This document shows, piece by piece, positions 1 to 64,000 of a stretch of 64,000 nt of DNA; the first letter of the stretch is position 1; every line of letters starts with the position of its first letter. Source of the DNA: Hyphomicrobiales bacterium 4NK60-0047b (GTDB lineage Bacteria; Pseudomonadota; Alphaproteobacteria; Rhizobiales; HXMU1428-3); contig BAABWY010000001.1 in NCBI GenBank assembly GCA_040367435.1, positions 930,001 to 994,000 of the forward strand, written 5' to 3'. The position numbers and the translations under genes are program-made. Below the pieces are notes generated by a model, which saw nothing but the letters and a program-made list of their open reading frames with translations, searched no databases and was not told where the DNA came from.

Positions 1-78
1 AAACAATCGTCCCTCCCCACAACGCGGACAGCGCCCTTTTAATCCCGCTAAAATCGGAGAAATTTCTTTATTAGTCAT
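1..78 (-). CDS. DUF983 family protein, N-terminal fragment
   Basis: The first 26 residues are visible; the gene runs off the left edge. It begins MTNKEISPILAGLKGRCPRC, and the Cys-x-x-Cys followed by GEGRLF is the N-terminal signature of DUF983, a small membrane protein family of unknown function. It is the last visible gene of the cytochrome oxidase operon, 94 bases after the subunit III stop. That is its usual place in Hyphomicrobiales, so a link with oxidase assembly is inferred from position only. Confidence 0.8.
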   Translation of the reverse strand, partial: MTNKEISPILAGLKGRCPRCGEGRLF

Positions 79-172
79 AGATGAAATGCTCCAGACTTTT
101 TCATAAAAATGGCCCGTTAAACCAAGTTCAACGAGCCATCAACTATCATTTACAAACTAGTTTGCTAGCTAG

Positions 173-1063
173 TTAGTGAGCACCTGGTGTGCCTTGTGCC
201 CATACATAAATGCATGCAAACAAAAACAACCAAACAACGTCAACAAAGTGCCAGTACCAAGCAGCTGCTTCAAAACCAAAATGCTGTTTTGCAGTAAAGT
301 GTCCAGCCATTGCTCTAAACATCATCACAGCCAAAGTGATTGTACCCACAACCACATGGAACCCGTGAAAACCCGTTGCCATGTAAAATACTGAACCATA
401 AATATTGCCGCCATTTTCATTGCTGAAAGCAAAGCCAGCATGCATATATTCATAAACCTGACAAATGGTGAAAATAACACCAAGAATAACGGTTAGAAGA
501 AGTCCCCAAATCAAACCCTTGCGGTCATCTTTAAGCATAGCATGGTGAGCCCAGGTCACAGTTGTACCTGAAAGTAGAAGGATCAAAGTGTTCACCAATG
601 GAAGTTTCCAAGGGTTAAACGTCTCTGTACCAACTGGTGGGAATACACCTTGAGTTACTTCATTTCGAGTAACCTGCCCTAAAGCAGCTTCTGCCCCGCC
701 AGCCGTTTTAATCACTTCATCCCCTAAACCAGGGAAGAGCGAAATATCAAAGAAAGCCCAGAACCATGCAACAAAGAACATCACTTCAGAAGCAATGAAC
801 AAAATCATGCCGTAACGGTTGTGAATTTGAACAACAGGAGTGTGGTCACCATTTTTCTCAGCTTCTTTAACCACATCACGCCACCATAAAAACATGGTCA
901 GTATAACAAGACCAAAACCAACCGCTAAAACGGTTGAGCCTTTATCGTGCATAAATTGAATAGCTCCATAAGCCAAAACGAAAGCCGCAACTGCGCCTAA
1001 TAACGGCCACGGGCTTGGATCCACCAAATGATAATCATGGTGCTTACCGTGAGAATCTGCCAT
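173..1063 (-). CDS. ctaE: Cytochrome c oxidase subunit III
   Basis: A 296-residue inner-membrane protein, subunit III of aa3-type cytochrome c oxidase. It has seven hydrophobic segments. The conserved membrane Glu is E93 in ASEVMFFVAWFWAFF, and the late signatures TGFHGFHVVVGT and YWHFVDVVWLFLF are present. A hydrophilic insert at about residues 112-150 is usual for alphaproteobacteria. Subunit III does not bind metal; in the family it stabilises the core and the proton uptake path. The ATG follows a GGGAGA ribosome binding site. It lies downstream of ctaG in the same operon. Confidence 0.97.
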   Translation of the reverse strand: MADSHGKHHDYHLVDPSPWPLLGAVAAFVLAYGAIQFMHDKGSTVLAVGFGLVILTMFLWWRDVVKEAEKNGDHTPVVQIHNRYGMILFIASEVMFFVAWFWAFFDISLFPGLGDEVIKTAGGAEAALGQVTRNEVTQGVFPPVGTETFNPWKLPLVNTLILLLSGTTVTWAHHAMLKDDRKGLIWGLLLTVILGVIFTICQVYEYMHAGFAFSNENGGNIYGSVFYMATGFHGFHVVVGTITLAVMMFRAMAGHFTAKQHFGFEAAAWYWHFVDVVWLFLFACIYVWAQGTPGAH

Positions 1064-1198
1064 CTATCTCTCCCTTAACATGTGCCCCAAATGCACGTTA
1101 GATTTTATAACTTTAGGTAGGGTCACCATAAAAAGCCCCCTAATCCCCTCAGTACATTTATATTTAACTCAACAATAAATTCGCCAAAATGTTCAAAA

Positions 1199-1870
1199 TC
1201 ACTTCCCTACCTGAACAGTACTTGCTGTCTTCAGCTGGGCATTCTTTTTTTCAAAAAACACATATGACAAAGTAATCTCATTCACTGTTTTTCCACTCTT
1301 GTCAGTGACAATTTCCGGATCAACATAAAAACTAACTGGCATTTCAATTTCTTCACCAGCTTCTAATTTTTGTTCCGTAAAACAAAAACATTCAATCTTA
1401 TTAAAAAAACTACCAGCAATCTCAGGCGTCACATTATAAATCGCGCTACCAACAAGCGGCGTTTTGCCTAGGTTTTTAGCTATGTAGTTCACAACAACAG
1501 TTTCACCAATATGCACATCCATAGAGCGCTGAACGGGTTTAAATTTCCAATTCAAACCTTTAGCAACAGTCGCATCAAACTTCACTGTGATCTTCTGATC
1601 CAGAATTACACCGCTAGAAGCCACAGCCCTCTGGGTTGTCCCTCCATATCCCGTAACCTTACAAAATAAATTATAAAGTTCAGGTGAATAAATCACCAAG
1701 ACAGTCATCAAGCCAACCATGCCCACAAGAGCAGTGACAACACTGGTGTGGTTTGGCTGATCAGCAGAGGCAAAATTCCCAGAGCTCAAGGGCACATTTG
1801 CAGCGCGCTTTTCAGTCCCACCTTCAAGTGAAGAGGAAACCTTGCTCTTAATATCTTTGCCAAAACCCAT
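1199..1870 (-). CDS. ctaG: Cytochrome c oxidase assembly protein CtaG/Cox11
   Basis: A 223-residue copper chaperone that delivers Cu to the CuB site of subunit I. It has a cytoplasmic N-terminal tail, one transmembrane segment (about 44-65) and a periplasmic domain. The copper motif is CFCF with Cys at about 161 and 163. The upstream in-frame codon is TTG; the ATG at 1870 (MGFGKDIKSK) was chosen as the usual start codon. The N-terminal tail before the membrane helix is longer than in mitochondrial Cox11. The gene lies between the CoxF-like gene and ctaE. Confidence 0.95.
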   Translation of the reverse strand: MGFGKDIKSKVSSSLEGGTEKRAANVPLSSGNFASADQPNHTSVVTALVGMVGLMTVLVIYSPELYNLFCKVTGYGGTTQRAVASSGVILDQKITVKFDATVAKGLNWKFKPVQRSMDVHIGETVVVNYIAKNLGKTPLVGSAIYNVTPEIAGSFFNKIECFCFTEQKLEAGEEIEMPVSFYVDPEIVTDKSGKTVNEITLSYVFFEKKNAQLKTASTVQVGK

Positions 1871-1924
1871 CAATAAAAGCCCTTACACAAAACCTCTTAT
1901 ACGAAATAAAATCACACTAAAAAA

Positions 1925-2059
1925 TCACAAAGGTCTGTTAACAACATTTTCGCCCAAACGAATAATCGTAATGGCATAAAACAACACCACAAAAGCGGCC
2001 AAAACCAATCCAATGACCAGCGAACGGCGCTTGCGTTTTTTCTGTTCTTCTTCAGTCAT
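1925..2059 (-). CDS. CoxF-like small membrane protein
   Basis: A 44-residue reading frame exactly between ctaB and ctaG. It starts MTEEEQKKRKRRSL, then has one hydrophobic helix (about residues 14-34) and ends NVVNRPL. The charged Glu/Lys/Arg start followed by a single helix, and the position, match the small CoxF-type proteins of alphaproteobacterial oxidase operons. It ends about 55 bases before the ctaG start and begins 3 bases after the ctaB stop, so translational coupling with ctaB is likely. Its exact function is not established. Confidence 0.8.
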   Translation of the reverse strand: MTEEEQKKRKRRSLVIGLVLAAFVVLFYAITIIRLGENVVNRPL

Positions 2060-2062
2060 AAT

Positions 2063-3019
2063 TTAAATCCCAACTTGAAACCCAGTTGAATAAAAAGCAC
2101 CAGGTACAACATGCTCAATCAACAAAACTGAAAACAGAAAAAACAGATAGAAAATAGAATATAAAAATAATTTCTTAGCAATTGCATCAGCGATATTACC
2201 AACCCGCACACGGTAAACCTGAAGAGCAAGATAAAGGAATACAATCCCTGCCATTACGCTAAAGGTCAAATAAATCAACCCACCAAGACCAATAAAAGCT
2301 GGTGATAAGCTCACAGCAAAAAGAATGAAGCTATATATTAAAATCTGTAACCGCGTTTCATCTGGTCCTTTAACCACAGGCAGCATAGGAACACCAACAC
2401 GCTCATAATCTCGGCAACGATAAAGTGCCAGAGCCCAAAAATGAGGGGGCGTCCACATAAAGATAATCAAAAACAAAACAACAGACTCAAACGAAATAGA
2501 ACCGGTAACAGCCACCCAACCAATCATTGGCGGGAAAGACCCAGCCGCACCGCCAATAACAATATTTTGCGGTGTAGATCGCTTAAGCCACATTGTATAA
2601 ATGAAAATATAAAAACCAATTGTCCCAGTTAGAAGTGCAGACGCAAGCCAGTTTGTCGCTAACCCAAGAACAATAATAGAAAAAACACTAAGAACAACAC
2701 CAAGCGCCAAAGCTTCATTTTTAGAAACAAGACCGCGCGGTATTGGTCTAGCTGCCGTGCGTTGCATCTTGCCATCAATATCAGCATCATACCACATATT
2801 CAAAGCACCAGAGGCACCAGCACCAATAGCAATAGAAAGAATGGCAACAAGACCTAAGAAGGGATGAATATCCCCAGGAGCAACCATCAAGCCAACAAAA
2901 CTTGTAAAGACAACCAGAGACATCACCCGCGGTTTTAATAACTGCACATAATCCTGCACATCACCACCAAAGGTCTGTGCATCTTCCTCTTGTTGATAAG
3001 CTATGCTCAACTCACTCAT
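2063..3019 (-). CDS. ctaB: Protoheme IX farnesyltransferase (heme O synthase)
   Basis: A 318-residue membrane protein of the UbiA prenyltransferase family. It transfers farnesyl to heme B to make heme O, the precursor of the heme A used by the oxidase encoded beside it. The Asp-rich prenyl-diphosphate site reads NMWYDADIDGKMQRTAARP (N74, D78, D82). A second signature, YRCRDYERVGVPMLPVVKG, follows. Eight or nine hydrophobic segments are visible. The gene lies between ctaD and the CoxF-like gene. UbiA at 12.8 kb belongs to the same superfamily but is clearly the quinone enzyme. Confidence 0.96.
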   Translation of the reverse strand: MSELSIAYQQEEDAQTFGGDVQDYVQLLKPRVMSLVVFTSFVGLMVAPGDIHPFLGLVAILSIAIGAGASGALNMWYDADIDGKMQRTAARPIPRGLVSKNEALALGVVLSVFSIIVLGLATNWLASALLTGTIGFYIFIYTMWLKRSTPQNIVIGGAAGSFPPMIGWVAVTGSISFESVVLFLIIFMWTPPHFWALALYRCRDYERVGVPMLPVVKGPDETRLQILIYSFILFAVSLSPAFIGLGGLIYLTFSVMAGIVFLYLALQVYRVRVGNIADAIAKKLFLYSIFYLFFLFSVLLIEHVVPGAFYSTGFQVGI

Positions 3020-3104
3020 AAACTGAAATTTCCAATTAAAAATTCAAAGTAAAATGATCTCCAGGCGCATCAAGAAACTGAGCGCCTGGAGGATAGATTT
3101 TAAG

Positions 3105-4724
<1,620 letters not shown>

Positions 4725-4748
4725 CTAAAATCTATAAAATTTAAATTA

Positions 4749-5654
4749 TTATTTTGCCAATTTGGCTACGATATCGCCATCAGCTTTATTCTTGGCAACT
4801 TTAACACCGTCATTAATACTGTCATTAGATGCATATTCTTCTTTTGCCCATTGCAGCCATTTTTCATATTCTTTAGCTGTAACAACTTTAATCTGAATAG
4901 GCATGAAAGCATGGTCTTTACCGCACAATTCAGAGCATTGCCCATAATACATACCTGTTTTGCGAGCTTTAAACCAAGTCCGTGTAACACGGCCAGGCAC
5001 CGCATCAGCCTTCACACCAAAACTAGGAACCGCCCAGTTATGAATAACACCAGCAGGGTCAGCTGTAATGAGAACGTGAACAACTTTGTCTTTTGGCACA
5101 ACAACAACGTTATCAGTTGATAACAAGCGAGGCTCACCAGCTTCAAGTTCTTTGTCTTCTTTCATGGTCGCTGTGAAAGAAATATCTTCATGGTCAGAAT
5201 ATTCATAGTCCCAGTTCCACTGGTTACCGATAGCTTTAATCGTCACATCGGCTTTAGGGAAAGTGTATTGAGCAGACAACAACCGCCATGAAGGAATTGA
5301 GATCACAAGTAAAATTAAAATCGGAACAACGGTCCAAGCAAATTCAAGCGATGTACTGTGAGTTGTTTTAGATGGAACAGGATTAGCTTTCTCATTAAAA
5401 CGAACAATTACGTATAACAGAAGCGCCATAACAAACAGAGTGATAACAGTGATAATAATCAATAGAAGGTTATGAAATTCTCCAATTTGATCCATAATCG
5501 GTGTTACAGAATCTTGAAATCCTAATTGCCAATCAACTGGTTGCCCCTCTGCAGCCAATGCAACTGTTGATCCTAAAAGTGCTGAAACAGCTGAAACAAA
5601 AGCACTGATACACAAGCTTTTAAGTCCCAACTTATTTTTGAACCGTAAGTTCAT
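4749..5654 (-). CDS. ctaC: Cytochrome c oxidase subunit II
   Basis: A 301-residue subunit that accepts electrons from cytochrome c. It has a signal peptide ending near ALAAEG, two transmembrane hairpin helices (about 61-83 and 103-123) and a periplasmic cupredoxin domain. The CuA ligands are complete: H205, C240, C244, H248 and M251 in YYGQCSELCGKDHAFM. Met is preceded by the electron-entry region GNQWNWDYEYS. It is the first gene of the operon, and the 0.9 kb upstream is the likely promoter region. Confidence 0.97.
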   Translation of the reverse strand: MNLRFKNKLGLKSLCISAFVSAVSALLGSTVALAAEGQPVDWQLGFQDSVTPIMDQIGEFHNLLLIIITVITLFVMALLLYVIVRFNEKANPVPSKTTHSTSLEFAWTVVPILILLVISIPSWRLLSAQYTFPKADVTIKAIGNQWNWDYEYSDHEDISFTATMKEDKELEAGEPRLLSTDNVVVVPKDKVVHVLITADPAGVIHNWAVPSFGVKADAVPGRVTRTWFKARKTGMYYGQCSELCGKDHAFMPIQIKVVTAKEYEKWLQWAKEEYASNDSINDGVKVAKNKADGDIVAKLAK

Positions 5655-6567
5655 AAAAAAGCTCCCTATTTATTATCACCGTTCTTATATAAATTCGAAC
5701 GGCTTGAAACCCACAAAATGCCACCTATATCGTCAACAAAGCCGCGACTTAGATACAGTAAATGGCAAAATTAATGCCCGTTGTAATCCACATCTAGCGA
5801 TGACGCAATGTGGTAAATGGTAAAAAGTTTTCAACAACACAAAAGCTATAAAGACTTAAACCTAAGCTTTAAACTTATATGAAAAATAGAATTTAATAAA
5901 TTTCAAATTTGAACTTACTCAATGCCATTTTTAAATATGTCACAATTTTGCCGTAACTTTTCCAACTAATGCTAATAAAAGCATTCCACATCTATGATGA
6001 TAAATTACCCCATCTTTGATGAGAAAAAAATTTCTTATATACTTTCCACCCCTAAAATTTTAGAGATAGATCCAAAATCAAGATACGAAAATGGTAAGAT
6101 AACTACCATTTTTAACAATCAATTGATCAATTCATATCCAAACTTATGCCATACAGGGAAACATAGCCAAGTGCAAGCTTGCAACTGTCTATTCGCCCTA
6201 TTTCTGCGACATATCTTCACATACGAATATACATAACAAATAATGAATATGTTCTCTTAGATCTAAAGAAAATTTTTGAACGTCCAAATTTAGCCTAATT
6301 ATTAAAGCAAATCCTAGTTATTAAGATGACGCAGAAAATACATATCCAGAAAACTAAAATGTGCAAAATGTTGCAAAATTAGATAAACTGCAAAAAATCG
6401 AATCAGATAAACAAAGAAACATAAATCTTATCAGATTTAAGGATTGAGCTTTGCTTCACAAAATGTGCGCTAACAGACAAATAATAAAAACACAAATAAT
6501 GAAATCATTGCCTCCAATTATGCCTCAAATAAAATCTATAACGCACTCTGAAACGAAGGCGAAACAA
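5655..6567. other. AT-rich intergenic region between divergent ctaC and the IalB-like gene
   Basis: No convincing gene. It should hold the promoters of the oxidase operon (leftward) and of the IalB-like gene (rightward). I could not pick out a confident -35/-10 pair. Small features: a 6-bp hairpin AATGCT-AATAAA-AGCATT near 5975, and an imperfect inverted repeat AATCAGATAA / TTATCAGATT near 6400-6437. An 80-codon open frame at 5994-6236 shows no family resemblance and was not accepted. Confidence 0.6.
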
Positions 6568-7086
6568 ATGAAATTCGTACGCACATCTCTTTTTCTTAGC
6601 TTATCACTTCTATTAATTAGCCTATCACAAGGTTTTACGAACAAAGCTCAAGCAGAATCTTTCAAAGTTAGAAAAACACACGGACATTGGCACCTAAGCT
6701 GTGGCACGCCTCCAGGAGCAAAAAGCGAAAAATGCGCCCTCGTACAAGACGTAACGGATGAAACAAGACCCAATTATAGCCTGCGTGTCATTTTCCTTCG
6801 CTCAAGAGATGGCAAAAAAGAAGTGCTAAGAGTTGTCGCCCCCTTAGGAGTACTACTCCCAACTGGGTTAGGGCTAAAAATTGACAACACAGATATGGGC
6901 CACGCTCAATTTATGAAATGTGGTAAAATTGGCTGTATTGCCGAGGTGGTGGTCACTAATAAAATCGTAGAAAAATTTAGAACCGGCAAAAATGCTGTTT
7001 TTATCATTTTCCAAACACCAGAACTCGGCATTGGTTTCCCTGTATCACTTAATGGTTTTGGCGCTGGCTATAGAACTTTAAAATAA
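6568..7086 (+). CDS. IalB-like (invasion-associated locus B family) secreted protein
   Basis: A 172-residue exported protein. A signal peptide starts MKFVRTSLFLSLSLLLISLS and ends near KAQAES. The mature domain has the family layout: HWHLSCGTPPG with a second Cys in EKCALVQDV, then a Cys pair in FMKCGKIGCIAEV, which suggests disulfides in the periplasm. The frame is open 39 codons further upstream, but the ATG at 6568 is followed directly by the signal peptide and preceded by a GAAGGCG box. IalB relatives are widespread in Hyphomicrobiales and most have no proven role in invasion. Confidence 0.85.
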   Translation: MKFVRTSLFLSLSLLLISLSQGFTNKAQAESFKVRKTHGHWHLSCGTPPGAKSEKCALVQDVTDETRPNYSLRVIFLRSRDGKKEVLRVVAPLGVLLPTGLGLKIDNTDMGHAQFMKCGKIGCIAEVVVTNKIVEKFRTGKNAVFIIFQTPELGIGFPVSLNGFGAGYRTLK

Positions 7087-7125
7087 AGATCTTTCTTAAC
7101 GCCCTTAAAACAAGCCACAAGAACA

Positions 7126-7202
7126 AAATTAAACCGCTGACTTTATTTTAATGTTTTTTCCCCGATTGGAAAATTTATCTAATAAAGTCAGCGGTTTAAT
7201 TT
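7126..7202. repeat. Perfect 22-bp inverted repeat after the IalB-like gene
   Basis: The arms 7126-7147 and 7181-7202 are exactly complementary over 22 bases. The left arm begins AAATTAAACCGCTGACTTTA. The loop of 33 bases is T-rich. It lies between convergent genes and just before an intrinsic terminator. It could be a second terminator, a processing site or the scar of an inserted palindrome. Confidence 0.85.
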
Positions 7203-7213
7203 CGTCTAAAAAG

Positions 7214-7250
7214 AAGAGGGCTAATTTCTATGAAACTAGCCCTCTTTTTA
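7214..7250. terminator. Bidirectional intrinsic terminator
   Basis: The stem AAGAGGGCTA / TAGCCCTCTT (7214-7223 with 7237-7246) continues inward with TTTC/GAAA after one mismatch. It is followed by TTTTTA on the right and preceded by an A-run on the left, so it can stop transcription from both sides. It sits between the convergent IalB-like and PAN-protein genes. Confidence 0.85.
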
Positions 7251-7276
7251 ATTTAACTAAAAATAGTCACTTTATT

Positions 7277-8323
7277 CTAGCGCCACTGAATGCCAATTTT
7301 ACCGAACAAACGACACGTTTTTAAAGTGAGTTTACGCTTTTTAGCCTCTTTAAAACGTTGTCTTGGTGAAACCTGACGGCACCATCCAACATGTCGGCGA
7401 TAATTATTATGCCAACGTGGTCCATGTAAATCACAGCCTTTGGCGATGTTTTTACGAAAATGAGCAATCGCACCTTCAGCATACTCATGACAAGGCCCTG
7501 ATTTCTGCCCTTCATAAGCAAAACATTGCTGCAATTGATTTGAGCGAACTTTTTGAGCTCTTACAGGAGCCTGCTTTTCAGCACTCAAACACCAGGAATA
7601 ATGCTTTTTATAGCTATTTCCCCAGCGTCCTTTTTCAGTCGGACCACAACCCGTTTTCGCCCAAGTTGTATTTTGCATCACAGCAACTTTGGCATAATGC
7701 TCACATTGTGAGCGTTTGCCATAGTTCAATTCTTCTACACAAGATGTAATGGCATTTTTCTGGCCAACACGCTCTGCTTTTCTCTCTTTAGGAGACATAC
7801 GCATACAACGACGGAAATGCCGTTTACCATTTTCATGCCAACCACGACCACGGTAGCCACAGCGGTTTTTCACATTCTGCTCTTGTAACTGAATAGCTCG
7901 ATCAGCCCATTTATCGCAGCGATCAACAGCCTTTTGGTGTAAACGCCCTCTTTTCGGACCAAGATCATCATCAAAGGCACGATAATCTTTTTTCTTCACA
8001 CCAGAGATACAGCAGCCATTTTTAAATCCAGTTGCAACATCCCTCTTCAAACGACATTCACCAACCCCATCAGCACGATAAGGTCTTACATATGTCCACG
8101 CCTGACAACGTCGATCCCCAGCGCATTTTTTGCGGCACAAGGCTGGACTACCTGTATCATTTGGAAAAACTGAATAATCTTGTCCTAATAAAATTTTATT
8201 ATTTTCAATAGACATTTCGGCAGAAGCCGATCCAACAAACAACAGTGAAACCATCAAAACAGAAAGAGTAAAAACCCTCACCGAAAAACCCGATAATTGA
8301 CGAATAAAAATACTTTTAATCAC
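7277..8323 (-). CDS. Secreted PAN-domain protein with three Cys-patterned repeats
   Basis: A 348-residue exported protein. It starts at GTG, six bases after a strong GGAGGG box. A signal peptide (about 1-35, ending SASAEM) is followed by a PAN/Apple-like domain (about 38-118) with Cys at 63, 67, 73, 90, 104 and 105. Three tandem repeats follow (136-195, 207-267, 278-337), each with Cys spaced about 18, 17-18 and 21 residues apart. Recurring sequence includes Tyr/Trp-Ala after the first Cys, a central Trp, and His-x-x-Trp/Arg-Cys. PAN domains bind proteins or glycans. I do not recognise a named family for the repeat; a cell-surface binding role is inferred. Confidence 0.8.
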   Translation of the reverse strand: MIKSIFIRQLSGFSVRVFTLSVLMVSLLFVGSASAEMSIENNKILLGQDYSVFPNDTGSPALCRKKCAGDRRCQAWTYVRPYRADGVGECRLKRDVATGFKNGCCISGVKKKDYRAFDDDLGPKRGRLHQKAVDRCDKWADRAIQLQEQNVKNRCGYRGRGWHENGKRHFRRCMRMSPKERKAERVGQKNAITSCVEELNYGKRSQCEHYAKVAVMQNTTWAKTGCGPTEKGRWGNSYKKHYSWCLSAEKQAPVRAQKVRSNQLQQCFAYEGQKSGPCHEYAEGAIAHFRKNIAKGCDLHGPRWHNNYRRHVGWCRQVSPRQRFKEAKKRKLTLKTCRLFGKIGIQWR

Positions 8324-8630
8324 AAAAAACCCTCCAATTACAATCTAACAAAAATCAGTATATTAAAAACAGATAGCCCATAAAAGCTCATAAAATGAAT
8401 GAACCAAACCAAAAAACCCCAAACGAGTGCCAATAACTGGCACAAATTCATGTCAAAACTATAGCTCTTAACGGAAAATACTATCCATAACTCTTTCATT
8501 CCACAACTTAGCAACCACCTACAAAAAGCAATATCTCTTAGAACAACGCACCATCTTCTTTCACTAAATAATGAATTGAGTATTTCGAACCAACGAAATA
8601 AAGTCACACCAATACAAAAAACAGCCTCTC
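8324..8630. other. Intergenic region between divergent PAN-protein and MATE genes
   Basis: About 300 AT-rich bases expected to hold two divergent promoters. No repeat, hairpin or RNA gene was recognised. An 89-codon frame on the minus strand (8338-8607) consists of hydrophobic low-complexity codons from AT-rich DNA and is not supported as a gene. Confidence 0.5.
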
Positions 8631-10112
8631 ATGCCAGTAAGGCAATTAAAAACGCCTTCTGGGCAAAAGAAAGCAAACCAAAAAAGAATGACAAGTCCGC
8701 CCCCCCCAGCCTCATCTCAAAAAGAGAAAGCTGGCAGCACAAGCTCTCTTGACCAATCTGCTAAAGGCTCAAACGAAAAGGGTGAAAGAAAAGCCAAATT
8801 TTTAACTGGCTCAACCATGTCCCACATCATCACGATGACGCTAACTTCAGCCATCGGATTAATTGCTATTTTCTCTGTCGATTTTGTTGATTTCTTTTTT
8901 CTCAGCCAACTAGAAGACACAGCCATCCAAGCAGCACTCGGCTTTACAGGCACATTGCTATTCGCAACAACCTCAGTAGGCATCGGCTTCGCCATTGCAT
9001 CTTCAGCCACTGTTGCAAAAGCAGTTGGAGAAGAAAATCATGAAAAAGCCAACCGCCTCGTCATAAATAGCTTAATCTATACCGGTCTAGCTTCCTGTAT
9101 CATCGGCTTTTGTCTCTTCATTAGCCTTCCCTACATTCTTGCAGTCTTAGGAGCCAAAGAACACGTATTAGAACTTTCAAAGTCCTACTTGCAAATTTTG
9201 GTTCCCACAATGCCAATCCTTGCTATTTCAATGGCTGCAGGTGCATGTTTAAGAGCCCTTGGCGATCCAATGCAAGCTCTCTACATTTACGTTGGCGGCG
9301 CATTAATTAATGCTGGCCTGGATCCATTACTAATATTCACCTTCAATCTTGGTATGGATGGCGCTGCAATAGCGTCAGCAACAGCACGAATTGGTATGTT
9401 GTGCATGAGCCTTTACGGGTTACTGATAATTCATAGAATCAAAACAAAAACCAACCTGCTAAAATTAAAACAAGACCTAACCCCCTTTAGCTATATTGCT
9501 CTGCCTGCAATTCTTACCAATATCGCAAGCCCAATTGGCAATGGCTATGTCACCTATGCACTGGCCCCCTTTGGAAACGCAGCAGTTGCCTCTTGGGCCA
9601 TCATCGCCCGCATACTCCCACTTACCTTTGCCGGCATATTCTCTCTATCAGGAGCCGTTGGCCCAATCATCGGCCAAAATTTAGGAGGGAAACGTTATGA
9701 TAGAGTGCAACAAACGTTATATGACGCCGTGAAATTTAGCACCATCTATGTCCTCTTTGCCTGGGCACTTTTAGCCCTGGCAGCACCTACCATTTGCGGC
9801 ATCATGGAACTCGAAGGAGAGGCAGCCGAGTATGTAATGTTCTATTGTTATTGGCTCATCCCAGGCTTTGGTATGATCGGCTATATGTTCACAGCCAACG
9901 CCGCCTTTAATAACTTAGGAAAAGCTCATTATTCAACCTGGCTCAATTGGACAAGAGCAACCCTTGGCACCGTGCCATTTGTCATAGTCGGCACATATTA
10001 TTTTGGCGTCTATGGATTATTATCCGGACAAATCATCGGCGGCGCAATAACCGCCTTTTTAAGTCTTTATATTTGCCAAAGGCTGATCAAAAAATTACAA
10101 ATAAAAAACTAG
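8631..10112 (+). CDS. MATE family efflux transporter
   Basis: A 493-residue inner-membrane exporter with twelve predicted helices. Family features include GFTGTLLFATTSVGIGFAIA, the proline-bearing LQILVPTMPILAISM, and the mirrored half with SLSGAVGPIIGQNLGGKRYD. MATE proteins expel cationic drugs or metabolites in exchange for Na+ or H+; the substrate is not predictable here. The first 50-60 residues are hydrophilic and rich in Ser, Lys and Pro, unusually long for the family. The ATG at 8688 (MTSPPPPAS) is an equally possible start, as neither has a clear ribosome binding site. Confidence 0.9.
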   Translation: MPVRQLKTPSGQKKANQKRMTSPPPPASSQKEKAGSTSSLDQSAKGSNEKGERKAKFLTGSTMSHIITMTLTSAIGLIAIFSVDFVDFFFLSQLEDTAIQAALGFTGTLLFATTSVGIGFAIASSATVAKAVGEENHEKANRLVINSLIYTGLASCIIGFCLFISLPYILAVLGAKEHVLELSKSYLQILVPTMPILAISMAAGACLRALGDPMQALYIYVGGALINAGLDPLLIFTFNLGMDGAAIASATARIGMLCMSLYGLLIIHRIKTKTNLLKLKQDLTPFSYIALPAILTNIASPIGNGYVTYALAPFGNAAVASWAIIARILPLTFAGIFSLSGAVGPIIGQNLGGKRYDRVQQTLYDAVKFSTIYVLFAWALLALAAPTICGIMELEGEAAEYVMFYCYWLIPGFGMIGYMFTANAAFNNLGKAHYSTWLNWTRATLGTVPFVIVGTYYFGVYGLLSGQIIGGAITAFLSLYICQRLIKKLQIKN

Positions 10113-10113
10113 A

Positions 10114-10149
10114 GCATGCCATCTTCATTGATATCAAAGGCATGCTTAT
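10114..10149 (+). terminator. Hairpin after the MATE gene
   Basis: GCATGCC (10114-10120) pairs with GGCATGC (10139-10145), followed by TTATTTT, which is also the beginning of family-1 copy A. The 18-base loop makes it weaker than a classic terminator. Confidence 0.45.
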
Positions 10150-10265
10150 TTTCTCTCACGGCTATTCTATGAGCTGAAGCTCATAGGCCTACGAGGTGCG
10201 GTGCTAAGCACCGGACGCCTATGGCGTCATGTCCGTCCTCTGAAGTAGAGCACTCCCTTCTTCAG
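10149..10265 (+). repeat. Family-1 structured element, copy A (3' of the MATE gene)
   Basis: Read on the + strand, that is in the sense of the MATE gene ending 36 bases earlier. It starts TTTTCTCTCACGGCTATT, then stem a (CTATGAGCT/AGCTCATAG), the box CCTACGAGG, stem b (CGGTGCT/AGCACCG), stem c (GACGCC/GGCGTC), CATGTC, stem d (near CTCT/AGAG), and ends ACTCCCTTCTTC. This is the only copy whose sense strand is +, and its upstream gene is the only one of the seven on the + strand. Confidence 0.85.
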
Positions 10266-10334
10266 TAAGGTACTTCATAATTTTTGTAATGAATTCAATT
10301 CCATTTGATATGCTCTATAACAAATCTCTCCTTA

Positions 10335-10456
10335 TGAAGAAGGAGTGGCGCTACTTCAGCGTCAGGATATGGCGAAGCGACAGCGAAGCCCGGCGCGAGC
10401 GCCGCCCCTCGGAGGCTCAAGCGCGTCTAGCGCTTGAAATAGCCGTGAGAGAAAAC
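10335..10456 (-). repeat. Family-1 structured element, copy A2 (3' of gshA)
   Basis: Sense is the minus strand, following gshA. Stem a is TCAAGCGC/GCGCTTGA, the box is CCTCCGAGGGGCGG, stem b is GGCGC/GCGCC, and stem d is GACGCT/AGCGCC with one wobble. It ends ACTCCTTCTTC. Copies A and A2 lie 70 bases apart, facing away from each other, and each follows the stop of its own gene in a convergent pair. Confidence 0.85.
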
Positions 10457-10459
10457 AAA

Positions 10460-10491
10460 GCAATATTAAAGAGATACCTCTTTAATATTGC
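10460..10491 (-). terminator. Intrinsic terminator overlapping the gshA stop codon
   Basis: Perfect 14-bp inverted repeat GCAATATTAAAGAG / CTCTTTAATATTGC with a 4-base loop. It includes the last codons and the TAA stop of gshA. In the gshA direction it is followed by TTTGTTTTC, which merges with the first box of family-1 copy A2. Confidence 0.85.
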
Positions 10492-11867
10492 AATTCTTCA
10501 TAGACCTTGTTCACATCCTGGTTCCACTCATTATTAAAGAGATCAACCAAGCGTTCTGACAAGCTCCACCCATCCTCAACAATTTCGTGTAATGGCTCTA
10601 AGAAGATCCGCTCATCTTCGCCCTCTGGGTTCTTAAAGTCGCGCCCCTTTAACCCGGCATCAGACATCGCCAAAACTTCTTTAGCAATATCATTTAATTT
10701 ATGAGACTGAATGCCTGCCTTCAAACCAAGACGCGGCACGTCATCACGAAGGATCTGACGCTCATTCGTACTCCATCCCTTAATCAGGTCATAGGCAGCG
10801 TCTAATGAGGCTTCATCATATAAAAGCCCTGTCCAAAAAGCTGAAAGCGCTGGCAAGAACGGAGCCGGCCCACAGTCAGCACCGCGCATTTCAAGAAATT
10901 GCTTCAAACGAACTTCAGGAAAAATCGTCGTTAAGTGCAGTTCCCAATCGGCCATCGTTGGAAGTTGACCTTCAAACCCGTCAAGTTTGCCATCCATAAA
11001 TTTCGAAAATGGCTGGCCTAAAACATCAATATAGTCACCATCGCGGTAAACAAAATACATAGGCACTTCAAGGGCGTAGTCAACATAGCGCCCAAAATCC
11101 ATCCCGTCTTCGAAGACAAAGGGGAGCATGCCTGTGCGGTCATTATCAACATCCCGCCAAACTTCAGAACGAAACGAATGAAAACCGCTAACGGCCCCAT
11201 CTTTAAGAACAGAATTTCCAAATAAAGCGGTTGCCAGTGGCTGCAATGCCAAACTAACCCGGAACTTCTTGACCATGTCGGTTTCTGAGCCAAAGTCCAA
11301 ATTCACCTGAACCGTACAAGAATTATGCATCATATTGAGCCCATATGTGCCGACCCTCGGCATATAGTCCCGCATAATCCCATAGCGCCCTTTCGGCATA
11401 TGGGGAATATCATCAACTGAAAATTTAGGAGAATAACCAAGCCCTAAAAAGCCAATGCCCATTTCATCAGAAATTGCACTGACATCTTCAAAATGGCGGC
11501 CAATTTCATTGCGCGTTTGATGAATGGTTTTTAATGGAGCTCCCGAGAGTTCAAACTGCCCACCTGGCTCAAGAGAAATGTTTGAAGAAAACTTCCCGCA
11601 TGTACTCGGCTCTTTTAAACCAATGATCACATCACCTTCAAAAATACCCGTATATTTACTATCAGCCTCCAGCATTTCATCGAGCAGCACAGCAATCCCG
11701 TTTTCTCCCTCATAAGGAACAGGAGAAACATCTTCCCGGTAAAACGGAAATTTTTCATGTTCCGTTCCAATGCGCCATTGGTCCTTCGGCTTCATCCCAG
11801 CTGCCAAATCAGCAATTAACTGATCTCGCGTCTCTAGCGGCGTAGAGTGGTCCACGCTATTTGACAT
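10482..11867 (-). CDS. gshA: Glutamate-cysteine ligase, plant-type
   Basis: A 461-residue cytoplasmic enzyme that joins glutamate and cysteine, the first step of glutathione synthesis. It belongs to the GCS2 / plant-type family usual in alphaproteobacteria: IGTEHEKFPFY near the start, then GGQFELSGAPLKTIHQT and MMHNSCTVQVNLDFGSE. The ATG follows an AGGAGA box by six bases. The stop codon is embedded in a strong terminator hairpin. rsmE lies 120 bases upstream on the same strand. Confidence 0.95.
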   Translation of the reverse strand: MSNSVDHSTPLETRDQLIADLAAGMKPKDQWRIGTEHEKFPFYREDVSPVPYEGENGIAVLLDEMLEADSKYTGIFEGDVIIGLKEPSTCGKFSSNISLEPGGQFELSGAPLKTIHQTRNEIGRHFEDVSAISDEMGIGFLGLGYSPKFSVDDIPHMPKGRYGIMRDYMPRVGTYGLNMMHNSCTVQVNLDFGSETDMVKKFRVSLALQPLATALFGNSVLKDGAVSGFHSFRSEVWRDVDNDRTGMLPFVFEDGMDFGRYVDYALEVPMYFVYRDGDYIDVLGQPFSKFMDGKLDGFEGQLPTMADWELHLTTIFPEVRLKQFLEMRGADCGPAPFLPALSAFWTGLLYDEASLDAAYDLIKGWSTNERQILRDDVPRLGLKAGIQSHKLNDIAKEVLAMSDAGLKGRDFKNPEGEDERIFLEPLHEIVEDGWSLSERLVDLFNNEWNQDVNKVYEELQY

Positions 11868-11987
11868 ATAAATCTCCTACAAGATTGGGAAAAAGTTCCG
11901 AAAAAAATTAAGATGCAAAAATCAAAACAACATACAAAAAGATGCAATCAGCATTACACAAACACAAGTAAGGCAAATACAAAAAAG

Positions 11988-12737
11988 TCAATTACGCCAA
12001 TCACCAAGCACACTGTTTACCAAAGATAATGCCGCAACCGCCGCAGTATCTGCTCGCATGATCCGAGGACCTAAAGAAATTGCTTTAACAAATCTTTGCC
12101 CTACCAGCAAGTCACGTTCACTCGCAGAAAACCCGCCTTCAGGCCCTATTAAAACAGCGAGTGGTAATTGCCCAATTTCCTTCAATTGGGTGATAGGCCC
12201 CCCTTGCACAAGGCTTTCATCACAAAAAACCAGACTTTTGTCAGCTCCTTCAGCCTCTAACCATCCGCTAATCAAATGAGGCAGTTTAACAGGACTATCA
12301 ATTTGCGGTATTGAAAGAATGCCGCATTGCTCCGCTGCCTCAATAGCATTGGCTTTCATACGATCCAAATTCACCCGATCAACATTCGTAAATTCAGTTA
12401 TAACAGGAGTTAACCTAGAAACACCAAGCTCAACTGCCTTTTGTACCATATAGTCTAAACGCGCCCGTTTTAAAGGCGCAAAAATATAATGAAGCTTTTG
12501 AGGAGGAATTTGAGGGCGAAGCCTCTCTAAAAGGTGCAAACCAGCTAATTTTTTACTCTTCTTTTCAATTTCGGCCAGCCATTCACCGTCGGTCCCATTA
12601 AACACGATGATTTTGTCACCCGTTGCTAATCTCAGAACAGAAAGTAAATAGTTAGATTGGTCTTTTTCTAGCGAAATTTCACACGTCTCACTCAATGAAT
12701 GCTCAACAAATAACCGCGTAGAAGGCCCCTTCGCCAT
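11988..12737 (-). CDS. rsmE: 16S rRNA (uracil1498-N3)-methyltransferase
   Basis: A 249-residue SPOUT-class methyltransferase that modifies U1498 of 16S rRNA using S-adenosylmethionine. The C-terminal knot motifs are clear: VLIGPEGGFSASERDLL and SLGPRIMRADTAAVAALSLV. An N-terminal PUA-like domain precedes them. The upstream in-frame start is TTG; the ATG at 12737 (MAKGPSTRLF) has a GAGG box six bases before it. The neighbour gshA follows on the same strand, an order common in Hyphomicrobiales. Confidence 0.93.
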   Translation of the reverse strand: MAKGPSTRLFVEHSLSETCEISLEKDQSNYLLSVLRLATGDKIIVFNGTDGEWLAEIEKKSKKLAGLHLLERLRPQIPPQKLHYIFAPLKRARLDYMVQKAVELGVSRLTPVITEFTNVDRVNLDRMKANAIEAAEQCGILSIPQIDSPVKLPHLISGWLEAEGADKSLVFCDESLVQGGPITQLKEIGQLPLAVLIGPEGGFSASERDLLVGQRFVKAISLGPRIMRADTAAVAALSLVNSVLGDWRN

Positions 12738-12847
12738 AGTAAACCTCAAAATCTAAAAATTGCTACCTACAAAATGCTGAAACTTATGATATATCTGAAC
12801 AAAATATCCTAAAACCCTATAAGTCTAAGTAACGAAGAGCTTGATAA

Positions 12848-13921
12848 ATGGCAAACACAAAACATCCTGATGAAAATCAACAAAACTCTTCCTCAACAAT
12901 AGACGACACCACATTTAACACTGAAGAAGAACAAAACGAAAAAAACTATGACGGTGAGAAAAACACCCTGGCTCATCACTTTTTGCCAAAAAATAGAGAA
13001 CCCTTCATCCGCTTACTGCGTCTAGACCGCCCCATCGGCACATGGTTGTTAGCCTGGCCAGCATACTGGGGCCTCATTGCCGCCTACAGAAGTGAGCTCT
13101 CACTTTACCCAGGCCTTCCAGCAGACCAAACCCCAGCGCTTTTTAATAATTTTTTAGCCTCCCAACCGTTGCTACTTTTTGCTCTTTTTCTTTTAGGTGC
13201 CTTTCTCACAAGAAGCGCAGGCTGCGTTTTCAATGATATTGCAGATAGAAAAATAGACGCTCAAGTCGCACGAACCAAATCAAGACCCATAGCAAGCGGT
13301 GCCATCAGTGTGAAAACGGCGGTAAAAGTACTCGCCATTCTCCTCACACTTGCGCTGCTCATTTTGCTTCAATTTAATTATCTCACCATTGGTCTTGGCG
13401 TTTTCATACTTCTACCCATTCTGATCTACCCGTTCATGAAGCGCATCACCTATTGGCCACAAGCCATGTTATCGCTCTGCTTTAGCTGGGGCTGTTTGAT
13501 GGGCTGGACAGCGATTAAAGGCTCAATAGATCTCCCCGCACTCCTAATGACCACCGCAGCCTTCACTTGGACAATGGGCTTCGACACAATCTATGCCCAC
13601 CAAGACAAAGAAGATGATGCCGTCATTGGTATGAAATCTACCGCCCTGAAATTTGGTGACAATACACAAACCTGGCTCATCGGTTTCTACGGCCTCACAA
13701 TCATCCTTCTATACACCGTTGGTATGCTCATAGGTGCACAACTCATCTATTTCACAGCCATAGGCATGGCCGCTTTGCATGCCTCTTGGCAAATCGGAAC
13801 CTTAAAACTAGATGACGCAGACAATTGCCTCCACCGCTTTAAATCAAACGGTATTTTTGGCCTTATTGTTTTTATCGGCTTTACAGCAGATCATCTGATG
13901 GCACTTGCAATGAGAGGGTAA
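12848..13921 (+). CDS. ubiA: 4-hydroxybenzoate polyprenyltransferase
   Basis: A 357-residue membrane enzyme that attaches the polyprenyl tail to 4-hydroxybenzoate in ubiquinone synthesis. Both Asp-rich motifs are present: NDIADRKIDAQVARTKSRP and YAHQDKEDDAVIGMKSTAL. About eight hydrophobic segments follow residue 60. The first 50 residues are acidic, Asn/Glu-rich and apparently disordered, longer than in most UbiA proteins. It is divergent from rsmE and convergent with the DUF6101 gene. The quinone feeds the oxidase encoded at the left end of the window. Confidence 0.95.
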   Translation: MANTKHPDENQQNSSSTIDDTTFNTEEEQNEKNYDGEKNTLAHHFLPKNREPFIRLLRLDRPIGTWLLAWPAYWGLIAAYRSELSLYPGLPADQTPALFNNFLASQPLLLFALFLLGAFLTRSAGCVFNDIADRKIDAQVARTKSRPIASGAISVKTAVKVLAILLTLALLILLQFNYLTIGLGVFILLPILIYPFMKRITYWPQAMLSLCFSWGCLMGWTAIKGSIDLPALLMTTAAFTWTMGFDTIYAHQDKEDDAVIGMKSTALKFGDNTQTWLIGFYGLTIILLYTVGMLIGAQLIYFTAIGMAALHASWQIGTLKLDDADNCLHRFKSNGIFGLIVFIGFTADHLMALAMRG

Positions 13922-13948
13922 GTCCAAATAAGCGGCAAAACGAATGAA

Positions 13949-14776
13949 TTAGGACCGAGCGGAAATCTCACGGCCCTTAACACGTTTGGAGCGACGATGT
14001 ACCTCTAACCCAGCGCCCAAGTCTCTCACACGCAAAAAATGCGGACCTCTGCGATTGAGGTTGTAAAAAGGCTTACGCGGTTGTGGAGAGCGTATTTCAA
14101 TAGAGCTCGTTGGTTGAAACGGTTCATCAATAAACCCATCCGGCGCAACGAGTAACTGTGGCAAGCGCAAACGTGATGACCAAAACTTCCACAAAGCCTG
14201 AATTTCATCTTCATGATCCGCATAATAAAGCAACACATCCTTAGAGCGGTCTTCATGTAGTAAATAAAGAGAAACAACACCTTCTTCTTGCTCAGCAAAA
14301 GGAACATCAACGGCAAAAAATGTCTCTAGCTTTTTCTGAAAAGAACAAACAGGCAAAGAAGGGATAATCTTTTTTGAAAAAAACGATTTCACCACGTGAG
14401 GAATAAACGGACGGTAGCCGTCTACCCGTAATAGGTCAGAAAATTTCCAACAAGTGGGCGCAGGCGTATAATGCACAGCAACACCAATATAATGTGCGAG
14501 CGGAATACGATCTATTTTTCTAAAAATCCCAAAGCTGTGCTGCCGGAAAGCCAAAGCTTTCCGACTGATCACAACATCAATTCCGGCAAAAGTCAGCACA
14601 TCCTTTAAAGCCGTAGGCTCTAAAGTTAAGCGTGAAACCAAACTTTTGGGGAAAAGGGACTTCGATCGGAGAACTGGGACAAAGCCCCAGCCATCTCCTT
14701 GCGATTTACGCCTCACTGTTAACTCCCTGAGTTGACCATCTTTATGGGTCATTACAAAAGAGTATGCCAGAAACAC
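13949..14776 (-). CDS. DUF6101 family protein
   Basis: A 275-residue protein, function unknown. Features seen: LTFAGIDVVISRKALAFRQ, HYIGVAVHYTP, LYLLHEDRSKDVLLYYADH, a Trp-rich ALWKFWSSRLRLPQLLVAPD and a basic C-terminus. This resembles the DUF6101 family of Hyphomicrobiales, which is often found near ubiA and cysQ as here. The start is uncertain: GTG at 14776 or ATG at 14752; neither has a good ribosome binding site. No signal peptide or membrane helix is evident. Confidence 0.75.
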   Translation of the reverse strand: MFLAYSFVMTHKDGQLRELTVRRKSQGDGWGFVPVLRSKSLFPKSLVSRLTLEPTALKDVLTFAGIDVVISRKALAFRQHSFGIFRKIDRIPLAHYIGVAVHYTPAPTCWKFSDLLRVDGYRPFIPHVVKSFFSKKIIPSLPVCSFQKKLETFFAVDVPFAEQEEGVVSLYLLHEDRSKDVLLYYADHEDEIQALWKFWSSRLRLPQLLVAPDGFIDEPFQPTSSIEIRSPQPRKPFYNLNRRGPHFLRVRDLGAGLEVHRRSKRVKGREISARS

Positions 14777-14954
14777 ATGTTTTTACTCTTAAGAGAAATG
14801 GTAAATTATCCGTTTGCAAACGCGCAGAAATGGAATAAAAAGCCTTTACAGAAAAGCAAATTCTAATCATTTAGTCTAAGACTACGCCAGTACCTAAAAC
14901 AGCAGTTACAAAAGTTAAGACCAAACCTTTCCATGTTCAAAAGGATCACACAGA

Positions 14955-15749
14955 ATGCTTCATAAAGAAGGCATGCTAGACACCCTAAAACAATCGGTAT
15001 CTAAAGCTGGTGACCTCGCTCTGGAATTCTTTGGCAAAGATGTTGATATTGAAATAAAAAAAGACGGCAGCCAGGTCTCGTCAGCTGATCACGCTGTAAA
15101 TGACCTTCTTGAACAAGAATTAAGCCGACTAGATCCCTCAATCAAATGGTTGTCTGAAGAAAGCCCCGTTGATGATAGTCGCTTAAATGCCCCTCATGTC
15201 TGGATTATAGACCCAATCGATGGCACCAGAGGCTTTTTAGAAAACAAGCCAGATTGGACAATCGTCGCAGCTTTAATCGAACAAAACCGCCCTATTCTAA
15301 GCGTTGTTTATAACCCGGTTAAATCAGAATTATACAGCGCAGAAGCTGGAAAAGGCGCCTTTTTAAACGATAAAAAAATAAGCACAAGTTCAACCACAGA
15401 TTTATCAAAAGCGCATATTATTTCCTCAAAAGGACACTTTAATCGCGTTTTCACAGAAGAAACTCAAAAACCATCCACCCGCACCTGGAACAGCTCCATG
15501 GCCTATAGAATAGCCCGAATTGCTGAAGGGGCAGCAGATGCCACAATCTCTCTAACACCTAAAAATGATTGGGATATCGCAGCCGCTCACCTGATTTTAG
15601 AAGAAGCTGGCGGTCAAATGAGCACCCACCTGGGAAATACAATCACATACAACAATCAAGAAATTCGCCATCCAAGTGTAGTGGCAGCAACAAAACCATT
15701 ATACAAACCAATTATAAATAAAACAGAACAAGCTATTAAGCAAAACTAA
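14955..15749 (+). CDS. cysQ: 3'(2'),5'-bisphosphate nucleotidase / inositol monophosphatase family
   Basis: A 264-residue Mg-dependent phosphatase. The metal-binding motifs are complete: LSEESP, WIIDPIDGTRGFLE and DWDIAAAHLILEEAGG. In this context (upstream of DUF4170 and lipid A genes) the family member is usually called CysQ and removes 3'-phosphoadenosine 5'-phosphate. Inositol monophosphatase activity cannot be ruled out from sequence alone. It is the first gene of a + strand block running to lpxK. Confidence 0.88.
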   Translation: MLHKEGMLDTLKQSVSKAGDLALEFFGKDVDIEIKKDGSQVSSADHAVNDLLEQELSRLDPSIKWLSEESPVDDSRLNAPHVWIIDPIDGTRGFLENKPDWTIVAALIEQNRPILSVVYNPVKSELYSAEAGKGAFLNDKKISTSSTTDLSKAHIISSKGHFNRVFTEETQKPSTRTWNSSMAYRIARIAEGAADATISLTPKNDWDIAAAHLILEEAGGQMSTHLGNTITYNNQEIRHPSVVAATKPLYKPIINKTEQAIKQN

Positions 15750-15759
15750 AGGAAGAACT

Positions 15760-16002
15760 ATGAACGACAACTCAAATGAAAATAATGAGCAATTATTACA
15801 TCTTGTTTTTGGTGGCGAGCTAACAAGCTTAGAAAACATTACATTTAAAGATCTTGAAGATCTCGATATCGTCGGCATATACCCCAACTATGCCAGTGCC
15901 TATAGTGTTTGGAAAACCAAAGCACAAAGCACTGTAGATAACGCAAATATGCGTTATTTCATCGTTCATATGCACCGCCTGCTTGAGCCAGAAGTAAACT
16001 AG
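15760..16002 (+). CDS. DUF4170 family protein
   Basis: An 80-residue protein of unknown function, 10 bases after cysQ with a GGAAG box. It contains HLVFGGELTSLENITFKDLE, YPNYASAYSVWKTKAQSTVD and MRYFIVHMHRLLEPE. This is the short conserved DUF4170 protein found between cysQ and the Kdo/lipid A genes in many Hyphomicrobiales. No membrane or signal sequence is present. Confidence 0.85.
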   Translation: MNDNSNENNEQLLHLVFGGELTSLENITFKDLEDLDIVGIYPNYASAYSVWKTKAQSTVDNANMRYFIVHMHRLLEPEVN

Positions 16003-16160
16003 GGGCCAATTAACTTTAAAACACTGAGGATGTCGTCAATTTTTTGTGTTAGGTATTAGTCGATAAAACTTACCATTCTTCGAGAGAGGACTGGTTTAAT
16101 TTCGCTATACGTCCTATAACCTTGGCTTACAGTGTATTTAGGAAGCGGACATAAGATCTC

Positions 16161-18032
16161 GTGCAAGAAAAACTCTTTTCAGATAATAAATTAGCTGATC
16201 GCGACAACGACATCCTCAGTGAAGATTACACCACAAAGGCCGTCGCAAAAAGAATATGGGAAGAGCACCTCCGCCCAAGAATAAAGCTAGTCCTTATCTC
16301 AAGCTTCGCCATGATCATTTCGGCCGGTACCACCGGCGCCGTTCCCCTGCTTATTCAGCGCGCAACAGATGATATCTTTGTCAATAAAGATGCCTCAATG
16401 ATTTATTTCATCTGTGCCGCTGTCATCATTGTCACAACATTAAAATCATTCTCTGCATTTATCTCTAGCGTCACAGTTGGATATTTGGGAGAAAAGTTCG
16501 TTGCTGACATGCGCATCAAAATGTTTGACGGCCTTACCAAAGCTGATCTCAGTTGGATCGAAGGCATTCATTCAGGCAAATTTCTCGCAGGGTTCCTTAA
16601 TGATGCAACGCTAATTCGCAACACAGCAAGCAGAACACTCGTCGCCTTAGTCGAAAATTCTCTCAAAGTTGTTGCACTAACAGCTGTCATGGTTTGGATA
16701 GACTGGAAAATGGCTATCATGATCATGATAGCCCTACCACTAGGTGTTTATCTTCTCTCACGCCAACGTAAAAAAATGCACAGCTCCACCAAAAAAGGCC
16801 TGGTGGAAACAAGCGAACTTTCAACGCTAATCTCACAAACGTTACGTAGCCTTCGCATTGTGCGTGCCTATGGCCAGGAAGAAAAAGAATTAAATCGCGC
16901 CCAATCTGTAATTAATCGCGCCATGGAATATACGATGCGCGGCATGCGTGCCCGCGCCATCTCAAGTCCTGCTGTTGAACTCCTCACAGGCCTAGGCTTT
17001 GCTTTGGTCATCTACTATGCTGGCACAAACGGCATTAATGGTGACGTCTCTTATGGCGACTTCACAGCCTTCATGGCCTCAGCCATGTTGATTTATCAAC
17101 CCTTAAAATCTTTAGCCACTCTACAAACTGCCATTCAAGAAGGGGTTGCAGCCGCCAGCCGCGTTTATGGCATAATAGATCGCGATGTAGCACTAAAAGA
17201 AAAACCAGATGCGAAAGATCTTAAATTAACATCAGGCGAAATCACCTTTGAAAATGTCTCGTTTTCTTATGAAGATGACGCGCCCTTGTTTGAAGATTTC
17301 AGCCTCTCAGTACCACCAGGTAAAACTGTCGCCCTGGTTGGTCCCTCTGGCGGTGGCAAAAGCACCATACTTAATCTGGTCCTACGTTTTTATGACCCAA
17401 CAAAAGGCACCGTCAAAATTGATGGTCAGGACATCTCAAACCTAACCCTAAAAACCTTGCGAGAGGCAACAGCTCTCGTCACACAAGAACCTCTCTTATT
17501 TGACGACACCATCGCAAATAACATCGCCTATGGCATGACAAACGCAAGCCCCGAAGAAATAGAAGCAGCCGCCACAGCAGCAGCAGCTGATGACTTCATC
17601 AAAAATTTCCCTAAAGGATATGAAAACACCATCGGTGAAGCCGGCAATAATCTCTCAGGCGGTGAAAAGCAACGGATCGCCATAGCAAGAGCCATTTTAA
17701 AAGACGCCCCTATTTTGCTTCTCGATGAACCAACAAGCGCTCTCGATAGCAAATCAGAAGCTACCTTCCAAAGGGCTCTCGATGGCTTAATGAAGGGAAG
17801 AACAGTGCTGATGATCGCTCACCGTCTCACAACAGTGAAACAAGCTGATCTCATCTGTGTTCTGGCTCACGGCAAAATGGTTGAAATGGGGACATATGAA
17901 GAGCTTTTGAAAAAAGGCGGTTTGTTCTCGGAATTACATTCAACCCAATTTAGAACGACAACGAATAAAACAGACGGTTCTTCTAACACGGAAGAGTCTC
18001 AATCTGCTAAAGAGCAAATACCAGCTGAGTAA
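16161..18032 (+). CDS. ABC transporter, fused permease and ATPase (MsbA-like)
   Basis: A 623-residue half-transporter: six transmembrane helices (about 30-320), then an ATPase domain. The Walker A is GPSGGGKST, the Q-loop lies in ALVTQEPLLFDDT, the signature is LSGGEKQR, and the Walker B is ILLLDEPTSALDS. Its place between cysQ-DUF4170 and the Kdo transferase suggests export of lipid A or another lipid, as MsbA does. Start is GTG, with no obvious ribosome binding site. A 40-residue hydrophilic Thr/Ser tail ends the protein. Confidence in the exact substrate is low. Confidence 0.9.
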   Translation: MQEKLFSDNKLADRDNDILSEDYTTKAVAKRIWEEHLRPRIKLVLISSFAMIISAGTTGAVPLLIQRATDDIFVNKDASMIYFICAAVIIVTTLKSFSAFISSVTVGYLGEKFVADMRIKMFDGLTKADLSWIEGIHSGKFLAGFLNDATLIRNTASRTLVALVENSLKVVALTAVMVWIDWKMAIMIMIALPLGVYLLSRQRKKMHSSTKKGLVETSELSTLISQTLRSLRIVRAYGQEEKELNRAQSVINRAMEYTMRGMRARAISSPAVELLTGLGFALVIYYAGTNGINGDVSYGDFTAFMASAMLIYQPLKSLATLQTAIQEGVAAASRVYGIIDRDVALKEKPDAKDLKLTSGEITFENVSFSYEDDAPLFEDFSLSVPPGKTVALVGPSGGGKSTILNLVLRFYDPTKGTVKIDGQDISNLTLKTLREATALVTQEPLLFDDTIANNIAYGMTNASPEEIEAAATAAAADDFIKNFPKGYENTIGEAGNNLSGGEKQRIAIARAILKDAPILLLDEPTSALDSKSEATFQRALDGLMKGRTVLMIAHRLTTVKQADLICVLAHGKMVEMGTYEELLKKGGLFSELHSTQFRTTTNKTDGSSNTEESQSAKEQIPAE

Positions 18033-18046
18033 AAGCAAAAAACAAC

Positions 18047-20071
18047 ATGCTCAAAAAACTTTTAAAAAACCCTCTCTGGGGGGAGAGACTGGCTGATGGC
18101 CTTGCAAAATACATAAAATATGTACGAAGCAAAGGAACTACCATTTGTGAGCCAGAAAACCCGGATGAGATCTTCTTAAAAGAAGAGCCGTTCATCCTGG
18201 CCGTATGGCATGGACAATTTTTACTCATCCCCACAATCAGACCAGAAGAAATCAAAGCGAAAATTGTGGTCGGCGCTCATGGAGATGCCGAACTGGCAGC
18301 CAAACTCGTCTCAAGGTTTGGCGTCACTCCCATACGGGGCTCTGGTGCAGCAGGCAGACGTTCGAAAAGAGATCGCGGCGGCGCAAAAGTTTTAAAACAA
18401 GCCATCAAAGCTTTGAGAGAAGGCTTTTGTATTGTCTCAACAGCAGACGTCCCACCAGGTCCAGCGCAAAAGGTCGGAGAAGGCATCATCACAATGGCGC
18501 GGCTTTCAGGCAAACCGATCATTCCAGCTGCCATTGCCACCAAAAGAGCCATCACCTTTAAAAGTTGGAGCCGGCTCACCATTAATTTGCCCAGCTCAAA
18601 AACAGGGTTTGTCGTTGGCGATCCCATTCACGTACCACGTCACAGCACACCAGAGGAATTAGAAAAACTACGCTTAGAGTTAGAAGCTGCCATGGGAAAA
18701 GTCACAAGGCGCGCTCATGAGTTGGCTGAAAGAAACCCGAAGAAAATTCTCCCTCTTTGGGAGAGAACCCTCAAACCAGGCCTCGCGCTAAAATCATATA
18801 AACTAGCAACCAGTATAGCCAAACCAATAGCACCGCTGATCTTCAAGTACCGTGTCAATAAAGGCAAAGAAATCCAAGAGCGCGAGCAAGAACGCTATGG
18901 CATCAGTGAATTAAAGCGACCTAAGGGAAATCTCTGGTGGTTCCATGCCGCAAGTGTTGGAGAAACCAATGCTTGCTTGCCGATAATAAAAAAATTACTT
19001 AACAAGCACCCTGAACTTTCTATTCTCCTCACAACTGGCACGACAACCTCAGCCAAATTGGCTGCCAATAAATTACCAACACGCGCCTTTCATCAATTTA
19101 TCCCCCTAGACAACAAACTCTTTGTCAAAAGGTTCTTGGCACATTGGCGCCCAACTTTGGCAGCCTTTGTTGAATCTGAAATCTGGCCAAATTTAATCAT
19201 AGAAACACACGCCAGAAACATACCTCTTCTTTTAATAAATGGCCGCATGTCAAAGAAGTCCTTTAAACGCTGGTTTAAAAAACCCGCCATGGCACGCCCG
19301 CTCTTCGGTCGGTTTGACAAAGTCCTCGCTCAAGGCCCAATTGACGAACGCCGTTTTATAACGTTAGGCGCTGAAGATGTCATCAATAGTGGCAATATAA
19401 AAATCGACGCGCCAGCACTAACTTATGATGAAACTGAACAGCAAACTTTAAAATCAGCAATCGGTGATCGTCCCTTATTCGTGGCAGCAAGCACGCATCC
19501 AGGTGAAGACGAACTTATTGCTGACGCTCATAATATCATTGCAATGGATTACCCTGATTTTTTAACCATCATTGTCCCACGCCATCCAAACAGAGCTGAA
19601 GAAATTAGAACTTCACTGACCCAACATCAAAGAGACAATCAAGGAAAACCGCTTACAATTGAGCTACGCAGTGAAAATGCAATACCAAGCCGAGGCACAA
19701 ATATTTATATAGCAGACACAATCGGCGAAATGGGCTTGTTTTATAGCCTCACGAAAACAGCATTTATCGGCGGATCTTTTGTTAAACACGGCGGCCAAAA
19801 CCCAATTGAAGGGTTAAAACTGGGCACAAATATCATTACCGGTCCTCATGTTGAAAACTTTGCTATTGCTTATTTTGAGTTATTTCAACGAGGTGGTGCT
19901 ATACAGGTTGAAGACGCCAAAACATTAGCCACAAAAATTGTTGATCTTTTAAAAAATCCGGAACAACATGAAAGTTTAAGAGCTGGCGGCCAAAATGCGA
20001 TAGACTATCTCTCAGGTGCTGAAGAAATCACTCTAAAAACCTTAGAGACTTATTTGGAGCCTTCGAACTAA
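18047..20071 (+). CDS. waaA: Fusion of DUF374 lysophospholipid acyltransferase-like domain with Kdo transferase WaaA
   Basis: A 674-residue protein with two domains normally encoded by separate adjacent genes. Residues 1-225 form a DUF374 domain (AVWHGQFLLIPT, VGAHGDAELAAKLV, TADVPPGPAQKVGEG), related to lysophospholipid acyltransferases. Residues 245-674 form WaaA, which adds Kdo from CMP-Kdo to lipid IVA. Its catalytic Glu is E306 in HAASVGETNA; other family motifs are LTTGTTTSA, ESEIWPNLI, STHPGEDE and GGSFVKHGGQNPIEG. No stop or frameshift separates the parts. The usual N-terminal membrane anchor of WaaA is replaced by the fused domain and a linker. Confidence 0.93.
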   Translation: MLKKLLKNPLWGERLADGLAKYIKYVRSKGTTICEPENPDEIFLKEEPFILAVWHGQFLLIPTIRPEEIKAKIVVGAHGDAELAAKLVSRFGVTPIRGSGAAGRRSKRDRGGAKVLKQAIKALREGFCIVSTADVPPGPAQKVGEGIITMARLSGKPIIPAAIATKRAITFKSWSRLTINLPSSKTGFVVGDPIHVPRHSTPEELEKLRLELEAAMGKVTRRAHELAERNPKKILPLWERTLKPGLALKSYKLATSIAKPIAPLIFKYRVNKGKEIQEREQERYGISELKRPKGNLWWFHAASVGETNACLPIIKKLLNKHPELSILLTTGTTTSAKLAANKLPTRAFHQFIPLDNKLFVKRFLAHWRPTLAAFVESEIWPNLIIETHARNIPLLLINGRMSKKSFKRWFKKPAMARPLFGRFDKVLAQGPIDERRFITLGAEDVINSGNIKIDAPALTYDETEQQTLKSAIGDRPLFVAASTHPGEDELIADAHNIIAMDYPDFLTIIVPRHPNRAEEIRTSLTQHQRDNQGKPLTIELRSENAIPSRGTNIYIADTIGEMGLFYSLTKTAFIGGSFVKHGGQNPIEGLKLGTNIITGPHVENFAIAYFELFQRGGAIQVEDAKTLATKIVDLLKNPEQHESLRAGGQNAIDYLSGAEEITLKTLETYLEPSN

Positions 20072-20072
20072 T

Positions 20073-20280
20073 AGCGCGGTTGCTTGTGGGCAACTGAAGC
20101 GCAAACAAAAAGCACGGTTGCCGCAACGGTGACGGTTGCTTGTGGGCAACCTGAAGGGGCCTAAAAAGAGTGAGCATATGAAACAGAGAAATGGCAACCG
20201 AAGGAGCGTTAAAAATTTCAACCTAAAGCGCCACTAAATAGCGCGGATGCTTTGTGGGCATCTGAAGCGCCACTAAAAAA
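20073..20280 (+). repeat. Family-2 hairpin cluster between waaA and lpxK
   Basis: At least three clear hairpins: GTTGC/GCAAC at 20079-20094, GGTTGC/GCAACC at 20134-20151, and GATGC/GCATC at 20246-20262. Each has a T-GTGG loop and a TGAAG tail, with GCGCCACTAAAAA fully present in the last. The middle copy lies between GGTTGCC (20116-20122) and GGCAACC (20193-20199), which look like the arms of an older copy. The cluster starts two bases after the waaA stop and fills the operon gap. Confidence 0.88.
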
Positions 20281-20293
20281 GAGTTCAAAACAA

Positions 20294-21346
20294 ATGAGTT
20301 TGCACCCCCCCAGTTGGTGGCAAGATGACACCGGCCATATCTTACCAAAATACCTAAACCCCCTTGGTCAAATTTATGGACAGGCGGTTAAGTGGCGCTT
20401 TCGTTACACCAAACCTTACCAAAGCAAATTACCTGTTATCTGTATTGGCAATTTCACCTTAGGCGGTACCGGCAAAACACCGCTTGCCATTAAATTTGCG
20501 CACCTTTTACAAGACCTAGGCTGGGATCCAAGCTTTTTAAGCAGAGGGTATAAAGGAAAATACGCCGGCCCTCTTTTAGTAAACTTAAATGAACACAACG
20601 CAAAAGATGTGGGCGACGAGCCATTATTATTAAGTCAGCATGCACCTGCAATCATCTCTAAAAACCGTATAGAAGGTGTGTGGTTAATCGAGCAAAGATC
20701 ATCAAACATGATCATAATGGATGATGGGTTTCAAAACCCCACTGTTCAAAAGAACTTGTCCTTCATCGCAATTGATAGTGCAACTGCTTTAGGAAACGGA
20801 CGCATATTCCCAGCTGGTCCCTTACGCGCCCCTCTCGAGTTTCAACTACCAAACGCATCGGCCATCATCATCACAGGTTCAAATATAGCAGAAAAATCAA
20901 ACATCAAAGACTTACTCCGCAAAGACTATAATTTCAAAAAACCAATTCTGCGGGGGCAGCTCACCGCCTCAGAAGATACAAGCTGGTTGAAAGAAAAACC
21001 AATACTTGCATATGCAGGAATTGGTCGCCCTGAAAAACTATTTCATTCACTAGAAAATTCTGGCGGTAAAGTCATCCGCCGCAACCCTTTTCCTGATCAC
21101 CATAATTTCACGAGCAAGGACGCAGAACATCTTACCAAAATAGCTCTGGCTGATGATTTACAATTGGTCACAACAGAGAAAGACCATGTCAGGATTGATG
21201 AAAACAGCAATCATCAATTAAGGGCCCTCAAACGAATGAGCCGCCCCTTTCCAATCGAATTTACTTTTGAGAAAAATGATGAACAAAAACTGATAGAGCT
21301 GATCAAAGAGCACTACCCAAAACCAATTACACCAGAAGATTTATAA
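20294..21346 (+). CDS. lpxK: Tetraacyldisaccharide 4'-kinase
   Basis: A 350-residue membrane-associated kinase that phosphorylates the 4' position of the lipid A precursor. The P-loop is GGTGKTP in ICIGNFTLGGTGKTPLAIKF; other signatures are FLSRGYKG, IIMDDGFQNPTVQKNLSFIA and TEKDHVRI. The frame continues upstream, but an ATG at 20252 lies inside a family-2 hairpin. The ATG at 20294 (MSLHPPSWW) matches the usual family start. It follows waaA on the same strand. Confidence 0.94.
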   Translation: MSLHPPSWWQDDTGHILPKYLNPLGQIYGQAVKWRFRYTKPYQSKLPVICIGNFTLGGTGKTPLAIKFAHLLQDLGWDPSFLSRGYKGKYAGPLLVNLNEHNAKDVGDEPLLLSQHAPAIISKNRIEGVWLIEQRSSNMIIMDDGFQNPTVQKNLSFIAIDSATALGNGRIFPAGPLRAPLEFQLPNASAIIITGSNIAEKSNIKDLLRKDYNFKKPILRGQLTASEDTSWLKEKPILAYAGIGRPEKLFHSLENSGGKVIRRNPFPDHHNFTSKDAEHLTKIALADDLQLVTTEKDHVRIDENSNHQLRALKRMSRPFPIEFTFEKNDEQKLIELIKEHYPKPITPEDL

Positions 21347-21365
21347 AGAAAAAACAAAAAGCTAA

Positions 21366-21593
21366 TCACTTTCCAGCTTTGTTGTATTTTTTCTCAGCCT
21401 CAATAGCAAGCTCAGCAGTTGCATAAGGTTCCTGGCGCTCAACATTCCAATATTTTAAATTTTCCAAAGGTATTTCAGCACGGCTCATACCACAGATAAC
21501 ATAATCTCCAGGAACCAAGAGATTATAATCACCATCTAAATATTCAATATCAGCCTGATTTTTATTTCCGAGCAATTTTTCAAACCTATTCAT
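21366..21593 (-). CDS. DUF2093 family protein
   Basis: A 75-residue protein, MNRFEKLLGNKNQADIEYLD and onward, with the family core YLDGDYNLLVPGDYVICG and a central IPLENLKYWNVERQEPY. Function unknown. DUF2093 proteins commonly sit beside lpxK in Hyphomicrobiales. An upstream TTG in the same frame was rejected in favour of this ATG. It is convergent with lpxK, 19 bases apart. Confidence 0.88.
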   Translation of the reverse strand: MNRFEKLLGNKNQADIEYLDGDYNLLVPGDYVICGMSRAEIPLENLKYWNVERQEPYATAELAIEAEKKYNKAGK

Positions 21594-21689
21594 CAGGGGT
21601 AACCCTATTAATTTTATATCTAACAAATTTTATCTTCTCTAACATAGTCTTGCAACCATTCAATAAAATCCCGTTAAACCAAAGCAACA

Positions 21690-21930
21690 CTAAACAGCGA
21701 CGGTTGTTTCTTGCGGATGCTTTGTGGGCATCTGAAGCACAAAAAAGACAACCTGAAGGAGCATCAATAGCGCGGTTGCTTGTAGGCAACCTAAAGCGCC
21801 ACTAAAAAGCGACGGTTGCTTGTAGGCAACCTAAAGCGCCACTAAAAAGCGACGGTTGCTTGTGGGCAACCTAAAGCGCCACTAAAAAAGCGACGGTTGC
21901 TTGTGGGCAACCTGAAGGAGCATCAAAAAA
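21690..21930 (+). repeat. Family-2 hairpin array, partly tandem
   Basis: One nested pair plus four tandem copies. The outer hairpin GGTTGT (21702-21707) / ACAACC (21748-21753) contains a complete inner copy GATGC/GCATC (21716-21732). Then GGTTGC starts at 21774, 21814, 21854 and 21895, a period of 40-41 bases, each followed by TTGTRGGCAACC and a TRAAG tail. The last copy runs into the 3' end of xseA: its tail covers the TGA stop at 21923-21925. Confidence 0.92.
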
Positions 21931-23596
21931 GAGACCCCTGCGCACCGCCATCTGTACCATCATCACCTTTTTTAGTCTTTTTCGCTTTTTTAGGCTTTTG
22001 CGAAACTGGAGCTGGTTTCTTTATTGGTTTACTCTTTTGAGCGCTGCCATCAGTAGCCTGAATTTCAGCCAACACTTTACCATCAACAAATTCAACATTG
22101 ACCCTATCACCCGAAGTTAATTGAGAGCTTCCTCGCACCATCTCGCCAGTTTCATCCCGTACCAAAGCAAACCCACGTGCCAACACATTCTGATAACCTA
22201 AAGAATTCATCAATTGACTGAGGGTTTGTAGCCTCTGTCTCTTTTGTTGCAAGCTAGCTTGAATTGCCCGGTCACGCCGGTCTTGCAAATTATGAAGATC
22301 TTGCCCACCTTGCCGAAGCGCTTTCACCATCATTTGTGGCCGTAACCCGCCACGTAAACGGTTATGGGTTTCGCGAGAAAATTTTAATCGCTGAACCATG
22401 GTGCGACCAAGCGCTTGCTTGAACAAACCAATCCGTTCGCGCCCACGTATGATACGGTTCATCAAAATATGCGGCTGCAACCGACCGTCAAACCTTTGAA
22501 ACTGGCCCCGCTTCGTTCGCGTAAATCCAAGCAAAGCTTGGCCCAGACGGCTAGCCGCCCCATCAAGTCGTTGCCGAGGAATTCCAACCAAGTCAATCAA
22601 ACGCGGCAGCCCACGAGACGCACTTTTCAAATCAGATCGCTTGGTCTGTAACTGGCGCGACATCGTCTTTAATTGGCGTAATTTTAAATCACCCAACCGT
22701 TCAACAAGCTCAGAATATTTAGGCACAGCCCATTCAGCTGCTTTCGTTGGTGTCGGCGCACGAGCGTCCGAGACATAATCAATTAAAGTCCAGTCCGTCT
22801 CATGGCCCACAGCAGAAATCAGAGGGATCTCACTTGAAGCGGCTGCTCTCGCAACAATCTCCTCATTAAACCCCCAGAGATCTTCCAAAGAGCCACCGCC
22901 ACGAGCCACAATCAAAACATCCGGTTTTGGGATGCCAGATGGTATAGCAGATGAATTCCCAGAAGAGCGCCCATCAATTCTGTTAAACCCATCAATCGCT
23001 CTTGCCACTTCTTTGGATGCACTCTCACCTTGCACACGCACCGGCCAAACAATCACATGCACTGGAAAGCGCTCACGAAAGCCATGCATCATATCGCGAA
23101 TAACCGCCCCCGTTGGTGACGTCACAATGCCAATAGTCTTTGGCATAAAGGGAAGTTTTTTCTTGATGGACTCGTCAAATAAGCCCTCAGCAGCTAATTT
23201 TTTCTTGCGCTCTTCTAAAAGCGCCATAAGCGCTCCTTGCCCAGCTGGCTCGATGCTATCAATGACAATTTGGTATTTAGATTGACCAGGAAAGGTGGTG
23301 AGCTTTCCAACGGCAATCACTTCAAGCCCTTGCTCAGGCCGAATAGCAAGAGATGCCGCCTTCCCCCGCCAGATCACACCTGAAATTACAGATTTATCAT
23401 CTTTCAAATCCAGATAAACATGGCCTGATGCCGGCGTACTCACTCGTCCCAGCTCACCACGCACTCGCACATAAGAAAATTCACTTTCAATGAAATTCTT
23501 CACTTTTCCAGAAAGTTCAGAAACCGTGAATTCCGGCGCGTTGCTATTTGCCCGCGCCTTTTGTCCATCAAAATCAAATTCCATAAATATGCTCAT
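21923..23596 (-). CDS. xseA: Exodeoxyribonuclease VII large subunit
   Basis: A 557-residue subunit of a single-strand-specific exonuclease. An N-terminal OB-fold (about 20-120) includes VRVRGELGRVSTPASGHVYL. The catalytic core has GIVTSPTGAVIRDMMHGFRE, VLIVARGGGSLEDLWGFNEE and PTPTKAAEWAVPK. A long Arg/Gln-rich coiled-coil region follows. The last 60 residues are a Lys/Pro-rich tail. The small subunit xseB is not in this window. The start could be ATG 23596 or the ATG four codons later. Confidence 0.95.
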   Translation of the reverse strand: MSIFMEFDFDGQKARANSNAPEFTVSELSGKVKNFIESEFSYVRVRGELGRVSTPASGHVYLDLKDDKSVISGVIWRGKAASLAIRPEQGLEVIAVGKLTTFPGQSKYQIVIDSIEPAGQGALMALLEERKKKLAAEGLFDESIKKKLPFMPKTIGIVTSPTGAVIRDMMHGFRERFPVHVIVWPVRVQGESASKEVARAIDGFNRIDGRSSGNSSAIPSGIPKPDVLIVARGGGSLEDLWGFNEEIVARAAASSEIPLISAVGHETDWTLIDYVSDARAPTPTKAAEWAVPKYSELVERLGDLKLRQLKTMSRQLQTKRSDLKSASRGLPRLIDLVGIPRQRLDGAASRLGQALLGFTRTKRGQFQRFDGRLQPHILMNRIIRGRERIGLFKQALGRTMVQRLKFSRETHNRLRGGLRPQMMVKALRQGGQDLHNLQDRRDRAIQASLQQKRQRLQTLSQLMNSLGYQNVLARGFALVRDETGEMVRGSSQLTSGDRVNVEFVDGKVLAEIQATDGSAQKSKPIKKPAPVSQKPKKAKKTKKGDDGTDGGAQGSLF

Positions 23597-23896
23597 TCAA
23601 ATAAAAAGAAATGCCAAACCACAAAATAGTCTATCAAACGCCACTCTAAAACCCCTAAAACTCAAGTTCAAACAACACTGTTTAGTATTTACGCAATAAA
23701 AGTGAGTTTTTTAAGAAAAATCACTGAAATTCCACCAATTCAATTTATCCAAGGCTTGACAGAAAACCACTGAATGATAGGCGTAGGTGATAAACCCAAT
23801 GCAGCTCTAGCAACGGTTAGTTCCTAATTGGGTTTAGACCCAAAACCCTTATTATAGTGATTAAAACACACTAGTGTATTCAAAGAGGCAAAACAC
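23597..23896. promoter_or_regulatory. Divergent promoter region of xseA and purD
   Basis: About 300 bases. Near purD there is a hairpin TTGGGT-TTAG-ACCCAA (23828-23843) and a perfect 10-bp palindrome ACACTAGTGT (23868-23877), 20 bases before the GTG start. Both are candidate regulatory sites. TTGACA at 23756-23761 resembles a -35 box, but no matching -10 box is clear. No tRNA-like sequence was found. Confidence 0.4.
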
Positions 23897-25177
23897 GTGA
23901 ATATTCTTCTCATCGGCTCAGGCGGCCGCGAACATGCATTGGCCTGGAAAATAGCACAAAGCCCTCTTCTTGATACACTTTTTATCTCACCCGGTAATGG
24001 CGGCATGGAAAATTGCGGCACGCTTATCAACCTTGATGTAGCCGATCATCAAGCCGTTATTCAGTTTGCAAAAGACAATAATGTTGAGCTGGTCGTCATC
24101 GGCCCTGAAGCCCCATTAGTCGCAGGCCTTGCCAATGATTTAAGCGCTGCCAATATTCCCTGCTTTGGCCCCTCCAAAGAAGCCGCCATTTTAGAAGGAT
24201 CTAAAGGCTTCACCAAAGATATTTGCAAAGACTATAACATCCCAACAGCCAAATATGCCCGCTTCACAGACGCAAATTCAGCCAAAGACTATATCGGCAA
24301 AGAAGGCGCACCAATCGTCATCAAAGCAGACGGTTTAGCTGCTGGCAAAGGCGTCATCATGGCCGAAAATGATGCAGACGCACTTTCTGCCATTGACGAC
24401 ATTTTCGGCGGTTCTTTCGGAGACGCAGGCACAGAAGTTGTCATCGAAGAAACTCTCTATGGTGAAGAGGCCAGCTTTTTCGTCCTCACAGATGGCAAAA
24501 CATGCTTGCCACTCGTCACAGCTCAAGATCATAAAAGAGTTTTTGATGGCGACAAAGGACCAAACACAGGCGGCATGGGCGCATATTCTCCTGCCCCAAT
24601 CATGACAGATGACCTCATCGCTCAAACAATGAGAGAGGTCATTGAGCCAACAGTAAAAGCCATGAACGACAAAGGCACCCCTTATAAAGGTGTTTTATAC
24701 GCAGGCCTTATGCTCACAGAAAAAGACGGCGTAAAGACACCAGAACTCATTGAATATAATGCCCGTTTCGGAGATCCTGAATGTCAGGTCCTGATGATGC
24801 GTATGAAATCAGACATCATTCCAGCTCTTCTAGCTGTTGCAAATGGCACTTTGGAAACGGTTGAACTCGAATGGAGCGAAAACCCGGCCCTTACTGTCGT
24901 CATGGCGACGAAAGGCTATCCGGGGTCTTACGAAAAAGGCTCAGAAATAAAAGGCCTTGAAAAAGCAGAAAGACTAGACAACTGCCAAGTTTTCCATGCC
25001 GGCACCAAAAAAGAAGACGAAAAAATCACCGCAATCGGTGGCCGTGTTCTCAATGTCACGGGAGAAGGTGCAACAATCGCTGAAGCCCAAAACAATGCCT
25101 ACAAAGCTATTGATATGATTGACTGGGAAGAAGGATTTTGCCGCAGAGATATTGGTTGGCGGGCTTTAAAAGCATAA
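23897..25177 (+). CDS. purD: Phosphoribosylamine-glycine ligase
   Basis: A 426-residue ATP-grasp enzyme that makes glycinamide ribonucleotide in purine synthesis. It begins [20 protein letters not shown] at a GTG codon. The ATP-grasp signatures are [46 protein letters not shown] and [15 protein letters not shown]. Length is typical. Divergent from xseA, a neighbourhood also seen in other Hyphomicrobiales. Confidence 0.97.
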
Positions 25178-25297
25178 TTTATTCGATAAAACCTCTACTT
25201 GAAAAGATATAACTACACTCTTAAATATAAAAAGTCATAACAGCAAATCCCATCAAACAAATGGGTAAACTTAATTATAAAAAGGATAAATCCTTCA

Positions 25298-26152
25298 ATG
25301 ACACGCTCAGTCCCACATTTCGGTTTAGCCCTCGGCGGTGGTGGCGCACGCGGTTTAGCACATATAAAAATCCTGCAAGTCATTGATGAATTTGGCATAA
25401 AACCAAAAGTGATTTCGGGCACCTCTATGGGTGCTCTTGTTGGCTGCCTTTATGCGTCTGGAATGAGTGGTTTAGAAATTGAAGATTATGCCAAAGATTT
25501 ATTTTCCAAAAGAACTGAACTTATAAAACGGCTCTATGGCAACCGCCCGAACAAATGGGTCTCACTCATTAATCTGCGCACACCTTCAATTTTAAACGCT
25601 GAAGCATTCTTCCAAATGTTGATGCCAGAAAACTTGCCAGAAAATTTTGAAGATCTGAAAATTCCGTTTCATTCAGTCACAACAGATTTCTACACACAAG
25701 AACAATACACTGTCTCAAAAGGCAAACTGATCCCGGCCATTGCCGCAAGTTCCGCTCTTCCCGCTCTTTTAAAACCAGTTGAATTAGATGAACGCGTGCT
25801 CATTGATGGTGGCTTTGTAAACCCAGTTCCGTTTAATATTTTAGATGGCAAAGTTAATGTAACAATCGCCGTTGATGTCACTGGTGAACAAGCCAGATTA
25901 GCAGGCAAAGTGCCAAACAGCATCGACGCTCTGATTGGCTGCAGTCAAATCTTGCTGCGTTCATTAACAAACAACATGCTTCAAAATAACGAGTTGAAAA
26001 ACAATCAACCACTTATCCTCGCACAACCAAGAGTTGGTAGATATAACGTTCTCGATTATTTCAAAATTGAAGATATCTTCACCCACTCTGAAGAAGCAGC
26101 AGATGACCTGCGTCGCAATCTTGAGCAAGTCCTAAACCAAGAAGTGGCTTAA
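25298..26152 (+). CDS. Patatin-like phospholipase family protein
   Basis: A 284-residue serine acyl hydrolase of the RssA/patatin type. The oxyanion motif is LGGGGARGLAHI, the nucleophile Ser lies in GTSMGAL, and the catalytic Asp in LIDGGFVNPVP. No signal peptide or membrane helix is present, so it probably acts in the cytoplasm on phospholipids or acyl esters. An AAGGA box precedes the ATG by about ten bases. Convergent with tadA, only 14 bases apart. Confidence 0.9.
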   Translation: MTRSVPHFGLALGGGGARGLAHIKILQVIDEFGIKPKVISGTSMGALVGCLYASGMSGLEIEDYAKDLFSKRTELIKRLYGNRPNKWVSLINLRTPSILNAEAFFQMLMPENLPENFEDLKIPFHSVTTDFYTQEQYTVSKGKLIPAIAASSALPALLKPVELDERVLIDGGFVNPVPFNILDGKVNVTIAVDVTGEQARLAGKVPNSIDALIGCSQILLRSLTNNMLQNNELKNNQPLILAQPRVGRYNVLDYFKIEDIFTHSEEAADDLRRNLEQVLNQEVA

Positions 26153-26166
26153 ATAACTAATTGGGT

Positions 26167-26616
26167 TTAACCTCTTTTTTCTTTAAAAAAGTCACGCAAT
26201 ATTTGCGCTGATTCCGTTTCGCATATTCCACCATAAATTTCAGGCTTATGATGACACGTTGGTTGATCAAAAAAACAAGCCCCTTGTTCAATACCACCCC
26301 CTTTAGGGTCAGAACAGCCATAATAAACCCGGCGCAAACGAGCAAAAGAAATCGCCCCAGCACACATAGTGCAAGGCTCAAGCGTCACATATAAATCGCA
26401 ATCAATCAGACGCTCTGATGAAAGACGAGCTCCAGCACCGCGAATAGCTAAAATCTCGGCATGAGCCGTCGCATCTTTAAGTTCGACAATCCGATTACGC
26501 GTCTCAGCCAGAATTACCCCATCAGATGAGACAATCACAGCACCAACAGGCACTTCACCTGCGATTGCGGCTTCTTTTGCCAATTCTAGCGCCCGCTCCA
26601 TAAAGGATTCAGACAT
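26167..26616 (-). CDS. tadA: tRNA-specific adenosine deaminase
   Basis: A 149-residue zinc deaminase that converts wobble A34 to inosine in tRNA-Arg. The zinc and catalytic motifs are complete: HAEILAI (His ligand and Glu) and EPCTMCAGAISFARL (two Cys ligands). The ATG has an AAAGGTGA box. Length is standard. Divergent from the pseudouridine synthase gene, which is the common order in alphaproteobacteria. Confidence 0.95.
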   Translation of the reverse strand: MSESFMERALELAKEAAIAGEVPVGAVIVSSDGVILAETRNRIVELKDATAHAEILAIRGAGARLSSERLIDCDLYVTLEPCTMCAGAISFARLRRVYYGCSDPKGGGIEQGACFFDQPTCHHKPEIYGGICETESAQILRDFFKEKRG

Positions 26617-26669
26617 AATTTTTCACCTTTTGATTGCACTTTTAAAAAGAATACGACACAACAGAACAC

Positions 26670-27686
26670 ATGAATAAAAAACCTGACACAAAATCACTCG
26701 ATGAAACACAAGCCTCGTCGAGTGAAGAACCACAAGTTCAAATGCGCATCGCGAAAGCAATCGCGCGCGCTGGTGTTTGCTCACGCCGTGAAGCTGAAAC
26801 TTATATTGCAGCTGGACGTATCAAGGTCAATGGTAAGAAAATCTCAAGTCCGGCCTTAAATGTTACAAGCAGTGATAAGATATTAGTTGATGACCAACCT
26901 CTACCAGATCAAGAGCCCGTTAAAATTTGGCGTTATCATAAACCAAAAGGTCTCGTCACTACTGCTAAAGATGAAAAAGATCGCGAAACGATCTTTTCTA
27001 AACTCCCAAAACACTTGCCAAGAACCATCACCATTGGCCGCCTCGATATCAACACAGAAGGCTTATTGCTTCTCACCAATGACGGTGAATTAGCGCGCCA
27101 TCTTGAGCTTCCAAAAACCGGTTGGTTGCGCCGCTATAAAGTGCGCGCCAAAGGCAGCATCACACAAGACAAACTCAATGCCCTAAAAGAAGGCATAACA
27201 ATTGAAGGCATTAAATACGGCCCCATTCAAGCCCAACTCATAAAAGAACAAGGCTCTAATTGCTGGTTCACAATGGGGCTTCGAGAAGGAAAAAACCGAG
27301 AAATCAAACGCATCTGCGAACATCTTGGCCTCAATGTAAACCGCCTCATTCGCCTCTCCTTTGGCCCCTTTATGCTCGGAGATTTAAAAGCTGGTGAAGT
27401 TGAGGATATCAAGCCTCATATCTTAGCAGATCAACTCGGCCCAGAACTCTCTGAGAAATTCAGTATCAAGCCATCCACCAATCAAGCTCAATCAAAAAAA
27501 GATGCTATTGGTAAATCTGGCACGAAGTCTGGTGGCAAATCAAAGTTCAAAAAGCGGGGAACCACGAATAGAAACGACCAGAGAAGCGACCACAGAAACG
27601 AAAAAAGCAACCGTCCAAACAAACCAACAGAACGCAAACCTCAACGCCGGATCTCAAACAAAAACAAAACTTCAGGAAAAAAATAA
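26670..27686 (+). CDS. rRNA pseudouridine synthase, RluB/RsuA type
   Basis: A 338-residue enzyme. An S4 RNA-binding domain (about 24-75, with IAKAIARAGVCSRREAETYI) is followed by the catalytic domain. The catalytic Asp lies in IGRLDINTEGLLLLTNDGEL, and MGLREGKNREIKRI is conserved. The last 80 residues form a Lys/Arg/Asn-rich disordered tail. It most likely modifies 23S rRNA as RluB does, though RsuA specificity cannot be excluded. Its TAA overlaps the ATG of rsmD, so the two are translationally coupled. Confidence 0.9.
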   Translation: MNKKPDTKSLDETQASSSEEPQVQMRIAKAIARAGVCSRREAETYIAAGRIKVNGKKISSPALNVTSSDKILVDDQPLPDQEPVKIWRYHKPKGLVTTAKDEKDRETIFSKLPKHLPRTITIGRLDINTEGLLLLTNDGELARHLELPKTGWLRRYKVRAKGSITQDKLNALKEGITIEGIKYGPIQAQLIKEQGSNCWFTMGLREGKNREIKRICEHLGLNVNRLIRLSFGPFMLGDLKAGEVEDIKPHILADQLGPELSEKFSIKPSTNQAQSKKDAIGKSGTKSGGKSKFKKRGTTNRNDQRSDHRNEKSNRPNKPTERKPQRRISNKNKTSGKK

Positions 27687-28261
27687 TGCGCATTGTTGGC
27701 GGTAGCCATAAAGGCCAAAAGCTTTTCACCCCCAAATCAACAGAGACAAGACCAACCTCTGACCGTGTTCGTGAAGCTATGTTCAACAAAATCAGTCATG
27801 GCGTTTCAAAATATTTTGAGGATTTCGATATTCAAGGCGCAACTGTTTTAGACCTTTTCGCGGGCACCGGTGCTCTCGGCCTAGAAGCTTTATCGAGAGG
27901 TGCAAAATTTGCAGTTTTTGTTGAAGATGCCATCGAACCTCGTGGCCTCATCCGAACTAATATCGAACATTTAGAATTCACAGGAATTACCAAACTATTC
28001 AAACGAGATGCCACAAACCTCGGCCCAATGAAACGGTTCCAACCCTTTAATCTTGTTTTTCTAGACCCTCCTTACAATAAAGAAATCGGCGAGAAAGCAC
28101 TAAGCTCCGCTATAGACGGTCAATGGCTTGCAGACGCTGCCCTCATCATTTTAGAAGAAAGCAAGACAGCCACCATCACCTGGCCAGATGGCGTCGAACT
28201 CTTAGACGAAAAAAACTACGGCGACACAACCCTCTACTACGCCAAGTGGCAGGCTAAATAG
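27686..28261 (+). CDS. rsmD: 16S rRNA (guanine966-N2)-methyltransferase
   Basis: A 191-residue S-adenosylmethionine-dependent methyltransferase. It begins MRIVGGSHKGQKL, then TRPTSDRVREAMFN, the cofactor motif DLFAGTGALGLEALSRGA, and the catalytic FLDPPYNKE. It overlaps the upstream pseudouridine synthase gene by one base (TAATG). Both act on ribosomal RNA. Confidence 0.95.
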   Translation: MRIVGGSHKGQKLFTPKSTETRPTSDRVREAMFNKISHGVSKYFEDFDIQGATVLDLFAGTGALGLEALSRGAKFAVFVEDAIEPRGLIRTNIEHLEFTGITKLFKRDATNLGPMKRFQPFNLVFLDPPYNKEIGEKALSSAIDGQWLADAALIILEESKTATITWPDGVELLDEKNYGDTTLYYAKWQAK

Positions 28262-28307
28262 GAACAGGCTGAAAAGTTCGTCAATATACATCTAAGCACA
28301 AATAAAA

Positions 28308-28365
28308 AAACATTCAGCCGTAAAGTCCTTCTCCCAACGGCATTCATATCAGAAGTTGAATGTTT
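28308..28365 (+). terminator. Weak stem-loop downstream of rsmD
   Basis: AAACATTCA (28308-28316) pairs with TGAATGTTT (28357-28365), with inner CCGT/ACGG. The loop is large and the T-run after it is short, so this is only a possible terminator. Confidence 0.35.
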
Positions 28366-28385
28366 CATTAGAAAAAAAATTTTAT

Positions 28386-28507
28386 ACGAAGAAGGAGCCC
28401 AGCCCACTTTGGGCTGGGGGACATGGCAGCATCAGCTGCCCGGTGCAAGCACCGCCCCTCGGAGGCCCAAGCGCGATTATGCGCTTGGAATAGCCGTGAG
28501 AGAAAAA
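28386..28507 (-). repeat. Family-1 structured element, copy B (3' of the 99-residue gene)
   Basis: Sense is the minus strand, starting seven bases after the stop of the gene at 28515. All boxes are intact: TTTTCTCTCACGGCTATT, stem a CCAAGCGC/GCGCTTGG, CCTCCGAGGGGCGG, stem b GGTGC/GCACC, stem c GGCAGC/GCTGCC, GCCATGTC, stem d CCCAGCCCA/TGGGCTGGG, then CTCCTTCTTCGT. It is the most regular copy and a good reference for the family. Confidence 0.9.
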
Positions 28508-28514
28508 AGAGAGA

Positions 28515-28814
28515 TTAGTAAGGATTAATTTCCTCTTCTTCCTCCTCATCAAGAGCCCCTTTACGCAAAGCATCCGCGCAATCGGTTGCACAATCAACCC
28601 AGGATTTATCCGGAAGCTCAACTTCCCAAAACCGTAAATCCCCTCGGCGAATTTCTCTTGTTCGCCCAACAAGTTCACCTTTATTGTGAAGACTTGTCGT
28701 CTTTACAAGGCCATAAGAAACAATTTCACGTGTCGTCGTCATTTGAAACTTCCACATGGAATAGCCAATAACAACAATGCCAGCAAACAAAGCAAACTTA
28801 AGAAACTTCATCAT
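28515..28814 (-). CDS. Small membrane-anchored protein of unknown function
   Basis: A 99-residue protein. One N-terminal hydrophobic helix (about 4-22, FLKFALFAGIVVIGYSMW) is followed by a soluble domain with LVGRTREIRRGDLRFWEVEL and a Cys pair in DCATDCADALRKG. A run of six Glu lies near the C-terminus. The helix could be a signal anchor, placing the domain in the periplasm. An AAGGGAA box precedes the start. It follows mutL on the same strand by 14 bases, so they are probably co-transcribed. I do not recognise the family. Confidence 0.7.
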   Translation of the reverse strand: MMKFLKFALFAGIVVIGYSMWKFQMTTTREIVSYGLVKTTSLHNKGELVGRTREIRRGDLRFWEVELPDKSWVDCATDCADALRKGALDEEEEEEINPY

Positions 28815-28828
28815 ATTACAGTTCCCTT

Positions 28829-30724
28829 TTACCTCCCAAAGAGGCGTTCAATATCCTTCAGTTTCAGCTCAACATAAGTTGGCCGTCCATGATTACATTG
28901 ACCAGAACGTGGTGTTGTTTCCATCTCACGCAAAAGTGCATTCATCTCTTCTGGTAATAAGCGTCGCCCAGTTCGAATACTGCCATGACACGCCATTGTG
29001 GCACAAACATAATCCAGACGAGATTTAAGTTCTGTTGTAGCGTCAAGCTCAGCGATTTCATCAGCTAAGTCTCGAACAAGTGCCTGAATATTCCCCTTGA
29101 TCAACAAAGCTGGTACCTCTTGAACAGAAATTGCGCGCGGTCCAAACCCTTCCAAATAAAGACCAAACTGCTGTAAAGCCTCGCTATGAGCAAGCAACCC
29201 ATCACGCAAATGATCATCCAGTTCAATCACTTCAGGGATTAATAAACCTTGCGACGGCACGCGGCCCCGGGCAACATTTTTTTTCAGTTTTTCATAAACA
29301 ACCCGTTCATGAGCTGCATGCGCATCAACCAAAATCATCCCGTCTGCAGTCTGTGCAACAATAAAGTTTTCAAAAAATTGCGCCCGCGCAGCACCAAGAG
29401 GTTTAGAAATTATTTTAGGGTCCAACTCATCATTGGAAGACAACATCTCACCACTTGGCACATTCACACCATCAAAGCCACTTTGCCACTGGTAAACGTC
29501 ATCAGCTCTTAAAGGTGCCGACTGCCCGTCCGAAAAATTAGAGTGTGTATGTGGTGAATACCCCTCTTCACCAAAATGCGCTCTGCCTTCAGCAAGGTGA
29601 GTGTTATGAGCAGATAAACCATTTCCCTGCACTGATGGTTCATTAGCATAAGCTGGAAAAGAAGAGCGAACATCCTCAGTCCTAAAAGCACTTAAAGTAT
29701 CTGCCCCCCCTTTTGAACTAGCACGGTGTCCCGCCTCATCAATCGCTTGGCGAATGGCTCCAATGAGCAACCCCCGAATAAAAGCACCATCCTGAAACCG
29801 CACTTCCGCTTTTGCAGGGTGCACATTCACATCAACCTTGTCTGGTGGCAAAGTTAAAAACAAACTTAAATAGGGGTGGCGGTTCGATGGTAAAAAATCT
29901 GAATAGGCTGCACGAATTGCCCCTAAAATTTGCTTATCTCGAATAGGACGGCCATTCACGAAAAAATACTGCATCAAATTATTAGCTCTGTGCAAGGTCG
30001 GCAATCCAACAAACCCGCGCAAATGAACATCCTCGCGTGTTGCATCAATAAACAAAGCGTCTTTAACAAACTCCTGGCCAAAAATCTTGCCAATGCGTTG
30101 CAATTCTCCAGCTTCATCACCAATAGCAACTTGAGCTAAATTTAATCTTTGCTTGCCATCACAAGTTAATCGAAACCCAATATCAGGATGAGCTAAAGAG
30201 AGCCGCTTAACAACATCAGCAATCGCACTCGTCTCAGCTCGAACAGATTTTTGAAATTTCAGCCGAGCCGGTGTTGCGTAAAATAAATCGCGCACTTCAA
30301 TGATCGTTCCATGATTAAGCGCAGAAGGGCGCAGTTCGCTTTTCTCTCCCCCTTCAACAGAAAGCTCAAAACCATCACCATTCTTCTCTCGCGTTTGAAT
30401 GGTGAGTTTCGCAATAGAACCAATAGACGGCAGTGCTTCTCCCCGAAACCCAAGAGTGTGAATAGAAAAAAGTCCCTCATCTTGAAGTTTAGAAGTTGCA
30501 TGCCGTTCAACACAAAGGGAAAGATCATTTTCACCCATTCCCTGGCCATTATCAATCACACGAAGCAGGGATAATCCACCATCAGCAGAGACAACCTCAA
30601 TAGAAGAAGCCCCAGCATCAATCGAATTTTCAACAAGCTCTTTAACAACAGAAGCCGGACGTTCAATCACCTCACCAGCAGCAATCTGGTTGATTAAATG
30701 CGGAGATAATTGGCGAATGGTCAT
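28829..30724 (-). CDS. mutL: DNA mismatch repair protein MutL
   Basis: A 631-residue protein. The GHKL ATPase part has VVKELVENSIDAGA, DNGQGM, and GFRGEALPSIGSIAKL. A variable linker (about 340-430) follows, then the dimerisation domain. The C-terminus keeps the endonuclease motifs of MutL from bacteria without MutH: DAHAAHERVVYE (variant of DQHA-E-E), ACHGSIR, CNHGRPT and a final FGR. It works with MutS, encoded at 55 kb in the same window. Confidence 0.96.
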   Translation of the reverse strand: MTIRQLSPHLINQIAAGEVIERPASVVKELVENSIDAGASSIEVVSADGGLSLLRVIDNGQGMGENDLSLCVERHATSKLQDEGLFSIHTLGFRGEALPSIGSIAKLTIQTREKNGDGFELSVEGGEKSELRPSALNHGTIIEVRDLFYATPARLKFQKSVRAETSAIADVVKRLSLAHPDIGFRLTCDGKQRLNLAQVAIGDEAGELQRIGKIFGQEFVKDALFIDATREDVHLRGFVGLPTLHRANNLMQYFFVNGRPIRDKQILGAIRAAYSDFLPSNRHPYLSLFLTLPPDKVDVNVHPAKAEVRFQDGAFIRGLLIGAIRQAIDEAGHRASSKGGADTLSAFRTEDVRSSFPAYANEPSVQGNGLSAHNTHLAEGRAHFGEEGYSPHTHSNFSDGQSAPLRADDVYQWQSGFDGVNVPSGEMLSSNDELDPKIISKPLGAARAQFFENFIVAQTADGMILVDAHAAHERVVYEKLKKNVARGRVPSQGLLIPEVIELDDHLRDGLLAHSEALQQFGLYLEGFGPRAISVQEVPALLIKGNIQALVRDLADEIAELDATTELKSRLDYVCATMACHGSIRTGRRLLPEEMNALLREMETTPRSGQCNHGRPTYVELKLKDIERLFGR

Positions 30725-30859
30725 AAAATTGTATCCAAATTATTTTTCTTAAAAACAGATGAGAGAAAAACGCATTCAAAGATGCAAAAGAAAAAACTGC
30801 CCCTCATTCACAAACTATACCCCTAATGAGAAAGAAGGTGAAGAAAGAGCCTAAATAAG

Positions 30860-30931
30860 CTAGAGCACAATCCAACCGATGTAAAACGAGGGTCGGAAAC
30901 ATTGTGCGCAAAGCAAAAACTCTAAAGCATT
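30860..30931. repeat. RIME-like palindromic repeat, copy R2
   Basis: CTAGAGCACAAT, ACCGA, TCGG, ATTGTGC, then GCAAAAACTCTAAAGCA. The outer stem GCACAAT/ATTGTGC is perfect. The pattern of TAGAGCA ends around a palindrome resembles the rhizobial intergenic mosaic elements. It lies between mutL and pgi; nothing else is seen in that gap. Confidence 0.6.
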
Positions 30932-30991
30932 CAACTGTTTCAATATGAAAGGGTGATGGCCTAGGGAACGAGGAACAGTTAATTAAAGGAA

Positions 30992-32332
30992 CTAATTACG
31001 CAGAAAATCACGCGCCATGCGCTTACCAACCTCTACAGCCGGCTGATCAAACGCATTAATATTAAGCAATCCAGCAGCCAAAATAGTCTCAACCATAAAG
31101 CTCATCAACATTTGCCCAAGTGCAAATTCATTCACTTCAGAAATCCGAATGTAACGCGTTGGTCTATTCGCTTCCTCAAGAGCCGAACGGGTCGCTCGAG
31201 CTTGTGCACTAACCAAATCACCCACATGACGGTCAGAGAAGAAATCCATACCAGCAACACCAGCTAAATCCTTGTCAATGAACGGCCCCTTACCTGTTGT
31301 CTCAGTTGCAACAATCGTCACAAGCTTATCAATCGGCCCATCCATATAAAGCTGTAACTGGCTATGCTGATCCACGGGGCCAAGTGCTGCAATAGGTGTC
31401 ATCCCGACACCATCTTTGCCTAAACTCTCCGCCCACAACTGCACATACCAATTCGCAAATCGGGCAAGTTGGTTCACATAAGGCATCATAACAAAATTAT
31501 TGATATTGCGTTCCTGATAAAGTCCCACGCAAACCGTAGAGCCAAGAACCGGCATAAAATCTTCAAAACTATCACCATAGACAAGATGATTAATTATCTT
31601 AGAAGCACCTTCTCTCAATTGAAAAGGATCCATACCTCGAGCAACAGCAAAAATAAGTCCAACATTAGTCAAACAAGAAAAACGTCCACCAATATCAGTT
31701 TCATGGTCTAAAAACTCACAACCATACAATCCGAGTAAATCACGAAGTCCATTTTTACCACCCGGCACCGGTGGCTCCGAAAGTCCCAAAATAGACTTGC
31801 CAATATAAGATTCTAATCCAGCTTCTTTATATGCATTAAGAACAGTAATCGTTTGCAGAAGAGTTTCAGCCGTATTGCCTGATTTAGAAATAATAACGAA
31901 ACGCGCTTTTTTTAAATCAAGCAAACCTATGCCACGCTCAAGAGAGCGCGGATCAAGATTGTCAAAAATACGTGTGCGAGGAAGCTTGCGCGGCTGGTTT
32001 ACATCATCACCGGGAATAAACCACCCCCCCATCTGAGCAATGGTTTGACCACCAAGACTGGAACCACCGGTTCCTAAAAAAACAACAGTATCAGCTTCGC
32101 CAACACTATCATCACCTTCAATGAGAGAATAAAACTTTTCAGTTAATATCTCAATGTCGTCACGGCGCTCAGCAATCCTAAGTAAGGGCAACAATTCTGC
32201 TTCATAAGCAATTTTTAATTGCTTTGCGCCCTTCGTTGCTCGTTCAAACCACTTATTATATTCTGTCGGAGTAAGCCCATTATCGCCTACCACATCTGCT
32301 AAACAACCGCTAATATCATAGGTAATCGTCAA
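30992..32332 (-). CDS. pgi: Glucose-6-phosphate isomerase
   Basis: A 446-residue sugar isomerase interconverting glucose 6-phosphate and fructose 6-phosphate. Sugar-isomerase motifs are VVFLGTGGSSLGGQTIAQ, ISKSGNTAETLLQ and DIGGRFSCLTNVG. It is about 100 residues shorter than the E. coli enzyme and fits the short form. The start is TTG (MTITYDISG), with an AGG four bases before it; no ATG occurs in frame until about residue 100. It lies between mutL and the M16 protease pair on the same strand. Confidence 0.92.
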   Translation of the reverse strand: MTITYDISGCLADVVGDNGLTPTEYNKWFERATKGAKQLKIAYEAELLPLLRIAERRDDIEILTEKFYSLIEGDDSVGEADTVVFLGTGGSSLGGQTIAQMGGWFIPGDDVNQPRKLPRTRIFDNLDPRSLERGIGLLDLKKARFVIISKSGNTAETLLQTITVLNAYKEAGLESYIGKSILGLSEPPVPGGKNGLRDLLGLYGCEFLDHETDIGGRFSCLTNVGLIFAVARGMDPFQLREGASKIINHLVYGDSFEDFMPVLGSTVCVGLYQERNINNFVMMPYVNQLARFANWYVQLWAESLGKDGVGMTPIAALGPVDQHSQLQLYMDGPIDKLVTIVATETTGKGPFIDKDLAGVAGMDFFSDRHVGDLVSAQARATRSALEEANRPTRYIRISEVNEFALGQMLMSFMVETILAAGLLNINAFDQPAVEVGKRMARDFLRN

Positions 32333-32373
32333 AACCTATATCCCCCAACATCAAATAGTATACGGTTAATAAG

Positions 32374-33762
32374 CTATTGTGTTTCAGGTGCCTCCGGAAT
32401 AGGCTGACCAACAACTACAAACCGCAATTTATCTCCTTGAAATAATCGCTTAGCAACATCACGAATTTGAACCATGGTTACTGAATTTATCATTTCATTT
32501 CGTTTATCAATATAATCCATACCAAGTCCTTCAACTTGAATCCACAACAATTGACTAGCAATTTTTGAAGACGTGTCAAATCGAAGAGCGTAAGAACCGG
32601 TTAAATAGTTTTTAGCATTCTTAAGTTCTTCCTCGCTAGGCCCATCATTGGCCATACGAGAAAATTCTTTTTTAATCAAATCCATAGCTTCTGTAACAGA
32701 AGAATTCTTTGTCGCAACACCGCCCAATACAAGGGCGCTATGTTTTAACGGGTAAAGATAGCTGTAAACTGAATAAGCCAACCCCCGCTTCTCTCGCACT
32801 TCTTCCATTAATCGAGAAGCAAAACCACCCCCCCCCATAATGTAATTCAAAATGTAAGCTGGGATAAAATCTTTATCATCCCGTTTGATCCCTTGATGAC
32901 CAAATTGAACAACAGATTGAGGTACATTCATAGTCACATTATCAAGCTTTGGACCAAATATAGCCGTTGCTTCTGCAACCTCTTTAACTCCTGATTTCTC
33001 AGGCAAATCACCAAAGACTTTATCAATTAAAACACCAAGTTCCTTAGGTGTAATATCCCCAACAACGGAAATTTTCAAATTCTCACGCGAGAAAATCTTT
33101 TTGTGGGCGGCTTTTAAATCATCGCGGCTTAGAGCTTTCAAGCTCGCCTCAGTGCCTTTTGTTGGACGACCATAGGGATGATCTCCAAATGAATTTTTAA
33201 ACCAAGTTCGTGTTGCAACATTATTCGGGTTGTTTTCCTCGAATTTCAAACCAGAAATAATCTGCAATCGCACTCGATCAATTGCATCTTGATCAAATGA
33301 AGGCTGCGTAATCGCCAATTTCAAAAGTTCAAACGCTTCTTCTTTGCGCTCACTTAAAGTTTGAAATTTTCCTGAAAAATTATCACGCGACGCTTCAAAA
33401 CCAAGCCTAATTGCTATCTCTTCAACCTTCTCTTGAAATTCTGTCGATGATAAATCACCAGCACCTTCATCCAGCATCCCCGAAAGTAAATAAGCAGCCC
33501 CTTCTTTTCCAGTCTCATCTTGAGCAGCGCCACCATTGAAAGCAAATTGCATCGCGATTAATGGTACATTTTTCTCTTGAACCAACCAGGCCTCGATACC
33601 AAGTGGACTGACAACCCGTTCAACCTTCATTGCATGCGCCTCATTATTCAAAAATGGCAGAGCCAAAACCGTAAGTAGGAAAAGCACCACTGGTTTGGTA
33701 AACCGAAAAGGTTTCAGAACCATGCTAACACCCCTATTTTTCAAACTATTATTATTTGTCAT
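32374..33762 (-). CDS. M16 family peptidase-like protein without the zinc motif
   Basis: A 462-residue exported protein of the pitrilysin/M16 fold. A signal peptide precedes AHAMKVERVV. Where active members have HxxEH it reads EGAAYLLSGMLDEG, so zinc cannot be bound in the usual way. The C-terminal half keeps FASRLMEEVREKRGLAYSVYS, the substrate-binding Arg/Tyr motif of the partner subunit. It lies 41 bases after the gene for an active M16 protein, which suggests a heterodimer in the periplasm. An internal ATG at 33723 after a GGGGTG box is an alternative start. Confidence 0.9.
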   Translation of the reverse strand: MTNNNSLKNRGVSMVLKPFRFTKPVVLFLLTVLALPFLNNEAHAMKVERVVSPLGIEAWLVQEKNVPLIAMQFAFNGGAAQDETGKEGAAYLLSGMLDEGAGDLSSTEFQEKVEEIAIRLGFEASRDNFSGKFQTLSERKEEAFELLKLAITQPSFDQDAIDRVRLQIISGLKFEENNPNNVATRTWFKNSFGDHPYGRPTKGTEASLKALSRDDLKAAHKKIFSRENLKISVVGDITPKELGVLIDKVFGDLPEKSGVKEVAEATAIFGPKLDNVTMNVPQSVVQFGHQGIKRDDKDFIPAYILNYIMGGGGFASRLMEEVREKRGLAYSVYSYLYPLKHSALVLGGVATKNSSVTEAMDLIKKEFSRMANDGPSEEELKNAKNYLTGSYALRFDTSSKIASQLLWIQVEGLGMDYIDKRNEMINSVTMVQIRDVAKRLFQGDKLRFVVVGQPIPEAPETQ

Positions 33763-33803
33763 AAGAAGTCACTTAGTTTTCAAAGCCAAAATTATTAATT
33801 GTT

Positions 33804-35213
33804 TTATTTCTTTTCAGCCATTTTTTTTGGCTTAGGAATTAAAACTCCAGTAACAGATGAATTGATATCCAAATATTTAGCAGCCACCCGCTTAAGGTCT
33901 TCAACTGTAACTTTTTTCAAGCGTTCCGGATAAGATTCAATATCTTGAATTGACCACCCAGTCGCAAGGGCAAAACCATAACGACGCGCCAAACCAGATT
34001 GACTGTCATTGCCATAAACATAATCAGCAATATATGCATTCCGAGCTCGGTTAAGTTCAAGTTCACTGATCCCATCTTTGGCAATTTTCTCAAAAACCTC
34101 GTCGATGGCACTTTCAATTTGCTCAATCGTCACTCCTTTCGAAGGAATGGCATAAATATACAATCCACCATAATCCAAACCGCTGGCTGAGTATCCACCA
34201 CCAGCACTTGAAGCAAGCTTGTCTGCAACGACTAACTTTTTATATAGACGGCTGGTCGTACCACCAGTTGCAACTTTCATAAGCATCTCGAGAGCTTCAG
34301 AATCACCTTTCGGTGCCGTTTTATAGCTCGGCGCTAAATAATGTCGCTGCCAGGCAAGTTTACCTGCCCGCTCATCTTCAAGTACGACACGGCGCGGAGA
34401 AACATGCGGCGGCTCCATTGGCCGCTCACGAGCTGGTAAATCAGGTCCACGCTTGACAGGGGCATAAAACTTATCAGCCAAACGCTTTACCTCTTCAGAA
34501 GTCACATCTCCTGCAACAATCAGAATAGCGTTATTTGGTGCATAATAATTTTCATAATGTTCAAGTGCATCTTTGCGGCTTAATTTAGCCATTTCATGCA
34601 TCCAGCCAATAACCGGAATGCCATATGGGTGAGATAAATAAAGAGATGCACTGATTTGTTCGCCCAAAAGAGAATTTGGATTATTTTCAACCCGCGAGCG
34701 ACGTTCTTCTAAAATTACGTCTCTCTCAGTCAAAACATCTTTCTCAAGCAATTTCAGATTGCTCATTCTATCCGCTTCCATCTCCATAACCAGTGGCAAA
34801 TGTTCTTTTGCCACACGTTGGAAATAAGCAGTCACATCCTGGCTGGTGAAAGCATTATCTTCCCCACCATTACGAGCAATAATCTTAGAAAACTCACCTG
34901 GAGCAATCTTATCAGTTCCTTTAAACATCAAATGCTCAAGAAAATGCGCAATCCCTGAAACCCCTGGCGCTTCATCAGCCGCACCCACACGATACCACAC
35001 CATGTGCGTAACAACCGGTGCCCTATGATCCGGAATTACCACCACATCAAGTCCGTTTTCCATTTTAAAATAGGTAACTTCCGGCCCGCTAGAGCTTTTT
35101 GCATCATCTTTAGCGTTAATGGCTTTTGTGGTAGTTAAAAGTGCGCCCATAATAAACATCAGTGCCGATACAATTTTTAGAGTTCGGCACAACCCTTTCG
35201 AAACATGCTTCAT
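33804..35213 (-). CDS. M16 family zinc peptidase, catalytic subunit
   Basis: A 469-residue exported metallopeptidase. After a signal sequence, the zinc motif HxxEH is present in SGIAHFLEHLMFKGT, with the downstream Glu ligand in RDVILEERRSRVENNP. It pairs with the inactive homologue immediately downstream. In related bacteria such pairs degrade peptides in the periplasm. The upstream genes are a lipoprotein and lspA. Confidence 0.93.
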   Translation of the reverse strand: MKHVSKGLCRTLKIVSALMFIMGALLTTTKAINAKDDAKSSSGPEVTYFKMENGLDVVVIPDHRAPVVTHMVWYRVGAADEAPGVSGIAHFLEHLMFKGTDKIAPGEFSKIIARNGGEDNAFTSQDVTAYFQRVAKEHLPLVMEMEADRMSNLKLLEKDVLTERDVILEERRSRVENNPNSLLGEQISASLYLSHPYGIPVIGWMHEMAKLSRKDALEHYENYYAPNNAILIVAGDVTSEEVKRLADKFYAPVKRGPDLPARERPMEPPHVSPRRVVLEDERAGKLAWQRHYLAPSYKTAPKGDSEALEMLMKVATGGTTSRLYKKLVVADKLASSAGGGYSASGLDYGGLYIYAIPSKGVTIEQIESAIDEVFEKIAKDGISELELNRARNAYIADYVYGNDSQSGLARRYGFALATGWSIQDIESYPERLKKVTVEDLKRVAAKYLDINSSVTGVLIPKPKKMAEKK

Positions 35214-35377
35214 ATTGTCATTCCAAAATTACAAGTTCTATAAATATAGGTTTTTATTTGAGAAAGAAAAGAGCGGATTTTAACATTCACACTCTTGTGA
35301 GAAATTAAATTTGAGAGATTAAGAATATAAAGTAACCATCTAAAATGAGAAAAACACACAATTAAAGCAGAATTTTT

Positions 35378-35869
35378 CTACTCTTGATTATCTTCAGCAG
35401 GACGACTAAATCCATTCAAAGCTTTAGAGATAAATGATCCACATTTATCAGCCATTTCCTCATCATATTCAGGGTCAGCAGTATTGCGACCAATATCAGT
35501 ACAGTACTTTTTTCTTGCCTTTTCGGATTGTGAAGCAAGTTGTTTACGTTTTAAATCTGGATCATCAGGCCAATTTTGATCTTCTTGTTGAAGAACAACC
35601 CGCTTTCCAGGCTCTGGCAAGTGAGCCGCAGGCGGCAAAACCAATCCAGTACGCTGTTTAACTTTAGGGGTTTTCTGCTTCTTAGTTAAGCTACCAGCAA
35701 TGCCAGCAGCTTCAAAAAGAGCCCCTTCAAGAACCACATCATCGGAACTACAAGCGCCAACTGTAATGAGAAGACCAAATAAGAGTGTTAATTTTAAAAG
35801 GAGATTAGAAAGAGCCTTCAAACAGAAAGATCCATTAAAAATATGACAAAATTTCCCCAAATTCAGCAT
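35378..35869 (-). CDS. Putative lipoprotein between M16 genes and lspA
   Basis: A 163-residue protein. A hydrophobic signal and lipobox LLFGLLITVGAC-SS place the lipid-modified Cys at about residue 40. The mature part has RTGLVLPPAAHLPEP, a KRKQLASQSEKARKKYC stretch and an acidic C-terminus. The slot next to lspA and M16 genes, and the LPP-rich motif, recall the DUF3035/BamF-type lipoproteins of other alphaproteobacteria, but similarity is too weak to assign. The pre-signal region is long; an AGGG box supports the ATG at 35869. Confidence 0.7.
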   Translation of the reverse strand: MLNLGKFCHIFNGSFCLKALSNLLLKLTLLFGLLITVGACSSDDVVLEGALFEAAGIAGSLTKKQKTPKVKQRTGLVLPPAAHLPEPGKRVVLQQEDQNWPDDPDLKRKQLASQSEKARKKYCTDIGRNTADPEYDEEMADKCGSFISKALNGFSRPAEDNQE

Positions 35870-36056
35870 AAATCAGCCCTTTAACACCCTAATATTGATA
35901 TAGAAATCAATTCATCTTGCAAAATCATATGATAAAATCAAACAAAACACAAAACAAGCTCAAAACTTGTCTCTGATATCTTCTTGTTTCAACTCATAAA
36001 AGTCATTTAAGGCCTTTTTACGATGGTAATCGTTATAAACGATCACAAAGAAGCTA

Positions 36057-36608
36057 TTAACCAGTTTCAACATTAACATTCTTTGCTGTTTTTGGCTCAA
36101 TAAATATCAAATGATAAAACAATAATGCGGCCCCAAAAACAATCGCAACATCGGCGATATTAAAAATATACCAATTATAGCCAAAAGCATGCAGCAATAC
36201 GAAATCAGCCACAGCCTCGTATATCACACGATCCACAGCATTGCCAGCAGCCCCGCCTATAATAAGTCCAATTCCCAAAACTAAAATCGGGCACAAAGCC
36301 CTCGCTAACCAAAGAAAAAATCCAATCATGGCAACAAGTGAAAAACTAATGAGAAGCCAACGCCCTAAATCACTATCTTGCGCCAATAGCCCATAAGATA
36401 CCCCTTTATTCCACGCCATGGTTAAATCCATAAAAGATGTAACTTTATAAGAGCACAAATAAGCTTTAGCAAAATTCAAAGGGTCACACCCCGTTTGAGG
36501 CCAGAAAATCTGAACAATCCAATATTTTGAAAGCTGGTCGAGCACAAACGTAATCAAAGCAACCAACACACCAAAAATTGAATAACGGCCCCAAACAGAA
36601 AGTGTCAT
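36057..36608 (-). CDS. lspA: Lipoprotein signal peptidase (signal peptidase II)
   Basis: A 183-residue membrane aspartyl protease that removes signal peptides from prolipoproteins. Four membrane helices. The catalytic Asp residues are in GGAAGNAVDRVIY and FNIADVAIVFG. The codon before the chosen ATG is TTG; an AGGAA box eight bases upstream supports the ATG. It follows ileS on the same strand, the classical ileS-lspA order, and its likely client lipoprotein gene lies downstream. Confidence 0.95.
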   Translation of the reverse strand: MTLSVWGRYSIFGVLVALITFVLDQLSKYWIVQIFWPQTGCDPLNFAKAYLCSYKVTSFMDLTMAWNKGVSYGLLAQDSDLGRWLLISFSLVAMIGFFLWLARALCPILVLGIGLIIGGAAGNAVDRVIYEAVADFVLLHAFGYNWYIFNIADVAIVFGAALLFYHLIFIEPKTAKNVNVETG

Positions 36609-36623
36609 CAATCAAATTCCTAA

Positions 36624-36730
36624 CTAGAGCACTTCCGGAAAAGTGTTACGCGGTTTTCCGATAAGAAGTGCGTAAAAACAAAGAATTTAGAGCATTCCAA
36701 TATTATAAAATAAAAGAGAAATGCTCTAAA
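36624..36730. repeat. RIME-like palindromic repeat, copy R1
   Basis: CTAGAGCACTTCCGGAAAAG, then CGGTTTTCCGATAAGAAGTGC. Stems GCACTT/AAGTGC and CGGAAAA/TTTTCCG are perfect. A second palindrome TTTAGAGCATT/AATGCTCTAAA (36686-36696, 36720-36730) adjoins. This closely resembles the intergenic mosaic palindromes known from rhizobia (recalled, not searched). It separates ileS and lspA. Confidence 0.75.
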
Positions 36731-36757
36731 TGAGAGCAAACGTACTTCAAATTAAAC

Positions 36758-39709
36758 TCAAAGTGCGTCAAATTCACGAACAGCTTTTGCATCGCGTGCA
36801 CTTAGAGCTGGAAATTCAGGATCAGAGCCCACATCTTCCGTCACGCGCCAAGAACGAGCACACTTCTCACCAACAGCCATTTTAGGAACAACACCAACGC
36901 CTGCAACATCATCCAATGTGAAAGCATCAGCCGGGACATCACCTTGCGTTAGAAGCGCTCCAGAGGTAATAGCGATCTCAGCCCAATCTTGGTCTTTTAC
37001 AACCTCATAAAGCTCTGCATCAGCAATGAAAATTTCTGGCGCTGACTCTAAACTCGAGCCAATGCGTTTCTCGCGCCGCTCAACTTCAAGCGCACCGGTT
37101 ACAACCCGGCGCACCATCCGCACCTTTTCCCACCTCGAAGCCAACTCAGCGTCAGCCCAGTTAGAAGAGATTTCAGGAAAATCTCTCAGGTGTACAGAGT
37201 TTGCATCATCTTCAGTCCGAGATTGCCAAACTTCTTCCATCGTAAAAACAAGAATTGGCGCAAGCCAAGCGGTCAAACAATCAAACAATTCATTGAGAAC
37301 AGTCAGCGAAGCCCGTCGCGCATGAGAAGAATGCGCTTCGCAATAAAGCGTGTCTTTACGGATATCAAAATAAAAGGCTGAAAGCTCAACCGTACAAAAT
37401 TGAAAAATCGCATGAAACGCTTTTTTAAATTCATAAGTTTCATAAGAATTGCGAACCAAAGCATCCATCTCGGTTAACCGGTGCAACATTACCCGCTCTA
37501 ACTCAGGCATATCCGCAGTCTCAACCTTTAGGGTCTCATCATAATGATGCAGGTTGCCAAGCAGAAAACGTAATGTATTGCGAAGCTTGCGGTAAGACTC
37601 AACACTGGTCTTAATCATCTCATCACCAATGCGCTGGTCTTCCCAATAATCGGTTGACGCGACCCAAAGACGCAAAATATCAGCACCATATTGCTGAATG
37701 ATTTTTTGCGGAGCAACTGCATTACCAAGAGACTTCGATTGTTTCTTACCATTCGCGTCGAGTGTAAACCCGTGCGTTAAAACTGCTTTGTAAGGCGCAC
37801 GCCCCCGCGTCCCGCAGCTCTCTAACAACGACGATTGGAACCAACCACGATGTTGGTCAGACCCCTCTAAATAAAGATCAGCTGGAGAACGTAAATTCTC
37901 ACGACCTTCTAGAACAAATGCATGGGTCGAGCCACTATCAAACCAAACATCAAGAATATCCATCACTTGATCCCAGTCACTTACATTCTCAACCAGGCCA
38001 TCAAGATACGCCTCTTTAGAGCCGGCCTCAAACCAGGCATCAGCACCGTTCGCTTCAAAGCTCTCTTCAATTCGTTTGATCAAAGCGTCTGAATTCTCAA
38101 AATCAGCACTTGGGATAACAGCCCCAGTTTCTTTATTTGTAAAAATACAAATCGGCACACCCCAGGCACGTTGCCGTGAAATCACCCAATCAGGCCGGTT
38201 CTCAACCATGGCCTTCAAACGGTTGCGTCCTGTATCAGGCACGAATTGCGTCTCTTCAATGGCTTGAAGTGCTCGATCACGAATAGAACGTGCTTCACCC
38301 GCTCCTTCAATTTCAATTGGTTTATCAATGGCAATGAACCATTGCGGCGTCGCCCGGAAAATCACCGGCGCTTTCGAACGCCAACTATGCGGGTAACTAT
38401 GCTTGACCTTACCGCGGCCAATTAAAGCGTTTGCATTAACAAGCTCTTCAATCACGCGTTTGTTCGCATTACCAAACTTACCCTTTTGGTTGATAACAAG
38501 CGCAGGTTCATCCCCACCAAAAAGTGGTACATCGGCATGATACAAACCATCAGGGCGTACCGTTTGCGGCACACCATCAATGCCAGCATCTCTAAAGGCC
38601 CGTTGGTTCGAGAGATAAAGACCATAGTCATCAGCGCCGTGCCCCGGAGCAATATGCACAAAACCAGTACCAGCATCTTCAGTTACGAAGTCACCCGCAT
38701 AAAGCCTCACTTGGAACTCATAGCCCTGCCCTCTAAACGGGTGAGCACATTCCTCAATCAAACTTGGGTCAACATCTTGGCAGCGCTCAAAGCCTTCAAC
38801 ATTAGCTGACGCCAAAACCTGCTCAGCTAAAGCATCACAAAGAAGAAATTTTTCACCAACCTTGGCCCAATTATCCTCAGCCGCCTCAGTCACTTCATAA
38901 AGGCCATAAGACATGTGCTTACCAAAAGCCACTGCACGGTTACCAGGAATGGTCCAAGGCGTTGTTGTCCAAATCACAACATTGGCTCCAACCAGAGCGT
39001 CATCACCAGCAATCACAGGGAACTTCACAAAAATTGTTGGGCTCTCATGGTCTTCATATTCAACTTCAGCTTCAGCCAAAGCGGTCTTTTCAACCACAGA
39101 CCACATCACCGGTTTAAAATCTTGATAAAGCGTGCCGTTCATTGCAAATTTCAAAAGTTCAGAGGCAATGGTTTTCTCCGCCTCAAAGGTCATGGTCTTA
39201 TAACTGTTTTCCCATTCACCCTGCACACCAAGCCGTTGCATCTCAGATTTTTGAACACCAACCCACTCATCAGCAAACGCCCGGCATTCAGCGCGGAATT
39301 CATTCACAGGAATATCGTCTTTATTCTTTTGTTTTTTCCTGTATTTCTCTTCAACTTTCCACTCAATCGGCAATCCATGACAATCCCAGCCATGAACATA
39401 CGGACTATCAAACCCAAGCATGTTTTGCGAGCGAGCCACGAGGTCTTTCAATGTTTTATTCAGAGCATGACCAATATGAATATTGCCGTTGGCATAAGGC
39501 GGGCCATCATGCAAAATAAACTGCGGGCGCCCCTTTCCTTTTTCTCTCAATTTTGAATAAATATCTTGGGTCTCCCAGCGCTCTAGGAATTCAGGCTCAC
39601 GCTTCGGCAAGCCAGCTTTCATAGGAAAAGAAGTTTTGGGAAGAAATAAAGTCTCCCGCCAATCACGCTCATCAGCTTGTGAGCGATCAACCGTCTTATC
39701 ATCAGACAT
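36758..39709 (-). CDS. ileS: Isoleucine-tRNA ligase
   Basis: A 983-residue class I aminoacyl-tRNA synthetase. HIGH motif: PPYANGNIHIGHALNKTLKD. KMSKS motif: KKQSKSLGNAV, with Gln in place of Met. Other signatures include WDCHGLPIEWKVEEKY and VWFDSGSTHAFVLEG. The C-terminal zinc finger is degenerate: only the first Cys remains in EKCARSWRV, and the distal Cys pair is replaced by PALSARDAKAV, as I recall for other Hyphomicrobiales. The codon before the chosen ATG is TTG. Confidence 0.97.
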   Translation of the reverse strand: MSDDKTVDRSQADERDWRETLFLPKTSFPMKAGLPKREPEFLERWETQDIYSKLREKGKGRPQFILHDGPPYANGNIHIGHALNKTLKDLVARSQNMLGFDSPYVHGWDCHGLPIEWKVEEKYRKKQKNKDDIPVNEFRAECRAFADEWVGVQKSEMQRLGVQGEWENSYKTMTFEAEKTIASELLKFAMNGTLYQDFKPVMWSVVEKTALAEAEVEYEDHESPTIFVKFPVIAGDDALVGANVVIWTTTPWTIPGNRAVAFGKHMSYGLYEVTEAAEDNWAKVGEKFLLCDALAEQVLASANVEGFERCQDVDPSLIEECAHPFRGQGYEFQVRLYAGDFVTEDAGTGFVHIAPGHGADDYGLYLSNQRAFRDAGIDGVPQTVRPDGLYHADVPLFGGDEPALVINQKGKFGNANKRVIEELVNANALIGRGKVKHSYPHSWRSKAPVIFRATPQWFIAIDKPIEIEGAGEARSIRDRALQAIEETQFVPDTGRNRLKAMVENRPDWVISRQRAWGVPICIFTNKETGAVIPSADFENSDALIKRIEESFEANGADAWFEAGSKEAYLDGLVENVSDWDQVMDILDVWFDSGSTHAFVLEGRENLRSPADLYLEGSDQHRGWFQSSLLESCGTRGRAPYKAVLTHGFTLDANGKKQSKSLGNAVAPQKIIQQYGADILRLWVASTDYWEDQRIGDEMIKTSVESYRKLRNTLRFLLGNLHHYDETLKVETADMPELERVMLHRLTEMDALVRNSYETYEFKKAFHAIFQFCTVELSAFYFDIRKDTLYCEAHSSHARRASLTVLNELFDCLTAWLAPILVFTMEEVWQSRTEDDANSVHLRDFPEISSNWADAELASRWEKVRMVRRVVTGALEVERREKRIGSSLESAPEIFIADAELYEVVKDQDWAEIAITSGALLTQGDVPADAFTLDDVAGVGVVPKMAVGEKCARSWRVTEDVGSDPEFPALSARDAKAVREFDAL

Positions 39710-39908
39710 CAAAATAAACCTTCAAAATTGAGAAAAGCTGCATCAGACCTCAATCTAAAGTGAGCAAAGCGCCAAATCAGACAAAGTCAGATCTAACGTT
39801 TTTTCATCCGTTCTAAAAACTGTCAAGGGAATTAACCAGAATATAGGGCCTAAACCCAATTTACAAAAGCCAATAGAAAAAACTGTAACAAAACTAAGAA
39901 CCACCTTA
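39710..39908. other. Upstream region of ileS
   Basis: About 200 AT-rich bases before family-1 copy C. It should contain the ileS promoter if ileS is not co-transcribed with ribF. No T-box, riboswitch or hairpin was recognised. Confidence 0.4.
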
Positions 39909-40079
39909 ACGAAGAAGGGAGTGTTCTCCTTCAGAGCACGTACATGGCAGCGAGAGCTGCCCGGTGCACTAGATCAGCCTGAAAGGAGCGACGGCGAGTA
40001 CGGATAAGCTGATCGACAGAAATGCGCCGCCCCTCGGAGGGCCTGCCGCCTTCAGCGGCAGAACAGCCGTGAGAGAAAA
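39909..40079 (-). repeat. Family-1 structured element, copy C, long form (3' of ribF)
   Basis: Sense is the minus strand, following ribF after a family-2 hairpin. Stem a is CTGCCGC/GCGGCAG, stem c GGCAGC/GCTGCC, stem d GTGTTCT/AGAGCAC with one wobble. Between the halves of stem b an extra arm is inserted, bounded by GATCAGC (39973-39979) and GCTGATC. Copy E carries a related arm at the same place. Confidence 0.87.
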
Positions 40080-40080
40080 T

Positions 40081-40118
40081 AAGCAGATGCGAAGTGGGCA
40101 TCTGAAGCGAATAAAAGG
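40081..40118 (+). repeat. Family-2 hairpin beside ribF
   Basis: CAGATGC-GAAGTGG-GCATCTG (40085-40103 approx.), then AAGCGAATAAAAGG. The GATGC/GCATC version of the stem extends to seven pairs. It lies between the ribF stop and family-1 copy C. Confidence 0.85.
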
Positions 40119-40126
40119 AGAGATCA

Positions 40127-41101
40127 TTACCTCTCACTCAAAACCTGCTCAATAACCTTACAATCTGCATCCATTTGCGCCTTCAGAGCGTCCATATCAC
40201 TAAACTTCATGTCTTCACGTACAAAATCTACAAATTCAATGGCGATGTCTTCACCATATAAATTATCATCATAATCAAAGAGAAAAACTTCTAAGACAGG
40301 CTCACTATTGTCAAAACTTGGCCGTTTACCAAAATAGGCAGCCCCTTCATAAACATTTTCTTTATGATGAACAAAAGCAGCATAAATCCCATGATGCAAA
40401 TGACAGCCCTTTGAAAGAGAAATATTTGCAGTTGGAAAACCAAGTCCTTCGCCGCGCCCAGCGCCCGAAGTTACAACGCCTTCAACCTGCCAATTGCGAC
40501 CTAATATACTGGCAGCGCGCTTAACTTGCCCTTCTTCCAAAGCATCACGAACAAGAGAAGATGAATAAATCAACTGCCCCGAGCCGGTTATTTCACTATT
40601 TGGCTCCTTATCATCATCAGAAGGTAAAAGACCCTCAGCATCAACAATGGTCACACCAAAGCCTAAGTCCTCACCTAACTCGCGCAAAATTTGTGGATTA
40701 CCACCGCGGCCACGACCAAAAAAGAAATCATAGCCCACCACAACATGAGAAACCTTCACTCCCTCAACCAAAACTTGTGTGACAAACTCTTTTGCGCTTT
40801 TTTGCGCAAGTTCAGCGTCAAATGGCAACTCAAGAGCAAAATCCAAACCGATATTTTCAAACTCAGCTCGTTTTTGACGTGGGTTTGTGAGCATAAATAA
40901 AGGCGTATCAGGAGAAAAATATTGTCGAGGGTGAGGAGAAAAAAACATCACACCAGCTGCAGCATTGCGTTTCGCAGCAATATCAAGTGCAAAGTTAAGC
41001 ACTGCTTTATGCCCCAAATGAACACCATCAAAATTTCCAATCGCAAGAACAGCCCCATTCATAGCAACTGGAAACGTCTTATAGGAAGAAAGGTCTAACA
41101 T
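40127..41101 (-). CDS. ribF: Bifunctional riboflavin kinase / FAD synthetase
   Basis: A 324-residue enzyme that makes FMN and then FAD. The N-terminal adenylyltransferase has AIGNFDGVHLGHKAVL and VVGYDFFFGRGRGG. The C-terminal kinase has SGAGRGEGLGFPTANI, HGIYAAFV and GKRPSFDN. Length is typical. Upstream of ileS on the same strand but separated by family-1 and family-2 repeats. No FMN riboswitch is visible upstream. Confidence 0.95.
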   Translation of the reverse strand: MLDLSSYKTFPVAMNGAVLAIGNFDGVHLGHKAVLNFALDIAAKRNAAAGVMFFSPHPRQYFSPDTPLFMLTNPRQKRAEFENIGLDFALELPFDAELAQKSAKEFVTQVLVEGVKVSHVVVGYDFFFGRGRGGNPQILRELGEDLGFGVTIVDAEGLLPSDDDKEPNSEITGSGQLIYSSSLVRDALEEGQVKRAASILGRNWQVEGVVTSGAGRGEGLGFPTANISLSKGCHLHHGIYAAFVHHKENVYEGAAYFGKRPSFDNSEPVLEVFLFDYDDNLYGEDIAIEFVDFVREDMKFSDMDALKAQMDADCKVIEQVLSER

Positions 41102-41149
41102 TAATAAAACTCACGCTCATGATTTTAATCACACCGAATAGAACCCAAG

Positions 41150-41196
41150 CGGGTCCCGCTGACGTAACAAACAACTGACACAACAAACAACTGACT
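41150..41196. other. Short palindrome and tandem duplication upstream of ribF
   Basis: AGCGGG-T-CCCGCT (about 41151-41163) is followed by two direct copies of AACAAACAACTGAC. It could be an operator or slippage product. Nothing else is recognised between ribF and the MaoC gene. Confidence 0.4.
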
Positions 41197-41303
41197 AAAG
41201 TACAACACTAAGAGAACACCAAGTTCAAGCAAGGTTCAACAGCAATCAGCCGTTCACTGGTAAAAGTACGAGTGTTTTTTTAAGAAATTGAGTTTTAAAA
41301 AAT

Positions 41304-41741
41304 TTAAGCATCACGAGGGGGGACCATCATCACCGCTTCACCACCGATGACGACACGATTATTAACAATACACGAGCAACTTAAAGTCACAACACGGCGA
41401 TGAAAATTAATTTTTTCAACCTTTACTGATGACGTAACAACATCACCAATGCGAACAGGGGCACGAAAAATAAGATCTTGGTGCAAATAAATACTACCCG
41501 GTCCAGGCAATTTAGTACCCAAAACAGTTGAAATGAAACCTGCCGTTAAAAGTCCATGCGCAATCCGCCCTTTAAAGCGTGTGGTTTTGGCATATTCCTC
41601 ATCAAGATGCACTGGATTGGTATCGCCGGAAATTTCAGCAAAAGCAATAATTAGCTCTTCCGTCACCTCTTTAACGAAAGATTCTTCCATTCCAATCTCA
41701 AGATCTTCAATATAATAACCACCAGTTGCAGGGTTCGTCAT
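41304..41741 (-). CDS. MaoC family dehydratase
   Basis: A 145-residue hot-dog fold hydratase of the (R)-specific enoyl-CoA hydratase type. The hydratase signature is GDTNPVHLDEEYAKTTRF followed by GRIAHGLLTAGFIS. The frame extends 45 codons upstream, but the ATG at 41741 (MTNPATGGYY) has an AGAGGA box seven bases before it and gives the usual length. It may act on short-chain enoyl-CoA; no PHA or fatty-acid genes lie nearby to specify the pathway. Confidence 0.88.
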   Translation of the reverse strand: MTNPATGGYYIEDLEIGMEESFVKEVTEELIIAFAEISGDTNPVHLDEEYAKTTRFKGRIAHGLLTAGFISTVLGTKLPGPGSIYLHQDLIFRAPVRIGDVVTSSVKVEKINFHRRVVTLSCSCIVNNRVVIGGEAVMMVPPRDA

Positions 41742-42124
41742 AATTTCATTCCTCTTTATAATTGGCGCGACACTAACCAAGCCGCTGCCAGTCATCAAGG
41801 TTATTCCGCATAAATCCTGATTAAAAAAAGAAAAATTTATCCCAAATGATGAATTTTGAGATGAAATCAAGCACAAATAGAGGAAAAAACATCATCAAAA
41901 CCATAAAGTGACGCCAGAAAAATTGAAAAAATCCAACTCTCTTAATTTTTTTTACAGTATTCCCCCCGCTATTAACCTAATTTTTAGTACCTCTCGTTAT
42001 TGTATAAATCTGAATGTTGGGCATTGGCAGGTCTTTGCTCACTTAAATTTTGTAAAGTGGCCCAATAGGGCGTGTTGCGTAACAGGCAGGGAAACCTGCT
42101 CTAATAGGGGAAATGGAGAGCGTA
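41742..42124. promoter_or_regulatory. Region between divergent MaoC and cheY genes
   Basis: About 380 AT-rich bases that should hold two promoters. The only structure seen is a small hairpin GCAGG-GAAA-CCTGC (42086-42099), which ends about 25 bases before the cheY start and just upstream of its GGAG ribosome binding site. It could affect translation. No other feature was recognised. Confidence 0.4.
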
Positions 42125-42508
42125 ATGGCTATTGATCTTTCAATGCCAGTTCTGGTGGTTGATGATTATAAAACAATGATCCGCATCATTCGGAATCTGC
42201 TAAAACAACTTGGCTTTAGCGACATCGATGATGCTGCTGACGGAACTGAAGCATTAGCGAAAATGCAACAAAGACAGTATGGCTTGGTCATCTCAGACTG
42301 GAATATGGAGCCAATGACTGGTTATGAACTTCTAAAAGAAGTTCGTTCAGATGAAAACCTAATGAAAACACCTTTCATTATGGTAACAGCTGAATCTAAA
42401 ACTGAGAACGTAATTGCTGCGAAAAAAGCAGGCGTAAACAATTATATTGTGAAGCCATTTAATGCAGCAACACTCAGCGCCAAAATCAACGCGGTTTTCG
42501 GCGAATAA
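42125..42508 (+). CDS. cheY: CheY-like single-domain response regulator
   Basis: A 127-residue receiver domain alone. Acidic pair in VVDDYKTMIRIIRNLLKQLG, phosphorylation site D58 in VISDWNMEPMTG, switch Thr in MVTAES and Lys in YIVKPF. The sequence is close to chemotaxis CheY, which signals to the flagellar switch. The ATG four codons into the frame (MAIDLS) is taken as the start, after GGAGAG. It is paired with a CheZ gene 88 bases downstream; no kinase CheA or receptor lies in the window. Confidence 0.92.
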   Translation: MAIDLSMPVLVVDDYKTMIRIIRNLLKQLGFSDIDDAADGTEALAKMQQRQYGLVISDWNMEPMTGYELLKEVRSDENLMKTPFIMVTAESKTENVIAAKKAGVNNYIVKPFNAATLSAKINAVFGE

Positions 42509-42596
42509 TAAATTCAAGGAAATGAAGGCAGACAAGTTCAAAGCCTCATTTCCTTAATTTATCTGCATTTGTATTTAGTAGCAGGAGTAAATTAAC

Positions 42597-43250
42597 ATGG
42601 CTAAAGCCAGTCAAGCCGTACCTAAACTTAGGTGCGATACATTAGGTGATGAACTCTCTAATGTTGAAAAAGATGATGCCTCTCTAGGAGAAGTCCTTCA
42701 TCTTGCCCAGAGTTCAGTTGAAACTCTCAAAGAATTTCTAAACCGTTTAGATACGATCGTAGGTGATGATTTCCATCAAATCATGGATAAAATCAGCGAA
42801 ACACGCGACGACATGCAACTTCTAAATACAAAAGAAGATGTTGACCCACTATCAAGCGCAGAAAATGAATTAAAATTAGTTGTTAAAGCAACCGAAGATG
42901 CAACAAACCGCATCATGGAAGCAGCTGAAACAATCATGACAGCAGATCCACAAGATCCAGCAACCTATCACACTACGGTAGAAAGCAACGTCATGGAAAT
43001 TTTTGAAGCTTGTTCATTCCAGGATATTACAGGTCAACGCATCAACCGTGTTGTAGAAACATTGGATTTTGTAGATTACCGCATTCATAAAATCGCAGGC
43101 TTTCTTGGCATTGAAAACGAGAAAGAGCGCAAAGATTTTGATGAAACAGCATTCCTAGAACGCTTACAAAGAAAAGATGACCTCATCCTTCACGGCCCAC
43201 AAGATGAAGCCGAAGCCGTAAGCCAAAACGATATCGACAATCTTTTCTAA
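42597..43250 (+). CDS. cheZ: CheZ-type protein phosphatase
   Basis: A 217-residue, mostly helical protein that dephosphorylates CheY-P. The catalytic helix reads ACSFQDITGQRINRVVETLD, with D143 and Q147 in the same positions as the catalytic residues I recall for E. coli CheZ. The C-terminal peptide AVSQNDIDNLF matches the CheY-binding tail of CheZ and resembles the FliM N-terminal motif. A GGAG box precedes the ATG. The pairing with cheY supports the function strongly. Confidence 0.93.
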   Translation: MAKASQAVPKLRCDTLGDELSNVEKDDASLGEVLHLAQSSVETLKEFLNRLDTIVGDDFHQIMDKISETRDDMQLLNTKEDVDPLSSAENELKLVVKATEDATNRIMEAAETIMTADPQDPATYHTTVESNVMEIFEACSFQDITGQRINRVVETLDFVDYRIHKIAGFLGIENEKERKDFDETAFLERLQRKDDLILHGPQDEAEAVSQNDIDNLF

Positions 43251-43289
43251 GTGGCTAGCCACTGACTAGTATTATCGACTTTTAGAACA

Positions 43290-43330
43290 CAAAAAACCTG
43301 GCACCATTCAATAATGGTCCAGGTTTTTTA
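43290..43330. terminator. Bidirectional intrinsic terminator
   Basis: AAAAACCTGG-C-ACCATT pairs with AATGGT-CCAGGTTTTTT around a CAAT loop. The T-run on the right and A-run on the left allow termination from both cheZ and the convergent HAD gene. Confidence 0.92.
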
Positions 43331-43333
43331 TTT

Positions 43334-44194
43334 TCATCCAAACTGTCTAAGTGCACAAATTGGCTTCGCATCAAAATCCGCAAACAGTCCATCAAGCAAA
43401 GCTTGATTAAACTCACCCCCCACATGCAAGCCGCTCGCCACAAACAGCGCATCAAACCCTGCATTGAACGCCCCTGGCATATCTGTTTTCATGCCATCTC
43501 CAATACATAAAATGCGCGACTTATCATATATCTGCTCTGGGAAAAGTTCTTTTAACCTCTTTTGTGCCAACTCATAAATAGGAAGATACGGCTTGCCCGC
43601 ATAAAGCACTTCACCGCCCAGTTCTTCATAAAGCTGACCCAAAATCCCGGCGCAATAAACCAGCCGTGCCCCCCGCTCAACCTGCAAATCAGGGTTGGCA
43701 CAAATCATCGGCATTCTTCGCCCAAGTGCCCCTGTCAGCATCTCACGATAATCCTCAGGCCCCTCTGTTTCATCATCAAACAATCCGGTCAGTAAAATGA
43801 CATCCGCCTGTTCAAGCGGAACAGGGTTAAGGCCCGCTGTCTCAATCACAGGCAAATCGCGTAACGGCCCAAGATGGTAAAATTGCTTGCCCTCAAAAGA
43901 GCGAATAAGGTGCTGCGACACATCACCAGAAGAAACAATGCCATCATAACAACTTGCCGGCACACCAAATTCTTGCAATTGTTCTACCACCGAAAAATCT
44001 GGCCGCGGTGCATTGGTGAGCAAAATCACACGCCCACCTGTCCCATCAGCGCCGCCATTTTCACGAAACTCATGACATGCATCTATAGAGCTTTGAAACG
44101 CCGTTTCACCATTATGCATCACACCCCAAATATCACAAAACCAAACGTCATAAGATTGTGAGAGTGATGAAACAGAATTTAAGAGGGGGATCAT
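43334..44194 (-). CDS. HAD-type hydrolase, TIGR01459 family
   Basis: A 286-residue class IIA HAD phosphatase. Motif I is DVWFCDIWGVMHNG, motif II lies in ILLTNAPRPD, the Lys motif in YAGKPYLPIYELA, and motif IV in CIGDGMKTDMPGAFNAG. Substrate unknown; relatives act on small phosphorylated metabolites. The frame is open 15 codons earlier, but the ATG at 44194 (MIPLLNSVSSLS) has a GGAG box nine bases upstream. The family commonly lies near ribF in Hyphomicrobiales. Confidence 0.9.
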   Translation of the reverse strand: MIPLLNSVSSLSQSYDVWFCDIWGVMHNGETAFQSSIDACHEFRENGGADGTGGRVILLTNAPRPDFSVVEQLQEFGVPASCYDGIVSSGDVSQHLIRSFEGKQFYHLGPLRDLPVIETAGLNPVPLEQADVILLTGLFDDETEGPEDYREMLTGALGRRMPMICANPDLQVERGARLVYCAGILGQLYEELGGEVLYAGKPYLPIYELAQKRLKELFPEQIYDKSRILCIGDGMKTDMPGAFNAGFDALFVASGLHVGGEFNQALLDGLFADFDAKPICALRQFG

Positions 44195-44303
44195 ATAGAG
44201 AGTGCTCCAAACTACGCTAATTGCAAAAGTAAATCGCACACATCAAGAACAAATCTCACCTTAAAACACAAGGCATAATTTTGAAGGGAAAATATAAACG
44301 GCT

Positions 44304-46223
44304 TTAAGCCGCAGCAACAGAGCTAGAACCACCATAAACTTCCGGGCGAACAGGCTTAGGCTCACAGAACAAATCACCCTGGGCAAAGTTCACATTATAA
44401 TCACGCAATTGCCGCACAATAGACTCCCGCTCAACCTTATCGATTATCATTGTGATATTTAAACGATTGAGGAAATGATCTAAATCAGCTGAATGGATTT
44501 GAGCTTTTGCCCCTTCCATATTGCCAAGCAACAAAGAAGAATTAATTTTAACAAAAGCAAAACGCCGGTCTGCCAATGCCTTAAAGTCAATATCAAGACG
44601 TGTAATCTGATCGAGTGAGAAACGAAAACCCAGATTAGAAATAGCAGTCATTCGCTCAAATTCATGGGCACCAGCTTTCTCCAAAGCTTTTTGAGAAAAT
44701 TCAAAAATAAGATAATCTTTCAACCACTTATTCGCTTCAATAAAATCCATAAACTCAGAAAAGAAATCCGCATCACGAAGAGAGGTCAAAGAAAGATTGC
44801 AAAAAACTGTTCGCCCTTTCCCCTTTTCAACCAAACGCTGAATCACCTGTATTGACCGCAGAATAATCTGATTATCAATGATAGGAGCAAGCTCCGCCGC
44901 TTCTGCAACAGGAATAAAATCACGCGGCAAAATCAATTGGCCAATATCGTTTCTAAGGCGTGAAAAGGCTTCATAAAACACAAGTTCTCTATCGGGTAAA
45001 CCCACAATCGGTTGTAAAAACAACTCAATCCTGTTTGCTTCAATCGCTTCATTTATTGTCGCCAATAATGAATAATCACCCTTATCATCTGGAGTATTAT
45101 TCGGAAGGTTAGTTGAAACTTCACTTGGAGATGAGACCTGATTTTGAACTGCAACTTGAGCCGTCAATTGCTCATTGGCAGAAGGAGCAACTGCACTTGA
45201 TACAGCACTTTCCTTTTTCTCTAACTCTGCCGCAGCCGCTAACGCATCTAATGATGAAGGCGGCAAATAAGATTTGGTTTGTCGCTTATTAACGGATTTT
45301 TGTTCAGCCTGCGTCAACTCTGGATTTAAAGATGGCGGCAAAGAAGTTGGTGACAAAGCAGAAAGAGGCAAAACACCATCAGAAGGCCCCGCGTCTGAAG
45401 ACATCAAAGCCTGTGGCTGAACAGCATTCACCACTCCTGCTTGTGTCAATCCAGACTGTCCCAACAAAGATTGAGATAACAAAGAAGCCTGAGACAAATC
45501 ATTTTGCGCAAGTTCACGCAGATCAGGCACTTGGCGTAAACCAGTAATTGCCACCATTGCCTTTTGGGCAAAAACAGATCGATCCCCCTCACCAGAAGCA
45601 CTCAACTCCTGAACAACATATTCAAGAATATCAAGTTCAGCTTTCATTAAATTATATTGCTGCCTAGAAGCATGGTCATAGCGATGCTCAAAATTTTGCA
45701 AGTGCTGACTTAACTTTTCAAACTCTTGTCCAAGAATTGTTAACTTACTATTTTGTTCAACTAGCTCTTCACGCTTAGGCTTCTCAAGGCTAAGCTTGCC
45801 TACCTTTTGCAAAACTTTCAGACGACTATCATAGTTATCCATACGGCCAATAATTGTGCCGATTGCTTTTTCAATAGCATCTTGCCCAGAAAGCAATTCA
45901 TTATGCCCTTCAGCTAATAGCTCTGTGACCTGCAATTCGTTTTTTAGCTTTTTAACATCGGTCGTTAATTGAGCAAGCCGTCCTTGAACAAGACGCTTCA
46001 ATCTCATCCGGGTAATTAAAAAGTGTGCAGATAATAGCCAAATGAACAAACCACCTCCAACACAAAGAGACGGGATCATTCCAAAACCAGATTGCAAATA
46101 AAGGCCAAGCGAAACCGCTGTCCCAATAAGGGCAATAATTAAGGTCACCAACACATCCTGAATGCGACTAACATCCTTAGGCGTATTGACCTCATACTCA
46201 TCTTGCATATCTAGTTTAGCCAT
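44304..46223 (-). CDS. Membrane-anchored EAL-domain protein, probably degenerate
   Basis: A 639-residue protein: two N-terminal membrane helices (about 25-65), a long coiled coil (about 70-220), a Ser/Gln/Pro-rich linker, then an EAL domain (about 390-630). Cyclic-di-GMP phosphodiesterases need EAL, N, E, DDFG, K, E and Q. Here EAL reads EAF, the N, E, K, E and QG residues are present (CNLSLTSLRD, LIFEFS, FVKINSS, IDKVERE, NFAQGDLF), but DDFGTGYSS is replaced by LDQITRLDID. It may bind rather than cleave the nucleotide. The start is uncertain; a TTG lies 25 codons upstream. Confidence 0.85.
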   Translation of the reverse strand: MAKLDMQDEYEVNTPKDVSRIQDVLVTLIIALIGTAVSLGLYLQSGFGMIPSLCVGGGLFIWLLSAHFLITRMRLKRLVQGRLAQLTTDVKKLKNELQVTELLAEGHNELLSGQDAIEKAIGTIIGRMDNYDSRLKVLQKVGKLSLEKPKREELVEQNSKLTILGQEFEKLSQHLQNFEHRYDHASRQQYNLMKAELDILEYVVQELSASGEGDRSVFAQKAMVAITGLRQVPDLRELAQNDLSQASLLSQSLLGQSGLTQAGVVNAVQPQALMSSDAGPSDGVLPLSALSPTSLPPSLNPELTQAEQKSVNKRQTKSYLPPSSLDALAAAAELEKKESAVSSAVAPSANEQLTAQVAVQNQVSSPSEVSTNLPNNTPDDKGDYSLLATINEAIEANRIELFLQPIVGLPDRELVFYEAFSRLRNDIGQLILPRDFIPVAEAAELAPIIDNQIILRSIQVIQRLVEKGKGRTVFCNLSLTSLRDADFFSEFMDFIEANKWLKDYLIFEFSQKALEKAGAHEFERMTAISNLGFRFSLDQITRLDIDFKALADRRFAFVKINSSLLLGNMEGAKAQIHSADLDHFLNRLNITMIIDKVERESIVRQLRDYNVNFAQGDLFCEPKPVRPEVYGGSSSVAAA

Positions 46224-46745
46224 TAAATTAAAGCTGCCCAAAAAACGAATCAAAATTCTCTCATTAAACAGCTTTGCCTCATCAAACAATAACTGCAAGG
46301 GCTGCCCCTATCTGTTCACAGCTATTTTAAAAAGAGATCAATCAATCATTCGAGTAAAACTCAATCTTTAAAACAACCTTTTTATAGAGAAAACAAAAGC
46401 TTCAACTAAACTAAGACAAGATAAAATCACTACCGGAGAAACCTCACATACATGTTATTAAAAACTCAGTTTTTGTGATCCCAGTTCAAATTTAGAACTG
46501 TTATAGTCTTTCACGTGGCGATTGCACGTTCCCTCAACTCGCATCGTCACCCAATCTGACGCTGCAGGCCTATTCTCCCGATGTCGGTCTGCAGCACAAA
46601 TTCCAACATTTAAAAAAACTATTCCCATCCAAAAGCCGGTTGCTTTGTGGGCAACTGAAAGCCAATAAAGAAGTCCGTAAACCTTCTTTTGTAAATAATC
46701 TGTCAGGTTCTTGCAGAGTGACGAAAGCAGGCGTAAATCTAAAGA
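46224..46745. other. Intergenic region between divergent EAL and histidine kinase genes
   Basis: About 520 bases without a convincing gene. Structures: a hairpin CAGTTC-AAATTTA-GAACTG (46482-46500); a 10-bp stem GCTGCAGGCC/GGTCTGCAGC (46561-46570 with 46586-46595, one wobble); and one family-2 hairpin at 46634. The stretch 46480-46600 is less AT-rich than its surroundings and might be a small RNA or leader. A 100-codon minus frame here has no family features. Confidence 0.5.
46634..46672 (+). repeat. Family-2 hairpin before the histidine kinase gene
   Basis: CCGGTTGC-TTTGTGG-GCAAC, then TGAAAGCCAATAAAG. A single copy about 75 bases before the kinase start. Confidence 0.85.
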
Positions 46746-48338
46746 ATGAACCAACGCCATAAATTAGGGTATTTATTAACTGCACTCGTCGGACTTCCCA
46801 TTTTCGCACTGGGGCTCATAGGTCTGCATGCCCTGAATACAGATTTAAGAACCTATCAACTCCAGGAAAGCAAAGAAGCAAATTTAGAGCTTACCAGATT
46901 AGATAAGCAAATTACCTCTTACCTAAAAGACTATCAAAAGTCTTTCAAAACAAACATAGAAACAGTCCATGAACAAGGTGCCTGGGCTCTAAGATGCACC
47001 TTTCAAGAATCTTGCCCCCAAAAACTAAGCAATCGCTTTATTCTCATTGTCTCTTTTGACCGGTTTGGAGATCAAATCTACCCACCGAAAGAAACAACCG
47101 GTCAGCTCTATTCAGAAATGGGAAAACTGAGAAAAATCGCTTCCTCTCTCTCTACAGCAAAAGAAAGTCTAAGTCGCCTCCCCCTACTCGACCGTAAAAA
47201 CGGTGTCTGGTCCAATTACCTAACCCCCAAAGGACACAACTTGTTATATTGCTGGTTAGGGAGAAAAAACTTCACATATTGCGCAGCAATCGACAGAGCA
47301 GCCATCATCGATGAACTTGGCGTATTCCTAACATCCATTGCAAATGACCAAACTCAAAATCATATCCGGCTACTGGATATTCATTACAATATTCTTTGGC
47401 AAAATAAGGATAGCTACTCGGATGCAATCTCATCCCAAAGGCAATTAAGCTACCCACTTTATTTTTGGCGGTTAGAAAGATTGCAAAACACAAATACAAC
47501 AACAAATAAATTTCCGCTCACACTCGCAGCTCTCACTTTGCCGATTGGCTCTCTGCTTATTTTTCTAGCATTCACCCTTTTCAGAGATCAAAAAAAGATA
47601 TTAGCTGAAGCAAATGACCGAGCTAATTTTGCCGCCAGCATTTCTCATGAACTAAGAACACCCCTAACAAATCTCCAACTTTACGCAGATTTAATACGGA
47701 ATAAAATTACTAAAGATACAGAACAACAACAAGAACTCAGCAATGAAAGCACAAAAGAAATCTCAAAATATACTGAAATCATTGCTTCAGAGACAACCCG
47801 CCTCTCAGAAATGGTCAATAATGCTCTTACAATTGCCAAAGGAAATCACCCAACGATCCGCAAAAAAGTAAAAGCCATCCCTGATCATATAATTGAAGAA
47901 ACCGTAACTCGCCTAACACCATTACTAAAAGATCAAATCAATAATTTATCCTTTAATTTAGATACACCAAACGAAGTCAAAATTGATAGAAGTGCTCTAG
48001 AGCAAATCCTTGTAAATCTACTTGATAATGCAAGGAAATATGCCGCTGATAACAACATTCGCATTTCTTCAAAAATCGAAGGCCAGCTATTGATCTTAAC
48101 TGTAAGAGATTGGGGACCTTCATTTAGCAAAGGCACATCCAGATCAATTTTCAAGCCTTTTTCCCAAAGTCAAAAAGGCGATGCCAAAAGAGATGGATTT
48201 GGTTTAGGGCTAGCTGTCTGCGAACAATTAGCAAAAGAAAATGATGGCACCGTAAAGGCTGAACAAGCCAACCCAGGCGCTAGATTCATCGTCACCCTAA
48301 AAATTAAACAAATAAATCAAGAAGATAAAAATAAGTGA
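46746..48338 (+). CDS. Membrane sensor histidine kinase
   Basis: A 530-residue kinase. Two membrane helices (about 8-30 and 256-280) bracket a periplasmic sensor of about 225 residues with two Cys pairs (LRCTFQESC and LYCWLGRKNFTYC). There is no HAMP domain: HisKA follows the second helix, with the phospho-His H301 in SISHELRTPLTNLQLYADL. The ATPase domain has ILVNLLDNARKYA, VRDWGPSF and GFGLGLAVCEQLA. It lies six bases before its response regulator. The signal is unknown. Confidence 0.93.
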   Translation: MNQRHKLGYLLTALVGLPIFALGLIGLHALNTDLRTYQLQESKEANLELTRLDKQITSYLKDYQKSFKTNIETVHEQGAWALRCTFQESCPQKLSNRFILIVSFDRFGDQIYPPKETTGQLYSEMGKLRKIASSLSTAKESLSRLPLLDRKNGVWSNYLTPKGHNLLYCWLGRKNFTYCAAIDRAAIIDELGVFLTSIANDQTQNHIRLLDIHYNILWQNKDSYSDAISSQRQLSYPLYFWRLERLQNTNTTTNKFPLTLAALTLPIGSLLIFLAFTLFRDQKKILAEANDRANFAASISHELRTPLTNLQLYADLIRNKITKDTEQQQELSNESTKEISKYTEIIASETTRLSEMVNNALTIAKGNHPTIRKKVKAIPDHIIEETVTRLTPLLKDQINNLSFNLDTPNEVKIDRSALEQILVNLLDNARKYAADNNIRISSKIEGQLLILTVRDWGPSFSKGTSRSIFKPFSQSQKGDAKRDGFGLGLAVCEQLAKENDGTVKAEQANPGARFIVTLKIKQINQEDKNK

Positions 48339-48344
48339 GAAAAA

Positions 48345-49034
48345 ATGAACATACTTATAGCCGAAGATGATGTCCATTTAAGAGAAGGTTTGAATGACTT
48401 ATTCAGCCAAGAAGGATACAATTGCGCTCTCACTCAAGATGGTGAAGAAGCACTAAGCCAATTCAAAGAAAATCGCCCAGACTTTTGTATTTTTGATGTG
48501 ATGATGCCAAAAATGGATGGCTTTGAATTATGCCGAAAGGTAAGAGCTCTTGATGATCATATCCCCATCATTCTCCTAACTGCAAAAGGAGATGAAGTCG
48601 ACAGAGTAGTCGGCTTAGAACTCGGAGCTGATGATTATATCGCCAAACCCTTTGGGTCACGTGAGCTCATTGCCAGAGTAAAAGCCATAACAAGACGGGC
48701 AACAAACTCTTCGAAACAAAAAACAAAACAACAAACTCCGTTTGTAATGGATCATCTCACAGTTGACCCAAAATCTCTAAGAGCAACAAACGGCGACAAA
48801 ATCATCCAACTAACTATGCGCGAGTTAAAAGTATTGGAAATGCTCTATGAAAATAAAGGCAAAGTGCTCTCTCGCCTTGAGTTATTTGAAGAATGCTGGG
48901 GACGGCGCTACATGGCAAACAGTAGAGCCCTAGATCAATTCATATCCCAACTCAGACAAAAAATAGAACTCGACCAATCAAACCCCAAAATAATCAGAAC
49001 CGTCCATGGTGTTGGATATCGATATGAAAATTAA
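48345..49034 (+). CDS. OmpR/PhoB-family response regulator
   Basis: A 229-residue transcription factor. The receiver domain has AEDDVHLREGL, phosphorylation site D51 in FCIFDVMMPKMDG, LLTAKGDE and YIAKPFGSRELI. The C-terminal winged helix has LTMRELKVLEMLYENKG and RTVHGVGYRYE. Co-transcribed with the histidine kinase. Target genes are not evident. Confidence 0.94.
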   Translation: MNILIAEDDVHLREGLNDLFSQEGYNCALTQDGEEALSQFKENRPDFCIFDVMMPKMDGFELCRKVRALDDHIPIILLTAKGDEVDRVVGLELGADDYIAKPFGSRELIARVKAITRRATNSSKQKTKQQTPFVMDHLTVDPKSLRATNGDKIIQLTMRELKVLEMLYENKGKVLSRLELFEECWGRRYMANSRALDQFISQLRQKIELDQSNPKIIRTVHGVGYRYEN

Positions 49035-49085
49035 AAATAAAAAACGGAAAACTAAAGCTGCGCAAAAAGAGCAGCATACTTGAAC

Positions 49086-49287
49086 ACGAAAGAAGGAGTA
49101 CTGCCCTCCCCCAGAGCAGTAGGACATGACGCTGCCAAGCGTCAGACGCGTTGCACCCCGCCCTCGCAGGCCCAAGCGCGTCTAGCAGCGCGGTTGCTTC
49201 AGAGCCGGTTGCTAGTGGGTAACTGAAGGCAAAATAAAAGGTTCAACCTGAAGCGCCACTAAAAAAAAATAGCCGTGAGAGAGAGAA
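49086..49287 (-). repeat. Family-1 structured element, copy D, interrupted by family-2
   Basis: Sense is the minus strand, four bases after the stop of the gene at 49292. Stem d (TACTGC/GCAGTA) and stem c (GACGCT/AGCGTC) are intact. Stem b is weak, and the partner arm of stem a is replaced by an inserted family-2 cluster between CCCAAGCGCG and ATAGCCGTGAGAGA. Confidence 0.85.
49188..49268 (+). repeat. Nested family-2 hairpins inside copy D
   Basis: Outer AGCGCGGTTGC and TTCAACCTGAAGCGCCACT enclose a complete inner copy GGTTGC-TAGTGG-GTAAC-TGAAGGCAAAATAAAA. The inner stem has one G-T wobble. The outer arms would be adjacent if the inner copy were removed. Confidence 0.85.
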
Positions 49288-49291
49288 AGTC

Positions 49292-49855
49292 TTAATCAAA
49301 CAAAGCGTCAATTTCGTCTTGAACATCATCCGCCAATTCTTCTTCGGCTTCTAACGCAAGTTCAACAACATTGGTGGTACCATCATTAACAATATCAGCG
49401 GCTTTACCAATAAGGTCACGAACACCAGGTGTAATCTCTGAACAAAACTGTGAAAGTTCCTCAGTTTGCTTTGTCTCAACACTCGTTTGAACCCGATTAA
49501 GCACATCAACCAATGTGTCATTTAATTGATTAACAACTTCATCAAAAGCAGAACGAACGTCAGTTGGCGCATGTTCATAAGCTTTAATAGCTAATTCTTT
49601 GTCACGAAACCCGGTAACTTCAAAATGCTCTTCATATGTCATAGGAGACCATTCCAAAACATCATCTGCAAACCCTTCAGGATCAGCCGGTAACATTTCG
49701 ATTAGCATCAAAACACCACTAAAGTGGTTGAGGTAATCAGTTGTTAACATAGATGTCTTGTTGATATTGGTTCCATCAAGATGAGAGCGATAATGCTCTG
49801 TCATAGAACTCTGATAATTGCGCTGAACGGCTTTTACTAAACCACTATCAGTCAT
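49292..49855 (-). CDS. Helical acidic protein with FliM/CheZ-like C-terminal tail
   Basis: A 187-residue cytoplasmic protein of unknown function. The middle is helical (DEVVNQLNDTLVDVLNRVQ) and the C-terminus is strongly acidic, ending LADDVQDEIDALFD. The QDEIDALF tail closely resembles the CheY-binding motif of FliM (SQ-EIDALL) and the tail of the CheZ protein at 42.6 kb (SQNDIDNLF). Binding to a CheY-like receiver is inferred. The ATG at 49855 (MTDSGLVKAVQ) is preferred over an upstream extension. Convergent with the two-component genes. Confidence 0.8.
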   Translation of the reverse strand: MTDSGLVKAVQRNYQSSMTEHYRSHLDGTNINKTSMLTTDYLNHFSGVLMLIEMLPADPEGFADDVLEWSPMTYEEHFEVTGFRDKELAIKAYEHAPTDVRSAFDEVVNQLNDTLVDVLNRVQTSVETKQTEELSQFCSEITPGVRDLIGKAADIVNDGTTNVVELALEAEEELADDVQDEIDALFD

Positions 49856-50101
49856 TTTACTATACTCACACGTTACATAACTCAATCTACAAACGGCTCT
49901 GCGTCTTCTCATCTCAGACAAACTTAGCCGATACTCAACAATGAGTGTGAAGCAGAGTGGTTTCTAATTAGTTACAGACTGAATAAAATTTTATTTAAAT
50001 CGTGAGAAAAAGTACTTTTTCATCGAAAAAGTGCCAAAATTTCTTAAAATAACGAATAAAGATACGTAAGCAGACCAATTTTATTAGATGAAACCCAAGC
50101 T

Positions 50102-50803
50102 ATGTGCTCAAAATTTTCCATTAAATCTCATCCGGAAACAGTAAAAGAACACTTTAAATACTTAAATCCGGCAGAGTTTCCACCCTTAGATAATATCAGA
50201 CCAACAGACCCAATCATGATCATAAGAGAGGTCAATGCAAAAAGACGAGAACTAGCGCTTGTTCGCTGGGGGCTGATCCCTCATTGGGTGAAAAATCCAG
50301 ATGATTTTACCCTCATCATCAATGCCCGAGCGGAAACATTAATGGATAAACCTTCATTTAGAACTTCTGTTGCCCACAAAAGATGCCTTGTCCCGGCTGA
50401 TGGGTTCTATGAATGGTCTGGTCCTAAAAGTAACCGCACCCCTCACCACATCACCTTAGTGCAGGATAAATCAACATCAGATCTGGAAGCTCCACAAAAA
50501 GCGCCACTAATGGCATTTGCAGGCCTGTGGGATCATTGGTTAGGAGCTGAAGGAAGCGAGTTCGAAAGCGCCGCGATTATTACAATGGCAGCCAATAACC
50601 AAATCGGCCTACTTCATAACCGCATGCCCGCCATCATCATGCCAGAAGACTTTGATGCTTGGCTGGACGTAAAGAATGTAAATAGCAAAGAAGCTCTAAA
50701 ACTCTTAAAACCAGCGCCAGATGGAGCTTTTAATATCTCAAACCTAACGCCAAACCCCAAGGAAAAAAAGAAAACCAACCCTTCCCAAGGCGAATTGTTT
50801 TAG
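50102..50803 (+). CDS. SOS response-associated peptidase (SRAP/YedK/HMCES family)
   Basis: A 233-residue protein that, in the family, forms a thiazolidine cross-link with abasic sites in single-stranded DNA. The required catalytic Cys2 directly follows Met (MCSKFSIKS). The conserved Asn is in IINARAETL, the Glu in PADGFYEWSG, and the His in LLHNRMPAII. No ribosome binding site is clear. Followed directly by family-2 hairpins. Confidence 0.94.
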   Translation: MCSKFSIKSHPETVKEHFKYLNPAEFPPLDNIRPTDPIMIIREVNAKRRELALVRWGLIPHWVKNPDDFTLIINARAETLMDKPSFRTSVAHKRCLVPADGFYEWSGPKSNRTPHHITLVQDKSTSDLEAPQKAPLMAFAGLWDHWLGAEGSEFESAAIITMAANNQIGLLHNRMPAIIMPEDFDAWLDVKNVNSKEALKLLKPAPDGAFNISNLTPNPKEKKKTNPSQGELF

Positions 50804-50890
50804 CACGGTTGTTTATGGACAACCTAAAGCGTCAATAAGAAACGTGGTTACCGTACAGGTTGCAAGTTGGTAATCTAAAGCCTCATTGAA
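50802..50890 (+). repeat. Two family-2 hairpins after the SRAP gene
   Basis: First: CACGGTTGT-TTATGG-ACAACCTAAAGCGTCAATAA, the GGTTGT/ACAACC stem version. Second, degenerate: GTGGTTACC ... GGTAATCTAAAGCC enclosing GTACAGGTTGCAAGTT, perhaps the remains of a nested pair. The first overlaps the SRAP stop codon. Confidence 0.8.
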
Positions 50891-51040
50891 AAATGCACAA
50901 CTGAAGCCAAGGCATGCGAGCATCTCAAAAAAATGAGATAAACTCCTGCTTTTAACTCACAACAATCAATCTGACACAGGCCATCAATCTGGAAATTGTG
51001 AGCATTATGAGTCTAATTGATGCAGAACCCTGAGTTTCGC

Positions 51041-51946
51041 TTACTCTGCCCTCAAATTTTCTGTAGCCAATTCGTCACCAACATTCCAAAGGTTTCTAAG
51101 ATTGCCTAAATCCGTCAGACTATCACGCTCTTCTTGGCTTAAAGGCCGCCTGCTCTCATAACCTTCTATCATTGAAACTTGTTGCGCTCTTGGTAAAAAA
51201 CTGGAGATGGCAAGATCATAGGCTCGCCAACCATAGGCACAGTGATCAAAGTCAAAAATAGTAAGTTCGTTGCCACGAAAGTGAACGTTGCCCAAATGCA
51301 AATCCGCATGAATGACGCCGAATTTGTCACCATCTGTTCCAATACTTCTTATACGATCAATGTAGGGTTCGATTGGTTGTAGCATTTCTATAACCTGTCT
51401 ACCGTGTTTTATACTTTCTCTAGGTTCAGCGCATTTCTCTCCTTCAGAAATCAATCTTAAAGGCTCGTCTAACAAGTATTTCAAATCGAGTTTATAACGC
51501 TCGAACTGTGATTCAAAAGAATTAGCAGCCAGATGCAAGTTCGCCAAAGCAACTCCCAATTGATAACCCTGTTCTGTTGTCACAGAGCCTCTATTGAGCG
51601 GCATGCCATCGGCATAGTGAAATAAAGCAAAGGCTCTTTGACCATGCGCAGTTTGCATAACGCCTAAATATTCACCATTTTCAGTCGGTATTCCAGTTGC
51701 AACTGGCACATCTCGTGTATGTAGATGCTCAACAAGATCTAGCTCAAATCGATAAGCATCGTCGGATTCTACATAATACTTACCGTGCAAATACAAACGA
51801 AATATGTACTTGTCGGAGCCAGTATCCACCAGATAAGTGTCATTGAACCCGCGTCTGATAAACATGCAGTAATCAACTTTACCTAGGCTGTAATGCCTAT
51901 GAATAATTTCAAGTGCTTCTTCTGAAGTTAAAAGAGTGTTCATCAT
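51041..51946 (-). CDS. Phosphotransferase enzyme family (APH-like kinase)
   Basis: A 301-residue protein-kinase-like fold enzyme. The N-lobe has RRGFNDTYLVDTG and YIFRLYL (the Lys-equivalent position reads R-L-Y). The catalytic loop is VIHADLHLGNVHF and the metal motif is IFDFDHCAYGWRAYDLA. The C-terminus has LRNLWNVGDEL. Relatives phosphorylate homoserine, antibiotics or other small molecules; the substrate is not predictable. Resistance is not implied. Two adjacent ATG codons start it. Confidence 0.88.
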   Translation of the reverse strand: MMNTLLTSEEALEIIHRHYSLGKVDYCMFIRRGFNDTYLVDTGSDKYIFRLYLHGKYYVESDDAYRFELDLVEHLHTRDVPVATGIPTENGEYLGVMQTAHGQRAFALFHYADGMPLNRGSVTTEQGYQLGVALANLHLAANSFESQFERYKLDLKYLLDEPLRLISEGEKCAEPRESIKHGRQVIEMLQPIEPYIDRIRSIGTDGDKFGVIHADLHLGNVHFRGNELTIFDFDHCAYGWRAYDLAISSFLPRAQQVSMIEGYESRRPLSQEERDSLTDLGNLRNLWNVGDELATENLRAE

Positions 51947-52061
51947 TTACCTGATCAATATGTGAATTCGTGAATTTTCGTTTATGGCACTAAGCGGAAT
52001 AATAAAATTCAGCTAAAACCTAAAGCAATATTTCATGCGAAAAAAGAACTAAATCATACTT

Positions 52062-52279
52062 ACGAAGAAGGAGTGGCACTACTTCGTTCGGTGCCAAGAC
52101 ATGGCGCAGCGCCAGCAAAGCCCGGTGCACAAGATCAGCCCGAACAGAGCGCAGCGAGTTCGGATAAGCTTATCGCAAGAAAAGACCACCCACAATGCAA
52201 CCGCGCTGCTTTAAGCAGCGCGGTTGCATTGTGGGCAACTGAAGCGCAACTAAAAAAGTAATAGCCCGTGAGAGAAAAT
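52062..52279 (-). repeat. Family-1 structured element, copy E, long form (3' of maeB)
   Basis: Sense is the minus strand, 84 bases after the maeB stop with a family-2 hairpin between. Stem d is TGGCAC/GTGCCA and stem c GGCGC/GCGCC. The extra arm seen in copy C is present here with inner stem CCGAAC/GTTCGG. Stem a is replaced by a large family-2 palindrome. The terminal box reads ATAGCCCGTGAGAGAAAA. Confidence 0.87.
52189..52258 (+). repeat. Family-2 copy forming a perfect 22-bp palindrome
   Basis: The arm 52189-52210 is the exact reverse complement of 52214-52235 (AGCAGCGCGGTTGCATTGTG and on), with a 3-base TTA loop. The right arm continues as a normal family-2 copy (GCAACTGAAGCGCAACTAAAAA). 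The left arm is the only clear minus-orientation family-2 sequence in the window. Confidence 0.9.
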
Positions 52280-52281
52280 AG

Positions 52282-52352
52282 AGCACGGTTGCTTTTTGCG
52301 GATGCCTAGTGGGCATCTTAAGCACAAAAAAGGCATCTGAAGTGCTACAAAG
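52282..52352 (+). repeat. Nested family-2 hairpins 3' of maeB
   Basis: GCACGGTTGC begins an outer copy that is interrupted by a complete inner copy GATGC-CTAGTGG-GCATC-TTAAGCACAAAAAA. The outer tail GCATCTGAAGTGC follows; its arm no longer matches GGTTGC perfectly, but the GCAC/GTGC ends still pair. Confidence 0.8.
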
Positions 52353-52363
52353 AATCTCTTCCT

Positions 52364-54634
52364 CTACCCGTTCACATCATAAGCTGCTAGCGCTGCCATG
52401 TTCACAATGTCTCTATCTTTCGCACCAAGCGGCACAAGCTGAACAGATTTCTCTAATCCAACCAATAGCGGCCCAATAACAGTGCCCTCCGATAATTCTT
52501 GCAACATTTGCGTCGCAATACTTGCAGAGTGGAACGCTGGCATAATCAACACATTCGCCGTGTCAGTTAAACGGCAAAACGGATATTGCTCCATAGCTTC
52601 CGCATTCAGCGCAACCTCAGCAGACATCTCACCATCATACTCAAAATCAACACCGCGCTGATCAAGTAATTTCACAGCTTCTCTCAAACGGTTAGAACGC
52701 TCCCCTTCAGGATGACCAAATGTTGAGTAAGCAAGCATAGCAACACGCGGGTCTGCGCCAAGACGGCAAGAAACTTTAGCCGCCTCTTCAGCAATATCAG
52801 CTAATTCTTCAGCCGTTGGCATATCATGCACTGAAGTATCAGCCACCAACACAGCCCGGCCTCTATTAAGAACAAGTGAAACACCGATTGGACAAGAACC
52901 TTCTTTTGCGTCCAATACTTTTTGAATATCTTCAAAAGCGATAGACCAGTTTCGTGTCACCCCAGCAACAATTGCATCCGCATGACCATGCGCTACCATA
53001 CACGCCGCAAATATAATCCGATCATTATTCACCATCCTCAAGCAATCGCGGCGGACATAGCCTTTCCGCTGCAAACGTTGATAGAGATAATCTGCGTAAA
53101 GCTCATTATGTTCAGATTCTCGTGAATTTTGAATTTCAAAAACATCGCGATATTCAATACCAGCGTTCTTAAAACCCTCTAAAATTCCTTCTTCACGGCC
53201 AACAAGGACAGGATGCCCAAGCCCCATATTATAAAAAGTATTAGCCGCGCGAATAACCTGTTCTTCTTCACCTTCAGCAAAAACAACCCGGCGTGGGTTT
53301 TTCTTCACTTTTTGGAAAATGCCATGCAACCAACCCGCAACCGGATCAAGCCTCGCCGAAAGTTTCGCAGTATAATCTTCCATATCAATAATCGGGCGCC
53401 GAGCAACACCTGTGTCCATCGCCGCACGTGCAACAGCTGGCGGCACATGGCTTATCAAACGAGGATCAAAGGGAGCAGGGATAATATATTCAGGCCCATA
53501 TTTCGGACGTTGGCCGCCATAAGCCGCCGCCACATCATCAGGCACGTCTTCACGCGCCAAAGTCGCTAGTGCCTCAGCAGCTGCGATTTTCATTGCCTCA
53601 TTAATCTCACTAGCATGCACATCAAGCGCACCACGGAAAATATAAGGGAACCCAAGTACATTATTAACTTGGTTCGGATAATCAGAGCGCCCAGTCGCCA
53701 TAATCGCATCAGGGCGAACAGCAAGCACATCTTCAGGAGTAATCTCGGGGTCCGGATTTGCCATAGCAAAAATAATCGGGTTCTCAGCCATACCCTTAAC
53801 CATATCCTGGCTCACTACCCCAGCAGCTGAAAGGCCATAAAATACATCAGCCCCTTCAAGCGCTTCTTCCAATGTACGTTTATCAGTTTCAACAGCGTGT
53901 GCTGACTTCCACTGATCCAATCCACCTTCACGCCCCTTATAGATCACGCCCTTGCGATCAATCATCAGAACATTCTCATGCGGCACACCCTTAGACTTAG
54001 CCAATTCAATGCATGAAATCGCGGCAGCCCCAGCGCCAGAACAAACAAGTTTAATGTCTTTGATATCTTTGCCATTTAAATGCAACGCATTAATCAACCC
54101 AGCGGTCGCAATAATCGCCGTTCCGTGCTGATCATCATGAAAAACAGGAATATCCATAAGTTCGCGTAATTTTTGCTCAATGATAAAGCAATCAGGCGCT
54201 TTAATATCCTCGAGGTTAATACCACCAAACGCCGGCCCCAAATAGCGTACACAATTGATAAACTCATCAACATCTTCTGTTGAGACTTCCAAATCAATCG
54301 AGTCGACATCAGCAAACCGCTTAAAGAGAACAGATTTCCCCTCCATCACCGGCTTAGAAGCAAGCGCTCCTAAATTTCCCAATCCCAAAATCGCCGTACC
54401 GTTAGAGATTACGCCAACCATATTGCCTTTATTGGTATAATCATACGCAGCGCGCTCATCTTCTGAGATCGCCAAAACAGGAACGGCCACACCTGGTGAA
54501 TAAGCCAAACTCAAATCACGCTGAGTTGCCATTGGTTTGGTTGGTGTAATTTCAAGCTTGCCTGGTTTGTTACCAGCGTGGAATTGTAAAGCTTCTTGGT
54601 CCGTAAAGTTATTTTTAGAGTTTTTTTGCGGCAT
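52364..54634 (-). CDS. maeB: NADP-dependent malic enzyme with phosphotransacetylase-like domain
   Basis: A 756-residue two-domain enzyme. Residues 1-430 are malic enzyme, converting malate to pyruvate and CO2: LAYSPGVAVPVLAI, FHDDQHGTAIIATAGLINAL, GAGAAAISCIELA and MANPDPEITPEDV. Residues 430-756 resemble phosphate acetyltransferase (VLVGREEGI, AIVAGVTRNW, LIMPAFHSASIATQML) and serve a regulatory role in known MaeB proteins. Divergent from mutS, as in many Hyphomicrobiales. Confidence 0.95.
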   Translation of the reverse strand: MPQKNSKNNFTDQEALQFHAGNKPGKLEITPTKPMATQRDLSLAYSPGVAVPVLAISEDERAAYDYTNKGNMVGVISNGTAILGLGNLGALASKPVMEGKSVLFKRFADVDSIDLEVSTEDVDEFINCVRYLGPAFGGINLEDIKAPDCFIIEQKLRELMDIPVFHDDQHGTAIIATAGLINALHLNGKDIKDIKLVCSGAGAAAISCIELAKSKGVPHENVLMIDRKGVIYKGREGGLDQWKSAHAVETDKRTLEEALEGADVFYGLSAAGVVSQDMVKGMAENPIIFAMANPDPEITPEDVLAVRPDAIMATGRSDYPNQVNNVLGFPYIFRGALDVHASEINEAMKIAAAEALATLAREDVPDDVAAAYGGQRPKYGPEYIIPAPFDPRLISHVPPAVARAAMDTGVARRPIIDMEDYTAKLSARLDPVAGWLHGIFQKVKKNPRRVVFAEGEEEQVIRAANTFYNMGLGHPVLVGREEGILEGFKNAGIEYRDVFEIQNSRESEHNELYADYLYQRLQRKGYVRRDCLRMVNNDRIIFAACMVAHGHADAIVAGVTRNWSIAFEDIQKVLDAKEGSCPIGVSLVLNRGRAVLVADTSVHDMPTAEELADIAEEAAKVSCRLGADPRVAMLAYSTFGHPEGERSNRLREAVKLLDQRGVDFEYDGEMSAEVALNAEAMEQYPFCRLTDTANVLIMPAFHSASIATQMLQELSEGTVIGPLLVGLEKSVQLVPLGAKDRDIVNMAALAAYDVNG

Positions 54635-54804
54635 TATTTTTTAAAGAACCTAAATTGATGTGACCAAAATTAATGTGGCCCAAATTATTATGGAAGGGTA
54701 CTGCGTAGTCATAAGTAGACCATAGTACGAAGAATTTTGAACGACAACAGGTCTTTTTTAGAATTGTCGCAAAAATATATGCAACAATTTTAAAGAAAAT
54801 AGCC

Positions 54805-55073
54805 CTAAGCTCAGGACCTATTAATCTTATGTGTTCTGCGCTCTCATGCTTTGATCTGAGTAGGCCGAAAGGTACCGGAAATATGGTATATTTTCAAGCC
54901 TTTCGAACGCCCTCAGGTCAAAGCATGAGAGCGCCCGAAGGGTTACCTTAGAAAGGCTTAGATGTTTCAAAACAAGCGCAAAAAAGCTGGTCTACCTTTT
55001 TGAGCATTCTTTGGCAACAGATAAGCCTTTCTAAGGTAACAGAATACATAAAATTAATAGGTCCTGAGCTTAG
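54805..55073. mobile_element. MITE-like three-way palindromic element
   Basis: A 269-base element with no gene. The outer arms 54805-54837 and 55041-55073 pair over 33 bases with two imperfections; the ends read CTAAGCTCAGGACCTATTAA. Inside, hairpin 1 pairs 54839-54860 with 54912-54933 (22 bp, one wobble), with an inner CGAAAGG/CCTTTCG. Hairpin 2 pairs 54942-54960 with 55022-55040 (19 bp, perfect). It could fold as a DNA cruciform or RNA three-way junction. Terminal repeats without a transposase suggest a MITE; TA at both ends may be a target duplication, but this is uncertain. Confidence 0.8.
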
Positions 55074-55226
55074 ATTAGAAGAATAAGGGACCATCAAAAA
55101 ACAACAGTCTCAAAGTAAATCCCCAAACCATTTCCATTATCTATGGTAATTTTGAAGAACCCTCTATAATGTCAATTCCCATTCAAAGATAGTTAAGAAA
55201 AAGACCCTAAAGCGAGATAACCCCCG

Positions 55227-58055
55227 GTGAGTACACAAAACATAGAAAACCAAGGCAATGAAACTAAAGGCATCGAAAGCAAAAGTTCTCCTGAAATTGA
55301 CGAAAAAATGAAGCAAAAAGAGAACAAAAAAGCAAAAGCTGCTGAAAAACCTTCACCCGTCATCGCTCAATATCTAGAATTAAAAGCCGTTAACCCAGGC
55401 TACATTTTATTTTACCAACTAGGTGATTTTTATGAACTATTCTTTGATGATGCCATCGAAGCGTCTGAAAAACTTGGGCTAACCCTCACCAAACGCGGCA
55501 CTTATCAAGGCAAAGACATCCCAATGGCCGGTGTCCCTTTAAAAGTAGCTGACGAATATTTACAAAAAGCCATTCGTGCTGGATTTAAAGTCGCTGTGGT
55601 TGAACAAACAGAAGATCCATCAGAAGCGAAAAAAAGAGGATCAAAAGCTGTTGTTCAAAGAGATGTCACCCGCCTAGTGACACCAGGCACACTCACTGAA
55701 GACACCCTATTGGAACCAGGCTCAAACAATTTCCTGACATCCCTCTTTAAAAATCCGGCACACGAAACAAGAAAAGAAAACCTCTTTTCTCTTGCCAGTC
55801 TTGATATTTCAACCGGACAATTTTTGGTGAGCGAAGTCACAAGTTCTGATCTTAGCGGTGAACTAACAAAGCTCGCGCCAAGCGAACTCCTCATTGCAGA
55901 TAATTTAAAAAACGAAGCCCACATTCGCCATATATTAGATCATCAACCAGCCGTACAAACCCCAGTTCCAACCGCTTACTTCAACAGCCTCGGTGGTGAG
56001 GCCGCTTTAAAAGCAGCTCTCAAAGTCACTGAACTTGAAGGGTTTGGAACGTATGGACGCGGCGAACTAGCTGCGATAGGAGCTCTTCTGAAATATGTTG
56101 AGCTGACACAAATCGGCAAATGCCCACTTGTTAGACCACCAAGTCGTTCAATTGAAAATGCGACCATGGTCATCGACGCAGCGACCAGAGGCAACCTCGA
56201 ACTAATCAAATCAACCAGAATGACCAAAAAAGGCAGCCTCTTTGATGCACTTGACAGAACAGTAACAGGAGCCGGATCTCGCCAATTAGCCGCTCAAATA
56301 AGCGCACCGCTAAATGATGTCTCTGCAATTAATAACCGTCTGAACAGCCTTGAATTTTTTAATAATAACAGTGCGGCAAGAGATACCATCCGCAAGACGC
56401 TGCGCCGCACACCAGACATGGCCCGCGCCCTCTCTCGTCTCTCTTTAAAGCGTGGCGGTCCAAAAGACTTAGGCGCCATTCGCTCTGGCCTGCTCGTTGC
56501 CGATGAAGTTTTAAAAGAACTCGAACATTTCAAACAAGAGCATCTACCAGAGACCATAAAACAAATCAGTAAATCACTGCTCTTTGCCTCAGGCTCTCTC
56601 AAAGATAAATTAGACAGATACCTAGCAGAAGACTTACCTCTTCAGGCCAGAGACGGTGGCTTCATCAAAGAAGGTAATCATGAAGGGCTAGACGAGCAAC
56701 GCACTTTGCGCGATCAAAGCCGCACCATCATCGCAAACCTTCAAGCGACTTATAGAGAAACAACAGGCATCAAATCTCTTAAAGTCAGACACAACAACCA
56801 ATTTGGATTTTTCGTTGAAGTCACCCAGCTCAATGCCAATCAACTCCTCACAGGTCCATTAAGTGAAACTTTTCGTCACCGCCAAACCCTTGCAAATAAT
56901 GTTCGCTTCAATACCGAAGAACTAATCGAGACCGAATCTAAAATTACCCAAGCCGCCGAAAGAGCGCTAGCCATCGAACTTAACCTCTTTTCTGAACTCA
57001 GCTCAGATGTTGAAAAAGCAGGCGACAAAATCAGCCAGTGCGCTGAAAGTCTGGCAGATCTCGATGTGATTTTAAGTCTCTCTTTATTGAGTGAAGAAGA
57101 AAACTACACCCGTCCAATCATTGATCAAAGCCGCACCTTCATAATTAAAAATGGCCGCCACCCGGTTGTCGAGCAAGCCCTGCGTAAATCTAAGTCCGGC
57201 CCCTTTATTGAAAATAATTGCGGGCTCACCAAAAACAACAACAACAAAGAAGGCTCTGCCAACATTTGGCTCCTCACCGGCCCTAACATGGCTGGTAAAT
57301 CAACTTACCTCCGGCAAAACGCTCTCATCGCCATCATGGCTCAGATGGGCAGTTTCGTACCCGCAGCCAGCGCTCATATCGGTTTGATCGACAGGCTCTT
57401 TTCAAGAGTAGGCGCTTCAGATGACCTTGCTCGTGGGCGCTCAACCTTCATGGTTGAAATGGTCGAAACCGCCGCCATTCTCAATCAAGCAACTGAGAAA
57501 TCCTTGGTCATCCTCGATGAAATTGGCCGCGGAACTGCCACCTTTGACGGCCTCTCAATTGCCTGGGCCGCTGTTGAATATCTACACAACATCAGTAAAA
57601 CCCGCGCTCTCTTTGCAACCCACTATCATGAGCTAACAACCCTGTCTGAAAAGTTAGCCGGCGTGACGAACGCCACCATCGAAGTGAAAGAATGGAATGA
57701 TGAAATCGTCTTCCTCCACCGTGTCATTATGGGAGCTGCTGATCGTTCTTATGGTATCCAGGTCGCAAAGCTCGCAGGCCTTCCCAAAGCCGTAATTAAA
57801 CGAGCGAATGAAGTCCTCAATGTTCTAGAGAATAAAAATCAGAAATCTGGTGGCATAAACCAATTGGAAGATCTGCCCCTTTTCTCAATGGAACTCCCTG
57901 AAAATGAAGAAGAGATAGAAGAAACAGCCAAACCAAACCCAATTGGCGATAAATTACAAGACGAGCTATCAAACCTAAATCCAGATGAATTAACGCCTAA
58001 AAACGCCCTGGACATGCTGTATAAATTAAAAGCAATCTCTCAACAAAAGCCATAA
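55227..58055 (+). CDS. mutS: DNA mismatch repair protein MutS
   Basis: A 942-residue mismatch-recognition ATPase. The mismatch-binding motif is GDFYELFFDDA. The ATPase has LLTGPNMAGKSTYLRQNALI (Walker A), VILDEIGRGTATFDGLSIAW (Walker B) and LFATHYHELTTL. The start is GTG; the first 40 residues are a charged, Lys/Glu-rich extension, and an internal Met at 33 is an alternative start. The C-terminal NPDELTPKNALDMLYKLK resembles the tetramerisation region. Partner of MutL at 28.8 kb. Confidence 0.96.
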   Translation: MSTQNIENQGNETKGIESKSSPEIDEKMKQKENKKAKAAEKPSPVIAQYLELKAVNPGYILFYQLGDFYELFFDDAIEASEKLGLTLTKRGTYQGKDIPMAGVPLKVADEYLQKAIRAGFKVAVVEQTEDPSEAKKRGSKAVVQRDVTRLVTPGTLTEDTLLEPGSNNFLTSLFKNPAHETRKENLFSLASLDISTGQFLVSEVTSSDLSGELTKLAPSELLIADNLKNEAHIRHILDHQPAVQTPVPTAYFNSLGGEAALKAALKVTELEGFGTYGRGELAAIGALLKYVELTQIGKCPLVRPPSRSIENATMVIDAATRGNLELIKSTRMTKKGSLFDALDRTVTGAGSRQLAAQISAPLNDVSAINNRLNSLEFFNNNSAARDTIRKTLRRTPDMARALSRLSLKRGGPKDLGAIRSGLLVADEVLKELEHFKQEHLPETIKQISKSLLFASGSLKDKLDRYLAEDLPLQARDGGFIKEGNHEGLDEQRTLRDQSRTIIANLQATYRETTGIKSLKVRHNNQFGFFVEVTQLNANQLLTGPLSETFRHRQTLANNVRFNTEELIETESKITQAAERALAIELNLFSELSSDVEKAGDKISQCAESLADLDVILSLSLLSEEENYTRPIIDQSRTFIIKNGRHPVVEQALRKSKSGPFIENNCGLTKNNNNKEGSANIWLLTGPNMAGKSTYLRQNALIAIMAQMGSFVPAASAHIGLIDRLFSRVGASDDLARGRSTFMVEMVETAAILNQATEKSLVILDEIGRGTATFDGLSIAWAAVEYLHNISKTRALFATHYHELTTLSEKLAGVTNATIEVKEWNDEIVFLHRVIMGAADRSYGIQVAKLAGLPKAVIKRANEVLNVLENKNQKSGGINQLEDLPLFSMELPENEEEIEETAKPNPIGDKLQDELSNLNPDELTPKNALDMLYKLKAISQQKP

Positions 58056-58211
58056 AAGAGAAACCTTTAAAGAAAAAATTATCCAAAGGCTTAAGACATT
58101 AAGAGTTCTCTAGCGAAAAGAAACAGGTTTATGCTAAACTAATTCTAACAATTATTAACCTATTCAATTTAAGAAGACATTCATTCACAAGAGCCGTACC
58201 TAGAAAGTCAT

Positions 58212-61007
58212 ATGGATAAATTATTCACAAGCAAGCCCCCTTTTTTCACTCCCAATCAGCTAAGAGATGAAATTACCGAGCTATGGCGCAAATATCAAAA
58301 ACAAGAAAGTAAATTACGCCAGGAAGTATTAGCCAAACTCTGTGAGGTAAAAAAACACGCTCATTCCCAGGCTGAAATCAACTTGCTCGAAGATGGCGAT
58401 GGCAGGCTTTGTGCTGAAGGACTTTCACATTTTCAAGACGAATTAATTCGAGTTATCTACGATTTCACCACAAAACATATTCACAGAGCGCATAATCCAT
58501 CTTCTGCCGAGCGCATCGCCGTGGTGGCAACGGGCGGTTATGGTCGCGGCGCTCTCGCCCCCGGCTCAGATATCGATTTGCTATTTCTCCTTCCCTACAA
58601 ACAAACCGCATGGGGAGAAAGTGTTGTAGAATATATGCTCTATCTCTTGTGGGATATGGGCTTTAAAGTCGGTCACGCCACCCGCTCGATTGAGCAAACG
58701 GTTCGCTTTGCCAAATCAGACATGACCATCCGAACAGCAATGCTCGACAGCAGATATCTCTGGGGAGAAGAAACTCTCTATGAAGAATTTCTGGATAGTT
58801 TCAAAGAAAAAGTCATCAAAGGCACCGCCCGCGAATTCATCGAAGCAAAATTAACAGAGCGCGATGAACGCCACCAAAGGTCAGGTGCCTCACGCTATAT
58901 GGTCGAACCAAACGTTAAAGATGGCAAAGGCGGTCAAAGAGATCTCCACACCCTTCATTGGATTGCAAAATATCTAAACTTTGAAACAACCGGCAGTAAC
59001 ATCTCAACGTCTGGTGTTTTCACGGCTGAAGAATATCATAGCTTCAAACATGCTGACGATTACTTATGGACAGTGAGATGCCACTTACATTTCCTAACCA
59101 AACGCCCGGAAGAACGCATTTCATTTGAAGTTCAAAAATCTATGGCTGAACGCCTTGGTTACTCTGATAGAAAAGGCATGCAAGCGGTTGAACGCTTCAT
59201 GAAACACTATTTCTTAACAGCCAAAGAAGTCGGCAACCTCACACGTGTACTTTGCGCTGACCTTGAGATGAAACAATTAAAAGCCGCTCCTAAACTCAAT
59301 CAACTCATTGAAGGTTTGGGCTGGAAAAACAGACGAGAGCTTCGCAAATCTTCTGATTTCAGAATTGAGAATGGCCGCCTCAATACAGTCCACAAAGACA
59401 CCTTTAAACGCGACCCCGTCAACCTCATCCGCATTTTTTACATAGCAAGTAAATACAACACACTCTTGCATCCAACAGCCATGCGCCAAATCCGCCATTC
59501 TTTACGCTTAATCGATGCGGATTTGAGAAAAAACAAAACAGCCAACAAAATTTTTCTCGATATTTTATGCTCTAAAGAAAACCCGGAAAAAGTTTTAAGC
59601 GGCATGAATGAATCTGGTGTTTTAGGTCGTTTTATTCGCGATTTCGGCAAAATCACATCTATGATGCAATTTAATATGTATCATCACTTCACAGTCGATG
59701 AACACCTCATTCGCTCACTAGCAGAACTGGCCTGGATAGATCGCGGCGAAGGCGAAGATGAACTTCCTCTCTCTCATGATCTAATGCAAAAAATTTCTCA
59801 TCGGCGCGCTCTTTATGTTGCGGTTTTCATTCATGATATCGCTAAAGGACGCAAAGAAGACCATTCAATTGCAGGCGCTCGTGTCGCTAGAAGACTATGC
59901 CCACGCCTTGGCCTCACAGACGCAGAAACAGACATCGTTGCATGGCTGATCGAAGAACATTTAACCATGAGTTCATTCGCTCAAAGCCGAGACCTAAACG
60001 ATCCGCAAACCATCAAAGATTTTGCAGACATCGTTCAGAGCCGAGAGAGACTGAAACTCCTTGTCATCTTAACCGCTTGTGATATCCGCGCTGTTGGGCC
60101 GGGCACATGGAATGGCTGGAAAGGACAGTTACTAAGAACGCTTTACCAGGAAACAAACCTCTATCTATCAAATGGACATAGTGAAGATACACACCGCTCA
60201 CAAGTGAACCTTGCGATTAATGAATTCCGCGAAAAAGCTGAAGCTGACACAGCCATCAAATGGAGCCCAGCCCAGTTAGAAAATTACACAACACGGCACT
60301 TTGATTCCTATTGGCTAAAAACAGATCTGAACACCCAGTATGAACATGCCAAATTAATGAAATCAGCTGAAGAAGAAAAAAAAGAACTGGCCTTTGAAGT
60401 CTCCAGTGATGCCTTTACAGCTCACACTTCAATCACCATCTTCACAACGGCTCATCCTAAATTACTCTCAATGTTAGCCGGCAGTTGTGCAGCCTCAGGT
60501 GCTAACATCATCGATGCCCAAGTCACAACCACACAAGACGGCATGGCAATCGATTCAGTCTGCATCAGCCGTGAGTTCGATCACGCCGAAGACGAGCAAC
60601 GCCGCGCACAAACTATAGCCGACACACTAAACCAACTCATTCGCGGTGAAAAACATCTCAATAACATGATGCAAAAACCAGCCACAATGAGAGGCCGCAT
60701 ATCTGCCTTTAAAGTTGCACCAGATGTGACCATTGATAACAGCTTGTCTAACGATCTAACTGTGATCGAAGTGCGCGGGCTTGACCGCCCAGGTCTCTTA
60801 TTTCATCTGACAAAAACCCTCAGTGACTTGAACCTCGACATCTCCAGCGCTCATATCGCTACCTATGGTGAAAAAGCGATCGACGTTTTCTATGTCACAG
60901 ATCTCCTCGGCGGCAAAATCACCAACAAGGAGCGCCAATACCAAATCCGCAAAGCCTTAGAAGATGTTCTTAAAATCGAAGAAGAACTAGAAGAAGCCAC
61001 AGCTTAA
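58212..61007 (+). CDS. glnD: Bifunctional uridylyltransferase / uridylyl-removing enzyme
   Basis: A 931-residue nitrogen sensor that adds UMP to PII proteins and removes it, depending on glutamine. The nucleotidyltransferase site is GGYGRGALAPGSDIDLLFL (about 107-125). The HD hydrolase domain has MYHHFTVDEHLIRSL and FIHDIAKGRKEDHS. Two ACT domains end the protein (ITIFTTAHPKLLSMLAG and VIEVRGLDRPGLLFHLTK), which sense glutamine. It follows mutS on the same strand, the usual order in the group. Confidence 0.96.
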   Translation: MDKLFTSKPPFFTPNQLRDEITELWRKYQKQESKLRQEVLAKLCEVKKHAHSQAEINLLEDGDGRLCAEGLSHFQDELIRVIYDFTTKHIHRAHNPSSAERIAVVATGGYGRGALAPGSDIDLLFLLPYKQTAWGESVVEYMLYLLWDMGFKVGHATRSIEQTVRFAKSDMTIRTAMLDSRYLWGEETLYEEFLDSFKEKVIKGTAREFIEAKLTERDERHQRSGASRYMVEPNVKDGKGGQRDLHTLHWIAKYLNFETTGSNISTSGVFTAEEYHSFKHADDYLWTVRCHLHFLTKRPEERISFEVQKSMAERLGYSDRKGMQAVERFMKHYFLTAKEVGNLTRVLCADLEMKQLKAAPKLNQLIEGLGWKNRRELRKSSDFRIENGRLNTVHKDTFKRDPVNLIRIFYIASKYNTLLHPTAMRQIRHSLRLIDADLRKNKTANKIFLDILCSKENPEKVLSGMNESGVLGRFIRDFGKITSMMQFNMYHHFTVDEHLIRSLAELAWIDRGEGEDELPLSHDLMQKISHRRALYVAVFIHDIAKGRKEDHSIAGARVARRLCPRLGLTDAETDIVAWLIEEHLTMSSFAQSRDLNDPQTIKDFADIVQSRERLKLLVILTACDIRAVGPGTWNGWKGQLLRTLYQETNLYLSNGHSEDTHRSQVNLAINEFREKAEADTAIKWSPAQLENYTTRHFDSYWLKTDLNTQYEHAKLMKSAEEEKKELAFEVSSDAFTAHTSITIFTTAHPKLLSMLAGSCAASGANIIDAQVTTTQDGMAIDSVCISREFDHAEDEQRRAQTIADTLNQLIRGEKHLNNMMQKPATMRGRISAFKVAPDVTIDNSLSNDLTVIEVRGLDRPGLLFHLTKTLSDLNLDISSAHIATYGEKAIDVFYVTDLLGGKITNKERQYQIRKALEDVLKIEEELEEATA

Positions 61008-61015
61008 GAAAACAA

Positions 61016-61045
61016 AGCAAGGTGACCTCAATCACCTTGCTAAAA
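61016..61045 (+). terminator. Intrinsic terminator after glnD
   Basis: Perfect 10-bp stem AGCAAGGTGA / TCACCTTGCT (61016-61025 with 61032-61041), six-base loop, then AAAATTTC. The stem begins about nine bases after the glnD stop. The T-run is weak. Confidence 0.7.
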
Positions 61046-61146
61046 TTTCAACATGCAGATTTACCTAATTCTATCTCTCTAAACAAAGAAATAATGACGA
61101 CAATTCGGTGTCAGAAACCATAAGAAAAAGCAAAAGAACTAAATTC

Positions 61147-61327
61147 ACGAAGAAGGGAGTGCTCTCCTTCAGAGCACGTACATAACGCCAGAGGCGTCCG
61201 GTGCCCAGCACCGCTCCTCGGAGGGCCCGCGCTGCCATGCAGCCGCGGAATAGCCCGTGAGATATAACAGCGCGGTTGTTGGTGGGCAACCTGAAGCGCC
61301 ACTAAAAAAGATAGCCATGAGAGAAAA
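61147..61327 (-). repeat. Family-1 structured element, copy F (3' of the HNH gene)
   Basis: Sense is the minus strand. It abuts the HNH gene: the TAG stop is directly followed by TTTTCTCTCATGGCTAT. Stem a is CCGCG-CTGC/GCAG-C-CGCGG, stem b GGTGC/GCACC, stem c GACGCC/GGCGTT (one wobble), and stem d GTGCTCT/AGAGCAC (perfect). The terminal box is duplicated (ATAGCCCGTGAGA at 61250 and ATAGCCATGAGAGAAAA at 61311) on both sides of an inserted family-2 hairpin. Confidence 0.88.
61268..61310 (+). repeat. Family-2 hairpin inserted in copy F
   Basis: AGCGCGGTTG-TTGGTGGG-CAACC-TGAAGCGCCACTAAAAAAG. It is flanked by two similar copies of the family-1 terminal box, as if inserted with duplication of about 13 bases of target. 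Confidence 0.85.
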
Positions 61328-61885
61328 CTATTCCTCAAGCTCAGTATCCCAATAGAGATAATCAAGCCAGCTTTCATGCAGGTAATTCGGTGGGAATAAA
61401 CGACCATTTTTATGAAGATGAAAAACTGTTGGGCGAAATGGTTTTTGCATCGGGATCATACCAGCAACTTCAGGCATCATATTGCTCTTGCGCAAATTAC
61501 AAGGCGCACAAGCAGCGACAACATTGTCCCAGCGCGTCAGGCCACCTTTGGAGCGCGGAATAACATGATCAAATGTAAGGTCATCTGTGCTACCGCAATA
61601 TTGGCAACTAAACTTATCACGCAAAAACAAATTAAAACGTGTGAACGCTGGATATCGCGCCGGGCTGACATAATTCTTCAGCGCAACCACACTTGGCAAA
61701 TTCATATCAAGAGAAGGGCTATGCACTTGCTTGTCATAGGTCTGAATAATATTGACCCGGTCAAGAAAAACAGATTTCACTGCCTCCTGCCAACTCCACA
61801 ATGACAAAGGATAATAACTAAGCGGTCTGAAATCCGCATTAAGGACCAGTGCCGGGCAGGCATCCGGAGAACGCGTTTGTCTCAT
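61328..61885 (-). CDS. HNH endonuclease family protein
   Basis: A 185-residue protein. The HNH motif is complete: CQYCG, LTFDHVIPRSKGG, WDNVVAACAPCN, with two CxxC pairs for structural zinc. The N-terminal region (ALVLNADFRPLSYYPLSLW) is typical of the stand-alone HNH proteins common in alphaproteobacteria, whose role is unknown. It has no RuvC domain, so it is not IscB-like. A GAGGA box lies upstream; a GTG one codon earlier is also possible. Confidence 0.9.
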   Translation of the reverse strand: MRQTRSPDACPALVLNADFRPLSYYPLSLWSWQEAVKSVFLDRVNIIQTYDKQVHSPSLDMNLPSVVALKNYVSPARYPAFTRFNLFLRDKFSCQYCGSTDDLTFDHVIPRSKGGLTRWDNVVAACAPCNLRKSNMMPEVAGMIPMQKPFRPTVFHLHKNGRLFPPNYLHESWLDYLYWDTELEE

Positions 61886-62167
61886 CACAGGCTTCGTTCC
61901 TCACGATTGCAAGGCCGCACGTTATGCAAGATGTATTCGCAAACAAAGTATCTCTACTTAAAAAGAGTGTCTCTACTAAAAAGATGAGACTATCTCATTC
62001 AAATAAGCAAAGCGGCCTCATTAAATTTGTTATAGTATAATTTCAACACAACACGAAGTTCAACATCAAAAAAACTGACGCAACAAAAACGATACAACGT
62101 TAAAAATAAACACACAAATTCAAACTACTACCCTGATTTACCAGCCCCCTATCACAGAAAAATGACA

Positions 62168-62205
62168 AGCGCAGTTGCTAGTGCGCAACCTAAAGCGCAA
62201 ACAAG
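62168..62205 (+). repeat. Family-2 hairpin, degenerate tail
   Basis: AGCGCAGTTGC-TAGTGC-GCAACCTAAAGCGCAAACAAG. The stem is intact; the loop has GTGC instead of GTGG. Confidence 0.8.
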
Positions 62206-62267
62206 AAAGCACATCAGAATAATAAGCAAAGCATGTCTCATCCCCACAACAAAGTAAAGATGAGATT

Positions 62268-62378
62268 TCAGCGTGCTCCCGCATAAGTGGATACCAGTTA
62301 TACGAAAAACATCTCGCTAAAATAAAAACTTAGAGCGTGTCTTCATATTCATCAAAAAACAACACGCTCATAGAGTTT
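62268..62378. repeat. RIME-like palindromic repeat, degenerate copy R3
   Basis: Contains AGCGTGCTCC, AAGTGGATACCAGTT and CTTAGAGCGTGT, followed by ACACGCTC, which pairs with GAGCGTGT. The AAGTGGATACC core is typical of rhizobial mosaic palindromes (from memory). The main stem is mutated. Confidence 0.5.
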
Positions 62379-62464
62379 TCAAAGTTCAGTGATTTAACAG
62401 CTACAAATACGTTCAATTTAAAATAAAATGATGTTCAGAAGAAAACCTTCAATAAGGCTAGCTG

Positions 62465-63109
62465 TCATTTTAAATGAGCCGTTAAATGCTCTCCGCCAAG
62501 CTTCAGCCCACTAAAGTCAATCCCATGACCAACACCGCGTGATATATGAGAACGCACCTGAACGCCGGCATCAAGCAAAGCCGTTTCCGCCTCGCTAAGA
62601 GCGGCCACTGGAATAACCTCATCAACATCACCATGAACTAACAATACAGGTGGCTTGACTGTCATTTCTTTAGCTAAATGTTCTGGTCCAGCTAATTTTC
62701 CTGAATAACCAACTATAGCTGCTGGTGCAGACTTACGGCGCAAGCCAACATGCAACGCCATCATTGTCCCTTGAGAAAAACCAACCAATCCCAAGGCATC
62801 ATCAGTAAGATTGTAAGCTTTGAGCTGTTCATCAATAAATTCATTCAAAGCTGGGGCTGCCTTGTTCACACCGCGCCAATATTCTGTGGGGTCTCTCATT
62901 GTAAGGTCAAACCATTGAAACCCACCAAACGGGTTCATCGCACAAGGTTCAGGCGCATCAGCACTAACAAAAACTGTATTCGGCAATTGATCCTGCCATT
63001 CATTACCAATGCTAATCAAATCCTGACCATTTGCACCATAGCCATGCAAAAACATCACCAATGAAGTTGGTGTACCGGTTTTGGGTTCAAGCGTATAAAT
63101 CTGTCCCAA
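62465..63109 (-). CDS. Alpha/beta hydrolase, phospholipase/carboxylesterase family
   Basis: A 214-residue serine hydrolase. The oxyanion region is MFLHGYGANGQDL, the nucleophile is in LVGFSQGTMMALH (GFSQG), the acid in LLVHGDVDEVIPV, and the His in GVGHGIDF. It resembles short carboxylesterases of the acyl-protein thioesterase type. No ATG is available; the frame opens at a TTG that lies just before AGGGAG. The second TTG (63109) is seven bases after that box and is the better start. No signal peptide. Confidence 0.88.
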   Translation of the reverse strand: MGQIYTLEPKTGTPTSLVMFLHGYGANGQDLISIGNEWQDQLPNTVFVSADAPEPCAMNPFGGFQWFDLTMRDPTEYWRGVNKAAPALNEFIDEQLKAYNLTDDALGLVGFSQGTMMALHVGLRRKSAPAAIVGYSGKLAGPEHLAKEMTVKPPVLLVHGDVDEVIPVAALSEAETALLDAGVQVRSHISRGVGHGIDFSGLKLGGEHLTAHLK

Positions 63110-63193
63110 CGAAAACTCCCTCAAAATAAGCTATAAATTTAAGAGCTAGTCTTATCGAAAATGAAGCGAATGCGCAATGCAGCTCCAAGTTTC

Positions 63194-64000
63194 TTAAATT
63201 ATTGATGCTGCTGGTTGAGCTTTTGCCTCTGGATAAAGCTCATTAAACTGCTTGGCCTCACCAGTATTTTGCACAATTCGGCAATGACATCGGCGCAATT
63301 CCCGTACATGCGACGCACCACATGAATGAGCGATCAAACCAGCTCCATAATGAATTTTATTCACGAAATTTTTCACACGAACGGACTTTTCAGCAGGGTC
63401 TAACCCACTTTGCAAGCTAGCATTGTGAGTAGTGATACCGGTTGGACAGGTGTTTTTATTGCATTTAAGCGCTTGAATACAACCCAAAGCAAACATAAAT
63501 CCGCGCGCTGAAACAACCGTATCAGCACCTGCACAGTAAGCCCAGGCAACATCGGCTGGAGTAATCAACTTACCAGACGCAATCACTTTAATACGATCGC
63601 GTAACCCCACTTCATTCAACTTATTCACAACCAAAGGCAAAGCCTGACGAATGGGCAAGCCAACATTATCAATCAAGGGCATTGGTGCGGCACCTGTGCC
63701 ACCATCACCTGAGTCAACAGTGATAAAATCAGGTGCGGAAGCAATTCCGCGCTTATGTATTTCAGCTGCCAAATCATCAAACCAATCCTCAGAACCAACA
63801 ACCATTTTCACACCAACAGGTTTCTGGGTCAGCTCTCTAATTTGCTCAATAAAATCCATCAGGTCAGTAATGCTATTGATCTCAGGATGACGATTAAATG
63901 AAATCGAGGGTTCACCAACGGCAATGCCCCTAATTTTAGCAATTTCAGGGGTTACTTTTTCACCTGGTAAAATCCCGCCTTTACCAGGTTTCGCACCCTG
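63194..64000 (-). CDS. FMN-binding glutamate synthase-like protein, C-terminal part
   Basis: The gene enters from the right edge; 268 residues are visible, starting in frame at QGAKPGKGGILPGEKVT. It is the FMN and iron-sulfur part of a glutamate synthase large subunit: VDSGDGGTGAAPMPLIDN, VIASGKLITPADVAWAYCAG and the Cys-rich CNKNTCPTGITTHNASLQ. The end, LYPEAKAQPAASII, has no GXGXG structural domain, so this is the stand-alone FMN_bind/GltB2-type protein rather than full GltB. Activity is not established. Confidence 0.88.
   Translation of the reverse strand, partial: QGAKPGKGGILPGEKVTPEIAKIRGIAVGEPSISFNRHPEINSITDLMDFIEQIRELTQKPVGVKMVVGSEDWFDDLAAEIHKRGIASAPDFITVDSGDGGTGAAPMPLIDNVGLPIRQALPLVVNKLNEVGLRDRIKVIASGKLITPADVAWAYCAGADTVVSARGFMFALGCIQALKCNKNTCPTGITTHNASLQSGLDPAEKSVRVKNFVNKIHYGAGLIAHSCGASHVRELRRCHCRIVQNTGEAKQFNELYPEAKAQPAASII

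Follow-up and report, generated by a model that had tools for sequence, protein, structure and literature searches.

A recently inserted MITE upstream of mutS and a superfamily of elements with one double-hairpin core and different ends

What is the 269-bp palindrome that separates the divergent genes maeB and mutS in Hyphomicrobiales bacterium 4NK60-0047b, and why is its interior so strongly folded? We analyzed it within the window, the whole stretch of 64,000 nucleotides in which it was noticed. An initial annotation, made from the sequence of this stretch, had offered two readings, a MITE with unusual internal structure or a structured RNA. We compared the element with other genomes of its genus, its class, and the phylum.

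The element between maeB and mutS

We found that the whole element is a palindrome of palindromes in a divergent intergenic location, 170 bp from the start of maeB and 153 bp from the start of mutS (Table 1). The gene starts thus bear out the divergent placement that had been described. The predicted RNA fold has a minimum free energy of -152.9 kcal/mol (z, -14.2) and the DNA fold one of -89.5 kcal/mol (z, -15.4), and in neither case was any shuffled sequence equally low. The 269-base palindrome reported upstream of mutS is real, with stable folds as RNA and as DNA. It had been drawn as a three-way junction in which a 33-bp outer stem encloses hairpins of 22 and 19 bp. The branched palindrome and the long outer stem held up, but the arms measure 34 nt each with 94% complementarity, and the junction is formally four-way, with a mini-hairpin between hairpins A and B in the RNA fold. 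Both hairpins are present, with basal stems of 23 nt (96%) in A and 19 bp in B, and they extend further through internal loops to apical stems. As had been noted, there is no reading frame; no ORF of at least 60 aa overlaps the element.

Table 1. Positions of the element, its parts, and the flanking gene starts in the window
Feature	Position	Strand	Basis
Complete MITE-like element	54805..55073	.	Fold z-scores; empty site in G002, G004, and G001; further copies
Left terminal inverted repeat/outer stem arm (CTA-AGCTCAGGACCTATTAAT...)	54805..54838	+	18-base core resembles an IS5-family IS end
Right terminal inverted repeat/outer stem arm	55040..55073	-	94% complementary to left arm
Hairpin unit A, 97 nt	54838..54934	+	RNA and DNA folds; R2 match
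Mini-hairpin CCGAAGG at junction	54935..54941	.	RNA fold
Hairpin unit B, 99 nt	54942..55040	+	Folds; R2 match; apical part oriented as in A
Left target site (CC)CTA; TA is the presumed duplicated dinucleotide	54803..54807	.	Empty site in relatives
Right TAG, second TA copy	55071..55073	.	Comparison with empty site
maeB start	54634	-	Flanks element
mutS start	55227	+	Flanks element

Three other inverted repeats were seen in the window. A perfect 23-bp repeat with a 1-base loop lies downstream of the maeB stop codon (52189-52235), and a 25-bp repeat (96%) encloses a 33-nt loop with T runs (7123-7205). The third is an inverted-repeat element of about 313 bp (10146-10458) with 30-nt arms (TTATTTTCTCTCACGGCTATT..., 83%) and a very stable multibranched fold. 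It did not match covariance model R2, described below, and may be a different MITE.

The closest relative with sequence at this locus is G002 (MutS N terminus, 98% identical), followed by G004 and G001. In all three, the maeB/mutS intergenic region is uninterrupted. The filled site in the window reads GCC-C-TA-[AGCTCAGG...CCTGAGCT]-TA-G-ATTAG, and the empty site reads GCC-C-TA-C-ATTAG in G002 and G001 and GCG-C-TA-C-ATTAG in G004. This alignment of filled and empty sites fits an insertion that would have duplicated the TA. Because the site is empty in G002, G004, and G001, the insertion postdates the split from G002. We concluded that the element near mutS is a MITE that was inserted recently. 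The insertion spared a conserved block upstream of mutS. Placement in the divergent maeB/mutS region could point to a domesticated regulator of either gene. In contrast, the site is empty in G001, G002, and G004 with the flanks otherwise intact, the block upstream of mutS included, and we regard domestication as highly improbable.

We also found further copies in the genus. The genome of the window carries one remnant and a second full copy (C10:56198-56474) with 86% matching ends. The interior of this copy cannot be aligned with that of the window element, yet it folds to the same architecture. Two copies are present in G001 and tens, mostly shortened, in G007. The G007 copy at C290 still has its ends but is down to a single hairpin, and some further G007 copies have a single end left. 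Many such decayed copies, with one hairpin or one end missing, lie at G007 loci L031, L033, and L039-L047. The G007 copies suggest hairpin deletion through slippage or palindrome cleavage.

Ends shared with IS5-family insertion sequences

The 18-base core of the left arm is identical to one end of an IS5-family insertion sequence (IS) except at the first base, which is A instead of G. Across a collection of bacterial genomes, the end pattern RGCTCAGGACCTATTAATNNNAT matched 53 stretches; the title of each is alphaproteobacterial, with Thalassospira, Ruegeria, Shimia, Roseibium, Labrenzia, Rhizobium, Ancylobacter, and several MAGs represented. In Ruegeria atlantica, Shimia, Rhizobium, and Ancylobacter, the same end marks the boundary of elements that are 838 to 844 bp long, with one of 910 bp. 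These 838- to 844-bp IS elements are flanked by CTA/TAG, as the MITE is, and those examined encode a two-ORF IS5-family transposase (DUF4096 plus DDE domain; NF033580). A relative on a Sulfitobacter plasmid is annotated as ISPso2-like. In the IS427 group of Paracoccus (PMC3281130), elements are 832 to 865 bp long, their ORFs are frameshifted, and most have target repeats of 2 bp. Both the end sequence and the TA (CTAG) target of IS5/IS427 are found in the window element. Both MITE ends resemble the left end of the IS, and the first 10 bases alone are common to the MITE ends and the IS right end (GGCTCAGGACT...).

It is well supported that an IS5-type transposase could mobilize the element in trans. 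From the empty site and the shared ends, both directly observed, we infer a reaction in which an IS5-family (IS427-like, ISPso2-like) DDE transposase would bind the two ~34-bp ends in trans. Upstream of mutS, it would have inserted the element at a CTAG/CTAC-like site and duplicated TA. Among the end types, a driving transposase was linked to GGCTCAGGAC ends only.

Protein and Pfam profile searches found no IS5/DUF4096 transposase in the eight genomes of the genus (G000 to G007); in the control for the DUF4096 search, 5 of 14 genomes were positive. The source transposase of the window insertion was thus not seen in the genus, and it is possible that it has been lost, is unassembled, or belongs to another family. 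The exact paired-end pattern matched only the window's own genome among 385 genomes of the class, a query too strict to indicate rarity, since looser end-pattern and covariance-model searches gave many more matches. Viral contigs had no match to the end pattern, and plasmids gave no or few matches when the window element and several relatives were used as queries.

All of these data bear out the MITE reading of the initial annotation: the site is empty in three relatives, and IS5-family IS elements with the same end exist in other Alphaproteobacteria. A search for other copies and for a transposon with the same ends had been proposed, and both were found; the element is neither a single copy nor without a related transposon. 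It combines terminal inverted repeats, small size without coding capacity, an empty site with TA duplication, dispersed copies, and a same-ended transposon.

A conserved core with many different ends

Full-length relatives from Thalassospira, Roseibium, and Rhizobiaceae are 266 to 282 bp long, many of them exactly 269 bp, and have the same layout: terminal inverted repeat, hairpin, mini-hairpin, inverted hairpin, terminal inverted repeat. The mini-hairpin at the junction is also predicted in most of these relatives. Within one element, each hairpin is an inverted relative of the other. The apical part of hairpin B in the window element is flipped relative to most relatives. In a Thalassospira element with terminal repeat TTAGATTCAGGACCTGTTAAT (L128:6099-6367), hairpin B is likewise opposite in orientation to its relatives.

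When all units were aligned jointly with MAFFT, RNAalifold returned no structure, and we therefore used a better aligned subset. Thirteen hairpin units were aligned, and at least one compensatory double change was present at 24 of the 27 consensus pairs. For 87 distinct units, the covariation score was 0.927, versus 0.244 (standard deviation, 0.009) when shuffled and at most 0.176 when the partner was slid, and paired cells made up 91.4% versus 54%; this alignment was fitted to the model and is hence biased towards structure, and the loop counts come from it as well. In 45 deduplicated units, the loop bases were G44 in 43, C45 in 38, A73 in 42, A74 in 38, G31 in 41, G88 in 37, A89 in 40, C90 in 43, and G91 in 37. 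The loop C-AA-G/C-GCA-G occurs twice per unit in opposite senses, with GA/GA beside the basal loop. We found that the loops keep the same mismatched bases in units with entirely different stems. Because the stems turn over by compensation while the loops are fixed, the core is probably kept for its folded shape. An IHF site, an idea that came from a TCAA..TT motif, was dropped because the flanking bases change with the stem.

Gene conversion or template switching between the palindrome arms could also mimic covariation of this kind in an ordinary MITE with no functional core. The flipped apical parts of the L128:6099 element and of window hairpin B are as expected from such events and suggest that exchange between palindrome arms, which is able to repair stems, has occurred. 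Copies in G007 that lack one hairpin also agree with this explanation. However, template switching should wipe out the internal mismatches too, yet the mismatched loops keep their bases, and a core common to families with different ends is left unexplained. We consider it unlikely that arm exchange accounts for the core.

We searched for the core with covariance model R1, which describes one hairpin and was made from the 13-unit alignment. In the genus, R1 found units inside elements with other ends, GGCCGTAAACTCATAA, in G000 (the window's own genome), G001, G002, G004, and G007. A second MITE family with GGCCGTAAACTCATAA ends and the same double-hairpin core lies in the window's own genome at C3:88998-89260 and C3:102040-102338, and ends related to GGCCGTAAACTCATAA are present in most genomes of the genus. 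Two further end types were found within one Thalassospira locus. Among 385 genomes of the class, R1 matched at least 12 genomes in at least 11 genera, a lower bound because strict filters were used and ten candidates were scored per genome. The ends found in the class include GGGTCTGAACCC, AGAACCTATCCC, AGAGCATTGTCTGG, AGAGCGGCGATCAATAG, AGGGCTCAAATTCC, and AGCCCGGACTTCTCACC. In total, about 18 distinct terminal repeats surround the same core.

Model R2 was built from 89 units, with the window units outside the training set. It matched 68 of 398 Pseudomonadota genomes; many of these belong to other classes, and the full architecture was present in several. Complete elements were found in Nitratireductor and on plasmid pAcX50f of the gammaproteobacterium Azotobacter chroococcum (ends GGGTCTGTTGACGTTT), and a single unit was found in the betaproteobacterium Comamonas odontotermitis. 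This lone unit (L242:1490-1583) is on a plasmid, adjoins the ruvA gene, and has no evident terminal repeats. R1 and R2 see one hairpin each; as a check independent of the models, we looked for matching terminal repeats at the distance predicted by the architecture. Matching ends (score of at least 12) were found at 23 of 30 model hits (14/18 in the class and 9/12 in the phylum). In contrast, none of 300 displaced control positions reached this score, and their maximum was 10. The elements at the tested hits are 248 to 284 bp long, mostly 263 to 274 bp.

In an unfiltered search of a 501-bp stretch, window hairpin A matched R2 with 36.0 bits (E = 1.8e-8). Hairpin B, which is degenerate and has the flipped apical part, gave a weak match of 22.7 bits (E = 4e-5). 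A default-filter R2 search of the whole window missed both units. The window element thus has two R2-matching units between terminal repeats, B weakly, as do the double-hairpin elements elsewhere. We concluded that a superfamily found across Proteobacteria combines a single conserved folded core with many different ends. Our literature searches, whose reach excluded most subscription journals and preprints, returned no description of such a superfamily, and as far as we could find, the family is apparently undescribed.

Function of the core and relation to known systems

The very stable fold, the strong covariation, and the conserved asymmetric internal loops, as in functional RNAs, could mean that the core specifies a regulatory or processed structured RNA that is carried by the transposon and selected as a transcript. 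In a selected transcript, G.U pairs should be tolerated far above A.C on that strand. We found no such preference: a strand-symmetric mismatch count on folds made without G.U gave 7 G.U and 7 A.C, a small test, and at the element level in one orientation there were 8 G.U and 16 A.C. In this small test, the counts do not favor RNA. We discounted a seeming G.U excess among the units (75 GT versus 30 AC, counted in unit orientation). In the model-fitted alignment, shifts by one base make T.G out of true T-A pairs (as inspected in L163), and misaligned columns account for at least part of the excess.

Neither the element nor its relatives matched Rfam 15 at the gathering threshold (tRNAs elsewhere were the only matches), and a promoter search of the intergenic region gave chance-level matches only. 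Among 45 classifiable elements, the gene context was also inconsistent, with 18 tandem, 17 divergent, 8 convergent, and 2 apparently inside a long ORF. This looks like tolerance of intergenic sites and not a fixed regulatory position. A role as an intrinsic terminator or promoter was rejected, with matches at chance level and no preference for convergent genes. The structured RNA reading of the initial annotation therefore gained no positive support, and we think it rather doubtful that selection acts on a transcript.

The function of the core is most likely that of a structure recognized in single-stranded DNA, as our model has it. Each hairpin would fold in single-stranded DNA, in a transposition intermediate or at the replication fork, and would be recognized through the internal loops C-AA-G/C-GCA-G by a host factor that is widely conserved. 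The head-to-head layout would place one correctly polarized unit on each strand, so that the core would work in either orientation. Taken together, we favor with fair confidence a MITE mobilized in trans that belongs to a phylum-wide superfamily with a shape-conserved core, the core likely being recognized as single-stranded DNA by a host factor. More tentatively, and with rather less than even confidence, we suggest that the core itself is the lineage and the IS ends are interchangeable; the folded core would be essential through its internal loops and would have been reequipped with ends many times.

Bacterial MITEs are usually regarded as decayed insertion sequences with arbitrary interiors. 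In the double-hairpin family, the interior is the conserved part and covaries like a functional structure. The core is common to differently ended elements in several classes of Proteobacteria, in intergenic DNA beside ordinary genes. This raises the question of what recognizes the C-AA-G/C-GCA-G loops and whether the role lies in transposition, copy maintenance, or a host function. With the covariance model, the family can be annotated; our genome searches suggest that it is common and has so far gone unannotated.

The element shares with the IS427 group of the IS5 family (PMC3281130; ISPso2-like) the 18 bases of one end, the first base aside, and a 2-bp TA-type target. These IS elements are 838 to 844 bp long and have a two-ORF transposase, whereas the MITE has no ORF. 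Each MITE end is similar to the left end of the IS, and the core of the MITE was not observed in the IS. CIR elements of Caulobacter and Brucella (PMC2229807) likewise have two long hairpin arms and a linker and are conserved across Alphaproteobacteria, but they are about 110 bp long, lack an outer stem formed by terminal repeats, and present GANTC in a loop. Identity with CIR was ruled out, as the element is 269 bp long with 34-nt terminal repeats. REP/REPIN sequences (GTAG/CGTC; PMC3733652, PMC3116915) are also inverted hairpin pairs with conserved unpaired bases and possible single-strand recognition. In contrast to the ~270-bp element with its terminal inverted repeats and TA-type insertion, REPs are 20 to 40 bp long with a conserved tetranucleotide at one end. 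The element is like bacterial MITEs such as Correia/NEMIS, RUP, Nezha, QMITE1/2, and MITEPye1 in being small, noncoding, intergenic, and foldable, with terminal inverted repeats and target duplication. Described MITE families, among them MITEPye1 (159 bp, IS1182 type) and QMITE2 (150 to 190 bp), have one end type each and mostly occur in one taxon, whereas here one covarying core is found with about 18 end types across classes.
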